Shown piece by piece: positions 1 through 64,000 of a stretch of 64,000 nt of DNA. The first letter of the stretch is position 1; the number at the start of each line of letters is the position of its first letter. The notes beneath the pieces are model-generated. The model saw only the letters and a list, made by a program, of their open reading frames with translations, was not told the DNA's origin and ran no database searches. A program made the position numbers and the translations under genes. The stretch spans positions 62,001 through 126,000 of the IMG/VR virus record IMGVR_UViG_3300010157_000032; one strand, written 5' to 3'. The DNA is from a virus.

Positions 1-259
1 TGCCAGATGTACCAGCGGCAATAGTTAACAATGCACCTGCTGGGCCTACTACTAAACTAGCTGTTGCACGAACACCATTTGGTAGTGTTGGAGTTGCAAT
101 ACTGATTTGTGATGCACCTGCTGTAAAACCTGATGAGTTGTTAGCACCAGCCAATGTGATACTTGCAATCCCTTCACCGCCGATACCTTCATCAGTTGTA
201 GTGCTTGCGGAACCGACGTTACGGTTACCAAAATATTTCTTATTTAAAGGACGTCCCAT
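1..259 (-). CDS. Partial virion structural protein (C-terminus outside window)
   Basis: The reading frame is open from an ATG at 259 to the left edge, giving the first 86 residues. The protein starts MGRPLNKKYFGNRN and continues as a Gly/Ala/Ser/Thr-rich, probably beta-rich segment without lysines. An AAGGAG ribosome binding site sits just upstream of the ATG, and a perfect late promoter (TATAAATA) lies about 90 bases further upstream. I recall similar MGRPLNKKYFG starts on unnamed structural proteins of aquatic T4-like phages. The role is unknown. Late promoter control and the place after the capsid genes support a virion protein. Confidence 0.7.
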   Translation of the reverse strand, partial: MGRPLNKKYFGNRNVGSASTTTDEGIGGEGIASITLAGANNSSGFTAGASQISIATPTLPNGVRATASLVVGPAGALLTIAAGTSG

Positions 260-321
260 TTTGTTTTCTCCTTGTAGAAAAACGGCGTTCTAGGCCGTAC
301 GCGGTTGGATTTCCGCATAAA

Positions 322-338
322 ATCCACACCATGTGGAT
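322..338 (-). other. Small inverted repeat in the leader of the partial structural gene
   Basis: The arms ATCCACA and TGTGGAT (322-328 and 332-338) form a perfect 7-bp stem with a 3-base loop. The repeat lies between the late promoter at 348-355 and the start codon at 259, so it would be in the 5' leader of that transcript. There is no T-run after it, so a terminator is unlikely. A stabilising leader hairpin is the simplest reading. Confidence 0.4.
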
Positions 339-347
339 CATACATTG

Positions 348-355
348 TATTTATA
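348..355 (-). promoter_or_regulatory. T4-type late promoter TATAAATA
   Basis: An exact TATAAATA, the core recognised by the T4 gp55 sigma factor, occurs on the minus strand. It overlaps the stop codon of the ubiquitin-like protein gene and reads toward the partial gene at 1-259. It matches the other late promoters of this window (NATAAATA followed by C or T). Confidence 0.75.
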
Positions 356-1097
356 CGTAAGTGATTCGCATAGCTACGTTGTCAATATATGCCGTATCAG
401 TGTGTGGTGTAAGAACGTTGCTTCTAAAGGCTATTGCAACACCAAAGTTTACGTTAATTGTATCTATTAACTGTATTGGACTATTCCATAAGTTTGTAGG
501 AGATCCATAAATTTTATAGTTGTCTACTCCAGGATCTGCAATATTATCGCCGACTAGTTGTCCGTTTAGAACTAGTTGCACAACATAGTCTTGAACTCTA
601 GATGCTCTGATAGAATCTATTTGAACTTCAATCCCCAGCAATGTTGATCCGTTGGGAGAAAATGCAAAGTTAGTAAACCATAACTGGCTGGTTATTGTGG
701 CAAATCGCTCTTGCCATAGACCTGATATTGTATGTAAAGGTTTAGCACTAGTGGCATACTTTGACACACCTCTACCAATGCTGGCTGCTGTATCTAGCCA
801 GCTTATACTGTTATCCGTACTTACTTGAGTTACCAAGTTTGAAACAAGAAATTTGGTAGTTGTTGGTATAGGTGCTGGCGGTACTACCAGCACTGTTAGT
901 ACTAGTACTGAAAGTTTTTGAATATTATAATCATCTAATGTTCGACCAGGTTCTAAAATAGTACCATTGTAAGTTAATTGTGGTTGTCCGGCAGGTGGAC
1001 CTATTCTATCCTGTATTTTTGCTAGGACTCCTTCGATAGAATCAGAAGACTCTACATCAATTGTGATAGTAGACGGTACCTGAACAAATATTTGCAT
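351..1097 (-). CDS. Capsid-associated protein with N-terminal ubiquitin-like domain
   Basis: 248 residues. Residues 1-72 align with eukaryotic ubiquitin: MQIFV, TIT, AKIQD, GRTL and DYNIQK are shared in order. A hand alignment gives about 40 identities over about 71 positions with one two-residue gap. The Gly-Gly tail is replaced by Pro-Pro (73-74), Lys48 by Thr46 and Ile44 by Thr42. Lys29 and Lys63 equivalents remain. A proline/threonine linker follows (about 73-82), then a beta-rich domain of about 165 residues ending [10 protein letters not shown], of the type seen in phage decoration and fibre proteins. The ATG has a CAGGAA site and a late-like promoter 19 bases upstream. The gene follows gp23 and its terminator, so an outer capsid or decoration role is inferred. 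Conjugation is unlikely. Confidence 0.8.
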
Positions 1098-1115
1098 AAT
1101 AAATTCCTGTTAGTA

Positions 1116-1123
1116 TATTTACC
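1116..1123 (-). promoter_or_regulatory. Late-promoter-like GGTAAATA before the ubiquitin-like gene
   Basis: The sequence differs from NATAAATA by one base (G at position 2). It ends 19 bases before the ATG at 1097, the same spacing as at the exact late promoters before the gp6 and fibre genes. It lies directly downstream of the gp23 terminator, where a new promoter would be needed. Confidence 0.5.
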
Positions 1124-1128
1124 CAAAG

Positions 1129-1152
1129 AAAAACGCCCCGAAGGGCGTTTTT
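1129..1152 (-). terminator. Strong intrinsic terminator after gp23
   Basis: A perfect 10-bp stem (AAAAACGCCC with GGGCGTTTTT) closes a four-base loop, which on the minus strand is UUCG flanked by C and G, the very stable CUUCGG type common in T4. It ends in a T-run about 30 bases after the gp23 stop. The sequence is symmetrical enough to stop transcription in both directions. Confidence 0.85.
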
Positions 1153-1180
1153 AATTTTGCTAAAGCAAAAAGTTACAGGA

Positions 1181-2356
1181 TTACTGGAACTTAACGTTAC
1201 CTGAAGTAATACCAACTAGACCTAAATAGTCAGCGGCGTTACCTAAGCTACTTGCTGTGTTCGACAACTCAACATAACCATAACGTGTCATGAATGATAC
1301 GACTGGCTCAAATGTTGATGGATCTAAAACAACACCACTGCTCATCAATGGAATGTATGGGCAATAGAAAGCAGGAGCATCAGATTCTGAAGAACCTTTG
1401 TAACCTACTAGGATGCTTTGTGAATCGCTAGCATATGAGTTAACATATACTTTCATAGCATTGTTCAATGTACCAACAAACTTAGTGTTTGTAGGTGCTT
1501 CGAATGTACCTTCTGTTGTACGAGCAAATGCGCTAGTAGTAGCAGATTGTAGAATTGTCAATGCAAATGGGCTAACCACAGCGTAGTTACCAGCACCACG
1601 ACGTGTACGTTGAGCGATCAAGTTAGCAACGCGGTTGATCATAACTGCCAAGGCAGCATGCTCATCACCCACGAATGTTGCTGTACCAGATACTGACGCT
1701 TGGTCGTATGTGTATAAAGCTGAACCAGCTAATGATTGTAGGCTAGCTAGAATCTCTTGGTCGATCTCAGCAGTAATTTCTTGTGCTAGAGCAGCCATGA
1801 TTTCAGCTTCTACGTCAATACCTTGTTGTGCTTGTGCATCTTGAGCTGATTCAAATGTCCAGCGAGCTGACAATTTACGTGTCTTCGCTTCAACAGTTTG
1901 TTTCAAGATTTGAATGCTTAATCTGTTACCAGCTTGACCTTCTAAAGTAGCTGTTGAGCTAGCCTTAGGAGTTGCGTCAGTTGTGTTACCAGAGTAAGAA
2001 GCCGCAATCTTGAATGGGCTCAATGCCTCTTCACCAGCTACTACACCAGCGCCCGATGATGAATCAGCGTAGCGAACACGTAGAGTGTGAATTTGTCCTA
2101 CTGGACCAGTCATTGGTTGTACGCCTAACAACTCGTTAGCAATAACGGTTGGCATTACGCGGCGGATTACTGGAAGAATCACGCGATTTAGTGTTGCAAC
2201 GTTACCGGCAGAAGTGGCACCAGCAGTAGCGGATTCTGCAAGATACTTACGAGTATTCTCAAGAGCCACGCCCATTACTGATTTTTTAGTGCCTGATAGG
2301 CCTTCTAAAAGTGCTTCTTTAGTTTCTGCCCAACGTCCGTTTAATAGTTCTGACAT
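1181..2356 (-). CDS. 23: Major capsid protein gp23
   Basis: 391 residues, shorter than T4 gp23 (521), so the T4 insertion domain is probably missing or reduced. It forms the hexamers of the head shell. The N-terminal 41 residues look like the propeptide removed by protease gp21: KYLAE before SATAGATSAG fits the L/I-x-E cleavage rule, with the cut after Glu41. The following text (RVILPVIRRVMPTVIANELL, then VQPMTGPVGQIHTLRVRY) is typical of the family. The ATG has an AAGGAG site. The gene follows gp22 by 12 bases and is closed by a strong terminator, the classic T4 head-gene order 20-(67/68)-21-22-23. Confidence 0.95.
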   Translation of the reverse strand: MSELLNGRWAETKEALLEGLSGTKKSVMGVALENTRKYLAESATAGATSAGNVATLNRVILPVIRRVMPTVIANELLGVQPMTGPVGQIHTLRVRYADSSSGAGVVAGEEALSPFKIAASYSGNTTDATPKASSTATLEGQAGNRLSIQILKQTVEAKTRKLSARWTFESAQDAQAQQGIDVEAEIMAALAQEITAEIDQEILASLQSLAGSALYTYDQASVSGTATFVGDEHAALAVMINRVANLIAQRTRRGAGNYAVVSPFALTILQSATTSAFARTTEGTFEAPTNTKFVGTLNNAMKVYVNSYASDSQSILVGYKGSSESDAPAFYCPYIPLMSSGVVLDPSTFEPVVSFMTRYGYVELSNTASSLGNAADYLGLVGITSGNVKFQ

Positions 2357-2368
2357 TTAAATTTCTCC

Positions 2369-3472
2369 TTAAAATTTTAGTCCAGCAAGTTTGCGAATAT
2401 CAATGATATTGGCATCTGACTCGCTACTATGATTGGTGTTGGAAATTTTATTTCCTGTGACTTCTTTTGCCTCTACAAGTGCCTGTTTCTTCTGCGGAGC
2501 TCTTCCAGTGTTACCAGAGATAACTGATGGTAGATACTTTTCAAAACTTTCGTTTAGACGTTCTGTTTTCACAGACTCCATTAATTCGCCCATGATTGAA
2601 CGTTGCTCATTGTTTAGAGGAGCTAGTAATTCATTCATGATTGCTTTTCTTTCTTGACTCTCTTTAAGAGCACGGATGGTAGCTTCTTTACTTTCTAATA
2701 TTTGTTCTGCTTTTGCAACGGCCTGTGCGGCTTCTTGCATTGCCAAATCTTTCAAGTCTATAACTTTGAGTAATTTTGCTGTTTCCGATTTTTCATTTAG
2801 GTAACTTGTAGAATATTCTGCGGCAAAAGCTTCGAATAATTTACGTCCAAAATCTGCGCGACGAGCGGCTTCAATGTCTTCTTTCAGTGCTGTAATTTCA
2901 GAGTTTAAATTCTGAGTTACTACTGATTCAACCATCTTAGCGGCACGGGTAACAAATTCTTGTTGTACCTTCTTGATTTCTTTACGACCTTCACGGACTA
3001 AGCGAACTTTCGTTTCAGCTAAGTCTTGTTTGTCTTTGTAAAACTCTGTGATTTCTTGAGCTAGAGCCTCAACTACGAATTGTTCTAGTTTACCAAATTT
3101 ACTTGCCATAACCACCTGATCTTCGTGTAACTCACGAACTTCAGAAGCTAACTGACGTGTAACAAATTCCTTCATTACTTCAGTGTCTTTCTTCATCTTC
3201 TTAGCATATTTGACTTTCATCTCAGCTAATTGATTGCGGTCATCTGCAAACTCGACAATCTCAACAGCTAGTTGTTCAGAGATCATACGATCTACTGCTT
3301 CAACCATTGTGTTTTTGTCGTGTTCGTATTTTTGTGCAAACTCTTCACGTAATTGTTCAGCTACTTGTGTACGAGCTTCGTTAATACGACTCTCGAAAGC
3401 GGCTTCAATTGACTCCTTGATCTCTTCAGAAATCATGCTGTTTTCAAATAAACCTTTTAGTGCATCCAACAT
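2369..3472 (-). CDS. 22: Prohead core scaffold protein gp22
   Basis: 367 residues (T4 gp22: 269). It is almost wholly charged and helical, with long Glu/Lys/Gln/Ala-rich coiled-coil stretches and recurring units such as ASEVRELHED, AQEITEFYKD and NSEITALKED, suggesting internal duplication of a helical segment of about 50 residues. It would form the inner core on which gp23 assembles and then be degraded by gp21. The assignment rests on composition and on its exact place between gp21 and gp23, not on a single motif. The ATG has an AAGGAG site 7 bases upstream. Confidence 0.85.
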   Translation of the reverse strand: MLDALKGLFENSMISEEIKESIEAAFESRINEARTQVAEQLREEFAQKYEHDKNTMVEAVDRMISEQLAVEIVEFADDRNQLAEMKVKYAKKMKKDTEVMKEFVTRQLASEVRELHEDQVVMASKFGKLEQFVVEALAQEITEFYKDKQDLAETKVRLVREGRKEIKKVQQEFVTRAAKMVESVVTQNLNSEITALKEDIEAARRADFGRKLFEAFAAEYSTSYLNEKSETAKLLKVIDLKDLAMQEAAQAVAKAEQILESKEATIRALKESQERKAIMNELLAPLNNEQRSIMGELMESVKTERLNESFEKYLPSVISGNTGRAPQKKQALVEAKEVTGNKISNTNHSSESDANIIDIRKLAGLKF

Positions 3473-3485
3473 ATGATTCTCCTTA

Positions 3486-4121
3486 TTATTGGAGTTTGTT
3501 TATTATTGCTAATAAACTCTCTTTGAGATATTTCTGTGCTTTAGGGTCGCCCTTGACCTCTTGCGCTATGCGTAAGGAACTTAATCCGCCTCGACTATTC
3601 ATCAAGTGTTCATAAATTGGTGTAGGGTATGCTCCAGGAGCACTAGGTTGAGCTACCATATCTACTGTGATAATCTCAAAATCTGATACTTCTCCTGATC
3701 CGTCTTCTTTTACGTTGCCGGATCCGCGACTTGAAACTCCTAACTTGACTCCGCTTTCCAACATTGTCTTGATAAGTTGTCCCATAGGGGTTGGTAAAAT
3801 TTTCAGTTTACCGTAACCGTTAGGACCGTCCATCCACATGTTTGTTATCATGTGTGACACACGGTCCAGGTTAATTTTTAGATCATCTGGATGATCTACT
3901 TCTCCGAGAACTGAATAACCGTTCTGAATCTGATCGTTTAGGGTTTTGACAGCCTTGCCAATCTCATTAACAGGGTAAACACGCTGGTTAGCGTTACGTA
4001 TACCGCCCTGGATACAAATCCCGGACATGTATAAGTTTTTCCCATCTTTGTCATCAGATTCAACGATCATTTTTGCTTCGTTGAAACTGAGATTCTCTCG
4101 GAGGTATAACATATTTTTCAA
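3486..4121 (-). CDS. 21: Prohead protease gp21
   Basis: 211 residues, the length of T4 gp21 (212). It is the maturation protease that cleaves the scaffold, the gp23 propeptide and internal proteins after L/I-x-E. The herpes/T4-type serine protease signature is visible: GEVDHPDD with His77, GVSSRGSG with Ser130/131, and ITVDMVAQPS with Asp154 as the likely third residue, followed by the family ending PGAYPTPIYEHL. The listed start is TTG at 4121. An ATG nine bases downstream (4112) is equally possible, since neither has a clear ribosome binding site. The gene sits 12 bases after the acidic core protein gene. Confidence 0.9.
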   Translation of the reverse strand: MKNMLYLRENLSFNEAKMIVESDDKDGKNLYMSGICIQGGIRNANQRVYPVNEIGKAVKTLNDQIQNGYSVLGEVDHPDDLKINLDRVSHMITNMWMDGPNGYGKLKILPTPMGQLIKTMLESGVKLGVSSRGSGNVKEDGSGEVSDFEIITVDMVAQPSAPGAYPTPIYEHLMNSRGGLSSLRIAQEVKGDPKAQKYLKESLLAIINKLQ

Positions 4122-4133
4122 TGTTTTATCTTA

Positions 4134-5072
4134 TTACTTACGGGCACGTAAAGTGCTTTGGGTATTCTTTTCACCATCACGTGAATTTTTACCTGTCTCT
4201 GCACCTGCGTTTTGTCCTGGCTTGTTAAAACCAGCTTGACGATCAATTCCGCCACCCTTTACTTGAGTTTTGAATCCTGTCTTGCCTGCTTTGCCGCCTG
4301 GAACATTAACGTTGCCTTTGGCATCTGGGTTAGGAACTACATTCGTACCCATTACGCCGTTGCCTTTAACTGTTGATTTAGCGCCAATGTCAGCACTAAC
4401 TTCACGCTGTCCATTTACGATGTTAGCAGTGGTGCCGCCCATATTGTTACGTGGACTACTTTTTCCGCCTAGCATACTTGTATTTTGTACACCGTTGTCG
4501 CCGTGTGTTGGATTTGGAACTTTGTTAACATATTCCATAATTGGCATGCCTTCAGCGTCCATGTCACCACCCATGTCACCCATGTCGTCACCACCCATGT
4601 CGTGGATACCAGGATGGTCAGCTTCTTCAGCTTCTTCGCCGGCTAATAGTTGTTCAAATTCTGCTTTTAGATCTTCTAGAGCATCTTCTAGATCCATTAC
4701 GCGATCTTCCATATCACCATCTTCAGCACCTTCTTCGTCGCCGAAGTCTGGTTCTTCTTCTGAATCAGCATCATCACCTTCTTCATCGTCTGACTCTTCA
4801 TCGTCTGACTCTTCATCGTCGGCACCTTCTTCTTCCATGCCTTCTTCTTCCATGCCTTCTTCTTCCATGCCTTCTTCCTTGAAGTCTTCTTGTTCTTCTG
4901 AACCGTAGGCTGGGCCACGATCTTTGGAATCGTCAAATTCGCTTTCTAATAATTCTTCGTAGATTTCACGTGATTTTCCAACAACGATATTGTGGAATAT
5001 TTCTTTAGCTTGTTCTTGATCATCATTGATCAAAGCTTCTAGCATAGCTTCAAATTGAGCGCGGTCAGTCAT
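4134..5072 (-). CDS. Acidic prohead core protein, gp67/gp68 position
   Basis: 312 residues. Residues 1-45 form a helical start (FEAMLEALINDDQEQAKEIF). Then follows a very acidic tract (about 60-120) with three direct repeats of an MEEEG unit and DDEES repeats, a short coiled coil (about 123-145), a Gly/Met/Asp stretch and a basic, Gly/Asn-rich C-terminus ending TLRARK. T4 has the two small core proteins gp67 and gp68 in this slot between gp20 and gp21. Acidic composition and position suggest the same role, perhaps as one fused protein. The ATG has a clear AGGAG. Long antisense frames here are by-products of the repeats. Confidence 0.65.
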   Translation of the reverse strand: MTDRAQFEAMLEALINDDQEQAKEIFHNIVVGKSREIYEELLESEFDDSKDRGPAYGSEEQEDFKEEGMEEEGMEEEGMEEEGADDEESDDEESDDEEGDDADSEEEPDFGDEEGAEDGDMEDRVMDLEDALEDLKAEFEQLLAGEEAEEADHPGIHDMGGDDMGDMGGDMDAEGMPIMEYVNKVPNPTHGDNGVQNTSMLGGKSSPRNNMGGTTANIVNGQREVSADIGAKSTVKGNGVMGTNVVPNPDAKGNVNVPGGKAGKTGFKTQVKGGGIDRQAGFNKPGQNAGAETGKNSRDGEKNTQSTLRARK

Positions 5073-5120
5073 GTTTATTCTCCTGAAATATGATTGGTTT
5101 GTTGATACAAGGCTGTAATA

Positions 5121-5128
5121 TATTTACA
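5121..5128 (-). promoter_or_regulatory. Late-promoter-like TGTAAATA before the head core genes
   Basis: One base away from NATAAATA, with the same G at position 2 as the element at 1116. It lies 48 bases before the ATG at 5072 and could start a transcript covering the acidic core protein, gp21, gp22 and gp23, ending at the terminator at 1129-1152. Confidence 0.4.
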
Positions 5129-5159
5129 CTAATATTACAAAAGTGGGCAGATATACCTG

Positions 5160-5175
5160 AAAAACGGTCGTTTTT
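5160..5175 (-). terminator. Weak hairpin after the gp20-linked small gene
   Basis: AAAAAC and GTTTTT flank a four-base loop, 17 bases after the stop of the small gene at 5192. The stem is AT-rich with a T-run at its end, so it may slow or partly stop transcription leaving gp20. It lies upstream of the late-like promoter at 5121. Confidence 0.35.
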
Positions 5176-5191
5176 AAAAATATTTTATGAA

Positions 5192-5431
5192 TTAGGCCGC
5201 TGGTGCTGGCGGAGTTGCGTACATTGAATGTATAAAATCTAATTCGTTCTCTTGTTCTAATATGTGTGCTTCACTACTTTTACGCAGTTCATTGATTTGT
5301 CCCAAAGTTAATCTTGTTTTACGTGTGTCAGTCCTGTGCATGACTGTATTGTCGCGTTTAGCATCATAGCGCAAATCATTGGCTACGCTACGTGTGTCGG
5401 GATCAATGTAAAATAATTCTCTTAGGATCAT
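5192..5431 (-). CDS. Small conserved T4-like protein downstream of portal
   Basis: 79 residues from an ATG at 5431, eight bases after the gp20 stop codon. It begins MILRELFYIDPDTRSVAND and contains TDTRKTRLTLGQINELRK, a pattern I recall from small proteins next to gp20 in other T4-like phages. It is rich in charged residues and helical in the second half, with a Pro/Ala tail (TPPAPAA) like the end of gp20. A longer frame begins further upstream but would run into gp20. The internal ATG is the sensible start. Function unknown; a head or neck assembly role is inferred from position only. Confidence 0.7.
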   Translation of the reverse strand: MILRELFYIDPDTRSVANDLRYDAKRDNTVMHRTDTRKTRLTLGQINELRKSSEAHILEQENELDFIHSMYATPPAPAA

Positions 5432-5438
5432 CTTGTAT

Positions 5439-7190
5439 TTATGCTGCCGGTGGTGGAGGAGGTGCACCTGGTTGTGCTGGAGCTCCGCCAACTGCTCCTT
5501 CTCCGCCTGTTTCTGCATCTTGCATATCTTCCGGAGCATCCATATCACCTGCGGCGCCTAAATCACCCTCTATACCAGCGGCACTCAGGCCTGCTGAACG
5601 TAATTCACCAGCGGCATCTGTATGATTAGGTTGTCCTTTGCCAGCTTCTTCAGCCCACATGCGTTCGTTTTCTGCTACTTCTTCGTCTGTTAAGCCTAAA
5701 AAACGTTTAAGAGCAAAGCGTTTTGATACAAACGGCACAGCTTGAATAGTATTAAATGTATTAATACGCTCTGTATCCATAGCCGCTTGTCGACTTGATG
5801 CAAAGTTCATTGGAGGATTAAACTGTAACTCAAATAGATTCGCATCTAAGTTAAGCCCTTTACTCTCCATATACATTTTAAACTCTTCATCAAACACTGC
5901 TGTGATAAGACTCTGTAGTCTTTCACAGTATTTGTTAAAGCGTAGCTCTTGAATATAAGCTGTTCCTACTCTGCCGTCGTTGAAACTTGCTTGCGAATCG
6001 TCCGCGCCAGTAGGTAAGTAACTGCTAGGAATCCGCAAACCTCTAAAAAGTTTGTTCGTAAAGTATTTAAGGTCATCAATTTCACCTAAATTAGTACCGC
6101 CGGGCAGTGTTTCTACTTTAGAACCACGTCCTTCCGCTGTTGTTGGGAAGAAATAGTCTTCATTGATTGACAATGGGTTATACGCACTGTCAATAACATT
6201 CTGCCCGCCACCCGATTGGCTAGGAATACGGCGCTGATGGATTTCATTTTTAACACGTTCTACGAATGCCATGGCCAAATGGCTTGGCATGTTGCCCACA
6301 TCAATGTGAAATACCCTGCGTTCTGGCGCACGTTGTATACGATAGATTAAAATTGCATCTTCAAGCAACTCTTTCTGTTTGTAAACTTTAAAAATGTTTT
6401 CAAGTAAACTGTTACCAAACGGATAATTTTGATCTAGACCTTCCGACAGACTTAAATGTATCATGTGTTTAGCATCAACAGCATTTTCTTTCTGATTTAA
6501 TCCAAAACGACCACCACCACCACCAGCTGAATACGGGCCTGATGCACCTTTTCCGCTACTACCTTGACCTAAATTGCCGCTTACTCCTTGAGTTCCGCCT
6601 GAACCTGCACGTGGACTCACTGTAGGGGTAATCATTGTAGCAACTAAATTTTCAAAATTAGGTGCTAGATCTTTAACCACATACTGTTCAGGTTTCTTGC
6701 CTTCGCTTTCATTTACAATAACTTTGACAATGTTTGCTGGATCTACGTAAGACCATTTTTGATTTTCTGGATCGCGAATAAAAAAACTATCGCCATACTT
6801 GAATACGTTGCGCACAATACGAAATATTCTAGTATCAAACTGCTGTAGCTTATTCCATTGCTGTAGGTATTCACCTAAAATCTTAATTTCACTGTTAGTA
6901 GCTTTGTGGCGCCATTTAACTGAGAATGGACTTTTGTTATCTTTTACTTTTTGTGTGCAAAACTCTGCAAGAATATCTAGTGCGGCATTAACTTCAGGAT
7001 CTGAATCCATTACTTCGTATTGGCTATAACGTTCAACACGATTTGGACTACCTGTATAGATATCAGGTAGATAACTTGAATAGTTTGTTTGTGCGGGCCC
7101 TGGTCTAGATCCGCTGTTGTTTGCACCAGAGATAGGCCCTAATAGTTGCCCATTAACTGCTACTGGTGTGAAATATTTTTTCCAACTCAT
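5439..7190 (-). CDS. 20: Portal vertex protein gp20
   Basis: 583 residues (T4 gp20: 524). It forms the twelve-part ring at the unique head vertex, the starting point for head assembly and the channel for DNA. Family features include RYSQYEVMDSDPEVNAALD, the IYRIQRAPERRVFHIDVGNM segment, ENYFFP-like NEDYFFPTTAEGRGSKVETL and GGTNLGEIDDLKYF, then LFRGLRIPSSYL. A Gly/Ser-rich insert lies at about 200-230. The C-terminus is an unusual Pro/Ala/Gly tail of about 45 residues ending in five prolines and two alanines. The start has AAGGATAATAG before the ATG and lies 9 bases after the tape-measure-like gene. Confidence 0.95.
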   Translation of the reverse strand: MSWKKYFTPVAVNGQLLGPISGANNSGSRPGPAQTNYSSYLPDIYTGSPNRVERYSQYEVMDSDPEVNAALDILAEFCTQKVKDNKSPFSVKWRHKATNSEIKILGEYLQQWNKLQQFDTRIFRIVRNVFKYGDSFFIRDPENQKWSYVDPANIVKVIVNESEGKKPEQYVVKDLAPNFENLVATMITPTVSPRAGSGGTQGVSGNLGQGSSGKGASGPYSAGGGGGRFGLNQKENAVDAKHMIHLSLSEGLDQNYPFGNSLLENIFKVYKQKELLEDAILIYRIQRAPERRVFHIDVGNMPSHLAMAFVERVKNEIHQRRIPSQSGGGQNVIDSAYNPLSINEDYFFPTTAEGRGSKVETLPGGTNLGEIDDLKYFTNKLFRGLRIPSSYLPTGADDSQASFNDGRVGTAYIQELRFNKYCERLQSLITAVFDEEFKMYMESKGLNLDANLFELQFNPPMNFASSRQAAMDTERINTFNTIQAVPFVSKRFALKRFLGLTDEEVAENERMWAEEAGKGQPNHTDAAGELRSAGLSAAGIEGDLGAAGDMDAPEDMQDAETGGEGAVGGAPAQPGAPPPPPAA

Positions 7191-7199
7191 CTATTATCC

Positions 7200-10019
7200 T
7201 TAGGCTAATGCTCTACTACCAGCGGGTCTAGAGGTAGACTTTGCAGTCTTTTGGCTAGCTTCTGAGGTAGTGGCGGCATGACTTATCATTTGTCCCATTT
7301 GTTTATTTAACATTATTAGCTGGTCATTGAGATCTTTTATAGATACTGCACTACTACCAGTTGCCGTAGGCAATGCCGCGGGCACACTAGAAACTTTTGG
7401 TTGTTCAACCGGTTTTTCTGCTTGTTCTATTTTAGGAACTGGTTTAGCCACTGGCGGTGCAGTTACTGGCTTGGCTATGTCAGTGTTAATATTATCTAAT
7501 TTTGGCATTGCTGGCGCAGTTATTGCACTAGTCTTAGGTAACATACTTGTTATCTGAGTTTTTATACGATCAAATATACTTGGTTCTGCTTTAGGTGCCT
7601 CAACTTTAGGTATATCTAACTTAGGAATATCGACTTTAGGTGCCTCAACTTTAGGTATATCTAACTTAGGTGCTTCGACTTTAGGTACTATCTTAGGAAT
7701 ATCAACTTTAGGTGCTTCAACCTTAGGTACTTCAACTTTAGGTATATCTAACTTAGGTGGTTCTACCTTAGGTGTTTCAGCTTTAGGTAGTTCAACTTTA
7801 GGAATATCTACCTTAGGTGGTTCTGCTTTAGGTGGTTCAACTTTAGTTTCTTCGGACTTAGATTCTACTTTAGGTGGTTCAACTTTAGTTTCTTCGGGCT
7901 TAGATTCTACTTTAGGTGGTTCAACTTTAGGAGCTTCTACTTTAGGTGGTTCTACTTTTATATCAGTCTTAGGTGGTTGAACTTTAGGTGTAGCATCAGC
8001 CACTTGTTGCTTTAATTGAGCCATTACATCTTCCTTAGTTGAACCAGCTTTAGGTAGTTCAACTTTAGGAATATCTAACTTAGGTAATTCAGCTTTAGGT
8101 GCTTCTGTTTTGGCCGCTGACGCTCTTGCTTTGATATCTTCTTGTAGTTTTAGTGCTTCTTGATAGAAAGGACTGCCTTTACCTTGATTACGTTGACCAG
8201 GACCTTCTGCAAGAGTTTTTAATTGTTCTTCGCTTAGTTTAGGCAACTCTGGAGGTTTAACTTCGGGAACTTTTATTCCGCCCTTAGGCAACATGTCAGT
8301 AAGCATGTTCTTACTAGTATCTGCCGCAGGTTTAGGCATTTGTTTAGCGGCACGCTCTTGCATGTCTTGCATAAACGTTTTAACCTGTGCTTTAGGAACT
8401 ACAGCCTCATCGCCATGTAGATTAACAGCAGTTTCCGTACCAAAGTTCTCAAACCAGTTACCAGTTGCTTCTTTAGATCCGCCGGCACGACCTGGTTTGG
8501 GCTTACCTATTTCACGATTACCTACTGCTGATGCACCTGCCGCAGTAGGTGCGGCTGACGGTGCCCCGGCTTTGTTTATACCAGTAAGATCTCCTAGTAA
8601 TTTAAAATCTGCTTTTAATTTTGCAGCCGCTGCCTCAGTAGTACCACCTTTGCCAAACACTTCTGACATAGCACTATCAAATTTCTTAATTGAAGCCGCA
8701 TCGCCTCCAATCTTTGCTGCCGTATCTGCTAGTGCTCCTGTACCTGCGGTACTTTGAACTCTTGCTTTTTCTTCTGTTCGTGATAATGCTTGATCAACTC
8801 CTCGTCTAGCATCTTGAGTTACTTTACCATCAGCACCTTTTACAAGGCCCTGTCCTTGTAGATCAACTTTATCTCTGTTTGCTTGATCTGCTTTTGTTCC
8901 AACCATTCCAGTTTCAGCTTTTGCACCTACTTGGCGCCCAGCTGTTCTATTTTCTTCAGCAATCTTTGACATTGCCGCTCCCATCTCCGGAGTAGAACGA
9001 TTAACCATATTTTGAAAACGTTGGCTAGATTGAAATTCGTTAACGTGCGACTTAGCTTTTTCTAATGCTTGCTCAGCGGCTTCTTTTTGTTCCTTAGTTT
9101 TAGCATGTGTTAGTGCGTAAGTTGCACGTTGAAATTCGCCAGCCGCCGGACCCATTGCCATCAGTGCTGTTACGTTATCTTTGGTATATCGGCCACCTTT
9201 AGCAATTGTATCGCTTAGATCACCTACGCTTTTACCCATGCCAAGCAGTGCAACTTGCGCTGAAACATACCCTTCACGCTGTTGTTCTGACATGCGTCGC
9301 ATCATCATAACAGTGCCGGGTTCTTTTAATCTTTCTTCAAGAGCCGCAGTTAGTGCCTGGTGCGTTTGCCCAGTAACCATTGACGTGCGATGTAAATTAG
9401 TAGCTAGTTCGCCAGCAAACTGGCTGGCTTTTTCCATTGCTTTAGGATTATCAAGATTTGCCTTAGCACCATACTGACTAACAATTGCTAAGTTTCCTAA
9501 CTCAGCCGCAGCCATGTTAGTTTTTTCTTTAAGATTTTTACCTAAATCACCTTCTTGTAAACTATTTCCAAGTTTTAATAACTTTTCAGCCGATCCAGTT
9601 GCATTACCACTTACCGCATCTAGCGCAATTCCTGAATTGTTTACTGCTTGTAAATATTGTGCTTGGCTTAGTCCAGCTTTATTAGCCTTGTCTTGCATGT
9701 CAAGAAAACTCATTGACACGCCTTGCTGAGCATTAATTAAAGTACCGGTTCGTAATCCATCTAATTCGCCAATAGCTTTGCCGGCGGCGCCGCCTAGCCC
9801 TGGAATAACACTAGACATTCTCTGTAGAGCAGTAGCCGCATGGTTACCGTTAGTTGTAATGCTAGTAAATGCTGTAACTACGCCTGCTGAGGATCTAAGG
9901 ATATCTCCTAAACCAGCACCCGTGCCGCCGGCACCACTAGCTCCCGATCCGCCTGAATTACCTTTACCACCGTTGGCTTCTCTAAGTGCGTCAATAAGGT
10001 CTTGTTTAGTTAATTCCAT
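7200..10019 (-). CDS. Large tail protein, probable tape measure (gp29-like)
   Basis: 939 residues. About 1-500 are Ala/Gly-rich and helical with few prolines. At about 530-545 is LHGDEAVVPKAQ, the DEAVVP-type motif common near the end of tail tape-measure proteins. About 560-830 is a low-complexity region built from five-residue PK-V-E-P/A units, and the last 60 residues form a helix (DQLIMLNKQMGQMISHA) with a basic tail. A tape measure sets tail length and fits the neighbouring gp26 gene, whose product and frameshift extension would resemble tape-measure chaperones. T4 gp29 has 590 residues, so this would imply a longer tail unless the PK region is not part of the ruler. An internal virion protein is the alternative. 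Late promoter GATAAATA precedes it. Confidence 0.55.
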   Translation of the reverse strand: MELTKQDLIDALREANGGKGNSGGSGASGAGGTGAGLGDILRSSAGVVTAFTSITTNGNHAATALQRMSSVIPGLGGAAGKAIGELDGLRTGTLINAQQGVSMSFLDMQDKANKAGLSQAQYLQAVNNSGIALDAVSGNATGSAEKLLKLGNSLQEGDLGKNLKEKTNMAAAELGNLAIVSQYGAKANLDNPKAMEKASQFAGELATNLHRTSMVTGQTHQALTAALEERLKEPGTVMMMRRMSEQQREGYVSAQVALLGMGKSVGDLSDTIAKGGRYTKDNVTALMAMGPAAGEFQRATYALTHAKTKEQKEAAEQALEKAKSHVNEFQSSQRFQNMVNRSTPEMGAAMSKIAEENRTAGRQVGAKAETGMVGTKADQANRDKVDLQGQGLVKGADGKVTQDARRGVDQALSRTEEKARVQSTAGTGALADTAAKIGGDAASIKKFDSAMSEVFGKGGTTEAAAAKLKADFKLLGDLTGINKAGAPSAAPTAAGASAVGNREIGKPKPGRAGGSKEATGNWFENFGTETAVNLHGDEAVVPKAQVKTFMQDMQERAAKQMPKPAADTSKNMLTDMLPKGGIKVPEVKPPELPKLSEEQLKTLAEGPGQRNQGKGSPFYQEALKLQEDIKARASAAKTEAPKAELPKLDIPKVELPKAGSTKEDVMAQLKQQVADATPKVQPPKTDIKVEPPKVEAPKVEPPKVESKPEETKVEPPKVESKSEETKVEPPKAEPPKVDIPKVELPKAETPKVEPPKLDIPKVEVPKVEAPKVDIPKIVPKVEAPKLDIPKVEAPKVDIPKLDIPKVEAPKAEPSIFDRIKTQITSMLPKTSAITAPAMPKLDNINTDIAKPVTAPPVAKPVPKIEQAEKPVEQPKVSSVPAALPTATGSSAVSIKDLNDQLIMLNKQMGQMISHAATTSEASQKTAKSTSRPAGSRALA
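7582..8105 (-). repeat. Coding repeats of about 15 bases (PKVEP/A-type units)
   Basis: Dozens of tandem, imperfect copies of a 15-base unit encode PKVEP, PKVEA, PKVDI, PKLDI, PKVEL and similar. Two larger units of about 54 bases containing KVEPPKVESK-EET are nearly identical (about 7840-7925). Pro-Lys-rich chains of this kind are extended or spring-like. The repeats suggest growth by slippage or unequal recombination. Confidence 0.85.
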
Positions 10020-10046
10020 ATAAAAAAATCCCCAGAAATATGCGTA

Positions 10047-10054
10047 TATAAATA
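10047..10054 (+). promoter_or_regulatory. T4-type late promoter TATAAATA before gp26
   Basis: An exact late core on the plus strand, 30 bases before the gp26 ATG at 10084. It faces the minus-strand late promoter at 10065-10072, so the two predicted start sites fall within a few bases of each other. Confidence 0.75.
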
Positions 10055-10064
10055 CTGTATCATA

Positions 10065-10072
10065 TATTTATC
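10065..10072 (-). promoter_or_regulatory. Late promoter GATAAATA for the tape-measure-like gene
   Basis: The minus-strand core matches NATAAATA and reads toward the ATG at 10019, 46 bases away. It is followed by TATG, as in the repeated elements at 58631 and 59400. Confidence 0.65.
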
Positions 10073-10083
10073 AGGAGTAAAAT

Positions 10084-10905
10084 ATGGCAAATAATCCTCT
10101 GCAACAGTATTTTAGACAACCTAAGATCTTTGTTAGTCTAGCCAGTAAAGGCACCTATAACGAACCAGGATCGCTAACTGGCAATCTTGAAAGCATGCCA
10201 ATATTTGGTATGACAGGCATGGACGAAATCGTTATTCGAACTCCTGATGCTTTGTTAAGCGGTGAAAGCACTGTAAAGGTACTAGAAAGTTGTTGCCCTA
10301 GTATCAAGAACGGATGGGATATTAGCACTCTTGATACCAACTTATTGTTTACTGCTATTAGAATTGCCACTTACGGAAATATGATGGCTGTTACACACAA
10401 TTGTCCGGATTGTAATAACGAAAATGACTATGACCTAGATCTAGGCAAAGCTATTGAACACTATTCAACTTGCAAATTTGATAATCGTGTGGTTGTAGAC
10501 AATCTAGTAATTAAAATTAGACCATTAAACTATAAACAAAACACTGATATCAACATTAAAAATTTCCAACTGCAACAACAGTTGTCTCAAGTTGAAGCTA
10601 TCACTGATCCAACTGAGCAACAGAAAAAAATCAACGAATTGTTTGCCGCAATCGGTCTTATTCAAAATGACATGATCACAGACTGTGTTGACAGTGTTGA
10701 GATTGAAACTACTAACGTTACCGAACGGGGTTACATCAAAGAATGGTTAGAGAATTGCGATAAATCTATTTTTGATGCAATTAAAAAACAAATTGAAGAA
10801 AATCAAAAAACTTGGTTATTGCCCAACTATAAAGTTAAATGCAAAAAATGTGAAAAAGATAACGAAGTCAGTATAGAGTTAGATAATTCAAATTTTTTCG
10901 CATAA
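10084..10905 (+). CDS. 26: Baseplate hub assembly protein gp26-like
   Basis: 273 residues (T4 gp26: 208). The segment FGMTGMDEIVIRTPDALLSG, then VKVLESCCPSI and LLFTAIRIATYGNMMAV, resembles the T4 gp26/baseplate family. Two CxxC pairs, Cys107/Cys110 (CPDC) and Cys253/Cys256 (CKKC), could bind one zinc ion. The family acts in baseplate hub assembly. The ATG has an AGGAGTAAA site and a late promoter 30 bases upstream. The last codons run into a slippery sequence and stem-loop (10890-10954), so part of the product is probably extended in the -1 frame. The opposite-strand neighbour is the tape-measure candidate. Confidence 0.75.
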   Translation: MANNPLQQYFRQPKIFVSLASKGTYNEPGSLTGNLESMPIFGMTGMDEIVIRTPDALLSGESTVKVLESCCPSIKNGWDISTLDTNLLFTAIRIATYGNMMAVTHNCPDCNNENDYDLDLGKAIEHYSTCKFDNRVVVDNLVIKIRPLNYKQNTDINIKNFQLQQQLSQVEAITDPTEQQKKINELFAAIGLIQNDMITDCVDSVEIETTNVTERGYIKEWLENCDKSIFDAIKKQIEENQKTWLLPNYKVKCKKCEKDNEVSIELDNSNFFA

Positions 10906-10954
10906 GCCTAATTGGTCTCACACCCTATGAGATTGAAGAAAAGCTAGTTAGGCT
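10890..10954 (+). promoter_or_regulatory. Programmed -1 ribosomal frameshift signal
   Basis: In the gp26 frame the run reads A-AAT-TTT-TTC (10890-10899), which contains the X-XXY-YYZ heptamer A-AAT-TTT and also T-TTT-TTC. After a spacer of 5-8 bases comes a stem of 12 pairs (10905-10916 with 10943-10954, including three G-U pairs) around a 26-base loop that can form a smaller hairpin. The -1 frame then stays open to 11132. A stop codon lies just before the slippery run in the -1 frame and no ATG, GTG or TTG precedes the conserved part, so frameshifting is the natural way to translate it. Confidence 0.75.
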
Positions 10955-11132
10955 AGATAACGAAATAAGAGCGTTTAAATCAGAGCTATTTAGAATCAGC
11001 TGGTACATGAGGGGTGGTATTACTGTAAATGATCTAATGTACACCTATAGCTATGACGACCGACTAGCCGCCTACGAGATCATTAAAGAAAATATTAAGT
11101 CAGTTGAAGAAACTGGCCTGCCTCTACTTTAA
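10896..11132 (+). CDS. gp26 C-terminal extension made by -1 frameshift
   Basis: 78 residues in the -1 frame relative to gp26, starting at the slippery run and ending with TAA at 11130-11132. The shifted product would be about 349 residues (271 from gp26 plus 78). The segment has clear protein character: LTPYEIEEKLVRLDNEIRAF, then FRISWYMRGGITVNDL, then IIKENIKSVEETGLPLL. The first in-frame ATG falls inside WYMRGG, too late for a separate start. The layout mirrors lambda G/GT and P2 E/E', whose shifted forms bind the tape measure during tail assembly. The stop overlaps the convergent gene at 11129 by four bases. Confidence 0.7.
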   Translation, partial: FRISLIGLTPYEIEEKLVRLDNEIRAFKSELFRISWYMRGGITVNDLMYTYSYDDRLAAYEIIKENIKSVEETGLPLL

Positions 11133-12283
11133 TTTAGCTGTGCCTTTAATGCACGTTGTCCAGTTTTAGGATCTTGCATCCAACCAGTGCCAATATCTTT
11201 CCATTGCGCAATTGGACTAGCATTTGGTGCTAGCTTAAATCCACTTAGTAATTCAGGTTGCCCGCTGGCAGGGCCCGGTTTTGTAGCACTAGGTGTAGCT
11301 CCTTGTCCTTGATTAGCTTTAGATGTATCTGCCGGTGTATCATCAGTTTTATCGCCAGTAGTTTTATCAGCCGCAGGTTTGTCTCCAGTTGGACCTTGCT
11401 TAACACTCTTCATAAAATCAGGAGTTAGTGCATCTAATACTTGTACACCCTTAGCACCAATAAAATCTTGAATACCAAAGAATGATCCTGCCATAGTTTC
11501 TGCAATTCCTTTAGCTACATCGCTGTTGTTGAACATAGATAGAGCAACTGTGCCAACTACTTTATTACCTAAACCTGATACAGCACCGCCTAATTTTTCA
11601 GCACCTAACTTGGTAAGGAATCCGCCAAATATTTTTCCAGGGATTTTAGCAATTTTACCTACAGCAAAGTTTGCCACCTCTCGACCAATTAGAATCTGCA
11701 TTTCACGCTGACGATAAGCATTGTACCACTCACCGACATCTGTAAACTGCTCATATCCTGGCGGAATCTTTCCAGACTTGACCCATTCTTCAGCATCCGT
11801 CATATGATTGTAGTACTCAAGGGCAGGTTGCCATAATTCATAAAGGTATGCGGCATCAAATCCAAGGCTAGCTAATTTCTTACCACCTTCTTTGACCATC
11901 TCTAATTTACCCATACCAACAATTTTATCCAGGCCAAGCGTTCTGAGTCCACTGTCTGTTTTAGCTTGAGCCAGGATCTTTGCATCAAGATCCGGTCTAT
12001 GTCCTAACTGTTTAGCTGCCTCAGCAGGTGTAACTCCAGTTCTGCGAGCATAGCTGTTTACCTTTGCGGCATCAATGGCCGCTTTTTCTTCAGCGGCTTT
12101 GGCAATAGTTATATTTCTAGATTTAGCAAAGTCAGCTAATTCTTGAGCACCTTGTTTAATCAAAGGTGTATCTCCTTTAAGTGCCTTAGCGGCCTTAAAA
12201 CCAAGACTTCCTATACCACCTAATATATCAGCGGCTAGACCTTCTTGTGTTTGTTGTTCAGAGATTATTTCATAGATTTTCAT
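11129..12283 (-). CDS. Probable internal head protein with capsid-targeting-like N-terminus
   Basis: 384 residues, unnamed. The N-terminus MKIYEIISE-QQ resembles the T4 capsid targeting sequence (IPIII starts MKTYQEFIAE), which directs internal proteins into the prohead and is cut by gp21 after L/I-x-E; here the cut would follow Glu9. Residues 10-130 are Ala/Lys-rich helices, 130-300 hold Gly-rich, mildly hydrophobic helices (GREVANFAVGKIAKIPGKIF), and 300-350 is a Thr/Asp/Lys linker (DKPAADKTTGDKTDDTPADT). A short domain with GWMQDPKTGQRALKAQLN ends it. Late promoter GATAAATA lies 18 bases before the ATG, which has an AGGAT site. The idea that the protein is packaged with DNA is inference. 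Confidence 0.6.
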   Translation of the reverse strand: MKIYEIISEQQTQEGLAADILGGIGSLGFKAAKALKGDTPLIKQGAQELADFAKSRNITIAKAAEEKAAIDAAKVNSYARRTGVTPAEAAKQLGHRPDLDAKILAQAKTDSGLRTLGLDKIVGMGKLEMVKEGGKKLASLGFDAAYLYELWQPALEYYNHMTDAEEWVKSGKIPPGYEQFTDVGEWYNAYRQREMQILIGREVANFAVGKIAKIPGKIFGGFLTKLGAEKLGGAVSGLGNKVVGTVALSMFNNSDVAKGIAETMAGSFFGIQDFIGAKGVQVLDALTPDFMKSVKQGPTGDKPAADKTTGDKTDDTPADTSKANQGQGATPSATKPGPASGQPELLSGFKLAPNASPIAQWKDIGTGWMQDPKTGQRALKAQLN

Positions 12284-12300
12284 ATTAGGATCCTATCTGA

Positions 12301-12308
12301 TATTTATC
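12301..12308 (-). promoter_or_regulatory. Late promoter GATAAATA
   Basis: Minus-strand NATAAATA core ending 18 bases before the ATG at 12283. It supports late expression of the putative internal head protein. A hairpin (12308-12339) abuts its upstream side. Confidence 0.7.
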
Positions 12309-12430
12309 ACAGTTTAAAGTTGAACTACGTTCAACTGTGTTTATCGCTATCGCTCAAACACTGATTGTTTCTTTTAAGTAATTATAATATAACGCGAAGC
12401 GTTAAGATATTATCTAGATCGTTCAGTCAC

Positions 12431-12459
12431 ACTTTGCCCTAGCGGGCAAAGTTGTTTTT
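12431..12459 (+). terminator. Intrinsic terminator, plus strand
   Basis: ACTTTGCCC and GGGCAAAGT form a perfect 9-bp stem with a TAGC loop, followed on the plus strand by TGTTTTTG. It could end the gp26 transcript after it runs antisense through the gene at 11129-12283, or end a short RNA that begins near a TATAAT at 12383-12388. Confidence 0.65.
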
Positions 12460-12792
12460 GGACATTATCTGAGTCGAACAATATCACTTAGCGTTAGCAC
12501 TAAAACGTAGGCGGTCATCCTGTACCTACTCATGCTGTCTTTATATGACGGCGGCCTGCACACATACGCTAACACATGTACAAACGTGGGGCTACTACCC
12601 CTCTTTTAACCTGGAAAATTCTTGCTGTTGATTAAACGGATTCTATAGGTATATTCCATCAACGTCCTGTAAAGGATAGTAATCAACATCTCTGCTACCA
12701 AGCAGAACTACCCTGCCGTCACACATCAGAACGGATTCGGGGCACAATATCAGTCGCCTGTGCGGGCTTATTTGGCAGTTTTTTGCCTGGAT

Positions 12793-13221
12793 TTATTGAG
12801 CCTTGAGTATATGTGAACCATGTACACGCACTTGAATATGACCGTTATAATAGTCATTTGATTCTAGTACACGACGACTAAATTGTTCACGAGCCTCTAC
12901 GTATGAGCATTCTGCTTTGGATTTACAGTAAAAAAGTATTTCTCTTGTGAAGTTTGCTGTGCCTAATTCCGCAATATCTTTGCTTAGTTCAGGCGACGAT
13001 CCGTAATATTCACGCCAGTCTGAATCAATTTTACTGCGAATTTTCTTCTTTTTCTTTGTGCCGTTTTTAAGCGTTACTGTTTTTGTGGTAGTTTTAGAGA
13101 ATTTTGCTAATTTTTTGCCTATGTACTTACGTCCAGACAGTGTGTTAGTAATTAGATAAACATATCCTACACAATCTTCCGGTAACACTTCCACTAGTTG
13201 ATTTTCATAAGTCCATGACAT
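12793..13221 (-). CDS. GIY-YIG family endonuclease, free-standing
   Basis: 142 residues from the ATG at 13221 (a TTG three bases earlier is possible). The GIY-YIG core is visible: GYVYLITNTLSGRKYIGKK near residues 17-36, then a Lys/Thr-rich insert, WREYYGSSPELSKDI, and the helix SKAECSYVEAREQF with the Glu expected in the active site. Proteins of this kind with a basic insert are frequent in T4-like phages and are usually called putative homing or Seg-like endonucleases. It is the last gene of the gp55-47-46 operon, 4 bases after the gene before it. The hairpin-rich stretch follows. Substrate unknown. Confidence 0.7.
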   Translation of the reverse strand: MSWTYENQLVEVLPEDCVGYVYLITNTLSGRKYIGKKLAKFSKTTTKTVTLKNGTKKKKKIRSKIDSDWREYYGSSPELSKDIAELGTANFTREILFYCKSKAECSYVEAREQFSRRVLESNDYYNGHIQVRVHGSHILKAQ

Positions 13222-13224
13222 CAA

Positions 13225-13491
13225 CTAGTTAGCGTTATCATCCCCTTGAGTCTTGCCTTTTTGAGCGGCCCGCCGAGCTTTACGTTCGTCTAACTGCTGT
13301 CTTTTTTCTATTTGCCAGAGCCTAATATCTTTACGTCTATCAGAACATACATTACGTATGTCCGATAGCAAATGCCTAACGCGAATACTGCTGGCATAGG
13401 TAGCTTCATTGAGCCACAGTTGATTCTCTTCGAAGTAAACTCGAAGTAATCGCATCAACTCTGCATGCAGATCTTCGTCTTGTTCTTTCAC
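13225..13491 (-). CDS. Small helical protein in the gp46 operon
   Basis: 88 residues, no recognised family. It has an acidic start (MKEQDEDLHAELMRLLRVYF), a middle with many Arg and Asp residues (IRNVCSDRRKDIRLWQIEKR) and a basic end (RKARRAAQKGKTQ). The stop of gp46 overlaps its start by 4 bases, so translation is probably coupled. Its place between gp46 and the nuclease suggests a part in DNA metabolism, but only position supports this. Confidence 0.6.
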   Translation of the reverse strand: MKEQDEDLHAELMRLLRVYFEENQLWLNEATYASSIRVRHLLSDIRNVCSDRRKDIRLWQIEKRQQLDERKARRAAQKGKTQGDDNAN

Positions 13492-15269
13492 TCAGTTATT
13501 TCCAAATCATTGGCATAGCTAGTATAGCCATTTTCTTTGATAACTTTTAATACATTGTTCACACGTCCGATAAGTTCGTCCTTGTGAGAGATTAAGAAAA
13601 TATTTTTCTTACGTTCACGAGCCATCTTTTTAAGCACTGCCAGTGCGCCCTCAACACCTGCGGCATCTAAGCCGTTGTCAATCAGTTCATCCACAAACAA
13701 TAAGTTGATCTGCTGATATAGGCTTTCCCATACATCTCGGAAAGCCCACGACAAGCTCAATATAAGTCTATTGCGTTCACCTCGACTTAGATTATCAAAA
13801 TCTAAGTCTTGCCCCAGCTGGGTGATCAGTACCGTAAGATCATTTTGGAATAGAACAGTATGGGGTAATCCCATCTTGTCTAGATAATAGGTCAAACGGT
13901 TGTTCAAATAGGCTAGGTTTTGATCTATGATCTTCTTGCGAATAAACGAATCTTTGCTGGTCAGCAGTTTAAGTAGGAACTCTTGATGCTCTTTTAAACT
14001 GTTAAGTTCGTTAACACCATCCCATACGATTTCTTGCATGGCAGTATTTTTTAATTCATCAATTTGTTCTTGGTAGGGATCACTTTCTCCGGCCTTAATC
14101 TCTAACTGTGTTTCTAGAGTCTTTAAATTATTCTGATGCTTTAGTGCTTCTTCTACAGTATCGTAATAGGTATCAGGACGTCCGGGCATCTCGCCGATAG
14201 CAGATAACTCTTTGTTAACCTTGGCAAGATCTTTTTCAACTTTATCGTGGTAGACGTTAGCTTCTGCTAGATGCTTAGTAGCATTGGCAGTCATTTCTTC
14301 ATGCTTATGATCGTGAAGAGTCTGTTCACAGGCATGGCAAGTTTTGTTATCTAAGGTAGCAAGCTCGCTAGCGTATTTTTTTACGCTTCGCTCCGCTTGC
14401 GCTATCGCGCTTTCTAACGTAGCCCGCTCTTTATTTAAACTAGCTAATTTTTGTTTCTGTTCTAAATATAACTTTAATTCAGCATGGGCGGATATCTCCG
14501 CAGTGATGTCTACGTTTTCTAGTGCGATAATCGCACGACCGATCTTTTCTATTTCTTGATCATGTTGATTATTCCAAGCACTTTGTCGAACAATCAATGC
14601 ATCAATACTTTTTTGTATGCCTTCATTGGCTTTCTTAGTTGCTTCTAGATTAGCACTTTCTTGTAAGATTGAATCTTTAGTCTGTTTAACTAGTTCTTTA
14701 AGAGTTTCTGCTTTTTCACTAAGCAGAGTAATGCCTAGTAACTGTTCAATAATAACTCGTTGGTCATTAGCTCGCATACTGAGAAACGGCTCTGTATACG
14801 TATTAAGAGCAACAATATGCTTGAACATGTCGTGACTCATACCTAGCAGTTCATCTAAGTCTCGCTGGGTTTCACGCATATCTCCTTGTGAGTCGTCAGT
14901 TTCTTCGCCTTCTTGTTCTTGGTCATTAACAAAGAACTTCATTATAGAAGGTTTGCGTCCACGCTCAATACGATAGTCAGTCTCGTCTTTTTCGAAAGCT
15001 AGAGTAACTAACATGTTTCTATTGTTAATCTTATTAATAAGATTATCTTTTTTAATATTAGTAAGTGCATTACCAAATAGTGCAAAACTCAGGGCATTAA
15101 CAATAGTAGTCTTGCCCGTACCGTTACGACTTCCGTTATCGTCCCCACCTTGATCTAAGTTTTCACCTAGTACAAGTGTTAAATTTTCCGTGGCAAAGTT
15201 TACTGCTTGGGTTTGATTACCCACGCTCATAAAATTCTTAACTGTCAGTTCTTTAAGTTTAATGGTCAT
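13488..15269 (-). CDS. 46: Recombination endonuclease subunit gp46 (Rad50/SbcC-like)
   Basis: 593 residues (T4 gp46: 560). It is an SMC-like ATPase that, with gp47, resects DNA ends for recombination-dependent replication and degrades host DNA. Walker A is NGTGKTT near residues 48-54, preceded by an Asp/Gly-rich loop. Long coiled-coil arms flank a zinc hook CHAC at about 311-314. The ABC signature LSRGERNRL is at about 495 and Walker B LLFVDELIDNGLD at about 525, followed by ISHKDEL. It overlaps gp47 by 4 bases (ATGA type), giving a coupled gp47-gp46 pair as in T4. Confidence 0.95.
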   Translation of the reverse strand: MTIKLKELTVKNFMSVGNQTQAVNFATENLTLVLGENLDQGGDDNGSRNGTGKTTIVNALSFALFGNALTNIKKDNLINKINNRNMLVTLAFEKDETDYRIERGRKPSIMKFFVNDQEQEGEETDDSQGDMRETQRDLDELLGMSHDMFKHIVALNTYTEPFLSMRANDQRVIIEQLLGITLLSEKAETLKELVKQTKDSILQESANLEATKKANEGIQKSIDALIVRQSAWNNQHDQEIEKIGRAIIALENVDITAEISAHAELKLYLEQKQKLASLNKERATLESAIAQAERSVKKYASELATLDNKTCHACEQTLHDHKHEEMTANATKHLAEANVYHDKVEKDLAKVNKELSAIGEMPGRPDTYYDTVEEALKHQNNLKTLETQLEIKAGESDPYQEQIDELKNTAMQEIVWDGVNELNSLKEHQEFLLKLLTSKDSFIRKKIIDQNLAYLNNRLTYYLDKMGLPHTVLFQNDLTVLITQLGQDLDFDNLSRGERNRLILSLSWAFRDVWESLYQQINLLFVDELIDNGLDAAGVEGALAVLKKMARERKKNIFLISHKDELIGRVNNVLKVIKENGYTSYANDLEITE

Positions 15270-16276
15270 AGGCTATTGTAAATTGCTAAAAGTGTATTTT
15301 TGTTATACGTGTCGCTGTCAATATTAATAATTTGACTAGACACAATTTGATCTACACTCTCAAACGCTTGTATATCAATGTTTGTATTAATTTCTAATTC
15401 TTTCTTTTCAGCAATTAGTGTAAGTTCGCGGATATCATAATCTGCAATAAACTTCTCTTTAATAAAACTTGCTTCTTCAAAACTAATATCAATGTCTAAG
15501 GTAACACGTAGATGCTGTCTAGGTTTAATAATAGTATCAGCATCATCAATCAATTGACTTAGTTTAACAGTACGGAATGTAGGTTGGCCAGGCCAACTAT
15601 GATATTGGGGAGTGCCATCCCAGGCTAAGACCATCATACCACGCTCATCATCCCATGCATCTGCATAGTTATGTGGAAATGCATTTCCGATATAGATCAT
15701 GTTTTTTTGTTGCTGACGCTTATGGAAATGTCCGCTAAATCCCAGCTCATATTTTTCAAAAGCATCAAGTTGTATTTCACCGTGATCAGGCATCTGTATC
15801 ATAGCGTTCATAAAGAAGCTGGGCAATTCAAAGTGACCAAATATATACTTGCCACCTTTCTTGCCTACAGTCTTCCACTCGTCCCCTACAAGCCACGGGC
15901 AGAGTGTAACGTCCCCAATGGTAGTCGGTTCGTGGACCACTGTAATACCTGGAATATATTTTCCAAACTCGACAGAGTGTATATCCCGCTTGTCTTTGTA
16001 ATACAGATCATGATTACCAGGGAAAAAATAAAATTGATCGAACGCCTGACCCAGCTTTTCCAAGGCCCTAAGGCTATAGTCCATAGTAGTGATATTAAGA
16101 CTATTACGATTGTGATGCCAATCACCCATAAAAATTCCAACATCGCAACCTTCCTCCTTGGCTTTTGCAATGTACCAATCTACAAATTCTTCACAGTCTT
16201 GATTATGTACTGAGCTGTTGGATTTTAATCCAAAATGGATATCGGTAAAACATGCTACTTTTTTAAATAAGCTCAT
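15266..16276 (-). CDS. 47: Recombination endonuclease subunit gp47 (Mre11/SbcD-like)
   Basis: 336 residues, close to T4 gp47 (339). It is the metal-dependent nuclease partner of gp46. All phosphoesterase motifs are present: Asp12/His14 (TDIHFG), GDWHHNR (51-57), GNHD (87-90), GHFE (147-150) and GHFHKR (182-187). The C-terminal third should contact the gp46 arms. It overlaps gp55 by 4 bases upstream and gp46 by 4 bases downstream. Confidence 0.95.
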   Translation of the reverse strand: MSLFKKVACFTDIHFGLKSNSSVHNQDCEEFVDWYIAKAKEEGCDVGIFMGDWHHNRNSLNITTMDYSLRALEKLGQAFDQFYFFPGNHDLYYKDKRDIHSVEFGKYIPGITVVHEPTTIGDVTLCPWLVGDEWKTVGKKGGKYIFGHFELPSFFMNAMIQMPDHGEIQLDAFEKYELGFSGHFHKRQQQKNMIYIGNAFPHNYADAWDDERGMMVLAWDGTPQYHSWPGQPTFRTVKLSQLIDDADTIIKPRQHLRVTLDIDISFEEASFIKEKFIADYDIRELTLIAEKKELEINTNIDIQAFESVDQIVSSQIINIDSDTYNKNTLLAIYNSL

Positions 16277-17100
16277 TCACTGCTCTCATCAAATCTTTTT
16301 TGTGCGGCAGCATGATCGCTTGCCCCAGTTCTGCTGTAACTTGGATTCATTCCGTTCATTTCAAGAATATCATCACGAATATTTTGATTGCGTTTTTCTA
16401 TATTGATAACACGTACAAAACTATTGGTCACAGCCGCGGTAAAATATGCAAAAGGGTTATCTGATTTTGATTCATCGAATTGTAATCCTATTTGTGCTAG
16501 CTGTAGTATGGCCTGCCCCTTCATTTCGTCATTATATGTGTAGCCACGCACGTTGCCGCGAGTAGCATACCTCTCACACAATTTTAACATCATTCTAGCT
16601 AAAGTTGGAGTGATTTGACCCGCATCTTTATCAAAGTGTCCGGTATCTAGTGGACCCTTCCAGTGGCTTTTGCCCACGCATATAATTTCATCGTTGTCAT
16701 TAAATTTCCAATGCTGGAACGGTGGAAAGTTTACTTTGTCTCTATGATCTGCTAGGCTTTTAGGGTTCTTTTTACGAATAGTGTTTAACGGAATATGATC
16801 AAATGTCATAATCCTGAATACAATATCTAGCTTGGCAATTTTTTTATAGTCTACTTCACAATCTGCTTGCTTGACTTTTTCACCAGCGGCTTTTCTTTGT
16901 GCATATTCTAAATCGCCAATACGTTTTGCTCTTACTCGTTTAGCTTCGGCAACAGTTCTAATATTGATTTTGTCCACACTGGGCAAAATAAGGTCATATT
17001 GGTGAAATGCAGGGTCTGTAAAACTGCAATATGATGTTTTCGATCTATGTATCTCCAATAACATATCCTTGTTATTTAGGTAATTTACTTTTGCTGTCAT
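16273..17100 (-). CDS. 55: Late transcription sigma factor gp55
   Basis: 275 residues, longer than T4 gp55 (185). The sigma region-2-like core is near the C-terminal half: NDEMKGQAILQLAQIGLQF, then NPFAYFTAAVTNSFVRVIN followed by IEKRNQNIRDDIL. The extra N-terminal 110 residues hold Lys/Arg-rich helices. gp55 binds host RNA polymerase and directs it to the short late promoter, which is abundant in this window. The ATG has a CCGGAGAAC site and a near-perfect sigma-70 promoter (17124-17152), so gp55 should be made before late genes. The operon order gp55-47-46 is that of T4. Confidence 0.85.
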   Translation of the reverse strand: MTAKVNYLNNKDMLLEIHRSKTSYCSFTDPAFHQYDLILPSVDKINIRTVAEAKRVRAKRIGDLEYAQRKAAGEKVKQADCEVDYKKIAKLDIVFRIMTFDHIPLNTIRKKNPKSLADHRDKVNFPPFQHWKFNDNDEIICVGKSHWKGPLDTGHFDKDAGQITPTLARMMLKLCERYATRGNVRGYTYNDEMKGQAILQLAQIGLQFDESKSDNPFAYFTAAVTNSFVRVINIEKRNQNIRDDILEMNGMNPSYSRTGASDHAAAQKRFDESSE

Positions 17101-17123
17101 TAAATTTGTTCTCCGGATCTGTT

Positions 17124-17152
17124 ATTATAAACTACGCACTTAAAAAAGTCAA
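17124..17152 (-). promoter_or_regulatory. Sigma-70 promoter of the gp55-47-46 operon
   Basis: On the minus strand TTGACT, a 17-base spacer and TATAAT are visible, 24 bases before the gp55 start codon. It would be used by the unmodified host polymerase. Its -35 box touches the plus-strand late-like element at 17152-17159. Confidence 0.8.
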
Positions 17153-17159
17153 CTAAATA
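17152..17159 (+). promoter_or_regulatory. Late-like promoter ACTAAATA before the baseplate operon
   Basis: One base from NATAAATA (C at position 2), 23 bases before the ATG at 17182, the same spacing as the clear late promoters. The baseplate operon 17182-22801 otherwise lacks a promoter. Confidence 0.45.
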
Positions 17160-17181
17160 TTATACCAAAAAGGAGTTTTAT

Positions 17182-18186
17182 ATGGGTTTTTTTGACGCTG
17201 GATCTAGCATAGTTTCAAATATTGGCGCGGCATCTAATCTGATCGGAGCCGCAAATCGTGCTGTAGGTACTGCTGGAAATTTAGCCTCAGCTCTTTCTTC
17301 TGGATACGGTGCCAAGGGTGTATTAGGTGCAATACGTAGCATGAATTTACCAGCGGCTGGTGAAGCAGTGGGTGACATCATGAGTGCTGTGGCCTCCTTT
17401 GGCGGCGATGCCAATGCTAATGATTGGCGTGTTAGGCTAAGTCTTGCTAACTGGTCTAGTTTTAAATCAAGTCCAGTATTAAAACCACTAAAAGATGCTG
17501 GCGGATTAATATTTCCGTATACACCTACTATCAATATATCGAGTGGCGCACAATACCAACCAATTAATACTATACACAGTAATTATACATTCCAGGCATT
17601 TCAAAATAGTGATCCTGGAGAAATTAATATCAGTGCTCCGATGTTTGTTGAAGATCCTTCACAAGGCCTTTATTGGATCGCCATGGTACATTACTTGCGT
17701 AGTCTAACTAAGATGTTTGCAGGCAATGATCCTAAAGCTGGAAATCCGCCGCCTGTTGTATTCCTAAACGGTTACGGTAACTATGTGTTTAAAAATGTTC
17801 CTGTTATAGTAAAAAGTATGAGTGTATCACTGACCAATGAGTGCGATTATATCGGAGTTGATGTAGTCGGTTCGGCAGCAGGCTCTATTGAAGGTGTCGC
17901 ACAATCGGTAGGCGGACTTGCAGATACGCTGGGCGGAATCATTCCCGGACTCAGCGGTCTTTCAAGTACGGTAAGTAGTATAGCTGGCGGATTAGGACAA
18001 GTGGCAGCTCTTGCCGGAACATTTGGACTTGGCGGAACAACTAGTGGCGGCGTTGCCCATGTACCCACTAAGAGTACATTTACAATAAAATTACAACCGA
18101 TCTACAGTAGAAATAGTGCTAGAAACTTTAGCTTAGATAGATTTGTCACTGGCGGTTACTTAAACAACGGATTTGGCTATATTTAA
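17182..18186 (+). CDS. Baseplate-tail tube initiator (gp48/gp54-like)
   Basis: 334 residues (T4 gp48: 364; gp54: 320). After a helical Gly/Ala/Ser-rich start the conserved fold begins at DWRVRLSLANW (about 81), with LIFPYTPTINI, INTIHSNYTFQAFQNSDPGE, SAPMFVEDPSQGLYW and PPVVFLNGYGNYVFKNVPVI. These proteins sit on the hub and start tail-tube growth. A Gly/Ser-rich loop (about 230-290) precedes the C-terminal strands. I cannot tell gp48 from gp54 by eye, and only one such gene is seen here. The ATG has an AAGGAG site. The gene opens the baseplate operon. Confidence 0.75.
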   Translation: MGFFDAGSSIVSNIGAASNLIGAANRAVGTAGNLASALSSGYGAKGVLGAIRSMNLPAAGEAVGDIMSAVASFGGDANANDWRVRLSLANWSSFKSSPVLKPLKDAGGLIFPYTPTINISSGAQYQPINTIHSNYTFQAFQNSDPGEINISAPMFVEDPSQGLYWIAMVHYLRSLTKMFAGNDPKAGNPPPVVFLNGYGNYVFKNVPVIVKSMSVSLTNECDYIGVDVVGSAAGSIEGVAQSVGGLADTLGGIIPGLSGLSSTVSSIAGGLGQVAALAGTFGLGGTTSGGVAHVPTKSTFTIKLQPIYSRNSARNFSLDRFVTGGYLNNGFGYI

Positions 18187-18187
18187 A

Positions 18188-18490
18188 ATGAAAACAAAAT
18201 ACACAAATACAAGCCCGTGGTATCATACTAAAATTAAACAAGATCATCTTGATGTTTTAAAAATACGACCAGTATCGGCAGAAGTAGATGATTTTCTTTA
18301 TACCATTGAACCTCAATATACGTACAGACCTGATTTATTATCTGCTGACTTGTACGGTGAAGCTAACCTATGGTGGGTTTTCATACAACGTAATTTAGAT
18401 GTACTACAAGATCCTATTTTAGATTTTGTTCCCGGGACTCAAATTTATATTCCAAAAAGCAGTAGCTTAAAACTTGTGTTAGGATTATAA
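18188..18490 (+). CDS. 53: Baseplate wedge protein gp53-like
   Basis: 100 residues from the ATG at 18188, two bases after the preceding stop. An upstream TTG (18173) extends the frame into the previous gene and is less likely. The hallmark of the gp53 N-terminal domain is present: YTYRPDLLSADLYGEANLWW, then FIQRNLDVLQDPI, and a LysM-like ending FVPGTQIYIPK. T4 gp53 has 196 residues, so this is the short form found in many aquatic T4-like phages. It should help join wedges to the hub. It is translated between the tube initiator and the hub gene. Confidence 0.75.
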   Translation: MKTKYTNTSPWYHTKIKQDHLDVLKIRPVSAEVDDFLYTIEPQYTYRPDLLSADLYGEANLWWVFIQRNLDVLQDPILDFVPGTQIYIPKSSSLKLVLGL

Positions 18491-18491
18491 T

Positions 18492-20771
18492 ATGGATTTT
18501 GGCAGTGTTACCGGCGCAATTAATTCTGCAACTAGAACCGTTAGCAGTGTGTCTTCGGCTGCCACTAGTTTATTAGCATCTGGGTCTAGTTTATTATCAT
18601 CTGGGCCTGCAAGTGCGCTGTCGTCTATATCAAGTGCTATTTCTGGACTGTTAGGCGGACTGAGTTCGTTATTCAAAGGGTTACCTACTGGGGTAACTCT
18701 GCCTCTTCCTAATCCACTATTTGCATATGCTAGTTATACCTATGTATTAAGCATTGGATGTTTAACCGATGACGACCTTAGTCATCCTGATACCACTTAT
18801 AAAATTGGAAAACGCATTCCTTTAATATGTAAATCAGCAAATGCCGATCCCAGCAACAGAGTTAATACACCATATGGAAAGTTTGATTTTTTTCTTGACG
18901 AGTTAACACTAGACAGTTTAATTGGATTTGAAGAAGGATCGGGTAATACCAATGTTACCGGACTGACTTTTCAAATAACTGAACCATATAGTATGGGACT
19001 GTTTATAATAGCGGTACAACAGCTCGCTCAGGAATTAGGGCATGATAACTGGAGAGAAGCACCTTTCTTGCTTACAATAGAATTTAGAGGTAATACTGAA
19101 ACAGGGCAAATTCAAAATATTCCAAACACTACTCGTCACATTCCGTTTAATTTTAACGAAATGAGCATGGTTGTTAACGACCGGGGATCGGTGTATTCTT
19201 GTACAGCACAGCCTTGCAACCAATATGCTTTAGGCGATGCGGCAGCAAATTTACAATCAGATCATTCTACAGTAGGATCAACAGTACAAGAAATTTTACA
19301 AACCGGAGAAAAAAGTTTACAAGCTGTAATTAATCAACGAGCACAGTTATTGGTTCAAAAAGGTATAGTACCGGTAGCCGACGAATATATTATTATCTTT
19401 CCAACAAATCCAGCATCTTCTAATACTGGATTTACGCCGGACGATACTACTAGTAAAGATCTAGGAGCAACGGAAGATCCAAGTGCTGGAAATGGCGCTG
19501 GTGGGATAGAGGCAATATTAGGACTTTCAAGAAGCTCGGTGAATGGCACATTGATTCAAAGCTCAGAGGATGTTAATGCCTTAGGACAAGCTACTCTAAT
19601 AGCCGAGGACAGCAGAAGAGGAGATCCACAAACTGGAAAAGCTGATGCAGTTTACGATCCTAAAAGTAAAACTTTTATACAAGGTAATTTAAAAAACGAT
19701 CCTACACAAACAGAGATGAAATTTAGCCAAGATACAAATATACCCAATGCTATAAATCAAGTTCTTTTGCAAAGTGATTTTGTTAAAGATGCATTAGACA
19801 GCTCACTAATAACCCCCGAAGGATATCGTGGATGGTGGAGAATTGATTGCCAAGTATATAATAATCCAACAAGTGAAAACATGGCAGTCACTGGAACGAA
19901 ACCTAAAATAATTGTTTATAGAGTAATACCATATAAGGTACATAGTAGTAGAATGATGCCACCTAACACTAAAGCACCAGGACTTGGCGAAGGCGGTGAA
20001 TTAGAAGCACAAGTGGTCAAGCACTATAACTACATCTATACTGGTAAAAATGTCGACATTTTAAAATTTGAAATTAAAGTCAACAACGGATTTACTCAAA
20101 TTATGGGATCCGATGGATTGACTAGAACCCAAGACGAAGTGAAGGCAGCATCAGATGGCGGTGATCCGGAAACAAATACTTCACCAGTACAACCAATGCC
20201 GCTGGGAAATCCACCATCAACTGAGTTGGGTGTGATACCTACAATCGTAAAGTATATAGGTACTATGACTTCTACCGACCGCATGGGCGGCGGCGGCCAA
20301 GAAGGTGTTGCTCAACGTGCGGCTCGATTATTCCAAGATGCACTTTCTTACAGCACTGACATGATTGATTTAGATATGGAAATCATCGGGGATCCGTATT
20401 TTATTGCACAAAGTGGAATGGGCAACTACACTAGTGAAGCTGCCACTACCAATTTAAATACAGATGGTTCTGTGAATTATCAAGATGGCGAAGTTGATAT
20501 CAAAGTTAATTTTAGAACCCCAATAGACTTAAATCAAGGTACTGGATTATATGATTTTGGAGGCTCGAGTAAAAGTGCTCCGGTTATGCAATTTAGTGGA
20601 GTATACTGTGTTAATCAAGTAATCAGCACATTTAGTAAAGGTGTGTTTAAACAACAATTAAAAGGATTTAGACGTCCGTATCAGGAAGCATTGGAAGATG
20701 CTACTCCGGACCAAATGTTCTCAACACGTCGAACTCAGCCTGATCCGACAATAGACGGCGAAGGCGAATAA
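18492..20771 (+). CDS. Large baseplate hub protein (gp27-like position)
   Basis: 759 residues. The start is Ser/Ala-rich and helical (about 1-60). Then follow a first domain with YTYVLSIGCLTDDDL, FFLDELTLDSLIGF and FQITEPYSMGLFIIAVQQLA, then FLLTIEFRG, RHIPFNFNEMSMVVNDRGSV, long helical linker stretches (about 250-420), and VYRVIPYKVHSSRMM, NYIYTGKNVDILKFEIKVNN with a final KQQLKGFRRPYQEAL. The alternating beta-rich layout and the place directly before the spike gene fit a gp27-type hub that holds the spike and the tube. T4 gp27 has 391 residues, so this is about twice as long. The name is inferred. Confidence 0.6.
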   Translation: MDFGSVTGAINSATRTVSSVSSAATSLLASGSSLLSSGPASALSSISSAISGLLGGLSSLFKGLPTGVTLPLPNPLFAYASYTYVLSIGCLTDDDLSHPDTTYKIGKRIPLICKSANADPSNRVNTPYGKFDFFLDELTLDSLIGFEEGSGNTNVTGLTFQITEPYSMGLFIIAVQQLAQELGHDNWREAPFLLTIEFRGNTETGQIQNIPNTTRHIPFNFNEMSMVVNDRGSVYSCTAQPCNQYALGDAAANLQSDHSTVGSTVQEILQTGEKSLQAVINQRAQLLVQKGIVPVADEYIIIFPTNPASSNTGFTPDDTTSKDLGATEDPSAGNGAGGIEAILGLSRSSVNGTLIQSSEDVNALGQATLIAEDSRRGDPQTGKADAVYDPKSKTFIQGNLKNDPTQTEMKFSQDTNIPNAINQVLLQSDFVKDALDSSLITPEGYRGWWRIDCQVYNNPTSENMAVTGTKPKIIVYRVIPYKVHSSRMMPPNTKAPGLGEGGELEAQVVKHYNYIYTGKNVDILKFEIKVNNGFTQIMGSDGLTRTQDEVKAASDGGDPETNTSPVQPMPLGNPPSTELGVIPTIVKYIGTMTSTDRMGGGGQEGVAQRAARLFQDALSYSTDMIDLDMEIIGDPYFIAQSGMGNYTSEAATTNLNTDGSVNYQDGEVDIKVNFRTPIDLNQGTGLYDFGGSSKSAPVMQFSGVYCVNQVISTFSKGVFKQQLKGFRRPYQEALEDATPDQMFSTRRTQPDPTIDGEGE

Positions 20772-20775
20772 CACA

Positions 20776-22374
20776 ATGGCAAATAAAGATCAAAATCATA
20801 TGTCGGCGGAGTCTGGTACTCCTCGCCCCGGCCCGTTTTTAGCTAGAGTAGTAAGTCATCAAGATCCTACCTATATGGGGGTCCTAACCGTTGAAATATT
20901 AAGGCCCAGCGGCAGCACATCCAGTGAAGGCGAGTTACATCAGGTAAAATACATGAGTCCATTTTACGGAGTAACCAAAGCTGAGTTTGTTAATAAAGAT
21001 CCCGACGACTATAATAATGCACAAAAAAGTTACGGTATGTGGATGATACCACCAGACACTGGAACTACAGTAGTAATATTTTTTATCGACGGCGACCCTA
21101 AGCGTGGTTATTGGATGGGTAGTGTATTAGATACAGATATGAATCATATGTTACCGGGAATTGCCGCTACAGAAAATAATGTAGAAGGTGGTACAACTAG
21201 TTTAACCGGCGACCCTTTGCGAGCACCAGTTTCGGAATATAACAATCTAGTCAACAAACAACCAGAAGATGGTACTAAGGTCAAGAAACCTCAACACCCG
21301 TTAACTAAGGCACTACAAGACCAAGGCTTGATAGAAGATGATATTAGGGGTATTACAACTAGTAGTGCTAGACGAGAAGTACCTAGCATGGTATTTGGAA
21401 TATCTACACCCGGGCCATTAGATAAACAGGATGGCACCCCTACTGGAAAAGTTGGTACCGAACAAAATTTTATTCCTAATTACCCTGCTAGTAGACTTGG
21501 TGGCACGACATTTGTTATGGATGACGGTGACGATAAATTTATTAGAAAAACTAAAGTAACTGAAGGGCCTCCGGAGTATGTTGCGGTAAGTCAAGGAGAA
21601 ACAGGAGGCGAAGTAACAATTCCGCACAACGAATTATTCAGGATTCGTACACGGACCGGGCATCAAATACTAATGCACAACAGCGAAGATTTAATTTACA
21701 TTACAAATAGTCGAGGTACAAGCTGGATTGAAATGTCGAGCGATGGAAAAATTGATATTTTTGCTACAGACAGCATTAGTGTACATACCGGCAATGATTT
21801 AAATTTCTATGCTGATCGTGATATCAATTTTGAAGCAGGGCGTAATTTTAATCTCAAAGTTAAAGAGCGCCATCAAACAGAAGTAGGCAAAGATAAGATT
21901 ACCATAGTCGATGGCAAGGTAGCAATTAAAGTAGCTGAAACTCACGACGAAACGATAGGCGGGCAAGCTAACATAACAGTTGCTGGCGGATTCGATCTCA
22001 ATACTAGCGGAACTAATAAATTAACATCGGGCGGAACAATGGAAATAGGCGCAGCCAATACAACTATATCTGGAGGCAGTATTAACCTTAACGGGCCTGC
22101 CGCAGCCTCAGCCGGATCAGCCGCTGTGCCAGAACCTCTTAGCACTTTTGATAACCCAACAGAAAAAGACGGTACAACTATCACTAGTATTATGTTGAGA
22201 GTACCAACTACAGAGCCATACCCGCACCATGAAAATTTAGATGCTACAAAGTTTACACCCGATGCCACAGATAGGGAAAGTGGTAGTGCAATAGCAATAC
22301 CTGATTTTTATAAAAAGTATACAACATCAACAGATCCCTTTAACAAGGTAAAAGGACCAGATAATGCCCAATAA
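20776..22374 (+). CDS. 5: Baseplate spike protein gp5-like, without lysozyme domain
   Basis: 532 residues. An N-terminal OB-like domain (ARVVSHQDPTYMGVLTVEIL, then SYGMWMIPPDTGTTVVIFFI, then DGDPKRGYWMGSV) is typical of the gp5/VgrG family. A linker (about 130-280) leads to FRIRTRTGHQILMHNSEDLI and then to short strands with repeating hydrophobic pattern (IDIFATDSISVHTGNDLNFY and following), as in the spike beta-helix. The T4 lysozyme domain that lies between OB fold and helix is not seen. A C-terminal tail of about 100 residues follows. It would form the membrane-piercing needle. The stop overlaps gp25 by 11 bases. Confidence 0.8.
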   Translation: MANKDQNHMSAESGTPRPGPFLARVVSHQDPTYMGVLTVEILRPSGSTSSEGELHQVKYMSPFYGVTKAEFVNKDPDDYNNAQKSYGMWMIPPDTGTTVVIFFIDGDPKRGYWMGSVLDTDMNHMLPGIAATENNVEGGTTSLTGDPLRAPVSEYNNLVNKQPEDGTKVKKPQHPLTKALQDQGLIEDDIRGITTSSARREVPSMVFGISTPGPLDKQDGTPTGKVGTEQNFIPNYPASRLGGTTFVMDDGDDKFIRKTKVTEGPPEYVAVSQGETGGEVTIPHNELFRIRTRTGHQILMHNSEDLIYITNSRGTSWIEMSSDGKIDIFATDSISVHTGNDLNFYADRDINFEAGRNFNLKVKERHQTEVGKDKITIVDGKVAIKVAETHDETIGGQANITVAGGFDLNTSGTNKLTSGGTMEIGAANTTISGGSINLNGPAAASAGSAAVPEPLSTFDNPTEKDGTTITSIMLRVPTTEPYPHHENLDATKFTPDATDRESGSAIAIPDFYKKYTTSTDPFNKVKGPDNAQ

Positions 22375-22801
22375 TCTTTACAGCAATATTAATGTACAAA
22401 ATCGCACAGTCGCTAAAACAGTCACTCCTCAGATGTATCGAGGATTCAGCACAGTTAATACTACCACACAAAATTTTACACTGTATGACTTTGAATTAAT
22501 TAAACAAGACTTGTTAAATCATTTTTACGTTAGACAAGGCGAACGATTAATGAATCCTTTGTTTGGCACAGTTATATGGGATCTAATATTTGAACCGATG
22601 ACTGAAGAAATAAAAGATTTAATCTTACAAAATGTTAACGAGATTGTTAACTATGACCCAAGGATTCAAGCACAGAATGTAGTGGTAACTAGCTACGATA
22701 AAGGTATACAAATTGAGTGTACTTTAAAATATTTGCCTTATAATATTTCTCAGAATCTAAAATTACAGTTTGATCAAGCATCTGGGCTATCGATTGCATG
22801 A
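22364..22801 (+). CDS. 25: Baseplate wedge protein gp25
   Basis: 145 residues (T4 gp25: 132). This is the most conserved wedge/sheath-initiator protein of contractile tails. The family core is clear: LIKQDLLNHFYVRQGERLMN, PLFGTVIWDLIFEPMTEEIK, then a helix, ILQNVNEIVNYDPRIQ and IQIECTLKYLP. The start overlaps the end of the spike gene and has AAAGGACC before it. It is the last gene before a new late promoter. Confidence 0.9.
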   Translation: MPNNLYSNINVQNRTVAKTVTPQMYRGFSTVNTTTQNFTLYDFELIKQDLLNHFYVRQGERLMNPLFGTVIWDLIFEPMTEEIKDLILQNVNEIVNYDPRIQAQNVVVTSYDKGIQIECTLKYLPYNISQNLKLQFDQASGLSIA

Positions 22802-22825
22802 TAAACTACGCACATAATTTTATTC

Positions 22826-22833
22826 AATAAATA
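22826..22833 (+). promoter_or_regulatory. Late promoter AATAAATA before gp6
   Basis: NATAAATA core followed by C, 19 bases before the gp6 ATG. It probably drives gp6, the giant gp7-like gene and the first fibre gene. Confidence 0.7.
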
Positions 22834-22851
22834 CACTTATTAGGATAAAAC

Positions 22852-25800
22852 ATGAGTTCAACAGATCGTCAAAATAATCTTCTCATAAGCCAAGACTGGA
22901 CAAAAATTTACCAGTCTTTCAAGAATGCCGATTTTCAAAGCTACGATTTTGAAAATTTACGCAGGTCTATGATTGAGTATATTCGCACCAACTTTCCTGA
23001 GGATTTTAACGATTACATCGAGTCCAGCGAATACCTTGCCCTAATTGATCTTATTGCTTATGTGGGACAAAGCATAGCTTTCCGTGTTGACCTAAATGCC
23101 CGCGAAAACTTTTTAGAGCTAGCAGAGCGTCGAGATAGTATCCTTCGATTAGCAAGATTAATTAGCTACAATGCTAGTAGGAATGTGGCTGCTAGAGGTT
23201 TATTAAAATTTAGCACAGTTAAAACTACTGAAAATGTTATTGATAGTAATGGACGAAATCTGTCCGGACAAATAATTACCTGGAACGATCCTAGCAATGC
23301 AAACTGGTATGACCAGTTTATTAAAATCATCAATGCCGCACTACCGACTACTCAACAATTTGGAAATCCTATCGATTCTGGAAGTATCTACGGCATTAGT
23401 TCAGCACAATATCGATTCAACGGGTCTAACACAGATATACCATTGTATAGTTTTACCAAGACGATAGCTGGCCGTTCAATGGCGTTTGAAATTACAAGTA
23501 CTACATTTAATGGGCAAAGTTACATTTACGAGGAAGCTCCTAAAGTTGGAAATCGCTTGGCATGTGTCTATACCGACGACGGGTATGGCGCTAGCAGTAG
23601 TAATACTGGATTCTTTTTAAATTTTACGCAGGGTACATTACAACAAGGTGTCTTTTCAATTACTCAACCTAGTACTAATGAAATAATTAATATCAATACA
23701 CAAAATATCAACAACACAGATGTATGGTTATATAAATTAAATTCAACTGGTTTAGAATCCGAATTATGGAGTAAAGTTCCTAATCTAACTGGCAATAATA
23801 TCATTTATAATAGTCTATCTAATAAAATTAAAAATATTTACAGTGTAATAACTAGAGGCGGCGATACAATTAGCCTATCGTTTAGCGACGGAACATTTGG
23901 TAATTTGCCATTAGGCACCTTTAGAAGTTACTACCGGACTAGTAATAATTTAACATATACAATTAATCCTTCGGATATATTAAATGTAACAATTAATATT
24001 CCATACATATCTGCGAAAAATCAATCTGAAACATTATCAATTACTTTAGGATTACCTAGTTCTGTTAGTAACGCCGCCCAATCAGAAACAAATGCTAGCA
24101 TAAAGGCAAACGCACCTGCAACTTACTATACACAAAATCGTATGATTACAGGTGAAGATTATAATATTAGTCCTCTGTCTGCTACTCAAAAAATCTCAAA
24201 AATAAAAGCAGTCAATCGATCTAGCAGTGGAATTAGCAGATATTTTGATCTTGTAGATCCTACCGGAAAATATAGTTCAACAAACTTATTTGCAGATGAT
24301 GGAATATTATACCAAGATCCGTATACATCGTTAGTTAATTTTTCTTATACTACACAGTCGGATGTTGAAAGTATCGTATTAAATACTGTATATGATATAT
24401 TGAACTCTCCCGAATTAAGAAATTTTTATTATGCGAATTTCACTAACACCATTAATACTAGTGTGAATCTAATTTGGCATGCAGTCACTACTGACAGTAA
24501 CGCATCAACAGGATATATCGGTGATGCTACTAGCACTGTAATTTATAAAACCGGATCGTATACAGCAACAGATCTAAGATACGTTACCTTGGGATCCCTG
24601 ATTAAATTCATAGCCCCTCCTGGTTATTATTTTGATAATAATAATCGCAATAAATTAGTTGCAGGTATCCCGATCGCTAATGGGTCAAGCTACTATATTT
24701 GGGCTGAAACAGTTTCTGTGACACAAGATGGAACAGCATCGGGTATTGGAGTACTCGGAGACGGCACAGGCCCGATACACTTGAATATCTCAGTGCCTGA
24801 CCGTGCAATAATTTCTCAAATAATCCCAAAATTAACAAGAACTATTGATGCTTCAGTTATAACAGCAATAATTGATCTAGTGTTTGCAAATCAGCCATTT
24901 GGTCTCCGATATGACTCGTCTATACAATCATGGCAAATTATATTTGAAACAAATCTTAATACAAGTACAGTTTTTAGTTTATCCAATCAAGGCAGTACTT
25001 CAAATACACAACAAGATGCCAGTTGGTTTATGTTGTTTACAACCAACAACGAATATTATACTATTACAACTAGATTATTAAGATATGTATTCGAAAGCGA
25101 CCAACAACTTAACTTTTATTTTGATTCAGATCAAAAAATATATGATATTGTATCAACATCAATCGTTAAAGATGCAATTAATGTATTAAATGTTAATACG
25201 CAGCCTCTCGGGTCTCTGCCATTTACTAGTAGTTTATCATGGGAAGTAATTTCATCCTACAGCGGATTAGATGGGTATGTTGACCCTAAAAAAATTATTG
25301 TTACTTTCACAGATTCTGATAACAACGGAGTTGTTGATAATCCTCAGTTATTTTTTGATATTGTTACAACATCTAATATTACAGGATCTGCTGTAATTAA
25401 AACAACAACAATTACTTCTTTGCTAGCCAGCGCGGTTATGGTAGGATCGGCAGTCCAGGGTGCAGGGATCCCTCCAGACACTATTATTGTTTCTGTTACT
25501 CCGGGGATTTCTTTTACTATAAACAATCCTACAACTGCTACTATAACCAATGAAACCCTCACAGTCAAAAAAATAACTTACATTATACAGAAAAGATATC
25601 TAATCAGTCAAGGGCAAGAAGACTACAGATATGTTAGTAATGTATCAAATATTGTATTGATATTGCCTTCTGAAAACCAAGTAGGATTTTTAACACAATA
25701 TACCGACGGACAATATTTTTATTTTATAGATACTGATGTAGTTAAAAAGTTTAATGCATCTACTTCTTCCTTATCTATAAGTTTAGATTATAAAGTATAT

Positions 25801-26502
25801 ATTGGTAGAGATAAATTAAAATTCCAATATACTCATAGTGCAGACTATGATAGCAGAATTGATCCTGGGTCTAGCAACATTATGGATATGTATGTGCTGA
25901 CTACTGATTATAATAGTCGATATCGCCAGTGGTTAAGTGGTGCGAACATTAGCCAGCCACTTCCGCCTAGCTCTGACGAATTACATACGTTGTTAAGTTC
26001 TAACCTTGATCCAATTAAAGCAATGTCGGATGAAATAATATATCATCCGGTTAGTTATAAATTACTGTTCGGAGCCCAGGCAGAAATTAATTTGCAAGCG
26101 ACATTCAGTGTCATTAAAAATTCAAGCTCAACAGCATCTGATAATGATATCAAAGCAAGAATCTTAATTGCAATTAATACGTTCTTTGCTTTAGATAATT
26201 GGAATTTTGGTGATACATTTTATTTTACTGAATTATCAACTTATGTTATGAATCAGTTGGCTCCGGACATTACAAATTTTGTAATTATTCCTAAGCAAGG
26301 CGATTTATACTTTGGGGCATTATTTGAAATTAAATGTCCTAGTAATCAAATATTTTTAAGTTGTGCAACATCTGACACAATTGTTGTTGTATCTGGATTT
26401 ACATCTTCTAATTTAAAAACAGTAACAGGTAATGCATTAACATCATCCGTGGTAACATCACAAAATGTTACCAGTGCAAATTTTGGAGTAACAAATGGTT
26501 GA
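22852..26502 (+). CDS. 6: Baseplate wedge protein gp6
   Basis: 1,216 residues, almost twice T4 gp6 (660). The N-terminus has the family sequence: DWTKIYQSFKNADFQSYDFE, LRRSMIEYIRTNFPEDFNDY, IESSEYLALIDLIAYVGQSI and FRVDLNARENFLELAERRDS, then LISYNASRNVAARGLLKF. The C-terminal end has the expected helix-strand part (AEINLQATFSVIKNSSS, DIKARILIAINTFFALDNWN, FGDTFYFTELSTYVM). The middle (about 560-950) is a long insertion rich in Ile, Thr and Ser. gp6 dimers form the ring around the baseplate. The ATG has AGGATAAAAC. The end overlaps the giant gene by 8 bases. Confidence 0.9.
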   Translation: MSSTDRQNNLLISQDWTKIYQSFKNADFQSYDFENLRRSMIEYIRTNFPEDFNDYIESSEYLALIDLIAYVGQSIAFRVDLNARENFLELAERRDSILRLARLISYNASRNVAARGLLKFSTVKTTENVIDSNGRNLSGQIITWNDPSNANWYDQFIKIINAALPTTQQFGNPIDSGSIYGISSAQYRFNGSNTDIPLYSFTKTIAGRSMAFEITSTTFNGQSYIYEEAPKVGNRLACVYTDDGYGASSSNTGFFLNFTQGTLQQGVFSITQPSTNEIININTQNINNTDVWLYKLNSTGLESELWSKVPNLTGNNIIYNSLSNKIKNIYSVITRGGDTISLSFSDGTFGNLPLGTFRSYYRTSNNLTYTINPSDILNVTINIPYISAKNQSETLSITLGLPSSVSNAAQSETNASIKANAPATYYTQNRMITGEDYNISPLSATQKISKIKAVNRSSSGISRYFDLVDPTGKYSSTNLFADDGILYQDPYTSLVNFSYTTQSDVESIVLNTVYDILNSPELRNFYYANFTNTINTSVNLIWHAVTTDSNASTGYIGDATSTVIYKTGSYTATDLRYVTLGSLIKFIAPPGYYFDNNNRNKLVAGIPIANGSSYYIWAETVSVTQDGTASGIGVLGDGTGPIHLNISVPDRAIISQIIPKLTRTIDASVITAIIDLVFANQPFGLRYDSSIQSWQIIFETNLNTSTVFSLSNQGSTSNTQQDASWFMLFTTNNEYYTITTRLLRYVFESDQQLNFYFDSDQKIYDIVSTSIVKDAINVLNVNTQPLGSLPFTSSLSWEVISSYSGLDGYVDPKKIIVTFTDSDNNGVVDNPQLFFDIVTTSNITGSAVIKTTTITSLLASAVMVGSAVQGAGIPPDTIIVSVTPGISFTINNPTTATITNETLTVKKITYIIQKRYLISQGQEDYRYVSNVSNIVLILPSENQVGFLTQYTDGQYFYFIDTDVVKKFNASTSSLSISLDYKVYIGRDKLKFQYTHSADYDSRIDPGSSNIMDMYVLTTDYNSRYRQWLSGANISQPLPPSSDELHTLLSSNLDPIKAMSDEIIYHPVSYKLLFGAQAEINLQATFSVIKNSSSTASDNDIKARILIAINTFFALDNWNFGDTFYFTELSTYVMNQLAPDITNFVIIPKQGDLYFGALFEIKCPSNQIFLSCATSDTIVVVSGFTSSNLKTVTGNALTSSVVTSQNVTSANFGVTNG

Positions 26503-29500
26503 TAATGTTAACCCTAACGGCAGCAATTCTGGTCTTACTTTAAATTTACTACCAGCTTTTTATAGAACAGAAGCTAATAAGAAATTTTTACAAGCAACAC
26601 TGGATCAGTTATATCAACCTGGCTCTATTAAAAAAACAAACGGCTATATTGGGCGAGAAAATGCTAAATCGTCTACCGGATCAGATATATTTGTCGAGGC
26701 ATCGGATAGTACACGACAAAATTATCAGTTGGAACCTGCATTAACTGTAACCGACTCGATCGGCAATGTGACATTTTTTAAAGACTATATTGATTATATC
26801 AATCAATTAAATGTGTTCGGTGCTAATACCAGCAACCATGCTCGACTAAACAAACAAGAATTTTATTCTTGGGATCCGCATATTGATTGGGACAAGTTTG
26901 TTAACTTTCAAAATTATTACTGGTTGCCTTACGGCCCTGATTTAATTACAATCTATGGACAACAGTTAGCCATTGAAAGTACGTATACTGTAACACTTGA
27001 GTCAGAATTAAATAATAATCAATATTTGTTCACGCCTAACGGTTTTACTCGAAATCCGGTACTACGATTATTTAGAGGACAAACATATACTTTTGAAATT
27101 AATAGTCCGGGAAATCCTTTCAGTTTTAAAACTGCCCGTAGCCTCGGTATTGCTGATAGATATGAAATCCCAACATTAAGTGATCATGCAGTTACTAATG
27201 GTACAATTACATTTACAATACCGTCGGATGCCCCTAGCTTACTTTATTATCAAAGCGAGTCAGATTTGAATCTTGGTGGTGTTATCGCAATTTATAATAT
27301 TACTGAAGATACATTTATTAATGTCACTGACGAGATACTTGGAAAAAAACAATATAAATTAGCAAACGGCACACAATTAAGTAACGGAATGAAACTTGCG
27401 TTTGGCGGAAATGTATCCCCAGACATGTATATGTCAGGAAAATACTATGTTGATGGTGTTGGTACCTCTATCAGATTAATTCCAGAAACAATTTTAGAAA
27501 TTACAAGCCCATATACAACTGTCACTGATATCCTATTTGATTCTGATGCATTTGATACTGAACCGTTTGATAATGCAAGCGGTTTTGCAAACACTTTAGA
27601 CTATATCGTAATTAATCGAGCATCGAGAGATTATAATCCGTGGAGTCGATATAATAGATGGTTTCATAAAGATGTTATAAATGCCAGCTCGGCATTTAAC
27701 AATGCTATTGCTAATTTAGATCAAAAATATCGAGCAATAAGACCTATTATTGAATTCAATGCAGATTTAAAACTATTTAATTATGGTACAGTAGCACTTG
27801 ACGATATCGATTTAGTTGACGACTTTACAACTGATGTATTTTCAACTATCGAAGGAACATTTGGCTATAATATTGATTCAACAGCATTGCAAGAAGGCCA
27901 TCGAATATTGTTTACAGCTGATACTGATATACTTGTAAAAAATAAAATTTTTGAAGTGCGATTTATTGACATACAGCATATTAATGGTGTAAAACAAATA
28001 CATTTAGTTGAGATCATAGAACCTATAGAAAATCATGTTGTTCTAGTGAGACAAGGTAAGATAAATCAAGGACAAAGCTATTGGTTTAATGGGACAGCTT
28101 GGAAACTAGCTCAAAAGAAAACGGTTACTAATCAACCTCCGCTATTTGACATAGTTGATTCGAATAAGATAAGTTATGGAAATACTGAAGTATATAACGG
28201 CTCGACCTTTACAGGAACCTCTATCTTTTCGTATAAAAAAGGTAAAGGCGTAACTGATCCTAGCTTAGGATTCCCGCTAGCATATCAAAATGTTAGTAAT
28301 ATTGGCGACATTGTTTTTAACTTTAATCTAGCAACTGATGCATTTGAATATAAGAAAACTACAGCAATAATTTCTCAGAAAATAAATGTTGGGTATCTTG
28401 TTACACAAGATTATGCAGGAAATGTTGTATATGAGAACGGCTGGAAAAGGTCAGTAGTTAATACTCTGCAAGCTGCCGTTAGACTATACAAAAATTCAAA
28501 TAAGACTAATAATTTTAATTTAGATATTTTTGATGATGTTAATAACTTAGAGGATCTAGTGGTCCAAGTTTTTGTTAACGGCAAACGATTAGATTGGCCT
28601 CAATGGTCAATAAAATCTGAATCGGACTACAAACAGATTGTACTCAAGACTGATATCAGTCTCACAGATGTGCTAACACTTAAAGCATATGCCGCTCAAC
28701 CTATAAATTCTAAGGGCTATTATGAAATTCCTATAAGTCTGCAAAACAATCCTCTAAACGATGAAATTAATGAATTTACCCTTGGCGAAGTTATCGACCA
28801 TGTTAATTCTATTGTCGATAATCTAGGAAAAATATTTGTTGGAGTATTTCCGGGCGAAAGCAATTTACGAGATTTAGGAAACTTGTCTGAGTTTGGAACT
28901 AAATTTGTTCAGCATAGCGGTCCATCTAGTTTATCGCTATATCATATTACCTCGCCTCAAAACAATATTGTTCAGGCTTTAGAACTTTCTAGAGATGAAT
29001 ATAGTAATTTTAAAAGAAATTTAATTGCAGTTGCAGAATCACTAGGAGTCGATGCTGATTCTCGAACACTGGTTGACATTATTCTACTGCAAATTACTAA
29101 AGATACTCCTAAAACACACCCTTATTATTTTAGTGATATGCTACCTTTTGGTGCTAGTTTAATTACAAATCTAAATGTAGTAGACTATAGGATAAAATTA
29201 TATCCGCTAACAAATAGTTTTAATTTAGAAAAACTGTCACCTAGTGCAGTTGGTGTATATTTAAATAACACACAACTAATACACGGTCGTGATTATACTT
29301 TTGTCAGTCAAAATTTTATAAATGTTTCTGCACCATTAGTAAACGGCGATATAATCACAACATATGAATATGAAAGTACAGATGCATGCTTTGTGCCAGA
29401 AACTCCGACTAAATTAGGTATATGGCCGAAATATGAACCTAAATTATATTTAGATACATCGTATGTTACTCCCCGATGGATGATACAAGGCCACGACGGA

Positions 29501-32500
29501 AGTCAGGTGCTAGCATATGGTACGTACGGAGATTCTGGACATAGTGACTACCGCGACGGCATTTTATTAGAATTTGAAAAACGAATTTATAATAATATTA
29601 AAATTAATTACGATATTTCTATCTGCGATTTTGCTAAAATCATTCCTAGCTACAATCGAACCAATGACTATAGTATTGATGAATTCAACAAGGTATTGGC
29701 TCCCTCTTTTTATAAATGGACAGGGCTAGTAGGGGTTGATTTTACTAAACCACTAAGCTATGATCGTAGCAATTCTTTTACATATAATTATGCAGGACAT
29801 AGTTCCCCCGATGGGCGTAATGTTCCGGGATACTGGAGAGGTATATATCGTTGGATGCTAGACACTGATAGACCTAACCTGTGCCCCTGGGAAATGCTAG
29901 GATTCTCAATCGAACCTAAATGGTGGACAACACTATACGGCCCATCACCATATACCAATGACAACAGACCAATGTGGCAAGACATTGCAGATGGCATGGT
30001 TAGAGAGCCAGGAAAACCTGCAGTCTATCTAAGTGATTATGCTAAGCCGTTTTTAATGGATCATATTCCTGTTGACGAAAATGGTAATATTGTTAGTCCT
30101 GCAATTTCTGGGCTGGCATCTGGAGTATTCACAGTATCAACTGACAATAATTTTGTATTTGGCGATGTAAGCCCTGTAGAATCTGCATGGCGCAGAAGTA
30201 GCCATTATCCATTTAGTGTAGTACTAGCATCAATATTATTGACTCCAGCACAATCATTTGGAGCACTATTAGACAGATCAAGAATTGTAAGGAATATAGC
30301 TGGACAGCTTATAAATTCTGATACAGGATTACGTATAAGACCGGCTGATGTAGTTTTACCTAGTATATACTCAAGTACGACTAGGGTACAGACAGCGGGG
30401 ATTATAAACTACATAGTTGATTATATTTTGCATTTTACATTTAGCAATAATCTTAAATCATACAATATGTATAGGACAGAGTTAAAAACTTTGTTGCCAA
30501 AGTTGTCGTATCGTGTTGGGTCATTTACAAATAAAGAGCAATTTAATCTATTATTAGATTCTAAAACGCCGCTATCAGCGGGAAGCGTGTTTATCCCAAA
30601 AGAAGATTATGACATTATTTTGAATACATCTAGTACAGTACGTAAAATTACCTATAGCGGTGTAATAATAACAAAACTACAAACAGGATTTGAGGTTAAA
30701 GGTTATAGTATCACCCAGCCTTATTTTAAATACTACCGATATATAAAGACTGGTGCTAAAATTAATATTGGTGGTATCTCAGAAACATATTCTACATGGA
30801 CTGCGTATCAACAATACGGTGCCGGTACTAATGTAAGATATAATAATGTTTATTACAGAGTTCAGTCAACGCATACTGCGGCCGCTACATTTAATCCAGC
30901 GTACTATCAAGCATTGCCAGACCTGCCAATAGTAGGCGGAGCCAATGCTGCCTTACGAAGTGTCTGGGATCGTACGGAATCAATAGATGTTCCGTACGGT
31001 ACTTTATTCTCTTCTATACAAGATGTAGTGGATTTCCTGCTAGGATACGGCGAGTGGTTAAAAGACCAAGGATTTATATTTGATGAATTCAACGCTAAAT
31101 TAGGTACAGTAAGCAATTGGGAGTCAAGTGCAAAAGAATTTTTGTTCTGGACTACTCAAAACTGGAGTGCTAGTACAACTAAGTGGCAAGATTGGACTCC
31201 AACTATATCAGTCCCATACGGGAATATAATTCGATATAATGGAGATTATTATAGCGCATTATTTAATGTTCCTCCGTCTGAAATTTTTGATACTAACTTA
31301 TATACGAAGTTAGCAGGACTTAGCGATATTGGTAGCTCAGTCCTTAGCGTTAGCCCGTCTGCATCAAAATTAGTTTTCAATGCTCCTCTTACAGTCGTTG
31401 AAGATATCAATAACCCATTCAACGGCTATGAAATTTTTAAAGTAGACGGCACACCATTGAGCTCAATTTTTCTAGATAGCTATAGAAACGGTAATCTAGT
31501 AAGCTATACTACAAAAACAACAGATGGGATTTATTGTGCTAGTTTTTATCTAGTTCAACTAGAGCATGTGGCTATTTTAAATAATAATACAATTTTTAAT
31601 GATACATTGTATAATCCCGGTACAGGTTATAGACAAGAAAGAATTAAACTTGCCGGATATATAACATCTGGGTGGTACGGCGGTTTAGACATTCCTGGAT
31701 TTATCTTTGATCAAGCAAAAATTCAAGAGTGGGAACCTTGGAAAGATTATGCATTAGGTGATACAGTCAGCTATCAAAGTTTTTATTATAGTGCCACAGC
31801 TTTTATAGCAGGTGCCTTAGTATTTAAAGCATCTCTATGGACAAAACTTACAGAAAAACCGACTCCGAAATTATTACCCAACTGGACAAATATTGCTACT
31901 CAATTTACTGATTTTTACAGTTTAGATGATGATAACTTTAGTTCAACACAGCAAAAAGTTGCTCATCATCTAATTGGATATCAGAAACGTCGATACCTTG
32001 GCAATATTATTAAAGATGATGTTAGTGAATTTAAATTTTATCAGGGAATGGTTCGAGAAAAAGGAACTTTAAATGTTCTTAAAAAATTATTTGATGTATT
32101 AAGTTCTGAAAATAAAGAAAGTTTAGTTTTTTATGAAGAGTGGGCGTTACGGGTAGGGCAATACGGTGCTAGTAATTCTTTTGAAAATATAGAATTTGTT
32201 TTAGATGAAGCATTATTTAGAAATAACCCTCAAGGATACTTGTTATTAAATCAACAAGATCCAACACTTAATGTGTTTATTAATCAGCAAACTCCTAATT
32301 CTGTTTATTTAAAACCTTTGAACTATAATAGTTCTCCGTGGCCTGCATTGCCTACATACAATCAATATTTTCGAGATGCAGGATATGTTGATTCTGCTGA
32401 TGTATTCTTAACGTTAGGATCGCTATCGGATATTACATCTCAAGATATTACTACATTCAGTAATGGTGCGTATATTTGGGTAACCTTTGAGAAAAATAGT

Positions 32501-35500
32501 TGGAATGTATATAGATATACTGACATTAATTTAGTAGTTACTAATGTAACATATGATAAAACTTTAAAAATTTTAACAATAACAGCACAGGATATTGTCA
32601 ACCTAAAAGTTGGTTCGTATATTGGACTAGCCCAGATTTCGATATTACAGGGATTTTATAAAATTGAAACTGTCACGTTGAATTCATTTACAGTATCTGC
32701 AAATATTACTGGATTCCCAGTACCGACATTTACACAATCAGCTGAGTTGGTAGTATATGCACTAAAATCTCAGCGGGTTGACTCAATTGATTCCATAGAT
32801 ACTGCTTTACCTAATGTAATTAATAACGGCGAGCTAGTATGGACTGACAAAAATTTTAATGACTTATGGACAGTTTGGAAGTATGGAACAGTATATCAAC
32901 AGTCGTTAATTAATAATTTTAACCCTCAAGATAATTTAGAATACGGATTAACTGTTGCGATGAATAAAGCAGGTAACATATCTGCAGTTGGAACAGCAAT
33001 CGGACAAATTATTACTTATGACAAAGCGTCCCCAAAATCACCTTGGATACAACGTCAGGTGATTCTGCCTCCGTTTATTGCCCGAGCTAATCTAAATTTA
33101 ATTAGTGATATAGCTAGGGTGGTTGGATTTTCCCCTGACGGATCGTACATGGCAATCGGTAGCCCATTTGCAGGATCTGCATCTCATAATTTTGTAGGAG
33201 CATGGGTGTCGGGTACAATTTACGGTCCTAATCTAATAGTTTCTATAGATCCGTTATCTAACGGAAATATACAATTTTATAAAGCAATGGCTATAACCTC
33301 AGATAGCCCGCTGAACAGTTATAAATGGAAAAGAATACCATACATCACCGTTTCACAGGCAGGTAGTTGGTCGCAATATGATTCATATCCGGTGGGCGCA
33401 CTTGTTACCTACAATGATGTACAGTATCGTGCTATACTTCCAACTTTTGGTAACACAACTGTCATTATTACAGCAATAGACGGATTTACTGGACGATTAA
33501 CAACAACATCGACAGCAAGTCTTGAGCCCGGACGACTTTTAAAATTTGAAAGCACTGGAGCATTTGGAGGAATTATCCCAACACAAAACTATTATGTGTT
33601 AAGCATAGATAATAGCACTCAATTTACAATTACTGATACGTACAACGGCACTAATTTTGTTTTATTAACATCGGGTAAAGGTCGCATGACGGTTACACAA
33701 GAGGCCCCTAGTGCCCCATCCGCTGGTGTATCATCATGGACAAGAGTAAAAGATCAAATTGGACCTTCAGCACACGGAGTAGTGTCTTTATATTCTAAAG
33801 ACACAAATAATATCTATACATTAGTTGATACAATTATCAGCCCTAACATCACAGCTAACGAGCAATTTGGATCAACTATTACATTTGGTAATAACAACTT
33901 GTTCATTGGAGCTGTTGGAAACAATAACAATACAGGCGCAGTTTATGGCTTAGTCTATACAGAGTTTTTAGAAGCTACTACAGGCTACAATCCAGTTGGT
34001 AGTAGTTTTAGTACAATTGTTGTAAGTTCAACAGTGGGAATCCGAGAAGGTATGTATGTTCGAGGAATTGGATTTACCGGAGACCAGCAAGTTGAAGCTG
34101 TTATTAATTCAGTAACTTTAGTGCTAACTGGTAGTCCTAATTCTACACCTAGCGGCACACTAAACTTTATTTCTATAGGTTGGAGATACCAACCCGTACT
34201 GCCGATTACTGGAACAGTTGCAGGTAGCAACTTTGGAAGCAGTATTGCAGTTAGCGGGGACAACTCGGTACTGGCTATTGCGGCAGCAGGCGGCACAGTT
34301 GGCGGCTCAGTAACTGTATTTTTTAATATAAATGAAGTTGCAGGGTCTCAGCAATTAATCAGTAATTCCGACATAAATTTTGGACAAAGTATTTCTTTGT
34401 CTGACTCTTCAGAATATTTGATTATCTCAGATGACAGTGCTAGTAAAATATTACGTCCGCAAATTGGAAATGTATACATTTACAAATTTAATGGTATTAA
34501 TTACGGAACTACTCCGTACCAGACATTAGTTGATCACCACCCTGAACCAAATGGCAGGTTTGGAAATAAAGTTTCGTTCATGAATGATTACAAAACTATA
34601 GTCGTTTATAGTTTATATGGCGATACCGCTAATGCTATGACATTTAATACAGGAGGTGTTACGACATTTGACAAAAATTCAACGACTTTCTCAACTAAAA
34701 ATTCTGATAGCGGTAGAATAGATATCTATGACAATTATTTTACTAAATGGGTGTTTAGTGAAAGTTTAGCCACAACAAATCAGTCATCTGACGGATTTGG
34801 AACAGGATTTGCTGTAGGTAACGATCATGTGTTTGTTAGCGCACCAAATGCTGTAGATTATGATAATTTACAACAACCATATATTTCTGGCAGAGTATAT
34901 TATTATGGTAAACAGCCTAATACTCATACTTGGGAAACATACAAACAAGAAATTGAAAAACCTAATATTAGCAGAGTTAAAAAAGCATTTTTGTATAACA
35001 GAACTACGAACCAACTAATCAGATATTTAGATGTAGTTGACCCTGCCCAGGGCAAAATTCCCGGGCCAGCTGAAGAAGAAATTAAATTTAAAACATTTTA
35101 TGATCCAGCCCATTATTCAGTTGGAGATGATAGAGTCAATATAGATGCAAGATCTGCCTGGTCAAAAGACCAAGTAGGTACATTATGGTGGGACTTGCGG
35201 ACTGCAAAGTTTATTGATAGTTACTCAAGCGATGTTGTATACAGAAATAGTACTTGGAATTCTTTAGCAATTGGAGCCAGTATTGATATCTACGAGTGGG
35301 TATCGACTACTAATTTGCCATCTGCCTGGGACAAAATAGCTGATACTGGTGCCGGAGTGGCCTTAGGTATCAGCGGAAAGTCTTTATATGGAGATAGTTG
35401 TTATTCAACTAGACAAGTATATGATAATGTTAGTAAAAAATTTAAAACTACTTATTTTTATTGGGTAAAAAATAAAAAAATAACTCCGGATATTCCGGGC

Positions 35501-38500
35501 AGAAATAAGTCTGCATTAGATGTATCTAAATTAATTGGTAATCCTAGAGGAGAAGGATATACATTTTTAGCACTAACTGGGCTAAATTCGTTCAGTCTAA
35601 TAAATGCTAAACAATATTTAAGCAACACTGATGTAGTGTTAAGTGTCGAATACTGGACAGTTGACAAGACTGATCAAAATATACACAGCCAATGGAAGAT
35701 GATTAGCAACGATTCTGCAGTCACATTACCAAGTGTCATCGAGAAAAAATTATTTGATAGTTTATGCGGTCGTGATGAAGCTGGTAGACTGGTTCCGGAT
35801 CCTACATTACCAATTAAATTAAAATACGGAATTGAGAATAGACCTCGACAAGGCATGTTTGTTAATAGATTTGAGGCTCTTAAACAGTATATAGAGCATG
35901 CAAATAGTATTATGTTATCTGAGCAAATTGTCAGTAATTGTGACATAAGTGCTTTAAAATCATACGATCCTGAGCCAAATATGGATAAGGGTTTATATGA
36001 TGTTGTGTTTGATACTGACTTAGAATTAAGATTTGCAAATATTGTAAACTTTGTAAGAGCATCTGCAAGTCCTGTGATATCAAACGGCAAAATAGTCGGA
36101 GTCACAATTACTAATCCAGGTAAAGGATACCTAATTGCCCCATATATTTCTATAGTTGGAACCGGAGCAAATGCAATAGTTAGATCAATAGTTAATAATC
36201 TAGGACAAATTACCGGCACTGAAATTATCAATGGCGGCTCCGGCTATTCTGATGCAACAGTTTGTTTGATTAGAGATTACTCAGCACTGGTTCATAGCGA
36301 TAGCCAGGCAAGTAATAACTGGAGTATATATTCATATGACGGATATAATCAAGTATGGTCGCGTATTATTACCCAGGCATACGATGTTAGGAATTTTTGG
36401 ACGTATGCAGACTGGTATGCTCTAGGCTACAGCCAATTTAGTGCGGTTGACTACTCTGTATCGACTCTGGCAGATCTGAATAGTATCACAGTTCTTATTG
36501 GCCAAGTTGTTAAAGTTAGAACAACAAATTCTGGTGGTTGGGAGTTATTATTAAAATATAATGAATCAACATCAGTTGATTGGACGTTATCTTATAAAGT
36601 AGTTGGTATTCAAAACGGTACTATACAATTTAGTTCTACACTTTATGAATTTGTTGATACTGGAATAGGATACGATGGATCTACATTTGACGGTAGTTCG
36701 TTTGATATTGTAGCCGCAGTTGAATTACGTATCATTTTAAAAACTATAAAAAACAAGATTTTTATTAATACATTAAAACAAGAATATTTAAATTTATTTT
36801 TTACCGCGGTACGATATACACATAGCGAACAATCTTATATTGATTGGATATTTAAGACTAGCTTTATACGAGCTGAACACAATGTTGGTACGTTAAATCA
36901 ACCAGTAACATATACACCAGACAATCTAGGTAATTTTGAAGATTATATCGCAGAAGTGAAACCTTATAGAACGAAGATCCGAGAGTACATAAGCAATTAT
37001 GATAATATCGATAACGGTAGTTTAGCTGTTACTGACTTTGATCTGCAACCAGTATACGAAAATAATCAAATTTCGTTAATTAATACCTATGTCGCAGATG
37101 GAGTAATCCAAGCCTCAGATCCCTTAATAAGATCGTATCCTTGGAAATTTTGGTTAGATAATGTTGGATATATTGTAACTGAATTGCGGATAGTGTCTGG
37201 CGGCAGTGGATATGTAACTGAACCTACAGTTGTTATTACAAGTAATAGCGGCAAAGGAGCTACAGCTAAGGCATTATATACTAACGGCGTGATCAATAGA
37301 GTAATACTGTTAACACCTGGTTCTGGATACTTGTCAGCCCCAACAGTAACAGTAAACGGCGGACTATCAGCCACCGGGGTACCGGCAGTTGTAGTAGCGG
37401 TCATTGGCGATAGTCCTGTTCGATCAACGCTAGTTAAAATAAAATTTGATAGATTAACACAAACTTATTATATTAATCAGTTAGAAAACACTGAAACATT
37501 TACCGGATCAGGAGCCAAGTTACAATACAAACTACAATGGGCTCCCGATATTCGAATTGGAAAATCTAAAGTAATTATAAATGGTGTGCCTGTGTTGCGT
37601 GAATTATATAAATTTGCCACTGTAACATCTAAGACTAAGGGGTATACAACATATGCAGGGTCTATAACATTTACAACACCCCCGGCAATCGGGGCCGTTA
37701 TAGAAGTTTCTTATATAAAAAATTGGGATCTTCTAAATGCGGCAGACCGTGTGCAGTATTATTATAATTCTTCGTCTGGTAATCTAGGTAAAGACCTTGC
37801 ACAGTTAATGACAGGAATTGATTATGGTGGTGTGATCGTAACCGGGCTAGGATTTGATTTAAGTTCTGGATGGGATGCTCTACCGTATTTTTCAGACAAG
37901 TGGGATAGTGTTGATCCAACATTTGACGATTATATAGTAACAGCATCTGCCAATCAAAAGGTATTCACATTACCGTATAATCCACCTGCTGGCACACAAA
38001 TCAATGTGTATCATTTACAAAGTCATATAGATTCGTATGTTTCTGACGGTGCAAAATTAGAATATATTTACAGCGTGTTGTCAGAATTGCCAGTGGTGAC
38101 GGTAGTTCGCACAGTATCTAGTGCAACACAATCGTTGTTAGTTAATAGCGCAGGGCTCCCTACGCTTACTATTGCAAGTACAGTCGGATTAAAAATTGGC
38201 GATGTAGTTACATGTAGCTCAACGGCAGCATTTAGCTATAACACAAAAATAACAGCAATACCATCGGCAACAACAGTTAGTCTGAGTCAAATTATATTTG
38301 TTGATGTCCCATCAGCTAGTTCAATAGTATTTACTAGAACATTAGTATCACCGATTGATGTTACTATAAACAAGAATGGATCTATCATCCTGGTAAATCC
38401 AATTGCTGCCGGCAGTACTATAAAAATATCTGGCAGCTTGGCTCCGGTTAGAATTGATGATCCGGCATACAGCACCCTTCAACAAAAAAATCTCGATGCT

Positions 38501-41239
38501 GTGATGTATACTCCTATAGTAGGAAGTCCGGGACAGACTATTACTCCACTTGATAACGGAACTGCAAGCGTTGTAACTCCGAGCCAGATATATGATGCTG
38601 GACAAGCATCAACAGTATATACCTCCTCGGATACTACCGTTGATGGTGAAATAATTAACAATAGTATTTCTAATATTATTGAACTACCTCCAGAGTATTC
38701 AGTACTAGCAGGCGATAGATTTATATTCCGTAAGAGTACAAGTGATGGTGCAATAGTTCCACAGAATGTTGATTACGATACTGCCATCACCGGCGGAACA
38801 ACTGCACACGATCTTAGCGGAGCGTTCACCACAGCAACTGGATTTGCAGCCGACGATATAATTATGGATGGAGATGGATTAGTAACACCTACGTCTAGCC
38901 CAGCTCCTGAAGAAGTCGTACCTGGACAGATTGTAGATACCTTAGCAATAAAAGTGTACGATCAATTTAGTTCGGGTAGTGCAAGGTTCAAAGTAGATAG
39001 GTACTTTAGTGACGGAGTAACATCATCATACTCGATATCACAGCAGCCTAATAGCCCACAAGCAGTGGTTGTAAAATTAGGAAATGTAATAGAAACTCAG
39101 GTTGATAATTATACTGTTGATTATCGTAATAAATTAATTAAATTCAACACTGTACCGCCCGCCGGACAAGAAATTGGAATATTCAGTGTAGGATTTAATG
39201 GTAATAATATTTTAGATATTGACTATTTTGTTGGAGATGGAGTAACGCAAGAATTTGTCACTAGAGCAACCTGGTTAGATACTATTACCACATTAGTTTA
39301 TATCGACGGAGTTGTTGCTAATGCAGAGTTGTTTAAGACTGATTCTAGCTATTCGTTTACTAATGCAGTTGGCATTAGATTTATTACACCTCCGGTAGCA
39401 GGCGCTCTAATAAATTTTGTTATTGTTAGCGGAAATCAACATACATTCTCAATTACTAAAGCTGAGCGTATTACACCTAATGGGAGTTCTACATCGTTTA
39501 TACTAGCAAATCCTATAGGTACAAGTATCCCGAACGAATCTAATATTATTGTTAGAGTTGGATCTAATATTCTTCGAGCACCAACTAATAGTTACTTTAC
39601 TATAGGCGGTAACAGATTAAACTATACAATCGATGCTACTAAGTTTAGACCATATGAACTTACGATTGACAACATACAAGTTATCGCTGATGGTAAACTA
39701 CTAGTGCTGGGTAACGATTATATTGTTGACATTGGCGGGATCGCTATTAAATTGAGTAGACCTACTTATAAATTTTATGCCGGTAAACAACTAGTTGTTA
39801 GTGTAAATGTAGGAGCAGATTATTCGTATAATCCTCTTAACAATACAATTACATTTAATACAGCTCCTGCACTTAACAGTGTAGTAGAAGTGATCAGTAG
39901 TTATCAGCATAACATTTTAGATGTTGAAAGAACCACAACAACTATTTCTTCAGATTTAAGTATAACACCTGATACTTTAGAATTTTATACGTATACTGCC
40001 CTGAGTACTGGTCGTATAGAGCTAGACAGACCGGTCATAGATGACAATTATGTTTGGGTAATGAAGAACAACACATTACTGATTCCAAGTTCTGATTATA
40101 AAGTCAATGATGATAAAATCAGTATTCAGTTGGCAGCAATACCAACAGATGCTGATAATATATCAGTAATGCTTTTCAGTAGCAGAATAATAACATCTAG
40201 CATTTCTTATATGCAATTTAAAGATATGTTAAATCGTGTAATATACAAACGACTAAGTCTTAACAAACAAACATCGTTAGTTAATGATTTGCTTTGGAAC
40301 GATACTATAATCACTGTCAAAGATGCTAGTAATTTTGATATTCCTAATCCATCACAAAATAAACCCGGTATCATTGAAATCCGAGGCGAACGAATCGAAT
40401 ATTTCGCTCTTACTGGAAATGTGTTAAGTAGATTACGTCGGGGTACTTTAGGAACAGGAACTCCGGAAATCCATATAATTGGATCAAAAGTTCAAGATAT
40501 CGGTCGATCAGAAACAATTCCATACAGTGATAAATTAACAGTTGACCAAATATTGTCAGATGGTACAAATATTGTAAATCTAGGGTTTACACCAATGACC
40601 AGTGTGGTTGCTACTGGAAAGTACACAAGCACATCAGAATGGACATATGCTACAGGATACACATCTTCAATCCCAGTAGGGTATGTACAAGCAGACGACA
40701 TTGAAGTATTTGTCGGTGGATATGATTCTAGCTTATCATGGGCCGCAGGAGTTGTCTATAATGTTGGAACAGTAGTAACTGTGGGTAGTTATACCTACAG
40801 ATGTATTACACAGCATACTAGTAGCTCCAAATTTAGCACAGACAGTAGTAATTGGACTTTCTTTATTGGAAATATTCGACTAAAGAAAACTCCTTATAAA
40901 GTACACAATGTTAATATTGCTCCTTACAGCCCCGAAGGTGATGTGCAACTAGATGCAGATTTTGCAGTTAACGGTACTTTATCTAGTATTCGTCTTACTA
41001 ATAAATTAGCAGTAGGAACTCAAGTTACAGTTGTTAGACGTACTGGCACAGCTTGGGACGGTTCTATTAATATTCTAAATGACGATGGCGATATCTCTAG
41101 ATTCTTAAAAGCTACTCCTGGAGTATGGTATACTGATTACAATAAATATTTGCAACAAACAACAACATCCAATTCTACATTTGATTCAACAATTGGAACA
41201 TTTGATGCAACAAACACTACATTTGACCAAGGAAACTAA
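26495..41239 (+). CDS. 7: Giant baseplate wedge protein, gp7-like, 4,914 residues
   Basis: 4,914 residues against 1,032 in T4 gp7. The gp7 role is assigned from its place after gp6 and from its start (LLPAFYRTEANKKFLQATLD, then FYSWDPHIDWDKFVNFQNYY). By eye it holds: four or five short modules of the carbohydrate-binding (CBM5/12) type, W-x-Y-x-G-x-V-x-Y-x-x-x-x-Y (near residues 1435, 1560, 1745, 2290 and 4750); FG-GAP-like beta-propeller repeats (about 2200-2800: FGSTITFGNN, FGSSIAVSGD, FGQSISLSDS, FGNKVSFMND); paired GGSGY motifs (about 3190-3265 and 3560-3625); and many fibre-type beta domains to the end. The ATG follows GGAGTAACAA. It may combine wedge and receptor-binding roles. Confidence 0.75.
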   Translation: MVDNVNPNGSNSGLTLNLLPAFYRTEANKKFLQATLDQLYQPGSIKKTNGYIGRENAKSSTGSDIFVEASDSTRQNYQLEPALTVTDSIGNVTFFKDYIDYINQLNVFGANTSNHARLNKQEFYSWDPHIDWDKFVNFQNYYWLPYGPDLITIYGQQLAIESTYTVTLESELNNNQYLFTPNGFTRNPVLRLFRGQTYTFEINSPGNPFSFKTARSLGIADRYEIPTLSDHAVTNGTITFTIPSDAPSLLYYQSESDLNLGGVIAIYNITEDTFINVTDEILGKKQYKLANGTQLSNGMKLAFGGNVSPDMYMSGKYYVDGVGTSIRLIPETILEITSPYTTVTDILFDSDAFDTEPFDNASGFANTLDYIVINRASRDYNPWSRYNRWFHKDVINASSAFNNAIANLDQKYRAIRPIIEFNADLKLFNYGTVALDDIDLVDDFTTDVFSTIEGTFGYNIDSTALQEGHRILFTADTDILVKNKIFEVRFIDIQHINGVKQIHLVEIIEPIENHVVLVRQGKINQGQSYWFNGTAWKLAQKKTVTNQPPLFDIVDSNKISYGNTEVYNGSTFTGTSIFSYKKGKGVTDPSLGFPLAYQNVSNIGDIVFNFNLATDAFEYKKTTAIISQKINVGYLVTQDYAGNVVYENGWKRSVVNTLQAAVRLYKNSNKTNNFNLDIFDDVNNLEDLVVQVFVNGKRLDWPQWSIKSESDYKQIVLKTDISLTDVLTLKAYAAQPINSKGYYEIPISLQNNPLNDEINEFTLGEVIDHVNSIVDNLGKIFVGVFPGESNLRDLGNLSEFGTKFVQHSGPSSLSLYHITSPQNNIVQALELSRDEYSNFKRNLIAVAESLGVDADSRTLVDIILLQITKDTPKTHPYYFSDMLPFGASLITNLNVVDYRIKLYPLTNSFNLEKLSPSAVGVYLNNTQLIHGRDYTFVSQNFINVSAPLVNGDIITTYEYESTDACFVPETPTKLGIWPKYEPKLYLDTSYVTPRWMIQGHDGSQVLAYGTYGDSGHSDYRDGILLEFEKRIYNNIKINYDISICDFAKIIPSYNRTNDYSIDEFNKVLAPSFYKWTGLVGVDFTKPLSYDRSNSFTYNYAGHSSPDGRNVPGYWRGIYRWMLDTDRPNLCPWEMLGFSIEPKWWTTLYGPSPYTNDNRPMWQDIADGMVREPGKPAVYLSDYAKPFLMDHIPVDENGNIVSPAISGLASGVFTVSTDNNFVFGDVSPVESAWRRSSHYPFSVVLASILLTPAQSFGALLDRSRIVRNIAGQLINSDTGLRIRPADVVLPSIYSSTTRVQTAGIINYIVDYILHFTFSNNLKSYNMYRTELKTLLPKLSYRVGSFTNKEQFNLLLDSKTPLSAGSVFIPKEDYDIILNTSSTVRKITYSGVIITKLQTGFEVKGYSITQPYFKYYRYIKTGAKINIGGISETYSTWTAYQQYGAGTNVRYNNVYYRVQSTHTAAATFNPAYYQALPDLPIVGGANAALRSVWDRTESIDVPYGTLFSSIQDVVDFLLGYGEWLKDQGFIFDEFNAKLGTVSNWESSAKEFLFWTTQNWSASTTKWQDWTPTISVPYGNIIRYNGDYYSALFNVPPSEIFDTNLYTKLAGLSDIGSSVLSVSPSASKLVFNAPLTVVEDINNPFNGYEIFKVDGTPLSSIFLDSYRNGNLVSYTTKTTDGIYCASFYLVQLEHVAILNNNTIFNDTLYNPGTGYRQERIKLAGYITSGWYGGLDIPGFIFDQAKIQEWEPWKDYALGDTVSYQSFYYSATAFIAGALVFKASLWTKLTEKPTPKLLPNWTNIATQFTDFYSLDDDNFSSTQQKVAHHLIGYQKRRYLGNIIKDDVSEFKFYQGMVREKGTLNVLKKLFDVLSSENKESLVFYEEWALRVGQYGASNSFENIEFVLDEALFRNNPQGYLLLNQQDPTLNVFINQQTPNSVYLKPLNYNSSPWPALPTYNQYFRDAGYVDSADVFLTLGSLSDITSQDITTFSNGAYIWVTFEKNSWNVYRYTDINLVVTNVTYDKTLKILTITAQDIVNLKVGSYIGLAQISILQGFYKIETVTLNSFTVSANITGFPVPTFTQSAELVVYALKSQRVDSIDSIDTALPNVINNGELVWTDKNFNDLWTVWKYGTVYQQSLINNFNPQDNLEYGLTVAMNKAGNISAVGTAIGQIITYDKASPKSPWIQRQVILPPFIARANLNLISDIARVVGFSPDGSYMAIGSPFAGSASHNFVGAWVSGTIYGPNLIVSIDPLSNGNIQFYKAMAITSDSPLNSYKWKRIPYITVSQAGSWSQYDSYPVGALVTYNDVQYRAILPTFGNTTVIITAIDGFTGRLTTTSTASLEPGRLLKFESTGAFGGIIPTQNYYVLSIDNSTQFTITDTYNGTNFVLLTSGKGRMTVTQEAPSAPSAGVSSWTRVKDQIGPSAHGVVSLYSKDTNNIYTLVDTIISPNITANEQFGSTITFGNNNLFIGAVGNNNNTGAVYGLVYTEFLEATTGYNPVGSSFSTIVVSSTVGIREGMYVRGIGFTGDQQVEAVINSVTLVLTGSPNSTPSGTLNFISIGWRYQPVLPITGTVAGSNFGSSIAVSGDNSVLAIAAAGGTVGGSVTVFFNINEVAGSQQLISNSDINFGQSISLSDSSEYLIISDDSASKILRPQIGNVYIYKFNGINYGTTPYQTLVDHHPEPNGRFGNKVSFMNDYKTIVVYSLYGDTANAMTFNTGGVTTFDKNSTTFSTKNSDSGRIDIYDNYFTKWVFSESLATTNQSSDGFGTGFAVGNDHVFVSAPNAVDYDNLQQPYISGRVYYYGKQPNTHTWETYKQEIEKPNISRVKKAFLYNRTTNQLIRYLDVVDPAQGKIPGPAEEEIKFKTFYDPAHYSVGDDRVNIDARSAWSKDQVGTLWWDLRTAKFIDSYSSDVVYRNSTWNSLAIGASIDIYEWVSTTNLPSAWDKIADTGAGVALGISGKSLYGDSCYSTRQVYDNVSKKFKTTYFYWVKNKKITPDIPGRNKSALDVSKLIGNPRGEGYTFLALTGLNSFSLINAKQYLSNTDVVLSVEYWTVDKTDQNIHSQWKMISNDSAVTLPSVIEKKLFDSLCGRDEAGRLVPDPTLPIKLKYGIENRPRQGMFVNRFEALKQYIEHANSIMLSEQIVSNCDISALKSYDPEPNMDKGLYDVVFDTDLELRFANIVNFVRASASPVISNGKIVGVTITNPGKGYLIAPYISIVGTGANAIVRSIVNNLGQITGTEIINGGSGYSDATVCLIRDYSALVHSDSQASNNWSIYSYDGYNQVWSRIITQAYDVRNFWTYADWYALGYSQFSAVDYSVSTLADLNSITVLIGQVVKVRTTNSGGWELLLKYNESTSVDWTLSYKVVGIQNGTIQFSSTLYEFVDTGIGYDGSTFDGSSFDIVAAVELRIILKTIKNKIFINTLKQEYLNLFFTAVRYTHSEQSYIDWIFKTSFIRAEHNVGTLNQPVTYTPDNLGNFEDYIAEVKPYRTKIREYISNYDNIDNGSLAVTDFDLQPVYENNQISLINTYVADGVIQASDPLIRSYPWKFWLDNVGYIVTELRIVSGGSGYVTEPTVVITSNSGKGATAKALYTNGVINRVILLTPGSGYLSAPTVTVNGGLSATGVPAVVVAVIGDSPVRSTLVKIKFDRLTQTYYINQLENTETFTGSGAKLQYKLQWAPDIRIGKSKVIINGVPVLRELYKFATVTSKTKGYTTYAGSITFTTPPAIGAVIEVSYIKNWDLLNAADRVQYYYNSSSGNLGKDLAQLMTGIDYGGVIVTGLGFDLSSGWDALPYFSDKWDSVDPTFDDYIVTASANQKVFTLPYNPPAGTQINVYHLQSHIDSYVSDGAKLEYIYSVLSELPVVTVVRTVSSATQSLLVNSAGLPTLTIASTVGLKIGDVVTCSSTAAFSYNTKITAIPSATTVSLSQIIFVDVPSASSIVFTRTLVSPIDVTINKNGSIILVNPIAAGSTIKISGSLAPVRIDDPAYSTLQQKNLDAVMYTPIVGSPGQTITPLDNGTASVVTPSQIYDAGQASTVYTSSDTTVDGEIINNSISNIIELPPEYSVLAGDRFIFRKSTSDGAIVPQNVDYDTAITGGTTAHDLSGAFTTATGFAADDIIMDGDGLVTPTSSPAPEEVVPGQIVDTLAIKVYDQFSSGSARFKVDRYFSDGVTSSYSISQQPNSPQAVVVKLGNVIETQVDNYTVDYRNKLIKFNTVPPAGQEIGIFSVGFNGNNILDIDYFVGDGVTQEFVTRATWLDTITTLVYIDGVVANAELFKTDSSYSFTNAVGIRFITPPVAGALINFVIVSGNQHTFSITKAERITPNGSSTSFILANPIGTSIPNESNIIVRVGSNILRAPTNSYFTIGGNRLNYTIDATKFRPYELTIDNIQVIADGKLLVLGNDYIVDIGGIAIKLSRPTYKFYAGKQLVVSVNVGADYSYNPLNNTITFNTAPALNSVVEVISSYQHNILDVERTTTTISSDLSITPDTLEFYTYTALSTGRIELDRPVIDDNYVWVMKNNTLLIPSSDYKVNDDKISIQLAAIPTDADNISVMLFSSRIITSSISYMQFKDMLNRVIYKRLSLNKQTSLVNDLLWNDTIITVKDASNFDIPNPSQNKPGIIEIRGERIEYFALTGNVLSRLRRGTLGTGTPEIHIIGSKVQDIGRSETIPYSDKLTVDQILSDGTNIVNLGFTPMTSVVATGKYTSTSEWTYATGYTSSIPVGYVQADDIEVFVGGYDSSLSWAAGVVYNVGTVVTVGSYTYRCITQHTSSSKFSTDSSNWTFFIGNIRLKKTPYKVHNVNIAPYSPEGDVQLDADFAVNGTLSSIRLTNKLAVGTQVTVVRRTGTAWDGSINILNDDGDISRFLKATPGVWYTDYNKYLQQTTTSNSTFDSTIGTFDATNTTFDQGN

Positions 41240-41241
41240 CA

Positions 41242-42108
41242 ATGTCACAGCAACTTATTAATTTAGGATCAGCACCTAACGATCATTCGGGCGATTCATT
41301 GCGTACCGGTGCCCAAAAAATAAATGCTAATTTTACTGAATTGTATACTAGTACAGTAATTCCCTCGCAAGTTGGAAGTGCTGGCTTGTTTTTAAGTACC
41401 AACGGTACAAATTTATCTTGGCAAGCCCCTACAATCAATAATGTAGTGTTAACAACTAATTCTTATGCAGATCCCACATGGATTACCAGTCTAAGTTACG
41501 CTAAAATAAATGGAGCTCCCGCACAATATACATTGCCAACCGCTAGTACAAGTGTATTAGGTGGCGTTAAAGTTGACGGTATATCGGTGGTAATTAGTGG
41601 TGCAGGAGTTATCAGTTCTCCAGCACAGGTTATTCCTACTGCAAGTGCTAGTACATTAGGCGCAGTAAAGATTGACGGCGTTACGGTTACCTTAAACGGT
41701 AGCAGCCAGTTAGTTGCCGCACAAACAACTATAGTAAGAACTACTGTGTCTGGAACAACACAAACAATTGCCGCAGGCTCCTTTGACATTATTACTATTA
41801 CTGGTTTTAAAAGTTATGCATTGCTATCTATAACAACCAGCGCGGCAGCCTGGGTATCAGTATATACCTCCACAGCAACGCAGGCAGCAGATGCAAGCAG
41901 ATCAATAACAACAGATCCAGTTCCGGGCAACGGAATCGTAGCTGAGATGATTTCAACTACTGCAAAAACACAAAAATTTACCCCAATGGTTATGGGATTT
42001 AATGACGAAGTGGTTCCAAATAACAACATACAATTGAAAGTATACAATAATGGTGTTGCATCTGCCGCTATAACAGTAACTCTTGCTCTAATCCAGCTAG
42101 AACGTTGA
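41242..42108 (+). CDS. Short tail fibre or baseplate-attached protein
   Basis: 288 residues. The start LINLGSAPNDHSGDSLRTGA followed by QKINANFTELYTS is a widespread N-terminal motif that docks fibre proteins to the baseplate. Then come two copies of a short repeat (TASTSVLGGVKVDGISVVIS and TASASTLGAVKIDGVTVTLN) and a beta-rich C-terminal domain of about 110 residues (TIVRTTVSGTTQTIAAGSFD onward). It lies 2 bases after the giant gene and has AAGGAAAC before the ATG. Receptor or carbohydrate binding by the C-terminus is inferred. Confidence 0.65.
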   Translation: MSQQLINLGSAPNDHSGDSLRTGAQKINANFTELYTSTVIPSQVGSAGLFLSTNGTNLSWQAPTINNVVLTTNSYADPTWITSLSYAKINGAPAQYTLPTASTSVLGGVKVDGISVVISGAGVISSPAQVIPTASASTLGAVKIDGVTVTLNGSSQLVAAQTTIVRTTVSGTTQTIAAGSFDIITITGFKSYALLSITTSAAAWVSVYTSTATQAADASRSITTDPVPGNGIVAEMISTTAKTQKFTPMVMGFNDEVVPNNNIQLKVYNNGVASAAITVTLALIQLER

Positions 42109-42137
42109 TAACATTAAACTAGCACATTATAAACATT

Positions 42138-42145
42138 GATAAATA
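42138..42145 (+). promoter_or_regulatory. Late promoter GATAAATA before the fibre genes
   Basis: NATAAATA core followed by C, 21 bases before the ATG at 42166. It should drive the small structural gene and the following collar-domain fibre and its paralogue. Confidence 0.7.
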
Positions 42146-42165
42146 CCATATAAAGAGAGACCATT

Positions 42166-42774
42166 ATGCAGAGTAAAGACGTAACTGGAATACATATAGA
42201 AGGGCATATTAAGATATATAACCCTGAATCCAAAGAAATTTATGTTAACAAACGTAATGCAATCCATTACGAAAACATTAGTATTGCTCTAGCACAAAGC
42301 ATGGCTAACAGCGGACAAGGGTTTGTCTATCAAATGGCGTTTGGCAATGGCGGTACAGCTATCGATCCTACAGGAATTATCACGTATCTAAGCCCAAATA
42401 GTTCAGGATCAAACGCTAGTTTATACAATCAAACTTATTCTAAAATAGTTGACGGGCGTTCAAGCAATAATATTGATCCAACCCGCAATTATATTGAAAC
42501 TCGACATGTGACCGGTACAAATTATACTGATATATTTGTAACTTGTTTATTAGATTACGGCGAACCTGGTTCACAGAGTGCGTATGATACAACGTCTGAT
42601 GGCGCTAATGCATTTTTATTTGATGAGTTAGGATTACAAAGTTATAGCCCAACTGGTCAAAGTTTATTGTTAACACATGTTATTTTCCATCCTGTACAAA
42701 AAAGTTTAAACAGATTGATTCAGATCGATTATACTGTGCGTATACAAAGTTTGACTGGCCTGGTAGGAGTTTAA
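42166..42774 (+). CDS. Conserved phage virion protein, function unknown
   Basis: 202 residues. The text IHIEGHIKIYNPESKEIYVN, NAIHYENISIALAQSM and VYQMAFGNGGTAIDPTGIIT recalls a conserved group of T4-like structural proteins that usually lie beside fibre genes. The rest is beta-rich (YIETRHVTGTNYTDIFVTCL, LTHVIFHPVQKSL, QIDYTVRIQSL). No catalytic motif is seen. Late promoter control and the 4-base gap to the collar-domain fibre support a baseplate or fibre connector. Confidence 0.6.
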   Translation: MQSKDVTGIHIEGHIKIYNPESKEIYVNKRNAIHYENISIALAQSMANSGQGFVYQMAFGNGGTAIDPTGIITYLSPNSSGSNASLYNQTYSKIVDGRSSNNIDPTRNYIETRHVTGTNYTDIFVTCLLDYGEPGSQSAYDTTSDGANAFLFDELGLQSYSPTGQSLLLTHVIFHPVQKSLNRLIQIDYTVRIQSLTGLVGV

Positions 42775-42777
42775 TAA

Positions 42778-44880
42778 ATGACGTATCAAGTAACCTACTC
42801 TGAGCCGAACAATCCTGCTAAAGCTCCAATTGTTGTAGCCGATCAAACCCTCAACACTCAAACTAGTATTACGTTTGTTGGTAAAAATTATGCAGGATAC
42901 GGCCCAGTAATTGCAACAGACTTATTGCATCTATTAGAAAATTTTGCTAATAGTTCGCCACCCTCAAACCCAGTTCAAGGCCAGTTGTGGTATGATACCG
43001 CAGGCAGCATTAATACACTTAAAGTCTATGATGGTACTACTTGGGGCGCCGCTGGTTCGTTAAAAAAATCAGCGACAGCTCCCGATGTTGCCAACAGCAG
43101 TCCTGGTGATTTGTGGTCTAACACAGATACAAGCCAATTATATCTATTTTCTGGATCAAACTGGTTATTAGTTGGCCCTCAATTCTCAACAGGAACTTTA
43201 ACCGGTCCGATTGTTGATGAAATTATCGATGTGAACAATGAAACTTATTCGGTAATTTCTTTATATGCTAACAATTATAGAATTGCTATAATCAGTAAAG
43301 ATACATTTATACCTAAAGCATATATCGCAGGTTTTGCTAATATTAATCAGGGTATTAATTTAAGTACTACTGATACAACAAGTTCTACATCTTTGTCAAG
43401 AATTTGGGGTACAGCAAGTTCTGCAGATGCATTACTAGTTAATAATACTGTAGTTCCGTCTTCTAGCTTCTTACGTAATGACCAAGTTAGCTTAACGAGT
43501 AACGCTATTAATATCAAGACTGACGCCGGTATCAGTCTAGGTAATAGTTTAAATTTTAATATTGGAGTTAACGGCAATTCAACGGTATTTTATTCTAAGG
43601 GTAGTTCAAATAGTATCGAGTTTAATTTAAATAGTTCAATTTTAATTCATGTATCGCCTCTTGGAAAAATAGGAATTGGTTTAAACAACATATCTCCAGC
43701 TTCTACACTTGATGTAGATGGCACTATAACAACCAGTGCCGGTTTAAATGATTTAGGAACTTCGGATATTAGCGATATAGCCGGCGCAAGCATAAAAACT
43801 TTAGGCGGACTGTCGGTATCTAAATCAACAAGTCTAGGTGATGATACTACAATAAGCGGCCAACTATATCTAAATTGGTTGCATGAAGGTCAGCCAGTAA
43901 CTGGCCCAGCCCTACTTCCTTCAACAACTGGCATATATGATATTGGTTCAGCTAGTGCAACATTTAGAAATATCTATGCACAATCGTTTGTTGGTAACTT
44001 TAATGGTGTGTTTACTGGACAGCTTACTGGGAGTATTAGCGGCGCCGCTGCCAAATTACAAAGCCCAACAAATTTTAGATTAACCGGTGACGTTTCTGCA
44101 CCGGATGTGAGCTTTGATGGACAAACTCAGACTGGAGTTGCACTGTTTAATACATCTATTAGTCCTGGTATTATCACATCTAAGGCTGCCGCCGATGATT
44201 CATCACTAACCGATCAATTTTTAGTTTATAGAGCTGGATCTGGTTTGTTAAGCATGACTAAACAAACTTTATTAAATCACGTTGCTACTGTTCCTGTGGG
44301 CACATTATTTCCGTTTGCAGGTACAACCATACCCGACGGGTACTTGCTATGCGATGGCAGTGAGGTAAGGGTTTCAGAATATACCTTATTATTCCAAGTT
44401 ATTGGGTATGTGTACAAACCTGCACAGCTATTGCAAGGTCTAGGAACATTTGGATTACCTGATATGAGAGGCAGATTTGCATTGGGTCGTGACAACATGG
44501 ATAATGGTATTACTGTACCTAGTAAAGATGGATCCGGAACACAAATTCAAACTGGCGGCGGATCAGCTAACAGAGTAACAGACATTACAGCAGACACGAT
44601 TGGTACAGGCTTAGGAAGTCAAACTCAAACACTAGCATTAAACAATCTTCCGGATCACTTTCATAATTTAAGTAGTGGAAATGCCCAATATTATGCAGCC
44701 GGACTACCGGGCGCAGGCCCCGATCCAAATGCAGTTCCGGGACTAGGCTTGCCAACTACTAGTTCTGGGTCAGGATACCCCAGCAGTGGATCAGTTATAG
44801 CAAACTCATTGGGTGAAGGATTTTCAACAATGAACCCTTATGCAACAATTAATTACATAATCTTTACTGGTGCTTTATAA
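42778..44880 (+). CDS. Tail fibre with collar domain (fibre paralogue 1)
   Basis: 700 residues. The first 110 residues hold the domain shared by three tandem genes: FVGKNYAGYGPVIATDLLHL, LENFANSSPPSNPVQGQLWY, then KVYDGTTWGAA. A beta-rich shaft follows, with INWLHEGQ-like and IYDIGSASATFRNIYAQSF segments. The C-terminus is a phage tail collar domain (about 500-570: VPVGTLFPFAGTTIPDGYLL, CDGSEV, LPDMRGRFALGRDNM), as in T4 gp12 short tail fibres, ending with DHFHNLS and a knob. The ATG has AGGAG. The stop overlaps the next ATG by 1 base. Confidence 0.8.
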   Translation: MTYQVTYSEPNNPAKAPIVVADQTLNTQTSITFVGKNYAGYGPVIATDLLHLLENFANSSPPSNPVQGQLWYDTAGSINTLKVYDGTTWGAAGSLKKSATAPDVANSSPGDLWSNTDTSQLYLFSGSNWLLVGPQFSTGTLTGPIVDEIIDVNNETYSVISLYANNYRIAIISKDTFIPKAYIAGFANINQGINLSTTDTTSSTSLSRIWGTASSADALLVNNTVVPSSSFLRNDQVSLTSNAINIKTDAGISLGNSLNFNIGVNGNSTVFYSKGSSNSIEFNLNSSILIHVSPLGKIGIGLNNISPASTLDVDGTITTSAGLNDLGTSDISDIAGASIKTLGGLSVSKSTSLGDDTTISGQLYLNWLHEGQPVTGPALLPSTTGIYDIGSASATFRNIYAQSFVGNFNGVFTGQLTGSISGAAAKLQSPTNFRLTGDVSAPDVSFDGQTQTGVALFNTSISPGIITSKAAADDSSLTDQFLVYRAGSGLLSMTKQTLLNHVATVPVGTLFPFAGTTIPDGYLLCDGSEVRVSEYTLLFQVIGYVYKPAQLLQGLGTFGLPDMRGRFALGRDNMDNGITVPSKDGSGTQIQTGGGSANRVTDITADTIGTGLGSQTQTLALNNLPDHFHNLSSGNAQYYAAGLPGAGPDPNAVPGLGLPTTSSGSGYPSSGSVIANSLGEGFSTMNPYATINYIIFTGAL

Positions 44881-46694
44881 TGAGTTACAATATATTAAAA
44901 ACCAACGGCACAACATTAACTCAATTGATTGATGGTACGATTGACCAAACAACGACTGACTTAACTTTAATAGCAAAAAATGCTACAGGTTACGGAGTTT
45001 TTTTTAATGATAACTTTGTACATCTACTAGAAAATTTTGCTAATACTAGCCAACCAAACTATCCTATAACCGGACAACTTTGGTTTGATACTAATGATAA
45101 TCGATTAAAAATATACGACGGAGTACAGTTTAAAGTCACCGGCGGAACAACAGTATCTCCGACAGCTCCCAGTAGTCTAACAACCGGGGATATCTGGATA
45201 GATAGTTTACGCCAGCAACTGTATTTTAATGACGGTAACTCGACAAAATTAGCAGGCCCTATATACACTAATGCTCAGGGACAAACAGGATTTATTGTTG
45301 AAGATATAGTAGACACTAATAAAGTTAGCCATACAATCTGTTATCTCAAAGTTGCTAGTACGATACTTGGTATTTTTAGTAAAGACAGTTTTACACCACT
45401 TACAGCAATTACTGGATTTTCCGGAGCAATTACTTCTGGATTTAATGTCGGCAACAAGCCTGGAATATCGTTTAATGTTCCAGTAAGTTCTTCAAGTGCA
45501 TTAATCAGCCCAACTGGCACACTATTATCATCGTCAAATTTTGTAACAACAGTTGGTGATTCTTCAACCGTAGGCTCATTGACAATACAAAATAGTACGC
45601 CGTTGGTATTAGGACAAGCATCTAGTACTGAAATAAATGTTAACTACTCGTTATTTGAAATTAAATCAAATTCTACAAATCAGAATTTTTCGCTTAACAT
45701 GCTAAATTCAACGAGCCAAACTTCGGCATTATATGTTAATGCGTCTGGCAAGTATGTTGGTATATATACAACGGTCCCAACAGCAACTTTAGATGTAAAT
45801 GGTAGTGTTAGAGTTCGTGGAGATTTAACGATTGAAGGCACCACTACTACTATTAATTCTGCAATAATTAATGTTAGTGATAAAACTATTATTCTAGCTA
45901 AGACAGCAAGCCCGTCAAATACTAGTGCTAACGGCGGCGGCTTAGAAATTGCTGCCGGTACAGATGTTAATAAAACATTTCTTTGGTATTCAGCTAATAC
46001 TGCGTGGACAAGTTCAGAAAATCTAAGCCTAGCTTCGGGTAAAAGTTACAAAATTAACGGTATAGATGTTGTAACAGCAAATTCACTAGGCACAGCAATT
46101 ACCAGTGCGCCTGGACTAACTAGTATTGGAACTCAAATATCATTCCAAGCTGGGTATATATCTCTCACTGGGTCAACAATTTCATATCTAAATGCATCGG
46201 TTGCAAATGCTAATTTAACTTTGACACCAAAAGGAACTGGATCAGTTGACGTAAGTAATTCTAAAATAACCAGTGTTGCAACTCCTACAGTTAGCACTGA
46301 TGCCGCATCTAAAGGATATGTCGATACTGCAATACAAAGTTCTCCGCTTGCAATATCGTTGACCACTACTGGTTTTACAAATTTACAAATATCATCAGGT
46401 ATTTTACCAAAGATTTTTCCAGCCAGTGAGCATCAAAATAACACAATAGCTAGAGTAGTATGTATAGATGCGGGTGCTACACAAAGTATCCCCGCAGGAT
46501 CATTTGTGACCGGCGCAATATATACTGTTGCGGCACCGGGAACTACAAATTTTACAGCAATTGGAGCAGGAAATAATACTAGCGGAACAGTATTTGTGGC
46601 ATCAGGCCCGGGAGCCGGAAGCGGAACAGCAAACCCGTATGTCCGACAATTTCAGCTATCAGCTGGAATATGGACTTACCAGTCATATTCTTAA
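44880..46694 (+). CDS. Tail fibre protein (fibre paralogue 2)
   Basis: 604 residues. It shares the N-terminal domain of its neighbours: LIAKNATGYGVFFNDNFVHL, LENFANTSQPNYPITGQLWF, then LKIYDGVQFKVTGG, with a second part (SLTTGDIWIDSLRQQLYF). The middle carries VRVRGDLTIEGTTTTINSAI and NVSDKTIILAKTASPSN, a shaft segment frequent in aquatic phage fibres. The last 75 residues (FVTGAIYTVAAPGTTNFTAI, then GAGNNTSGTVFVASG) are a small beta domain that may be the tip. Start and preceding stop overlap as TAATG. Confidence 0.75.
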   Translation: MSYNILKTNGTTLTQLIDGTIDQTTTDLTLIAKNATGYGVFFNDNFVHLLENFANTSQPNYPITGQLWFDTNDNRLKIYDGVQFKVTGGTTVSPTAPSSLTTGDIWIDSLRQQLYFNDGNSTKLAGPIYTNAQGQTGFIVEDIVDTNKVSHTICYLKVASTILGIFSKDSFTPLTAITGFSGAITSGFNVGNKPGISFNVPVSSSSALISPTGTLLSSSNFVTTVGDSSTVGSLTIQNSTPLVLGQASSTEINVNYSLFEIKSNSTNQNFSLNMLNSTSQTSALYVNASGKYVGIYTTVPTATLDVNGSVRVRGDLTIEGTTTTINSAIINVSDKTIILAKTASPSNTSANGGGLEIAAGTDVNKTFLWYSANTAWTSSENLSLASGKSYKINGIDVVTANSLGTAITSAPGLTSIGTQISFQAGYISLTGSTISYLNASVANANLTLTPKGTGSVDVSNSKITSVATPTVSTDAASKGYVDTAIQSSPLAISLTTTGFTNLQISSGILPKIFPASEHQNNTIARVVCIDAGATQSIPAGSFVTGAIYTVAAPGTTNFTAIGAGNNTSGTVFVASGPGAGSGTANPYVRQFQLSAGIWTYQSYS

Positions 46695-46705
46695 ACCAAA
46701 ACTAG

Positions 46706-46713
46706 CATAAATA
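46706..46713 (+). promoter_or_regulatory. Late promoter CATAAATA before fibre paralogue 3
   Basis: NATAAATA core followed by C, 23 bases before the ATG at 46736. Confidence 0.7.
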
Positions 46714-46735
46714 CTACGAATAAGGAACGAGCCAG

Positions 46736-48214
46736 ATGTCATATACAATAACAAGATATAACGGTAATCAAATTGCTGTTATTGCCGACGGCACAATAGA
46801 TGCTACTCTTGATCTGAAATTAATCGGCAAAAATTATGCTGGATACGGATCAATTCAGAATGAAAATTTTGTATATCTATTAGAAAATTTTGCTAATACT
46901 ACACAGCCTCCTAAGCCATTACCAGGACAAATTTGGTTTGACAGCGGAAAAAGCAAGTTAAAATTTTACGACGGCACAAAATTCCGTACAACAGGTGGTG
47001 CAGAAATTGGCGGAACTGCTCCTTCAGGATTAACACAGGGTGATTTTTGGTACGATACTAATAATAATCAGTTATATGCGTGGAACGGCACTACATTTAC
47101 ATTGATTGGTCCTCAAGGTGTTGCAGGCGCAGGTACAACACAAATGCGCTCTATCAGTCTAAAAGACAGTTTCGGTGTGTCTCATCCAGTAATCCAGGGT
47201 GTTGATAACGGCCAGGTTATATTTACAATTAGTGCAGATAGTGATTTTATTTTAGATAACACTCAAAACGCAATCACAGGCTTTACTACAATTCACCAAG
47301 GTATTACATTAGTTTATACTAACAATAATGCGGCTCCGGGTGTAACATCAAGTGCTCACAGATTTTACGGAACAGCTACAAATGCTGACCAATTAGGCGG
47401 ATTGCCAGTATCAGCATTTGTACAAACAGGTAGCGCGGCATTTAGTACACAGGTTAACTTTGCCGATGTAGGATATACCGTTGGTAATCCTATTGCTAGG
47501 TTAGTTGTTTTTAACCAGTCAGCAACAACTCCTACTATTAGAAATCAATCAAACAACACAATTGTATTTCAAACTACCGTTTCAGCGGCAACAAAAACTC
47601 CACTTCAATTAGTAGGCAGTGACATGTTACCGGGTACAACACTGACAAACAATATAGGAAGTCCGTCTTTACAGTGGAATCAAATTTATGCTAGTTATAT
47701 TAACGGCACATCATCTCAAGCAGATGCGCTTAATGTAGGTGGAGTTTATAGAACAGCTAGTATTGCTTCAAGCCCTAATACTGTTGTAGCTCGTGACGGC
47801 AGCTCAAATATTGCCGCAAACTTATTTCAAGGAATTGCATCTAGTGCTAACTACGCTGACTTGGCAGAGAAATATTTAACCGATGTTGAATTAACACCGG
47901 GTACAGTGGTAAAAGTTGGTGGCTCAGCTGAAGTATCAACAGCCACTCTTGGTGATCGAGCAATAGGTGTGATATCTACAAATCCAGCTTACATGATGAA
48001 TAGTGAATTAGAAGGTGGCACATATGTTGCACTAAAAGGTCGAGTACCTTGCAAGGTAGTTGGGCCTGTCGCCAAAGGCGATCGATTAATAGCATACGGA
48101 CAAGGGCGTGCAGTTACCTCGATACAGGCGAACGGGGATGTATTTGCAATAGCTCTTGAGGACTTTGATACTGTAAGGGGTGTTGAAGGTGTAATTGAAG
48201 TTGTAGTACTATAA
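46736..48214 (+). CDS. Tail fibre protein (fibre paralogue 3) with C-terminal processing-type domain
   Basis: 492 residues. The shared N-terminal domain reads LIGKNYAGYGSIQNENFVYL, LENFANTTQPPKPLPGQIWF, then LKFYDGTKFRTTGG. A shaft follows with TNNIGSPSLQWNQIYASYIN. The last 120 residues (YADLAEKYLTDVELTPGTVV, VGGSAEVST, DRAIGVISTNPAYMM, VALKGRVPCKVVGPVAKGDR) resemble the peptidase-G2/intramolecular chaperone-like domain found at the ends of phage fibres, which can help trimer folding and may cut itself off. The ATG has AAGGAAC and its own late promoter. Confidence 0.75.
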   Translation: MSYTITRYNGNQIAVIADGTIDATLDLKLIGKNYAGYGSIQNENFVYLLENFANTTQPPKPLPGQIWFDSGKSKLKFYDGTKFRTTGGAEIGGTAPSGLTQGDFWYDTNNNQLYAWNGTTFTLIGPQGVAGAGTTQMRSISLKDSFGVSHPVIQGVDNGQVIFTISADSDFILDNTQNAITGFTTIHQGITLVYTNNNAAPGVTSSAHRFYGTATNADQLGGLPVSAFVQTGSAAFSTQVNFADVGYTVGNPIARLVVFNQSATTPTIRNQSNNTIVFQTTVSAATKTPLQLVGSDMLPGTTLTNNIGSPSLQWNQIYASYINGTSSQADALNVGGVYRTASIASSPNTVVARDGSSNIAANLFQGIASSANYADLAEKYLTDVELTPGTVVKVGGSAEVSTATLGDRAIGVISTNPAYMMNSELEGGTYVALKGRVPCKVVGPVAKGDRLIAYGQGRAVTSIQANGDVFAIALEDFDTVRGVEGVIEVVVL

Positions 48215-48223
48215 GGAATAACA

Positions 48224-49126
48224 ATGTCTGGTCAAAATACATCAATCCTAGCCACTGATTATAATACTATACAGTCAAAAATTGCTACGGTTCTAGGAGT
48301 TGGTTCCGGCACTAGCGGATACGGTCAACCAGTCACTAGTATCCAAGTAACACAAGGTACTCCGATCCTAGTAAGTCAGTGGACTGCATTGCGAAATGAT
48401 TTGCTAAAGGCACGTAATCATCAAACAACAACAGACCAAAGCGGACAACTTACTGTTATTACAAATACTACCCAGGTAAAAGAGTCAGACAGAGCCGCTT
48501 ACGATTCAATGGCTGAGCTAATTATTGTAAACAAGCTGATAACTCCACCGAGCGGGCAAGGCACATTAGCTGATGTTGCTACCAGCAGTAGAACTAGTGC
48601 ATGGAACGGTACTATTAGTCATGTAGTAACTGCAACCTTTCCTAATTATGATTCCGCAAGGGCATTTTTTAACAGCGGCGGCAATTTTCAATTCTCCGGT
48701 AGCCAAAGCGGCGGATCAAATACTGCAATCGGCAGTAAAAATGACTCGTGGAATAAAATGCTGTCTAACATGGGTACTATTACCTTTGACTACGGCAGTA
48801 CTTCTGATGCAGGAACTACTCCGGGAACAGTGGCCAGTAGTATCGGGTACTATCAGCTGACCACAGTAAACCAATTGATTTTTACAAAAAGCACTGAGAA
48901 TAGTTCATACTCTCCAAATCAGTACGATATTTCTGCTAAAATAAATGCGGCAGGATCAGTGATAACTTTTACCATACATTTTGCAGACCTATCCGGACAA
49001 CCAAATGCACCGTATGGTACCGACGAAAACGTTGACGGAACTTTGATCAGCCAAGTCCAGGCATACTATGCTACTGGAACCAATGTAGCAGTTTCTTTAC
49101 CTGCTGTATCGTCAGTTGGTCCTTAA
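48224..49126 (+). CDS. Virion-associated protein, function unknown
   Basis: 300 residues. The N-terminal half is helical and polar (LATDYNTIQSKIATVLGVGS, PILVSQWTALRNDLLKARNH), the second half beta-rich with many Gly, Ser and Asn (SARAFFNSGGNFQFSG, WNKMLSNMGTITFDYG, YYQLTTVNQLIFTK). I recall similar proteins close to fibre genes in aquatic T4-like phages, without a known job. It follows fibre paralogue 3 by 9 bases with AAGGAATAAC, so it belongs to the same late transcript. A fibre chaperone or small fibre is possible. Confidence 0.55.
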   Translation: MSGQNTSILATDYNTIQSKIATVLGVGSGTSGYGQPVTSIQVTQGTPILVSQWTALRNDLLKARNHQTTTDQSGQLTVITNTTQVKESDRAAYDSMAELIIVNKLITPPSGQGTLADVATSSRTSAWNGTISHVVTATFPNYDSARAFFNSGGNFQFSGSQSGGSNTAIGSKNDSWNKMLSNMGTITFDYGSTSDAGTTPGTVASSIGYYQLTTVNQLIFTKSTENSSYSPNQYDISAKINAAGSVITFTIHFADLSGQPNAPYGTDENVDGTLISQVQAYYATGTNVAVSLPAVSSVGP

Positions 49127-49150
49127 TCAGGACTGCACTCCACGCTTCAC

Positions 49151-49185
49151 TCAACATGATAACTAACATAGTGTACAATACACTA
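49151..49185 (+). promoter_or_regulatory. Possible sigma-70-type promoter with overlapping palindrome
   Basis: TCAACA, a 17-base spacer and TACAAT (49151-49179) resemble a sigma-70 promoter (4/6 and 5/6). A perfect palindrome, TAGTGTA-CAA-TACACTA (49169-49185), covers the -10 box and likely start site, like an operator. It lies in the 70-base gap before the glycosyltransferase group, which has no late promoter of its own. Confidence 0.4.
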
Positions 49186-49196
49186 TGGAGTCGTCT

Positions 49197-49547
49197 ATGG
49201 ATGAAAGAATCGAAAAAGCATTTAACGTTGCTAATTATATGGCAACTCTGTCTAATCAGCGCAAGGTCGCATTAGAAGAATTTAATCAAAAATTATTGTT
49301 TTACATAAATGGTGCAACATTTTTAATTACACTAGAGTTAATTAATTTTACAAAAATGTCACTAGATCTCGGACGTAATAGTGATGTTCCGTTTTTGGAC
49401 ATAAACAATTTACCTGTTAATATCGTTGATGTTACAGAATTTTTTACAACTATCACTGATCAGTATTTTGAAGCGTTAAACGAGTATTCAGTTAAGTTTA
49501 ACGAAATTAAATCTAAAAGAAAAATTTCGGATATCGTTGAACTATGA
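49197..49547 (+). CDS. Small conserved protein before the glycosyltransferases
   Basis: 116 residues from the ATG at 49197, chosen because GGAG lies six bases upstream; the ATG at 49185 is inside the palindrome. Helical throughout: MDERIEKAFNVANYMATLSN, QRKVALEEFNQKLLFYINGA, then FITTITDQYF-like FTTITDQYFEALNEYSVKFN. I recall similar MDERIEKAFNVANYM proteins near fibre genes of T4-like phages. No catalytic motif. The stop overlaps the next start by 4 bases, so it is part of the glycosyltransferase operon. Confidence 0.65.
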   Translation: MDERIEKAFNVANYMATLSNQRKVALEEFNQKLLFYINGATFLITLELINFTKMSLDLGRNSDVPFLDINNLPVNIVDVTEFFTTITDQYFEALNEYSVKFNEIKSKRKISDIVEL

Positions 49548-50389
49548 AAGGTGCAGTAATATTTGCTCAAAATAATAGCAAAATTGATTACATCAAAATG
49601 GCAGTATATTCTGCTTCTAAAGTTATTGAACATTTAGATATTCCGGTATCAGTTGTAACTGACGACAAAAACTTTTTGCTATCTAAATATCCGGATAATC
49701 CTTTTGATCAAATTATTGAAATTCCTAAAGATAGTTCGACCCAGGTAAAAAAATTCAGCGACGGAGCACTAGCATCGACTATGCTAGAATGGAAAAATTC
49801 CTCAAGAGGACAAATTTATAATTTATCTCCGTATGAAAAAACTCTAGTAATCGACAGCGATTATATTATAAATTCTAGCATACTAAAACCTGCTCTTGAC
49901 AACGATCAAGATTTACAATTATATAAAAGTTCCTTCGACTTAGCTGGATGGAAACGTTCAAATGAATTTGATAGAATAACACAATACAGTATTCCTTTTT
50001 ACTGGGCTACGGTATTTGTATTTCAAAAAAACGTATTTACAGAAGCATTCTTTAATATTGTTGCGTATATAAAATCAAATTGGCATTACTATAGAATGTT
50101 GTACAATATTGAATCTAATAATTTTAGAAATGATTTTGCATTTAGTATTGCAATCCATATTATGAATGGAAGCACAAATGGTACATTTGCAACTAATCTT
50201 CCGGGAACAATGGTATACACTTTGGATAAAGATGTGCTAGTTAGCACTGATGCAAATAAGATGAAATTTTTAGTTGAAAAGAAAAATCATCTTGGAGAAT
50301 ATACACTTGTTAAAACTCATGGCCTTGATGTCCATGTAATGAATAAATCAAGTCTAACTAGATTTATTGATGGAGGTTCTGGTGTCTAA
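49544..50389 (+). CDS. Glycosyltransferase-like protein, GT-A/GT8 type (copy 1)
   Basis: 281 residues. Sugar-transferase features: an N-terminal Rossmann-like start (MKGAVIFAQNNSKIDYIKMA), a strand with SVVTDDKNFL, and the metal-binding D-x-D-like motif LVIDSDYIIN at about residue 104-112. The rest follows the pattern of the next gene, so the two are diverged copies. The donor and acceptor are unknown. Possible targets are virion fibres, host surface sugars or phage DNA. It overlaps both neighbours by a few bases. Confidence 0.6.
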   Translation: MKGAVIFAQNNSKIDYIKMAVYSASKVIEHLDIPVSVVTDDKNFLLSKYPDNPFDQIIEIPKDSSTQVKKFSDGALASTMLEWKNSSRGQIYNLSPYEKTLVIDSDYIINSSILKPALDNDQDLQLYKSSFDLAGWKRSNEFDRITQYSIPFYWATVFVFQKNVFTEAFFNIVAYIKSNWHYYRMLYNIESNNFRNDFAFSIAIHIMNGSTNGTFATNLPGTMVYTLDKDVLVSTDANKMKFLVEKKNHLGEYTLVKTHGLDVHVMNKSSLTRFIDGGSGV

Positions 50390-51221
50390 GGGATTTTTAG
50401 TACTAGCTCAAAATACTGATACTGTTGACTATGTACAACAGGCTTACGCATTGGCCCTATCAATTAAGTATAGTCAAACAGATATAACGGCAATATCAAT
50501 TGCAACCAACGATCCAGTTCCTAAAAAATATCAAAAAGTATTTGATCAAATAATCCCAATACCTTGGGTAGATGATACTGCTACTAGATTTCGAAGTGAA
50601 AACCGTTGGAAACTGTTTCATATAAGTCCCTATGAAGAAACAATTGTATTAGATACTGACATGCTACTATTAGGCGATATTAAATCCTGGTGGGATTTTT
50701 GCAGTAATTTTGACTTACAGTTTTGTTCACAAATAACTAATTACAAACTAGATACAGTAGTTGATACTTATCACAGGAAAGCGTTCATTGCCAATGGATT
50801 GCCTAGTCCATATTTTGCGTTACATTATTTTAAAAAAACAGAACTAGCATTAAATTTTTATAAAACATTAGAATTTGTAGTGAATAATTGGGAACTATGC
50901 TATGGCAAATTTGCTCCTAAGGAATACCAAAATTGGTTAAGCATGGATCTAGCTTCAGCAATTGCCATTGATATGCTTGGCATATCTGAACAAGTAATTA
51001 ATAATAAAAACCCAATGGAGTTTGCACATATGAAAACACCAATACAGGGAATAATACCTATACCTAAAAGTTGGCAGGACGTTGTTACATGTTATTTAAA
51101 TAATAACGGTGAGCTAATTGTTGGAAACATCAAACAAAATAAATTGTTTCATTATGTAGAAAAAGACTTTATTGATAATCGCATGTTATCTAAATTATCG
51201 GGATTAGTGTATGGTTCGTAA
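50382..51221 (+). CDS. Glycosyltransferase-like protein, GT-A/GT8 type (copy 2)
   Basis: 279 residues from a GTG at 50382, chosen because GGAGG lies five bases upstream. It starts MSKGFLVLAQNTDTVDYVQQ and has ISPYEETIVLDTDMLLLGDI (D-x-D at about 92-94), as in GT8 enzymes, then helices and IQGIIPIPKSWQDVVTCYLN near the end. It shares the order of motifs with copy 1 (AQN start, NLSPYEKTL/HISPYEETI, D-x-D). Its stop overlaps the following start by 11 bases. Confidence 0.65.
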   Translation: MSKGFLVLAQNTDTVDYVQQAYALALSIKYSQTDITAISIATNDPVPKKYQKVFDQIIPIPWVDDTATRFRSENRWKLFHISPYEETIVLDTDMLLLGDIKSWWDFCSNFDLQFCSQITNYKLDTVVDTYHRKAFIANGLPSPYFALHYFKKTELALNFYKTLEFVVNNWELCYGKFAPKEYQNWLSMDLASAIAIDMLGISEQVINNKNPMEFAHMKTPIQGIIPIPKSWQDVVTCYLNNNGELIVGNIKQNKLFHYVEKDFIDNRMLSKLSGLVYGS

Positions 51222-51786
51222 GTACAAAGCTCCTGTGCCTAAATTTTACTTGCATTATGATAAATCTACCGGCAGGATTTTTTCAGCGTCAAACGAAAAA
51301 CAAAATGAGAATTTCCTTGAAGTACCTCAAGCCGAATATAACGATTTTATAACAGGTAAGAAAAAGTTTTTTGACTATATTATTGGCAATATAAAAGTTC
51401 CAGGCAAGCGAGCTTACACTGGATTAATACCAAAAGCTGATCATACTGTTGTATCTAGAAACAGTGTATTAGAATGGATTATAGATGCTCCTAATAAATC
51501 AACTGATTTAACAGTAACATGGGATAAAAATCGTTGGGGATTTAGTTTATCGGACAAGTGTAAAAAATCTATAGGAACTGATCCGATTGCTAATTTAGTT
51601 TTTTTTGTTATGTTAGAAAACAATTTTAATTTTTTAATTAGAACTATTGTATTAGATTCTAAACAATTATTAGAACAGCCTATAGTAAATATTGCATTTG
51701 ACACTAAATTTGAAAATGATATAAAACTGATTACGATTGCATCAAAGGCAGTCTTTGATTCGTATGGATTATTAATTAATGATTAA
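51211..51786 (+). CDS. Unknown protein within the glycosyltransferase group
   Basis: 191 residues, no family recognised. The start is basic (MVRKYKAPVPKFYLHYDKST), followed by a beta-rich part (TGRIFSASNEKQNENFLEVP, KVPGKRAYTGLIPKADHTVV, LTVTWDKNRWGFSLSDKC) and FFVMLENNFNFLIRTIVLDS. It has the look of a small two-domain beta protein. Overlaps of 11 and 8 bases with its neighbours make it part of the same translational unit. Confidence 0.5.
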   Translation: MVRKYKAPVPKFYLHYDKSTGRIFSASNEKQNENFLEVPQAEYNDFITGKKKFFDYIIGNIKVPGKRAYTGLIPKADHTVVSRNSVLEWIIDAPNKSTDLTVTWDKNRWGFSLSDKCKKSIGTDPIANLVFFVMLENNFNFLIRTIVLDSKQLLEQPIVNIAFDTKFENDIKLITIASKAVFDSYGLLIND

Positions 51787-52669
51787 AATTATAGAACAAG
51801 ATATTATTTTTCTCAGCTATGATGAACCTAATGCTGAAAAAAACTATGCCGATTTGTTGACCAAAGCACCTTGGGCAAAGCGTGTACACGGAGTAAAAGG
51901 CAGTGATGCCGCACACAAAGCCTGCGCCGCGTTGAGTGAGACTGAATACTTTGTTACTGTAGATGCAGATAATATAATAGATCCTAAGTTTTTAGAAGTT
52001 GAAATTGATTTAGAAAAGTTAGGATTAACTAATAAAAATGTGTTTAGCTGGTGCGGGCGAGTTCATGTTAACGGACTTATGTACGGCAATGGCGGGCTTA
52101 AATTATGGACACGTGAGTTTGTCAATAATATGCGCACACACGAAAATAGTGATCCTACTGATGTCAAGGGATTAGTTGAATTCTGCTTTGATGACTTGTA
52201 TGTACAATTTAATGAAAACTACAGCGAGAGTTTTACTAATGCCACTCCGTTCCAGGCATGGAGAGCAGGATTCAGAGAAGGTGTAAAAATGTGCTTATTG
52301 CAGGGTGCAAAAGCTAACCATTTAAAAGACATCTGGTGGCAAAATTATCACAGATTATTAATTTGGTGTAATGTAGGCGCTGATGTAAAAAATGGGCTGT
52401 GGAGTATGTACGGTGCTAGAGAAGGATGCTATCGTACCATGTGTACTGATTGGGATTATGCTAATGTTAGAGATTTCGAGTGGCTCACATCTGAGTGGGA
52501 AACTACGTACAGTAAAATTACCGACAAAATGTTGCCTTATGAAATAATGGGAATTGGCGAAACTTTAAAACATGAATACAATTTAGAAATGTCTGATTTA
52601 GATAGCGACAGCAGTAAATTTTTTAAATTAGTTTACAGCAACATCCCAAGGAACTTAAGGCGACTATAA
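51779..52669 (+). CDS. Glycosyltransferase-like protein, GT-A type (copy 3)
   Basis: 296 residues. The start DIIFLSYDEPNAEKNYADLL, then WAKRVHGVKGSDAAHKAC and YFVTVDADNIID (D-A-D metal motif at about residues 62-64), is a family I recall from many T4-like phages. The middle has NGLMYGNGGLKLWTREFV and TPFQAWRAGFREGVKM. It shares most motifs with the next gene, so it is a tandem copy. The stop and next start overlap as TAATG. Acceptor unknown. Confidence 0.7.
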   Translation: MIKIIEQDIIFLSYDEPNAEKNYADLLTKAPWAKRVHGVKGSDAAHKACAALSETEYFVTVDADNIIDPKFLEVEIDLEKLGLTNKNVFSWCGRVHVNGLMYGNGGLKLWTREFVNNMRTHENSDPTDVKGLVEFCFDDLYVQFNENYSESFTNATPFQAWRAGFREGVKMCLLQGAKANHLKDIWWQNYHRLLIWCNVGADVKNGLWSMYGAREGCYRTMCTDWDYANVRDFEWLTSEWETTYSKITDKMLPYEIMGIGETLKHEYNLEMSDLDSDSSKFFKLVYSNIPRNLRRL

Positions 52670-53361
52670 TGTACGATATTATTTTTATTTCATACAATGA
52701 ACCAGATGCAGATGCCAACTTTAATGCACTAAAAGAACGATTTCCTTTAGTCAAGCGTGTTAATGGTATTAAGGGTATACATCAAGCTCATATTGCCGCT
52801 GCCAAAAAAAGTTTTACTAAAATGATGTGGGTAGTAGATGCAGATGCAGTTGTATTGAATTCTTTTAAATTTGATTATCTAGTACCAGAGTGGGAAACAG
52901 ATGTAGTACATGTTTGGCATAGTATTAATCCTATCAACAGTTTATCATATGGATATGGTGGGATAAAGCTATTGCCGAGATCGTTAACAGCAAGAATGAA
53001 TGTTAACAATCCAGATATGACTATGAGTATAAGTAAGAAATTTAAAGTAATGAAAGAAGTTAGCAATATTACTGCATTCAATACTGACGAGTTTACCACT
53101 TGGCGATCGGCATTTCGCGAGTGCGCAAAATTAGCATCTATTAAGGATTCTGAAGCTACTGAACGTTTAGACACATGGTGTAATGTTAGTAATGGACATT
53201 ACGGAATCTATGCAATTGCAGGTGCAGTTGCAGGTAGAAAATACGGTGAAAAAAATGCTGGCAATATACCAGCATTAAGTAAAATCAATGACTTTAAATG
53301 GCTAGCTGATCAATTCAAGAGTCATAGGGAAAATATCAGCAATAACCTTAGCACAGGCTAA
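52669..53361 (+). CDS. Glycosyltransferase-like protein, GT-A type (copy 4)
   Basis: 230 residues, shorter copy of the preceding gene: DIIFISYNEPDADANFNALK, LVKRVNGIKGIHQAH, MWVVDADAVVLNSF (D-A-D), LSYGYGGIKLLPRSLT and FTTWRSAFRECAKLASIK. It lacks about 60 C-terminal residues of copy 3. Its last 60 bases overlap the 3' end of thyX on the other strand, and an intrinsic terminator for the minus strand (53249-53276) is inside its coding sequence. Confidence 0.7.
   Translation: MYDIIFISYNEPDADANFNALKERFPLVKRVNGIKGIHQAHIAAAKKSFTKMMWVVDADAVVLNSFKFDYLVPEWETDVVHVWHSINPINSLSYGYGGIKLLPRSLTARMNVNNPDMTMSISKKFKVMKEVSNITAFNTDEFTTWRSAFRECAKLASIKDSEATERLDTWCNVSNGHYGIYAIAGAVAGRKYGEKNAGNIPALSKINDFKWLADQFKSHRENISNNLSTG
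53249..53276 (-). terminator. thyX-operon terminator inside the glycosyltransferase gene
   Basis: Minus strand: AATGCTGG and CCAGCATT form a perfect 8-bp stem with a 7-base loop, followed by seven T. It lies 26-53 bases after the thyX stop codon. The plus strand codes there for glycosyltransferase residues, so the same bases serve both as coding sequence and as terminator. Confidence 0.8.
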
Positions 53362-53967
53362 TGCTACTTCTTGATGCTCTTTTTGTGTACCATTAGCACT
53401 GCGTAGTTCAATAAAATGAATCCAACTGCGTAGTGTACCATTCATATAAATTCTGCTTTCTATAAGACCTTCTGGCAATACTGCTCGAGCTTGTTCTTTG
53501 GCAATGCCACGCTCTATTGCTTCTTGGTAGATCAAACGGCTATGTTCAATGATGAACTTTTGCTTGGCATCCCACCATGCTTGTAACTCTGTATCGCTTG
53601 TGGAAATACTGTTCTGTCTATTTTTTGTATCTTGGAGTCGTGCTTCTCGCAGTACAAACGACAGGTCTCGAGTAGGATCAGCATATCGCTGACTGAATTC
53701 TTGAAAGCTGAAGCTACGATGTCTGAGGATCTGTCGTGCAATATCTCTTGTTGTGGAGATTTCAATACAGGCTGAGACCATTTCGAGTGGTGACCAGTGC
53801 TGGTGTTTGATGAGGTATCGGATGAGTTTTTCGGATGTTTCTGTATTGAGTTGATTGGAGGGATTAGACACACGGGCGCAATACGCAATGAGTTCCTGCG
53901 CATCTGTGAGGCCCAAATCTCTAAATTCCGGTGTAGGTTGGGAGTAACTGAGTAGTTGAACATGCAT
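53302..53967 (-). CDS. thyX: Flavin-dependent thymidylate synthase ThyX
   Basis: 221 residues, a normal length. It makes dTMP from dUMP with methylene-tetrahydrofolate, FAD and NADPH, supporting phage DNA synthesis. The ThyX signature RHRSFSFQEFSQRY is at 82-95, and YMNGTLRSWIHFIELR with QKEHQEVALACAKVI marks the C-terminal part. Its end overlaps the convergent glycosyltransferase gene by 60 bases. The upstream neighbour is 3 bases away. Confidence 0.95.
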   Translation of the reverse strand: MHVQLLSYSQPTPEFRDLGLTDAQELIAYCARVSNPSNQLNTETSEKLIRYLIKHQHWSPLEMVSACIEISTTRDIARQILRHRSFSFQEFSQRYADPTRDLSFVLREARLQDTKNRQNSISTSDTELQAWWDAKQKFIIEHSRLIYQEAIERGIAKEQARAVLPEGLIESRIYMNGTLRSWIHFIELRSANGTQKEHQEVALACAKVIADIFPMTLELIS

Positions 53968-53970
53968 TAT

Positions 53971-54291
53971 TTATAACTTCTTTTTTTTAAGGAATTTTTG
54001 AGTACTACGTTCAATATCTCTTCTAACTTTAACGGTATCTAGTTTAAAATCGACGTTATCTACTTTATCTTCATAATTAACAACTAGTTCAGATAAATTC
54101 TTTTCAAAAGCAGGCCACCCATCACGTTTAATTTCTGGGGTGATTCTTATCTCCCAAGTCTTACCATCTTTAAAATTGACCAGAACGGCATGGAGATACC
54201 TAAGAGGTAACACATTAAGTTTTACCTCACTGAATACTTCTGGCCAATTTTCTATAAGATCTTTAGAAAGTGATTTACCTAAGTTAGACAA
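53971..54291 (-). CDS. Small conserved T4-like protein
   Basis: 106 residues. It starts MSNLGKSLSKDLIENWPEVF and holds LPLRYLHAVLVNFKDGKTWE and IRITPEIKRDGWPAFEKNLS, with a basic end (RSTQKFLKKKKL). I recall such proteins next to the following gene in other T4-like phages, always without known function. The positive C-terminus could bind nucleic acid. Its start overlaps the preceding stop by 8 bases. Confidence 0.65.
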   Translation of the reverse strand: MSNLGKSLSKDLIENWPEVFSEVKLNVLPLRYLHAVLVNFKDGKTWEIRITPEIKRDGWPAFEKNLSELVVNYEDKVDNVDFKLDTVKVRRDIERSTQKFLKKKKL

Positions 54292-54928
54292 TTTTTTTCT
54301 TAGTCGGCGATAGTTCTTCAGCTCGTCGTCTCATTGCAGCCGCTTCTTTGGCTAACTTATCTGCTTGGCTACGATAAAACTTTGCTTCAGCATCTGGACT
54401 ATCAAACGATGTTGGTGTAGCTGTAACAGCTTCAACTTCATTTACACTTGCCGACGTAGTCTTGGCAGCACTATTATCTTTAACTGTCTCAGTAGACTTT
54501 GCGACAGTTTTAGCTGCCTCAGATTCCTGTTCGTCAAATTGTGGCTTGAGAGCAAGATCGTCAACTGACACTCCGCGCTGTTCAGCAATAATTTGATTTA
54601 ATTCACTCAGTTGTATAGTGACACCAGGACTTGGATTCATCTCGATAGAGCTAGTACCCATCTTGAGAAGACGTCCATTTGCATGTAACCATTTAAGCAT
54701 ATTGTTACCATCGCTGAATGTTGTACGCATCAGTATGTCAGCAAATTCATAAGAATCTTGTCCAGCATGTCCTTCGACTAAATTGATAATACTATTATGA
54801 TAACTATCATTTAATGTATCTGTAGGGATAACCAAGCAACTGCTAGATTCGCCGGGTAGTGTACGATATGCTACTAAACAACGCTGTTTAGTTGATATTA
54901 CACGACCTACGTGTTTAAGTTCAGCCAT
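54284..54928 (-). CDS. Conserved T4-like protein with Ala/Glu-rich C-terminus
   Basis: 214 residues from the ATG at 54928, chosen because CAGGAG lies just before it. A longer frame begins inside the preceding gene. The folded part (1-120) includes MAELKHVGRVISTKQRCLVA, SCLVIPTDTLNDSYHNSIIN, then EFADILMRTTFSDGNNMLKW and IQLSELNQIIAEQRG. About 125-185 is disordered (Lys/Thr/Ser/Ala), and the end is a helix (KLAKEAAAMRRRAEELS). I recall similar proteins in aquatic T4-like phages, unnamed. Role unknown. Confidence 0.65.
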   Translation of the reverse strand: MAELKHVGRVISTKQRCLVAYRTLPGESSSCLVIPTDTLNDSYHNSIINLVEGHAGQDSYEFADILMRTTFSDGNNMLKWLHANGRLLKMGTSSIEMNPSPGVTIQLSELNQIIAEQRGVSVDDLALKPQFDEQESEAAKTVAKSTETVKDNSAAKTTSASVNEVEAVTATPTSFDSPDAEAKFYRSQADKLAKEAAAMRRRAEELSPTKKKIV

Positions 54929-54929
54929 A

Positions 54930-55175
54930 TTATGCTCCTGTTGGTGCGGCAGCTTTCTGTGCTTCTGCTTGTTTAGCAACTGTTGCTAAAAATGATTCTA
55001 GCTTGGTGTATGTTTGCCCAACAGCTACCATTTCATTTGGTTTAAATGCACCACGTGAACTAGCAATATCGATAATGATTTTCATGGCATTAAGGTCATT
55101 AATTGTTAGTTCATTTGAATTTTCTCCGCCTTGAGCTTGTGATTGCTCTTGCGTATCTTGTACTGTATCAGTCAT
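54930..55175 (-). CDS. Small acidic helical protein
   Basis: 81 residues from the ATG at 55175, supported by AAAGGAGAT. It has a Gln/Glu-rich start (MTDTVQDTQEQSQAQGG), a helical core ELTINDLNAMKIIIDIASSR, GAFKPNEMVAVGQTYTKLES and an Ala-rich end. I recall proteins with the core DLNAMKIIIDIASSRGAFK from T4-like phages. No function known. The near-copy of the repeated promoter element (55189-55209) lies 14 bases upstream. Confidence 0.65.
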   Translation of the reverse strand: MTDTVQDTQEQSQAQGGENSNELTINDLNAMKIIIDIASSRGAFKPNEMVAVGQTYTKLESFLATVAKQAEAQKAAAPTGA

Positions 55176-55188
55176 AATATCTCCTTTG

Positions 55189-55209
55189 AATGTACGTATA
55201 TAATTATCT
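55189..55209 (-). promoter_or_regulatory. Diverged copy of the repeated promoter-like element
   Basis: 19 of 21 bases match the elements at 58631-58652 and 59400-59421. The core here reads GATAATTA instead of GATAAATA, and the flank ACGTACATT is kept. It overlaps the stop of the gene at 55204 and precedes the gene at 54930. Confidence 0.5.
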
Positions 55210-55491
55210 CTGTTGCAAATACGGACATGCGATTGTGAAGAAACTGAGTTCTTTCTCTGACTCAAATCCAATATGCGTATTATAGACTATTGTGTTAGTA
55301 TTGTCTAGGGCAATACCTTGCCCTATATAATACCTGTTGTTTAGATTGGATATAATCCAATGGTCGATCTTTTTAATCAACCCTGGATTATATCTGTCTA
55401 AGTTTGTATATTTAAAATGCGGGCAGGCAAAATCAACCCTTCTTAAATTAAAATAATTTAAGGGATTTGGCTTACCATTTTTTAAACTCAT
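55204..55491 (-). CDS. Unknown protein coupled to the VWA gene
   Basis: 95 residues. Its ATG overlaps the stop of the VWA/metallopeptidase gene (ATGA), so it is probably translated with it. Features: MSLKNGKPNPLNYFNLRRVD, then FACPHFKYTNLDRYN and two cysteines far apart (CPHF, CPYL). It has a mostly beta look. No family is recognised. Its partner could be the VWA protein, by coupling only. Confidence 0.55.
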   Translation of the reverse strand: MSLKNGKPNPLNYFNLRRVDFACPHFKYTNLDRYNPGLIKKIDHWIISNLNNRYYIGQGIALDNTNTIVYNTHIGFESEKELSFFTIACPYLQQR

Positions 55492-56663
55492 GCGGTTTCT
55501 ACCGCTTCTTCATAATATGCATGTTCGCCCCAAGGCGGCACGATTTTATCATTGCCGTGGATGATGAACACTGTATCACAGTAATTTTCATCTCCCCAAC
55601 TACTATAAGGATAACCATCTGTAAACATGATAAACTTTTTAGGGTTAATATCGTGTTCCTTCATATAATTCCAATTGGCATCAAAATCGGTACCACCGCC
55701 ACCCATCACTTCGTAGTCATCGAACTCGTCCATTGAGTAGCCGTCAAAATCTGCTTCGTTGTACACACGGGTATCAAAGCACCAAACTTTAATTTTAAAG
55801 TCTTTGTATTCTTGCATAATACCTTTGATCTCTGACAAGAAATCTTTTGCCTGCTCGTCTCCAATTGAACCTGACATATCAATTGCAATACAAATATCAA
55901 TAGTTTCTTCGTAGTTAGTTCCAGGCAAAATTGCACTCATGTGCCATCCCTTACGGTTAGGGCGCATAAATGTGTAGTCATTCTTAATTGTACTTTGGAT
56001 TTGTTGACGCAGAATCTCACGCCAGTTCATTTTTGCTTCTGTAAGTTCTTTAATCATGCGCTGTACACTAGCCGGAGTATTTCCCGCACCCGCTGCCTGT
56101 GCCGCTTGCATAGTTGCTTCGCGAACCTCGTCACGAATCTGCTTCATTTCTTCTTTAGTGTACTTTGGCTGTCCGTCTTTACCTTTAGGTCCAGTCCAAT
56201 CAATGTGATCATCTAGCAATTGACCAATATCAATCTTATCAGCATTATCATACAACTCGTCGTAGATTTCTTCAGCACCTTTGCCGTAGTATTTTGGATC
56301 GTTGTAGATATTAATCTCTGGAGGTTGTTCTCCAATACGATCTCGAGTCAATTGTCCGTTTACGCAATAGTCAGCCGCGGCATTCCAAATCTTACGGTCT
56401 CTATTTTCCACACGACCCATGTGATCAAAAACATTATGAAGAATCTCGTGTGCAATAACGAACTCTACTTGCTTAGTAGTCATTGGTGCAAAAAAATCAC
56501 GATTAAAATAGATAGTACGGCCATCTGTTGCCGCAGTCATACACCACTCGGTGGCTTCTTCAATTTTAAGACGTGTAGCCATATTGCCAAAGAACGGATG
56601 ACGAAGTAGCAAACCTACTCGTGCTACAATAATTTTATCGATGATTGGATCTACATGTGACAT
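55488..56663 (-). CDS. VWA-domain protein with HExxH metallopeptidase-like region
   Basis: 391 residues. The N-terminal part has HEILHNVFDH (His72, Glu73, His76, His81), the zinc motif of the DUF2201/metallopeptidase-like family. The C-terminal third is a von Willebrand A domain with a complete metal site: IDMSGS near residue 262, GGGGTDFDANW, and MFTDGYP. In bacteria such proteins work with MoxR AAA+ ATPases as a chaperone-like pair. The MoxR gene lies directly upstream. Whether the protease site is active in the phage is open. Its own promoter with a hairpin spacer lies at 56694-56722. Confidence 0.85.
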   Translation of the reverse strand: MSHVDPIIDKIIVARVGLLLRHPFFGNMATRLKIEEATEWCMTAATDGRTIYFNRDFFAPMTTKQVEFVIAHEILHNVFDHMGRVENRDRKIWNAAADYCVNGQLTRDRIGEQPPEINIYNDPKYYGKGAEEIYDELYDNADKIDIGQLLDDHIDWTGPKGKDGQPKYTKEEMKQIRDEVREATMQAAQAAGAGNTPASVQRMIKELTEAKMNWREILRQQIQSTIKNDYTFMRPNRKGWHMSAILPGTNYEETIDICIAIDMSGSIGDEQAKDFLSEIKGIMQEYKDFKIKVWCFDTRVYNEADFDGYSMDEFDDYEVMGGGGTDFDANWNYMKEHDINPKKFIMFTDGYPYSSWGDENYCDTVFIIHGNDKIVPPWGEHAYYEEAVETA

Positions 56664-56693
56664 ATCTGCTCCTAAATGTTTTACTATGTATAT

Positions 56694-56722
56694 AGTATAA
56701 CACCTCCCGAAGGAGGTGTCAA
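56694..56722 (-). promoter_or_regulatory. Sigma-70 promoter whose spacer is a UUCG hairpin
   Basis: Minus strand: TTGACA, 17 bases, TATACT. The spacer holds an 8-bp perfect stem (ACACCTCC with GGAGGTGT, 56700-56719) around a UUCG loop. It follows the MoxR stop by 16 bases. In the MoxR transcript the hairpin could protect or end the RNA; as DNA it is the centre of the next promoter. Confidence 0.65.
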
Positions 56723-56737
56723 ATACAGCTAACTCGA

Positions 56738-57829
56738 TTACTTCTCAGTAGCGGCGCTAATGTACTTACCAAACTTGGCGTGGAATGCATCAAAACATTT
56801 GATCTCGTCTGGATCCAGTGGCAATTTGTAAGTGCTCAATGCCAATTTGGTACCCATAATAACCAATTCTGTTTCAAAGTTATTCATCATAAATTCGAAG
56901 AAGTTATTAACTTGATTATTCCAATTCTTTGCGTTTTTGTCGCAAGCATCTTTGAGCTCGTAGCACAACGAAATTGTCAAAGAATACATAGCTGAAATTT
57001 CTTTGGATTCCATTTTCTTAACAGAACCTGCCAAAATATCTGTAGGGTTAGGCATCTTGCTAGAAATTTTGCGGTGTGCCATAAAGCTAACAGCAAGTCC
57101 TTCACCTACCGAACCACTGATCAAATCAGTCAACGTATCAGCATCGCAGTCGTCGTCTGTGAGCAATTCGCTGACAAAAGACCAAGAGCGTGGAGTAGCA
57201 AACGCACGTGAGCTAGACTTTGGATCAAAGTCGTACAAGCTCTTCTTACTGAAGCTCAAGAAGCCGACTACATCTTGATGAATCTTGTTTTCAACAGCCC
57301 ACTCAAAGTAGTCATCCCACTCAACAGTCATTTCCAAGTGAACAAAACGGTTAGCCAACGGAGCAGGCATACGGAATGTAACACCCTTGTCAGTTTCACG
57401 GTTACCAGCCGCAACCATTACAACATTGTCAGGCAGTTTGTAAGTACCAACACGGCGATTCAAAATAAGCTGATATGCCGCAGCCTGTACAGCAGGCGCC
57501 GCACTATTCATTTCATCTAAGAACAGTACAATCTTCTTGTGCTGTTTTGCCATCTCATCATCAGGCAATTCCGAAGGAGGAGCCCAAACCATTTTATTTG
57601 TGTTTGAGTCAAAATATGGAATACCTTTGATATCAGTAGGTTCCCACAAGCTCAAACGAACGTCAATTACATGAGCGTCGAGTTCTGTGCCCAACTGTTT
57701 AATAATGTCGGACTTACCAATTCCGGGAGGACCCCACAAGAAGATTGGACGCTTGTTTTTAAATGCTTTACGCAGGGATTTTTTAGCACCTTTAGGGCCA
57801 ACTGTACGAGTAATTAGTTCCGAAGCCAT
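56738..57829 (-). CDS. MoxR-type AAA+ ATPase
   Basis: 363 residues. Walker A is GPPGIGKS (33-40), Walker B VLFLDE (101-106), sensor 1 AAGNRETD (140-147), and PAPLANRF holds the arginine finger. The C-terminal 180 residues contain the helical lid. MoxR ATPases act with VWA proteins to mature or activate target complexes. The VWA gene follows directly. The target in the phage cycle is unknown; control of host enzymes or of virion assembly is conceivable. A consensus sigma-70 promoter at 57885-57913 points to early expression. Confidence 0.9.
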   Translation of the reverse strand: MASELITRTVGPKGAKKSLRKAFKNKRPIFLWGPPGIGKSDIIKQLGTELDAHVIDVRLSLWEPTDIKGIPYFDSNTNKMVWAPPSELPDDEMAKQHKKIVLFLDEMNSAAPAVQAAAYQLILNRRVGTYKLPDNVVMVAAGNRETDKGVTFRMPAPLANRFVHLEMTVEWDDYFEWAVENKIHQDVVGFLSFSKKSLYDFDPKSSSRAFATPRSWSFVSELLTDDDCDADTLTDLISGSVGEGLAVSFMAHRKISSKMPNPTDILAGSVKKMESKEISAMYSLTISLCYELKDACDKNAKNWNNQVNNFFEFMMNNFETELVIMGTKLALSTYKLPLDPDEIKCFDAFHAKFGKYISAATEK

Positions 57830-57884
57830 TTTATTTCCAATCTTAGTTAAAAAGTGTTGTTGAGTTAACGCTGTCTATGTATGT

Positions 57885-57913
57885 ATTATACAGGGCTCTT
57901 TGCTGGTTGTCAA
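57885..57913 (-). promoter_or_regulatory. Perfect sigma-70 promoter for the MoxR/VWA genes
   Basis: TTGACA, 17 bases, TATAAT on the minus strand: both boxes and spacing are consensus. The start codon lies 55 bases downstream of the -10 box. This is the strongest host-type promoter in the window. Confidence 0.9.
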
Positions 57914-57921
57914 CAGTATTT

Positions 57922-58332
57922 TTACAAATTATTGGTTATTTTGGCTAGATCTTTTTCTCTTTCTGTCATGGCTTTGATCAGTCCAAATTTTCGAATATCG
58001 TCCGAAAACAAATAGAGCTCAAAACTTTTACGTTCTGAAAAAACGGAAATACTTTGGTTTGTAAGATAGTAAGGACAGTCAATATATCTTTCCAAAAAGA
58101 TAATTGTTTGGGGACTTAGCTCAATCGGCTCAGTGAAAGGTACTTCATACATTTTGATTTCTAACGTAGTAGTTAGGAATTCAAATCCATTTTCAGTTAA
58201 TCGAAAAGCATTTGGTTTGTTAACTCTATTAGATTGCCACCAGATCCTATTGTACAGTTCTACATTTGCATCATCTGTACTTTTGCCCCATTCTTGTAAG
58301 AATATTTTGGTTAGGCAATCTCTGGTTATCAT
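57922..58332 (-). CDS. Conserved phage protein of unknown function
   Basis: 136 residues with MITRDCLTKIFLQEWGKSTD, WWQSNRVNKPNAFRLTENGF, FLTTTLEIKMYEVPF and ILERYIDCPYYL-like FLERYIDCPYYLTNQSISVF. The RLTENGF-EFL pattern is winged-helix-like, and a DNA-binding role is possible but unproven. Its start overlaps the end of the preceding gene by 4 bases. Confidence 0.6.
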   Translation of the reverse strand: MITRDCLTKIFLQEWGKSTDDANVELYNRIWWQSNRVNKPNAFRLTENGFEFLTTTLEIKMYEVPFTEPIELSPQTIIFLERYIDCPYYLTNQSISVFSERKSFELYLFSDDIRKFGLIKAMTEREKDLAKITNNL

Positions 58333-58613
58333 TTTACAACAGTACCTTGAGTTAATTTTATTACTTGGAAATCTTCACAACTAAATGTAAGATTTAATTT
58401 TTTAGCTAAGTTATGCGCATGCCCGGGATTACTAAAACTTACTTTCTTATATTTAGGTCCAGGATAACTTGTTAGGCTATTAAAACTTTTCAAATTGAAT
58501 GGCTCGTTTTTATAAAAGACAGCCCAAATAGCTTCGGCTTCTAGGATTTGTTCTGCTTTATAAGTTTTCTTGTTAACATGTTCTAATAAAACTGCTGGTT
58601 TTGGTCTTGACAT
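58329..58613 (-). CDS. Small conserved T4-like protein
   Basis: 94 residues. It begins MSRPKPAVLLEHVNKKTYKA, then EQILEAEAIWAVFYKNEPFN, ending with YKKVSFSNPGHAHNLAKKLN and FQVIKLTQGTVVK. I recall proteins of this type, without known function, in aquatic T4-like phages. AAGGTG lies before the ATG and one of the repeated promoter elements (58631-58652) 18 bases upstream. It overlaps the following gene by 4 bases. Confidence 0.65.
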   Translation of the reverse strand: MSRPKPAVLLEHVNKKTYKAEQILEAEAIWAVFYKNEPFNLKSFNSLTSYPGPKYKKVSFSNPGHAHNLAKKLNLTFSCEDFQVIKLTQGTVVK

Positions 58614-58630
58614 AATATGCGCACCTTCAA

Positions 58631-58652
58631 TAATGTACGCATATATTTATCT
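58631..58652 (-). promoter_or_regulatory. Repeated promoter-like element, copy A (GATAAATA core)
   Basis: 22 bases identical to the element at 59400-59421: a late core GATAAATA (58644-58651) followed by TATGCGTACATTA. It starts directly after the stop of the gene at 58653 and leads to the gene at 58329. Confidence 0.65.
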
Positions 58653-58898
58653 CTATTTGTCTGCAAAACCGCCGCCGTCCATGGTCACAGTTACTACTTC
58701 GTTGTTAGTGCTATTTTTGATAGCATTAAACATGGTCTCGTAGTCTTGTAGCAGTTTATCTTGGATTTCAATTAATGCTAAGTTAAGCAATCTAGCCTGC
58801 TGAATAGGTAATTTAACTTCCTTTTGCTGGCTTAATTCTGCCGCTCTTAGCGTGTGCGAAAATTGAGTAATGGGAGTTAGATTAATCTGATTTTGCAT
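58653..58898 (-). CDS. Small phage protein of unknown function
   Basis: 81 residues, helical: LTPITQFSHTLRAAELSQQK, LPIQQARLLNLALIEIQDKL, then YETMFNAIKNSTNNEVV and a Gly-rich end. No motif recognised. The start overlaps the preceding stop by 17 bases, so its translation depends on that gene. Confidence 0.6.
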   Translation of the reverse strand: MQNQINLTPITQFSHTLRAAELSQQKEVKLPIQQARLLNLALIEIQDKLLQDYETMFNAIKNSTNNEVVTVTMDGGGFADK

Positions 58899-59361
58899 TT
58901 GCTAATATCATTTTCATTTCTAGTTCGGATTTAAAAGGACCCTTGCTTGGGTAGCGTTCAATTGTAATTGCTTTGGGACAAAATGATTTAACCCAACCCT
59001 TGTCAAATTTAATTACATAGTATCCTGCACAATATAAACTTTTGCTAGCATTGCTTTTAGTAAACAACGGCAACTTTCTACGAACGTCGTACATGGCATT
59101 AAACGGACTACATGACGTAGGATATCCGTGACATTCGTGCTCTTCTAATTGTGTAACCTTTACTTTGGTATTATTTAAAAAGAATCCTTCCCCAAATTGT
59201 TTTGTTAGATCCTGTTTTTTATTAAACATCACCTCACCGTTTGTACTGCTTAGTACAAATCGATTGTTTTCTTTTTTGTGTAGTGTAGCAATCTTAGTAC
59301 CGTCTTGTTCGACGATCCAAAATTTTCCATCGACGATGGGTTTAGCGTGTATTTCTGTCAT
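58882..59361 (-). CDS. Conserved phage protein of unknown function
   Basis: 159 residues. It begins IHAKPIVDGKFWIVEQDGTK and holds HECHGYPTSCSPFNAMYDVR, with Cys, His and Cys close together, then YYVIKFDKGWVKSFCPKAIT. The clustered Cys/His residues may bind a metal. Beta-rich start, so perhaps a small beta barrel. The ATG has AAGGGGAC. A repeated promoter element lies 39 bases upstream (59400-59421). Confidence 0.6.
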   Translation of the reverse strand: MTEIHAKPIVDGKFWIVEQDGTKIATLHKKENNRFVLSSTNGEVMFNKKQDLTKQFGEGFFLNNTKVKVTQLEEHECHGYPTSCSPFNAMYDVRRKLPLFTKSNASKSLYCAGYYVIKFDKGWVKSFCPKAITIERYPSKGPFKSELEMKMILANAKSD

Positions 59362-59399
59362 TTTTAGTCCCCTTTATAAGAGCCCCTAAGGCACTCTAT

Positions 59400-59421
59400 T
59401 AATGTACGCATATATTTATCT
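59400..59421 (-). promoter_or_regulatory. Repeated promoter-like element, copy B (GATAAATA core)
   Basis: The same 22 bases as at 58631-58652. The late core (59413-59420) overlaps the stop codon of the 48-residue gene at 59416. It precedes the gene at 58882. Confidence 0.65.
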
Positions 59422-59562
59422 TTTAAAAACACTCTTAATCCACTGGGCTAGATTAAGGTATCTAAAATGATACTCTGTTAGCATTGGAGTTAGATGCGGG
59501 CACCGTCCTTGATTCCAATTGCAATTTCCAATAATTTCTTGATTACAACCATTACACTTCAT
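59416..59562 (-). CDS. 48-residue Cys-rich protein, possible zinc-binding
   Basis: From an ATG at 59562 with GAGGAAG in front. The start MKCNGCNQEIIGNCNWNQG contains CxxC and one further Cys; CPH follows at residues 21-23, giving four Cys and one His in 23 residues, a small zinc-ribbon-like pattern. The C-terminus is helical (LNLAQWIKSVFKR). The stop is inside promoter element copy B. It fills an otherwise empty gap before the nuclease-like gene. Confidence 0.65.
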   Translation of the reverse strand: MKCNGCNQEIIGNCNWNQGRCPHLTPMLTEYHFRYLNLAQWIKSVFKR

Positions 59563-59571
59563 TATTCTTCC

Positions 59572-60255
59572 TCAAAATTTATAAATTTCTATTGTGTATG
59601 CAGGATCTTTAAATATTTTTTCTTTGATTCTAATTTCTAATCTTGTCTTTCCACTATAGACTTTAACATTGGCTAAAGTAGGGTCGATGATTGATGTTAC
59701 TACCATTGATTTATTTTGTTTACTAAATGTACATGCAGTATCTAAATACCTTAGTGCAGTATTACTAATTTTAAATCCTGCTAGCGAACAATTCAATGTA
59801 TTTGAATCTCTAAAAATAGACAACAAATAGTATTCTTTAATAGCCGATACTTTTTTCATCCAACCATTAACATACAGATTCCACACTTGCTGTTTATCTT
59901 TATTTTTAAAATACTCTGATGACAGTTCTGTTTCCGATAATGGTTGATACATACTTGCCTCGGTAGTAGCAGTTTTCAGAGTTTGTACACTCTTAACGTC
60001 AATGCCAATATTACTACCAACACTTACATCGGCAATACCTTTGCCAGCACCGCACCATTTACCCCCGGCGATACTATCTGCAACTGCATATTCCCATAAT
60101 TCTTTACCCATGCTAGCAGGCCGACCTAATGCAATATGTTTACGTAACGGCTGTATAACAGGATCAATTTCTTTTTGAAACTGTGCTATAAAATCCTTAC
60201 CGACTAATATTTTTAATTCGGAAGCCAGCATAGGAGTAAGACAGTAGTTGCTCAA
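59572..60255 (-). CDS. PD-(D/E)XK-like nuclease candidate
   Basis: 227 residues. GKGIADVSVGSNIGIDVKSV holds Asp76, Asp86 and Lys88, the D-x9-D-x-K arrangement of restriction-type nucleases, with Glu52/Glu55 upstream as a further possible ligand. The rest has alternating strands and helices (WNLYVNGWMKKVSAIKEYYL, TRLEIRIKEKIF). It overlaps the RNase H gene by 4 bases, which fits a nucleic-acid enzyme. Substrate unknown; no methylase is near, so a classical restriction pair is not supported. Confidence 0.5.
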   Translation of the reverse strand: MSNYCLTPMLASELKILVGKDFIAQFQKEIDPVIQPLRKHIALGRPASMGKELWEYAVADSIAGGKWCGAGKGIADVSVGSNIGIDVKSVQTLKTATTEASMYQPLSETELSSEYFKNKDKQQVWNLYVNGWMKKVSAIKEYYLLSIFRDSNTLNCSLAGFKISNTALRYLDTACTFSKQNKSMVVTSIIDPTLANVKVYSGKTRLEIRIKEKIFKDPAYTIEIYKF

Positions 60256-61271
60256 TTAACATCCTTAAATAAATTTAGGGCCGCTTTAGTGGTTGGATAT
60301 TTTGCTTGGAATGGCTCGGCGTACGATTGTATATTGTCTGCAATTTTCTTCATATCCCAAGCATTGCAGAATTTTAGCATACGAATACCTACTTGATCTA
60401 CTGTCTTAGGTACAGAGTTGGCTTTAATAGTTTCTGTAATCTTTACTTTAACATCTGCCGGTTGTGCTGTTAAGTCGCATAGTTGTACATTACGCTGATA
60501 GTCTTCTAAAACTCTGTGTTCTTGTCCATTATGGTCGACCCATCTCTGCAACATGAGATTGTTCCACGCATATCCGCGGCTTTTACGATCTTCGAATGCT
60601 TCAGTAAGACCCACTTTGTTTTTTGTACCTTTAGTACGCACACCTGGATACGCCGAGAAGACATTATCACTGGTATCACCGCGCATACATTTCTCGAACA
60701 GCATCCACTCTGGATCTTGTGCTGGCTTTGGCTCTCCCGTCTTTTTGTCTTTAACAGGTTTGCCCTTGGCATCAAAGATACCGTTGTGTGTGATATGTAA
60801 ATCACCTACACCGTTATACTGGCTAACGGTAGGACTTACGAGCTGTGCAAAATCTCCGTCTGTTGAAATAATAACATGTTTTGCTTCTGGATGGCTTTGA
60901 ATCCAGCCAGCAATCAAATCATCAGCTTCTAAGTTAGGATGTTGCATTACAGTAGCATTGGTCTTTTCTGTAATAAAATCTTTAAACTGATCAAACGCTT
61001 CCCAGAACAATTTGTCTTCTTCTTGTTCTCGAACAGTCATAGCACTACGAGTTTCTTGTCTATTAGCCTTGTAAGGCTTGTAATAGTCCTTACGCCAGCT
61101 TCGACCCTCGAGGCAGAATACTACATGGGTGCCTCCGAAGTCGTTCCATGCTTTTTTGATACTGTTAAGTGTAATATGAAATGCCATGCCCAATTTAATA
61201 TCGGCAGAGCCTTGAACCACGTGTCTAGCACGAAAGAATGTATTTGCAGTGTCGACAATGATATATGTCAT
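60252..61271 (-). CDS. rnh: RNase H / 5'-3' exonuclease (FEN-like)
   Basis: 339 residues (T4 Rnh: 305). It removes RNA primers and flaps from lagging strands. The acidic metal-binding residues are in place: Asp7 (IIVDTANTF), Glu115/Asp117/Asp118 (LEADDLIAGW), Asp138/Asp140 (STDGDFAQL) and Asp199/Asp202 (GDTSDNVF). GGTHVVFCLEGRSWRKDYYK is the arginine/lysine-rich arch start. The ATG overlaps the preceding stop. Confidence 0.85.
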   Translation of the reverse strand: MTYIIVDTANTFFRARHVVQGSADIKLGMAFHITLNSIKKAWNDFGGTHVVFCLEGRSWRKDYYKPYKANRQETRSAMTVREQEEDKLFWEAFDQFKDFITEKTNATVMQHPNLEADDLIAGWIQSHPEAKHVIISTDGDFAQLVSPTVSQYNGVGDLHITHNGIFDAKGKPVKDKKTGEPKPAQDPEWMLFEKCMRGDTSDNVFSAYPGVRTKGTKNKVGLTEAFEDRKSRGYAWNNLMLQRWVDHNGQEHRVLEDYQRNVQLCDLTAQPADVKVKITETIKANSVPKTVDQVGIRMLKFCNAWDMKKIADNIQSYAEPFQAKYPTTKAALNLFKDVN

Positions 61272-61960
61272 TTTAGATTTTCTGTTATAGTATTAAAAAT
61301 AGATTGATCCATGAATGGCACAGATTTTGTTATGCTAACATAGTTGTTTACTTTTGGTCTAAGATCAAATGCTATGCTAACTCGAGGAGTGTCGCCTTGA
61401 TATGCGTCACTCCAATGTGGAACACAACTAGGAAATAGTGTAATGTCGCCTTTGTTATTTCCAATAACAACATTTGATGTAGAATCAAATGGTGACTTAT
61501 ATGTATTTGTGGTGTTGTATGTATCTAAGTGCATATTACCACTTAGATAGGATTCTGGATCTGCACCATGCCCGTGTTCGCCGATAGACTCCCCAGCTCT
61601 TGCAATGTTAAACCAAGAATACAGTTGAAGTTCTCGCCAATTACCATCTTGACTAGCCATGAATTTTAGGTATGCAATTCTAATAAAATTTAACATGTCA
61701 TCTAACTCTGGACATTCTTTGTTAAACTGAAACAGATTATATTTGCCATGCCTTGCGGTCACACTTGCGTCTCCAAGACCAGTTCCGCCATCGTGATGTA
61801 CGGGATACCTGTTTATAAAAACTTGTTCTTGTGAAATAAGCCAATTGCGAATGGTATCAATTTTATCATGATCAGCCCACGTATCCATTCCTATTGGAAA
61901 ATTCCATGTTGGTGCAAATTCAGTTTTTGCATCGGGACTTTTTATCTTAGCAATTCTCAT
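61268..61960 (-). CDS. 2OG-Fe(II) oxygenase-like protein
   Basis: 230 residues. The C-terminal half has the double-stranded beta-helix pattern: WFNIARAGESIGEHGHGADP, YLSGNMHLDTYN, GDITLFPSCVPHWSDAYQG and PRVSIAFDLRP. Likely iron ligands are His129/His131 or His144/Asp146 with His182, and Arg193 may bind 2-oxoglutarate. Such genes are common in aquatic T4-like phages. The substrate (protein, sugar or nucleobase) is unknown. It overlaps both neighbours by 4 bases. Confidence 0.65.
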   Translation of the reverse strand: MRIAKIKSPDAKTEFAPTWNFPIGMDTWADHDKIDTIRNWLISQEQVFINRYPVHHDGGTGLGDASVTARHGKYNLFQFNKECPELDDMLNFIRIAYLKFMASQDGNWRELQLYSWFNIARAGESIGEHGHGADPESYLSGNMHLDTYNTTNTYKSPFDSTSNVVIGNNKGDITLFPSCVPHWSDAYQGDTPRVSIAFDLRPKVNNYVSITKSVPFMDQSIFNTITENLK

Positions 61961-62391
61961 TTAACTTCGGCTTTGCCGCCACCTATTTTACTTACATTAA
62001 TATACCCAGCACTAGCTCTTCCCGGGTCTTGTCCAGCCTCAGCCAACATATTTGATGCTAGATCTCTGAACCAACGATCTACTATTTGTTCTTCTGGATC
62101 ACCATCAAATCCGTAGCCTGCTTGCTTCAATTGTACTATAAATTCCTGATTCCAGTCAAGTTCAAAAAAGCCATTTCGAATATTATCTTTATTCACATGC
62201 GTATCCAAAACACTAACCCAAGGTTCACCTCGTGCAGTAGCACGTTCCTTAGGAGTAGCTTTGGCTTGTTCTTCTGCTTTTTGTGCTAGTACTGTCTCTG
62301 CAACTGCCTTGTCTCTAACAATTTGAAGTGCATCTTTTTCAGCTTGTAGTTTATCGATGCCAAGCCATTTTCTAAATAAATTTTTAATCAT
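61957..62391 (-). CDS. Conserved phage protein with basic helical start
   Basis: 144 residues from the ATG at 62391 (TAATG overlap with queE, GGGGA six bases before it). A GTG at 62403 would add four residues but is less likely. It begins MIKNLFRKWLGIDKLQAEK, followed by a charged coiled coil (about 12-50), then RGEPWVSVLDTHVNKDNIRN, GFFELDWNQEFIVQLKQAGY and DRWFRDLASNM. I recall similar unnamed proteins from other aquatic phages. Function unknown. Confidence 0.6.
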   Translation of the reverse strand: MIKNLFRKWLGIDKLQAEKDALQIVRDKAVAETVLAQKAEEQAKATPKERATARGEPWVSVLDTHVNKDNIRNGFFELDWNQEFIVQLKQAGYGFDGDPEEQIVDRWFRDLASNMLAEAGQDPGRASAGYINVSKIGGGKAEVK

Positions 62392-63236
62392 TAAGTTCCC
62401 CACTCGTTTTTAAAGAGTGGAACTTGTAAACGATCGCTATAGCGCCACCCACGTTTCATAGCCGATAGTGCTACATTTTTTGCGTTCAATGTATAAACAC
62501 TTTCCACACCGCCTACTGGCATTAGATAAACATGTCCTTTAAATCCTGCCGACTTAAATTCTGTTACTGCACGTTCTGCATCTAAAATGTCATCCTCTGT
62601 TGCCACAACAAATTTAAGATATGCAGTACCAACTTGTTCATATTCACGAACTACTTCTGGAAGAATTGCTTCTTCCCACTTTTCACCACTTGCTGGTAAT
62701 TTGGCACTGACGCTAAACGTAAGTTCTTTACCAACTTCGCTATTCCATTTAGCTAGATAGCTTTTAAATTCTGGAGTAAGTTTTTGAGTACCATTTGTTT
62801 CAAATGTAATTTCTTTCAATGCTTTCATTTTGGGATTGTTAAGCAAATCTGGATAAGCACGTTGCCAACCTAACAAAGGCTCACCGCCTGTGATAACCAA
62901 GTGTTCATCTTGCCATTCATTATGTGGAATAATTTCCATAATACGATCTGTAATTGCTTCGCTTGTAAGCATTGGACTTAGATCTTTAAAACTTGGATGC
63001 CAACTGGCATAGCTATCACACCCGGTGCTTACTAACGGCAAGTGTTCGTATTTTTCAAACATATGAGCAACCGTTGCAATCTCTTCAGCTTCTTCGCTGA
63101 ACATGCCTCGACTCATGCCAAATCCAGCACATTTAAAGTTGCAACCAAATGTACGCAAGAAAACAGACGGTACACCCATGTAACGTCCTTCGCCTTGAAT
63201 TGAATAAAATAATTCTGCTATTTTAATTTTGCTCAT
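62391..63236 (-). CDS. queE: 7-carboxy-7-deazaguanine synthase QueE, phage type
   Basis: 281 residues. A radical SAM enzyme that makes CDG, a precursor of queuosine and of 7-deazaguanine bases found in some phage DNAs. YSIQGEGRYMG is the conserved start. The iron-sulphur cysteines are Cys32 and Cys36 (CNFKC) and Cys73 (TGCDSYASW); 36 residues separate the second and third, in place of the usual two, a feature of phage-type QueE. ITGGEPLL binds SAM. Other pathway genes (folE, queD, queC, a transglycosylase) are not in the window. Confidence 0.85.
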   Translation of the reverse strand: MSKIKIAELFYSIQGEGRYMGVPSVFLRTFGCNFKCAGFGMSRGMFSEEAEEIATVAHMFEKYEHLPLVSTGCDSYASWHPSFKDLSPMLTSEAITDRIMEIIPHNEWQDEHLVITGGEPLLGWQRAYPDLLNNPKMKALKEITFETNGTQKLTPEFKSYLAKWNSEVGKELTFSVSAKLPASGEKWEEAILPEVVREYEQVGTAYLKFVVATEDDILDAERAVTEFKSAGFKGHVYLMPVGGVESVYTLNAKNVALSAMKRGWRYSDRLQVPLFKNEWGT

Positions 63237-63459
63237 CTTCGCCTCTTTCTAAAAATTGTGATACTTGGTGTTCGGCATCTTGAATACTTTCGGCCCATAT
63301 CTCAAACGTAGCAATGCCGTTACTAGCATGAATATCAAAAGGCACAGTACCTCTAGGTAACCAGTTAGGCCCAACTTCTCGTTTAATCTCAAACTTATTT
63401 AGGTCCGTGGTTTTCATACGGTAAATTAATTCGTCAGTTAGTTGTTTAGCGTTTGTCAT
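63223..63459 (-). CDS. Small phage protein upstream of queE
   Basis: 78 residues: MTNAKQLTDELIYRMKTTDL, VGPNWLPRGTVPFDIHASNG and IATFEIWAESIQDAEHQVSQ. It has a helix-strand-strand-helix pattern and no known motif. Its end overlaps queE by 14 bases and its start overlaps the preceding gene by 14 bases. Confidence 0.6.
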   Translation of the reverse strand: MTNAKQLTDELIYRMKTTDLNKFEIKREVGPNWLPRGTVPFDIHASNGIATFEIWAESIQDAEHQVSQFLERGEDEQN

Positions 63460-63790
63460 CTTGCTGTTTCCTAAACTCTTCTACATCTATTATAGCACTC
63501 TTTAATGTTTCTGCATAGTTCAAAGCACCTTGCGATTTCAAACAAACAGTTGATTGGGTATCTATATAACCTTTAGTAAGCAAGGTCCAAATATGATACC
63601 ATCGTGTTTGAGTCCAAAAATTAGTTCTAACTGTAGTATAGATAGTTACTTCAACGCCAGTATCGTCTGCTTCTACCCATACGTTATGATCGCATTCAGA
63701 ACTACCACATTCACATGTAACGCGATAAACTTTTGAGTCTCCCCAATCGTTATGCTTTAAAATGCCTTCCGCCGGCGCCTGAACTTTCAT
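63446..63790 (-). CDS. Conserved phage protein with possible metal-binding cysteines
   Basis: 114 residues. ILKHNDWGDSKVYRVTCECG, then SSECDHNVWVEADDTG gives Cys, Cys, Cys and His in a short beta-rich segment, as in conserved proteins of T4-like phages. Then VTIYTTVRTNFWTQTRWYHI and a helix. Function unknown. Its start overlaps the stop of the 57-residue gene by 4 bases. Confidence 0.65.
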   Translation of the reverse strand: MKVQAPAEGILKHNDWGDSKVYRVTCECGSSECDHNVWVEADDTGVEVTIYTTVRTNFWTQTRWYHIWTLLTKGYIDTQSTVCLKSQGALNYAETLKSAIIDVEEFRKQQDDKR

Positions 63791-63960
63791 AGTGCCATTA
63801 TCCTTGCAATAACTTGTTTAGCTTCTGTGCAATCGTTACGTTCTACTTGTGCTTCAATCGCACGTTCAACAGCCTCATGCAATTGACGTAGGTAAGGACG
63901 CTCGTTAATAGTTGAATAGGGTTGTGTCCAGCGTAAGGTATACAAGTGTCGAGAGTTCAT
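63787..63960 (-). CDS. 57-residue conserved phage protein
   Basis: MNSRHLYTLRWTQPYSTINE, then RPYLRQLHEAVERAIEAQVE and a helical end. I recall similar short proteins in T4-like phages. AGGAG lies 11 bases before the ATG. ATGA-type overlaps on both sides tie it to the operon. No function known. Confidence 0.65.
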   Translation of the reverse strand: MNSRHLYTLRWTQPYSTINERPYLRQLHEAVERAIEAQVERNDCTEAKQVIARIMAL

Positions 63961-64000
63961 TTTGAAGCATACTCCTGTTGCATTTTGATATTGTCAAAAA
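63957..64000 (-). CDS. Partial gene at the right edge (C-terminus only)
   Basis: The last 13 codons of an open frame (FDNIKMQQEYASK) end in a TGA that overlaps the next ATG, the coupling style of this operon. Too short to identify. Confidence 0.4.
   Translation of the reverse strand, partial: FDNIKMQQEYASK

Follow-up and report, generated by a model that had tools for sequence, protein, structure and literature searches.

Genes and signals at the locus

The window, by which we mean the whole stretch of 64,000 nucleotides analyzed here, carries near its start a gene of 248 codons on the minus strand (351..1097; ATG at 1097, stop at 351), which encodes an N-terminal ubiquitin domain (residues 1-70; 888..1097, minus strand) as delimited by the Pfam family PF00240, a structural model and alignment. 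The domain is followed by the linker VVPPAPIPT in the place of the LRGG end of ubiquitin (residues 71-79; 861..887, minus strand) and by a C-terminal beta-sandwich-like domain (residues 80-248; 354..860, minus strand), hereafter the C-domain, which is encoded by a free-standing gene for 171 amino acids at three related loci (L003-L005). The reading frame extends only four codons upstream of Met1, and no signal peptide was found in the 248-residue protein. A single copy of the C-domain was detected by profile search in the 165-kb virus record to which the window belongs.

Upstream on the same strand lie genes matching PHROG families for the portal (gp20-like; 5439..7190, minus strand; PHROG 213, E 5e-112), the head maturation protease (gp21-like; 3486..4121, minus strand; PHROG 207, E 3e-59), a scaffold-like protein (2369..3472, minus strand; the unnamed PHROG 10922, E 2e-79, and PHROG 237, head scaffolding, E 9e-5) and the major head protein gp23 (1181..2356, minus strand; PHROG 138, E 4e-97). 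The last of these assignments confirms the original prediction that the ubiquitin-encoding gene is the first after gp23, from which it is separated by 83 bases. The closest gp23 of a named phage is that of the Sinorhizobium phage Phosso (469 kb; 72.7% identity), and those of jumbo phages such as Vibrio 2.275.O, CBB and GAP32 are 68-70% identical. The gene is co-oriented with the head genes, which is a feature of a decoration-type context; the hoc and soc genes of T4 are located away from gene 23. The next gene (2..259, minus strand), the product of which starts with MGRPLN (MGRPLNKKYFGN...), runs off the window and is strongly divergent among relatives; it shares its strand with the ubiquitin-encoding gene, as do the genes beyond it.

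A terminator-like hairpin with a T-run follows gp23 (1129..1152, minus strand), and just after it is found the element GTAAATA (1116..1122, minus strand), which agrees at six of eight positions with the T4 late promoter consensus TATAAATA. The element is conserved at four related loci (L002, L003, L115 and L117), which also have hairpins in the same place. A Shine-Dalgarno-like AGGA (1105..1108, minus strand) is located 7 nt before the ATG. The late-like promoter that had been proposed for this gene is therefore plausible from its conservation but weak in its match to the consensus, and together with the Shine-Dalgarno-like sequence it lends slight support to a possible late expression. An exact TATAAATA is present at 348-355 on the minus strand, at the end of the gene and ahead of the MGRPLN gene, and is one of only three such sites found when both strands of the window were searched.

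A ubiquitin fold with a changed surface

Residues 1-70 are identical to human ubiquitin at 40 of the 70 aligned positions, in agreement with the earlier count by hand of about 40 in about 71, and the alignment score of 167 is far above those of 2000 shuffles of the phage domain (mean 12.9, sd 5.5, maximum 44). Residues 4-68 match PF00240 with an E-value of 3.1e-12 and 46.5 bits, against a curated cutoff of 25.4, and single-ubiquitin chains of the PDB, among the 60 matches listed, score 58.5-61.3 bits (E 1e-15 to 8e-15). The AlphaFold2 model of this part has pLDDT values of 80-94 by ten-residue blocks and adopts the beta-grasp fold, superposing on ubiquitin in VIA-align with Z 14.4 and an rmsd of 1.2 over 68 residues; when the whole model was used for a structure search, the matches were filled by ubiquitin. 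The profile match above cutoff and the modelled fold thus bear out the prediction of a ubiquitin domain, and it is virtually certain that the domain is a genuine ubiquitin homologue. Chance similarity was considered and is ruled out by the shuffles and the profile scores.

The domain resembles human ubiquitin in its fold, its identities and its hydrophobic core, all 14 positions of which are hydrophobic, but differs from it in having neither the Gly-Gly end nor the Leu8-Ile44-Val70 patch, in its shorter first loop and in its fusion to a phage domain. The same pattern was found in a residue census of the five fused phage copies, namely those of the window and of L002, L115, L011 and L122 (the stand-alone phage type of L017 and its kin was left out). 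The core is retained at 14 of 14 positions in all five, and none of them has kept Leu8, Ile44, His68, Val70 or Gly-Gly. Every fused copy has Thr at position 70 and either Val or Ile at position 68; position 44 is Thr in four and Lys in one, and the first turn is shortened in all five, as against none of the 80 prokaryote copies that were the best of 257. In the window copy, position 8 is deleted, positions 44, 68 and 70 are Thr, Val and Thr, and Arg42, Arg72 and Arg74 are also lost; K29 and K63 are kept. As had been predicted, the Gly-Gly tail is replaced by Pro-Pro at ubiquitin positions 75-76, and the long C-terminal extension that follows leaves no exposed or cleavable Gly-Gly junction. Between the window and L002, codons 8-76 of the ubiquitin part differ with dN 0.020 and dS 0.141 (one pair with few changes), which suggests that this part may be under purifying selection.

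The Leu8-Ile44-Val70 patch, together with His68, is the recognition surface for ubiquitin receptors, and positions 42, 72 and 74 with the patch are contacts of ubiquitin with its enzymes. Because both the Gly-Gly end and the patch are lost in all five fused copies, conjugation and ordinary mimicry of ubiquitin are unlikely. The phage domain is very probably not conjugated, and, judging from these residues, its recognition by ordinary ubiquitin receptors would be unlikely. The proposal of a ubiquitin mimic, in the ordinary sense of the term, is accordingly not supported, given the changes at residues 8, 44, 68 and 70 and at Gly75-Gly76. A conjugation operon in the phage was also considered and was set aside for the 165-kb record, in which neither an E1 (PF00899) nor a JAB (PF14464) family match was found; the record is incomplete, and conjugation genes may lie elsewhere in the genome. 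Of 14 control genomes, the same searches detected the E1 family in 12 and the JAB family in 8. The search for E2 gave no signal in any control genome.

The C-domain has no Pfam family at cutoff and no PHROG, either in the whole gene or in its stand-alone form in L003, and hence no match to a known decoration family among the PHROGs. When a six-row profile of the C-domain was compared by hhalign with the N-terminal domain of the podoviral "tail tubular protein A" of Podoviridae sp. ctRVW222 (MW202478), the two aligned over 161 columns with a probability of 96.2 and an E-value of 2e-9, which applies to one pair, the partner being one protein with one annotation. In that phage the domain lies within a longer protein of 652 amino acids in which Pfam ubiquitin has no match. 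Modelled alone, the C-domain is rich in beta structure (pLDDT 56, pTM 0.61), and its structural neighbours are generic jelly-roll, lectin and C1q-like folds with Z values of at most 7.1; Foldseek found no PDB entry for this model at E-values up to 0.001, and a second look with VIA found none with Z of 8 or more, a lack of clear matches that says nothing about the fold. The beta-rich domain that had been predicted after the linker is therefore present in two models, both of modest confidence. A segment of 11 residues is invariant in all six rows of the profile and can be regarded as a candidate docking or assembly site.

Distribution of the ubiquitin module in phages and prokaryotes

Outside the window, the fusion is present in L002 (96% identical), with 67 of 70 identical residues in the ubiquitin domain and 165 of 168 in the C-domain, and in the more distant L115 (37 of 70 and 110 of 168), so that the search for the same fusion in related phages was positive. 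A further locus, L001, is that of a 223-kb contig in which the first 5700 bases of the window recur unchanged; it represents the same population and is not independent. An assembly chimera is ruled out by the fusion in L002 and in the divergent L115, the contigs of which come from other sample numbers. The C-domain was also found without ubiquitin, as one protein of 171 amino acids in L003-L005, as one protein of 188 amino acids in L116 and L118, where gp23 is not directly in front, and as a protein of about 280 amino acids with an insertion in L117 (2473-3312). The insertion in this copy without ubiquitin amounts to roughly 105 residues. DNA alignment of L003 and L004 indicates that a ubiquitin cassette of about 240 bp is absent between conserved flanks, and in L003 gp23 is 98% and the C-domain 81% identical to that of the window. 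A search of ten records, which may be fragments, with PF00240 gave one match each above the cutoff in L001, L002, L115, L011, L122 and L017 (the last of the stand-alone type) and none in those of L003, L004, L116 and L117, which all have the C-domain alone.

Ubiquitin is therefore an optional N-terminal module and the C-domain the constant part of these proteins; the lack of the module in L003 and L117 indicates that it is not essential. The stand-alone C-domain proteins start with MITTNF (L003), MIITTNF (L116) and MITTTTF (L117), and the comparison suggests that the form without ubiquitin may be ancestral and that ubiquitin was put before an older gene. At least two changes are needed on the gp23 tree, which does not tell gain from loss of ubiquitin. 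When the window type is compared with L002, synonymous divergence is 0.007 for gp23 and 0.20 for the C-domain; in the comparison with L003 the corresponding values are 0.146 and 1.02. This jump after gp23 is a sign of exchange at the locus. With the scaffold gene as the reference (0.277 for L003) the jump is milder, and constraint on gp23 may account for the contrast. The product of the next gene is 40% identical to that of L003 and 71% identical to that of L117, and that of the gene after it is 86% identical to that of L003, so that the ubiquitin-encoding gene seems to mark one boundary of a block of structural-type genes that has been exchanged.

Among 50,697 phage records, no relative of the whole gene was found at E-values up to 0.01 and none of the ubiquitin part at E-values up to 10, and the whole gene has no match among the PHROGs. 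The C-domain gave four matches to records of named phages, at E-values of 0.3 or worse, the best of which was upheld by the profile comparison described above. Its profile found no match in Phosso or GAP32 (both complete) or in Vibrio 2.275.O (partial), all phages with a close gp23.

Two other fusions carry the module before different domains, as the C-domain profile aligns with the C-terminal parts of L011 and L122 with a probability of only 0.2 each. In L011, a contig of 13.6 kb with primase and helicase genes, ubiquitin is joined to a domain of about 170 residues, and the gene is located about 2.8 kb before one related to virion proteins of jumbo phages. The L011 ubiquitin has no relative in the 50,697 phage records at E-values up to 1, and the other domain of the protein has none in viral contigs beyond its own contig or in named phages. 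In L122 (6.1 kb), the partner of ubiquitin is a laminin-G/concanavalin-like domain (Pfam E 8.8e-10). Two genes further on is encoded a protein of 913 amino acids, the best PHROG of which is unnamed and the others of which include head decoration and tail fibre families. In L115, L011 and the window the first Met of the gene is also the start of the module, which in L002 and L122 starts two residues after it.

Several further ubiquitin genes were observed in viral contigs. A start with MGMQI instead of MQI occurs in L002 (4995-5003), in L122 (509-517) and in L125 (about 4995-5003), the proteins being otherwise different. Small stand-alone ubiquitin-like proteins of about 90 amino acids, with neither a fusion nor a Gly-Gly end, are encoded in phage-like contigs (L017, 4938-5216; L018-L025; L125, 4992-5261) and match Pfam ubiquitin with E-values of 1e-13 in L017 and 6e-10 in L125. 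L017 also has PhoH-like and rIIA genes, and its PhoH-like reading frame (1137-3014) has a long, possibly intein-like insert matching terminase and primase PHROGs. Three IMG/VR contigs (L119, 2313-2765; L120, 1976-2428; L121, 1791-2243) encode a signal-peptide-like start, ubiquitin and a sorting-like tail. In L120 this secreted-type ubiquitin is followed by genes for the small and large terminase subunits and the portal; it is possible that it is a cargo gene of a prophage, which would provide a route for phages to meet bacterial ubiquitin.

In a scan of GTDB genomes, a relative was encoded at 257 loci. The best 80 (L026-L105, one from an archaeal MAG) were kept; as these are the most query-like of the 257, averages over them are biased. 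The 80 loci come from many bacterial phyla and have varied C-terminal parts. A signal-peptide-like start, scored by a simple in-house test, is present at 68 of these best 80 of 257 loci, and an RGG end at four. Like the phage proteins, the prokaryote proteins join ubiquitin to many C-terminal parts, but they differ in the signal-peptide-like start that most of them have and in the first loop, which is shortened in none of these 80; Leu8, Ile44 and Val70 are all retained in 40. Many of the contigs are MAGs with possible eukaryotic contamination, and isolates among the kept loci include Carboxylicivirga sediminis (L028), Rhodoferax lacus (L075) and Saccharibacillus sacchari (L101). According to the survey, many bacterial phyla have eukaryote-type ubiquitin behind a signal-peptide-like start, which extends its range well beyond Bacteroides fragilis. 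The prokaryote sequences closest to the ubiquitin domain of the window are 63-65% identical, the top match being that of Curvibacter (L026; 45 of 69), which is among the 12 kept loci with no signal-like start.

A first tree of 97 rows comprised eight phage copies (three of them stand-alone), eight other IMG/VR sequences, the 80 prokaryote loci and human ubiquitin. A second tree of 36 rows, from which the three stand-alone phage rows and the eight other IMG/VR rows were dropped, comprised human ubiquitin, the five fused copies and, from the 80 loci, a selection of 30 that leaned to divergent ones. In the 36-row tree, one clade of the five fused copies is not rejected (p-AU 0.585), and the constrained tree exceeds the free tree by 5.67 log units; the grouping is allowed but not demonstrated. 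A clade of the window, L002 and L115 (p-AU 0.515) and a clade of the five fused copies with Curvibacter L026 (p-AU 0.623) are not rejected in the same tree either. The free tree places the window copy beside L026 with a support of 92/84, below the star of the tool, and trees of 71 columns do not resolve the origin of the phage copies. The transfer from a eukaryote that had been suggested is not needed in its direct form, since prokaryotes hold many such domains, although the trees cannot place the phage copies; a bacterial immediate source is somewhat favored.

Possible roles of the ubiquitin module

The 248-residue protein is probably a virion protein. It is encoded by what would be a T4-like, jumbo-type myophage and would be made late with the head genes. 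The protein may well be an accessory virion protein that docks through its C-domain and displays the ubiquitin fold outward, a reading for which we see about even chances. The C-domain would dock on the head or on another part of the virion, and the compact, very stable ubiquitin fold would face outward as a displayed binding module, a spacer or a stable cap. Ubiquitin may have been taken from the bacterial pool of eukaryote-type domains and remodelled, and recombination would exchange the module in the variable gene block after gp23. The decoration role of the original prediction is thus partly supported, by synteny, by the kinship of the C-domain with the N-terminal domain of "tail tubular protein A" and by similar modules in structural-looking genes elsewhere. 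That ubiquitin is an outward-facing module for the binding of a partner is conceivable, though we hold this part with less than even confidence. It can be proposed, tentatively and as a rather doubtful extension, that phages have domesticated ubiquitin as a portable N-terminal virion module: the five fused copies, with their shortened loop, Thr70 and hydrophobic residue 68, would be one lineage in which only the fold was kept and which was moved among the virion proteins of large phages, a new surface binding a specific partner such as the host envelope, the particle surface or a defence protein.

Several other explanations have to be weighed against display of the fold. The N-terminal ubiquitin of eukaryotic ribosomal-protein fusions is a folding aid, and the phage module may be of the same kind, aiding translation, solubility and folding of the beta domain and binding nothing. 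Its position at or within two residues of the first Met in all five fused copies, the retention of the core with loss of the binding surface and the optional presence of ubiquitin among relatives are all consistent with such a passive module; however, three C-domain genes (L003-L005, L116/L118 and L117) manage without ubiquitin, and the shortened loop, Thr70 and hydrophobic residue 68 common to the five copies are not required by stability alone, which makes this explanation unlikely, if worth retaining. The layout could also be the reverse, with ubiquitin as the virion anchor and the C-terminal domains (the beta domain, that of L011 and the lectin-like domain of L122) as the displayed, exchangeable parts. 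One kind of N-terminal module precedes three different C-terminal domains, and a lectin-like domain is typically a displayed part, but in close relatives the same C-domain occurs after gp23 without ubiquitin and must therefore reach its position there unaided, and we consider the reverse layout quite unlikely.

The modifiers of the CBASS and Bil systems are not known to be close to eukaryotic ubiquitin, positions 42, 72 and 74 and the patch, which contact the enzymes, are changed, and a place among structural genes is odd for an early counter-defence protein; an anti-defence decoy, with the ubiquitin fold as a block or distraction for the bacterial immunity that works by ubiquitin-like conjugation (CBASS Cap2/Cap3 or Bil-type), is therefore highly improbable, even though the absence of a conjugatable tail is what an inhibitor might have, and bacteria are described as using ubiquitin-like conjugation against phages (PMC10097602). 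For a mimic acting on eukaryotic cells, such as protist grazers or a protist housing the host bacterium, it can be said that the sequence is close to eukaryotic ubiquitin and that the secreted BfUbb of Bacteroides fragilis is described as forming a complex with human E1 in vitro (PMC3352274). The phage domain has nevertheless lost Gly-Gly as well as Arg42, Arg72 and Arg74, along with the recognition patch, and the gene encodes no signal peptide, so that such an action is exceedingly improbable.

Display by an accessory virion protein is best set beside systems that are already known. BfUbb is described as a stand-alone secreted ubiquitin with a signal sequence that antagonizes other strains (PMC5705921; PMC3352274), and, to the extent of these descriptions, it resembles the phage domain as a eukaryote-type ubiquitin in a prokaryotic system with no Gly-Gly end. 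Its structure (8hm2) superposes on the phage domain with Z 14.2 and an rmsd of 1.3 over 70 residues at 43% identity. Among prokaryotic systems, BfUbb offers the nearest precedent for a ubiquitin of the eukaryote type; the phage domain differs from it in having no signal sequence, in being fused and in lying in a head-gene cluster. Hoc and Soc are the capsid decoration proteins of T4 and are accessory and optional, as the phage protein may be, presumably on the head surface; the phage protein has ubiquitin instead of Ig-like domains and no PHROG match. By profile and fold, the phage domain is a member of the ubiquitin family that is neither a conjugatable ubiquitin nor a secreted protein of the BfUbb type, and what is new here is a ubiquitin domain rebuilt as a module of phage structural genes. 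No report of a ubiquitin domain in a phage was found in the open-licence literature, as judged by the titles listed.

Few eukaryotic proteins are as conserved as ubiquitin, and it is the signalling surface that accounts for this strictness. The phage copies are natural copies of ubiquitin freed from signalling, in which the core is kept and the surface is changed. If they are virion parts, they would be an example of a eukaryote-type fold turned into a phage building block; they would also be natural ubiquitin scaffolds for protein engineering and would raise the question of their binding partner.
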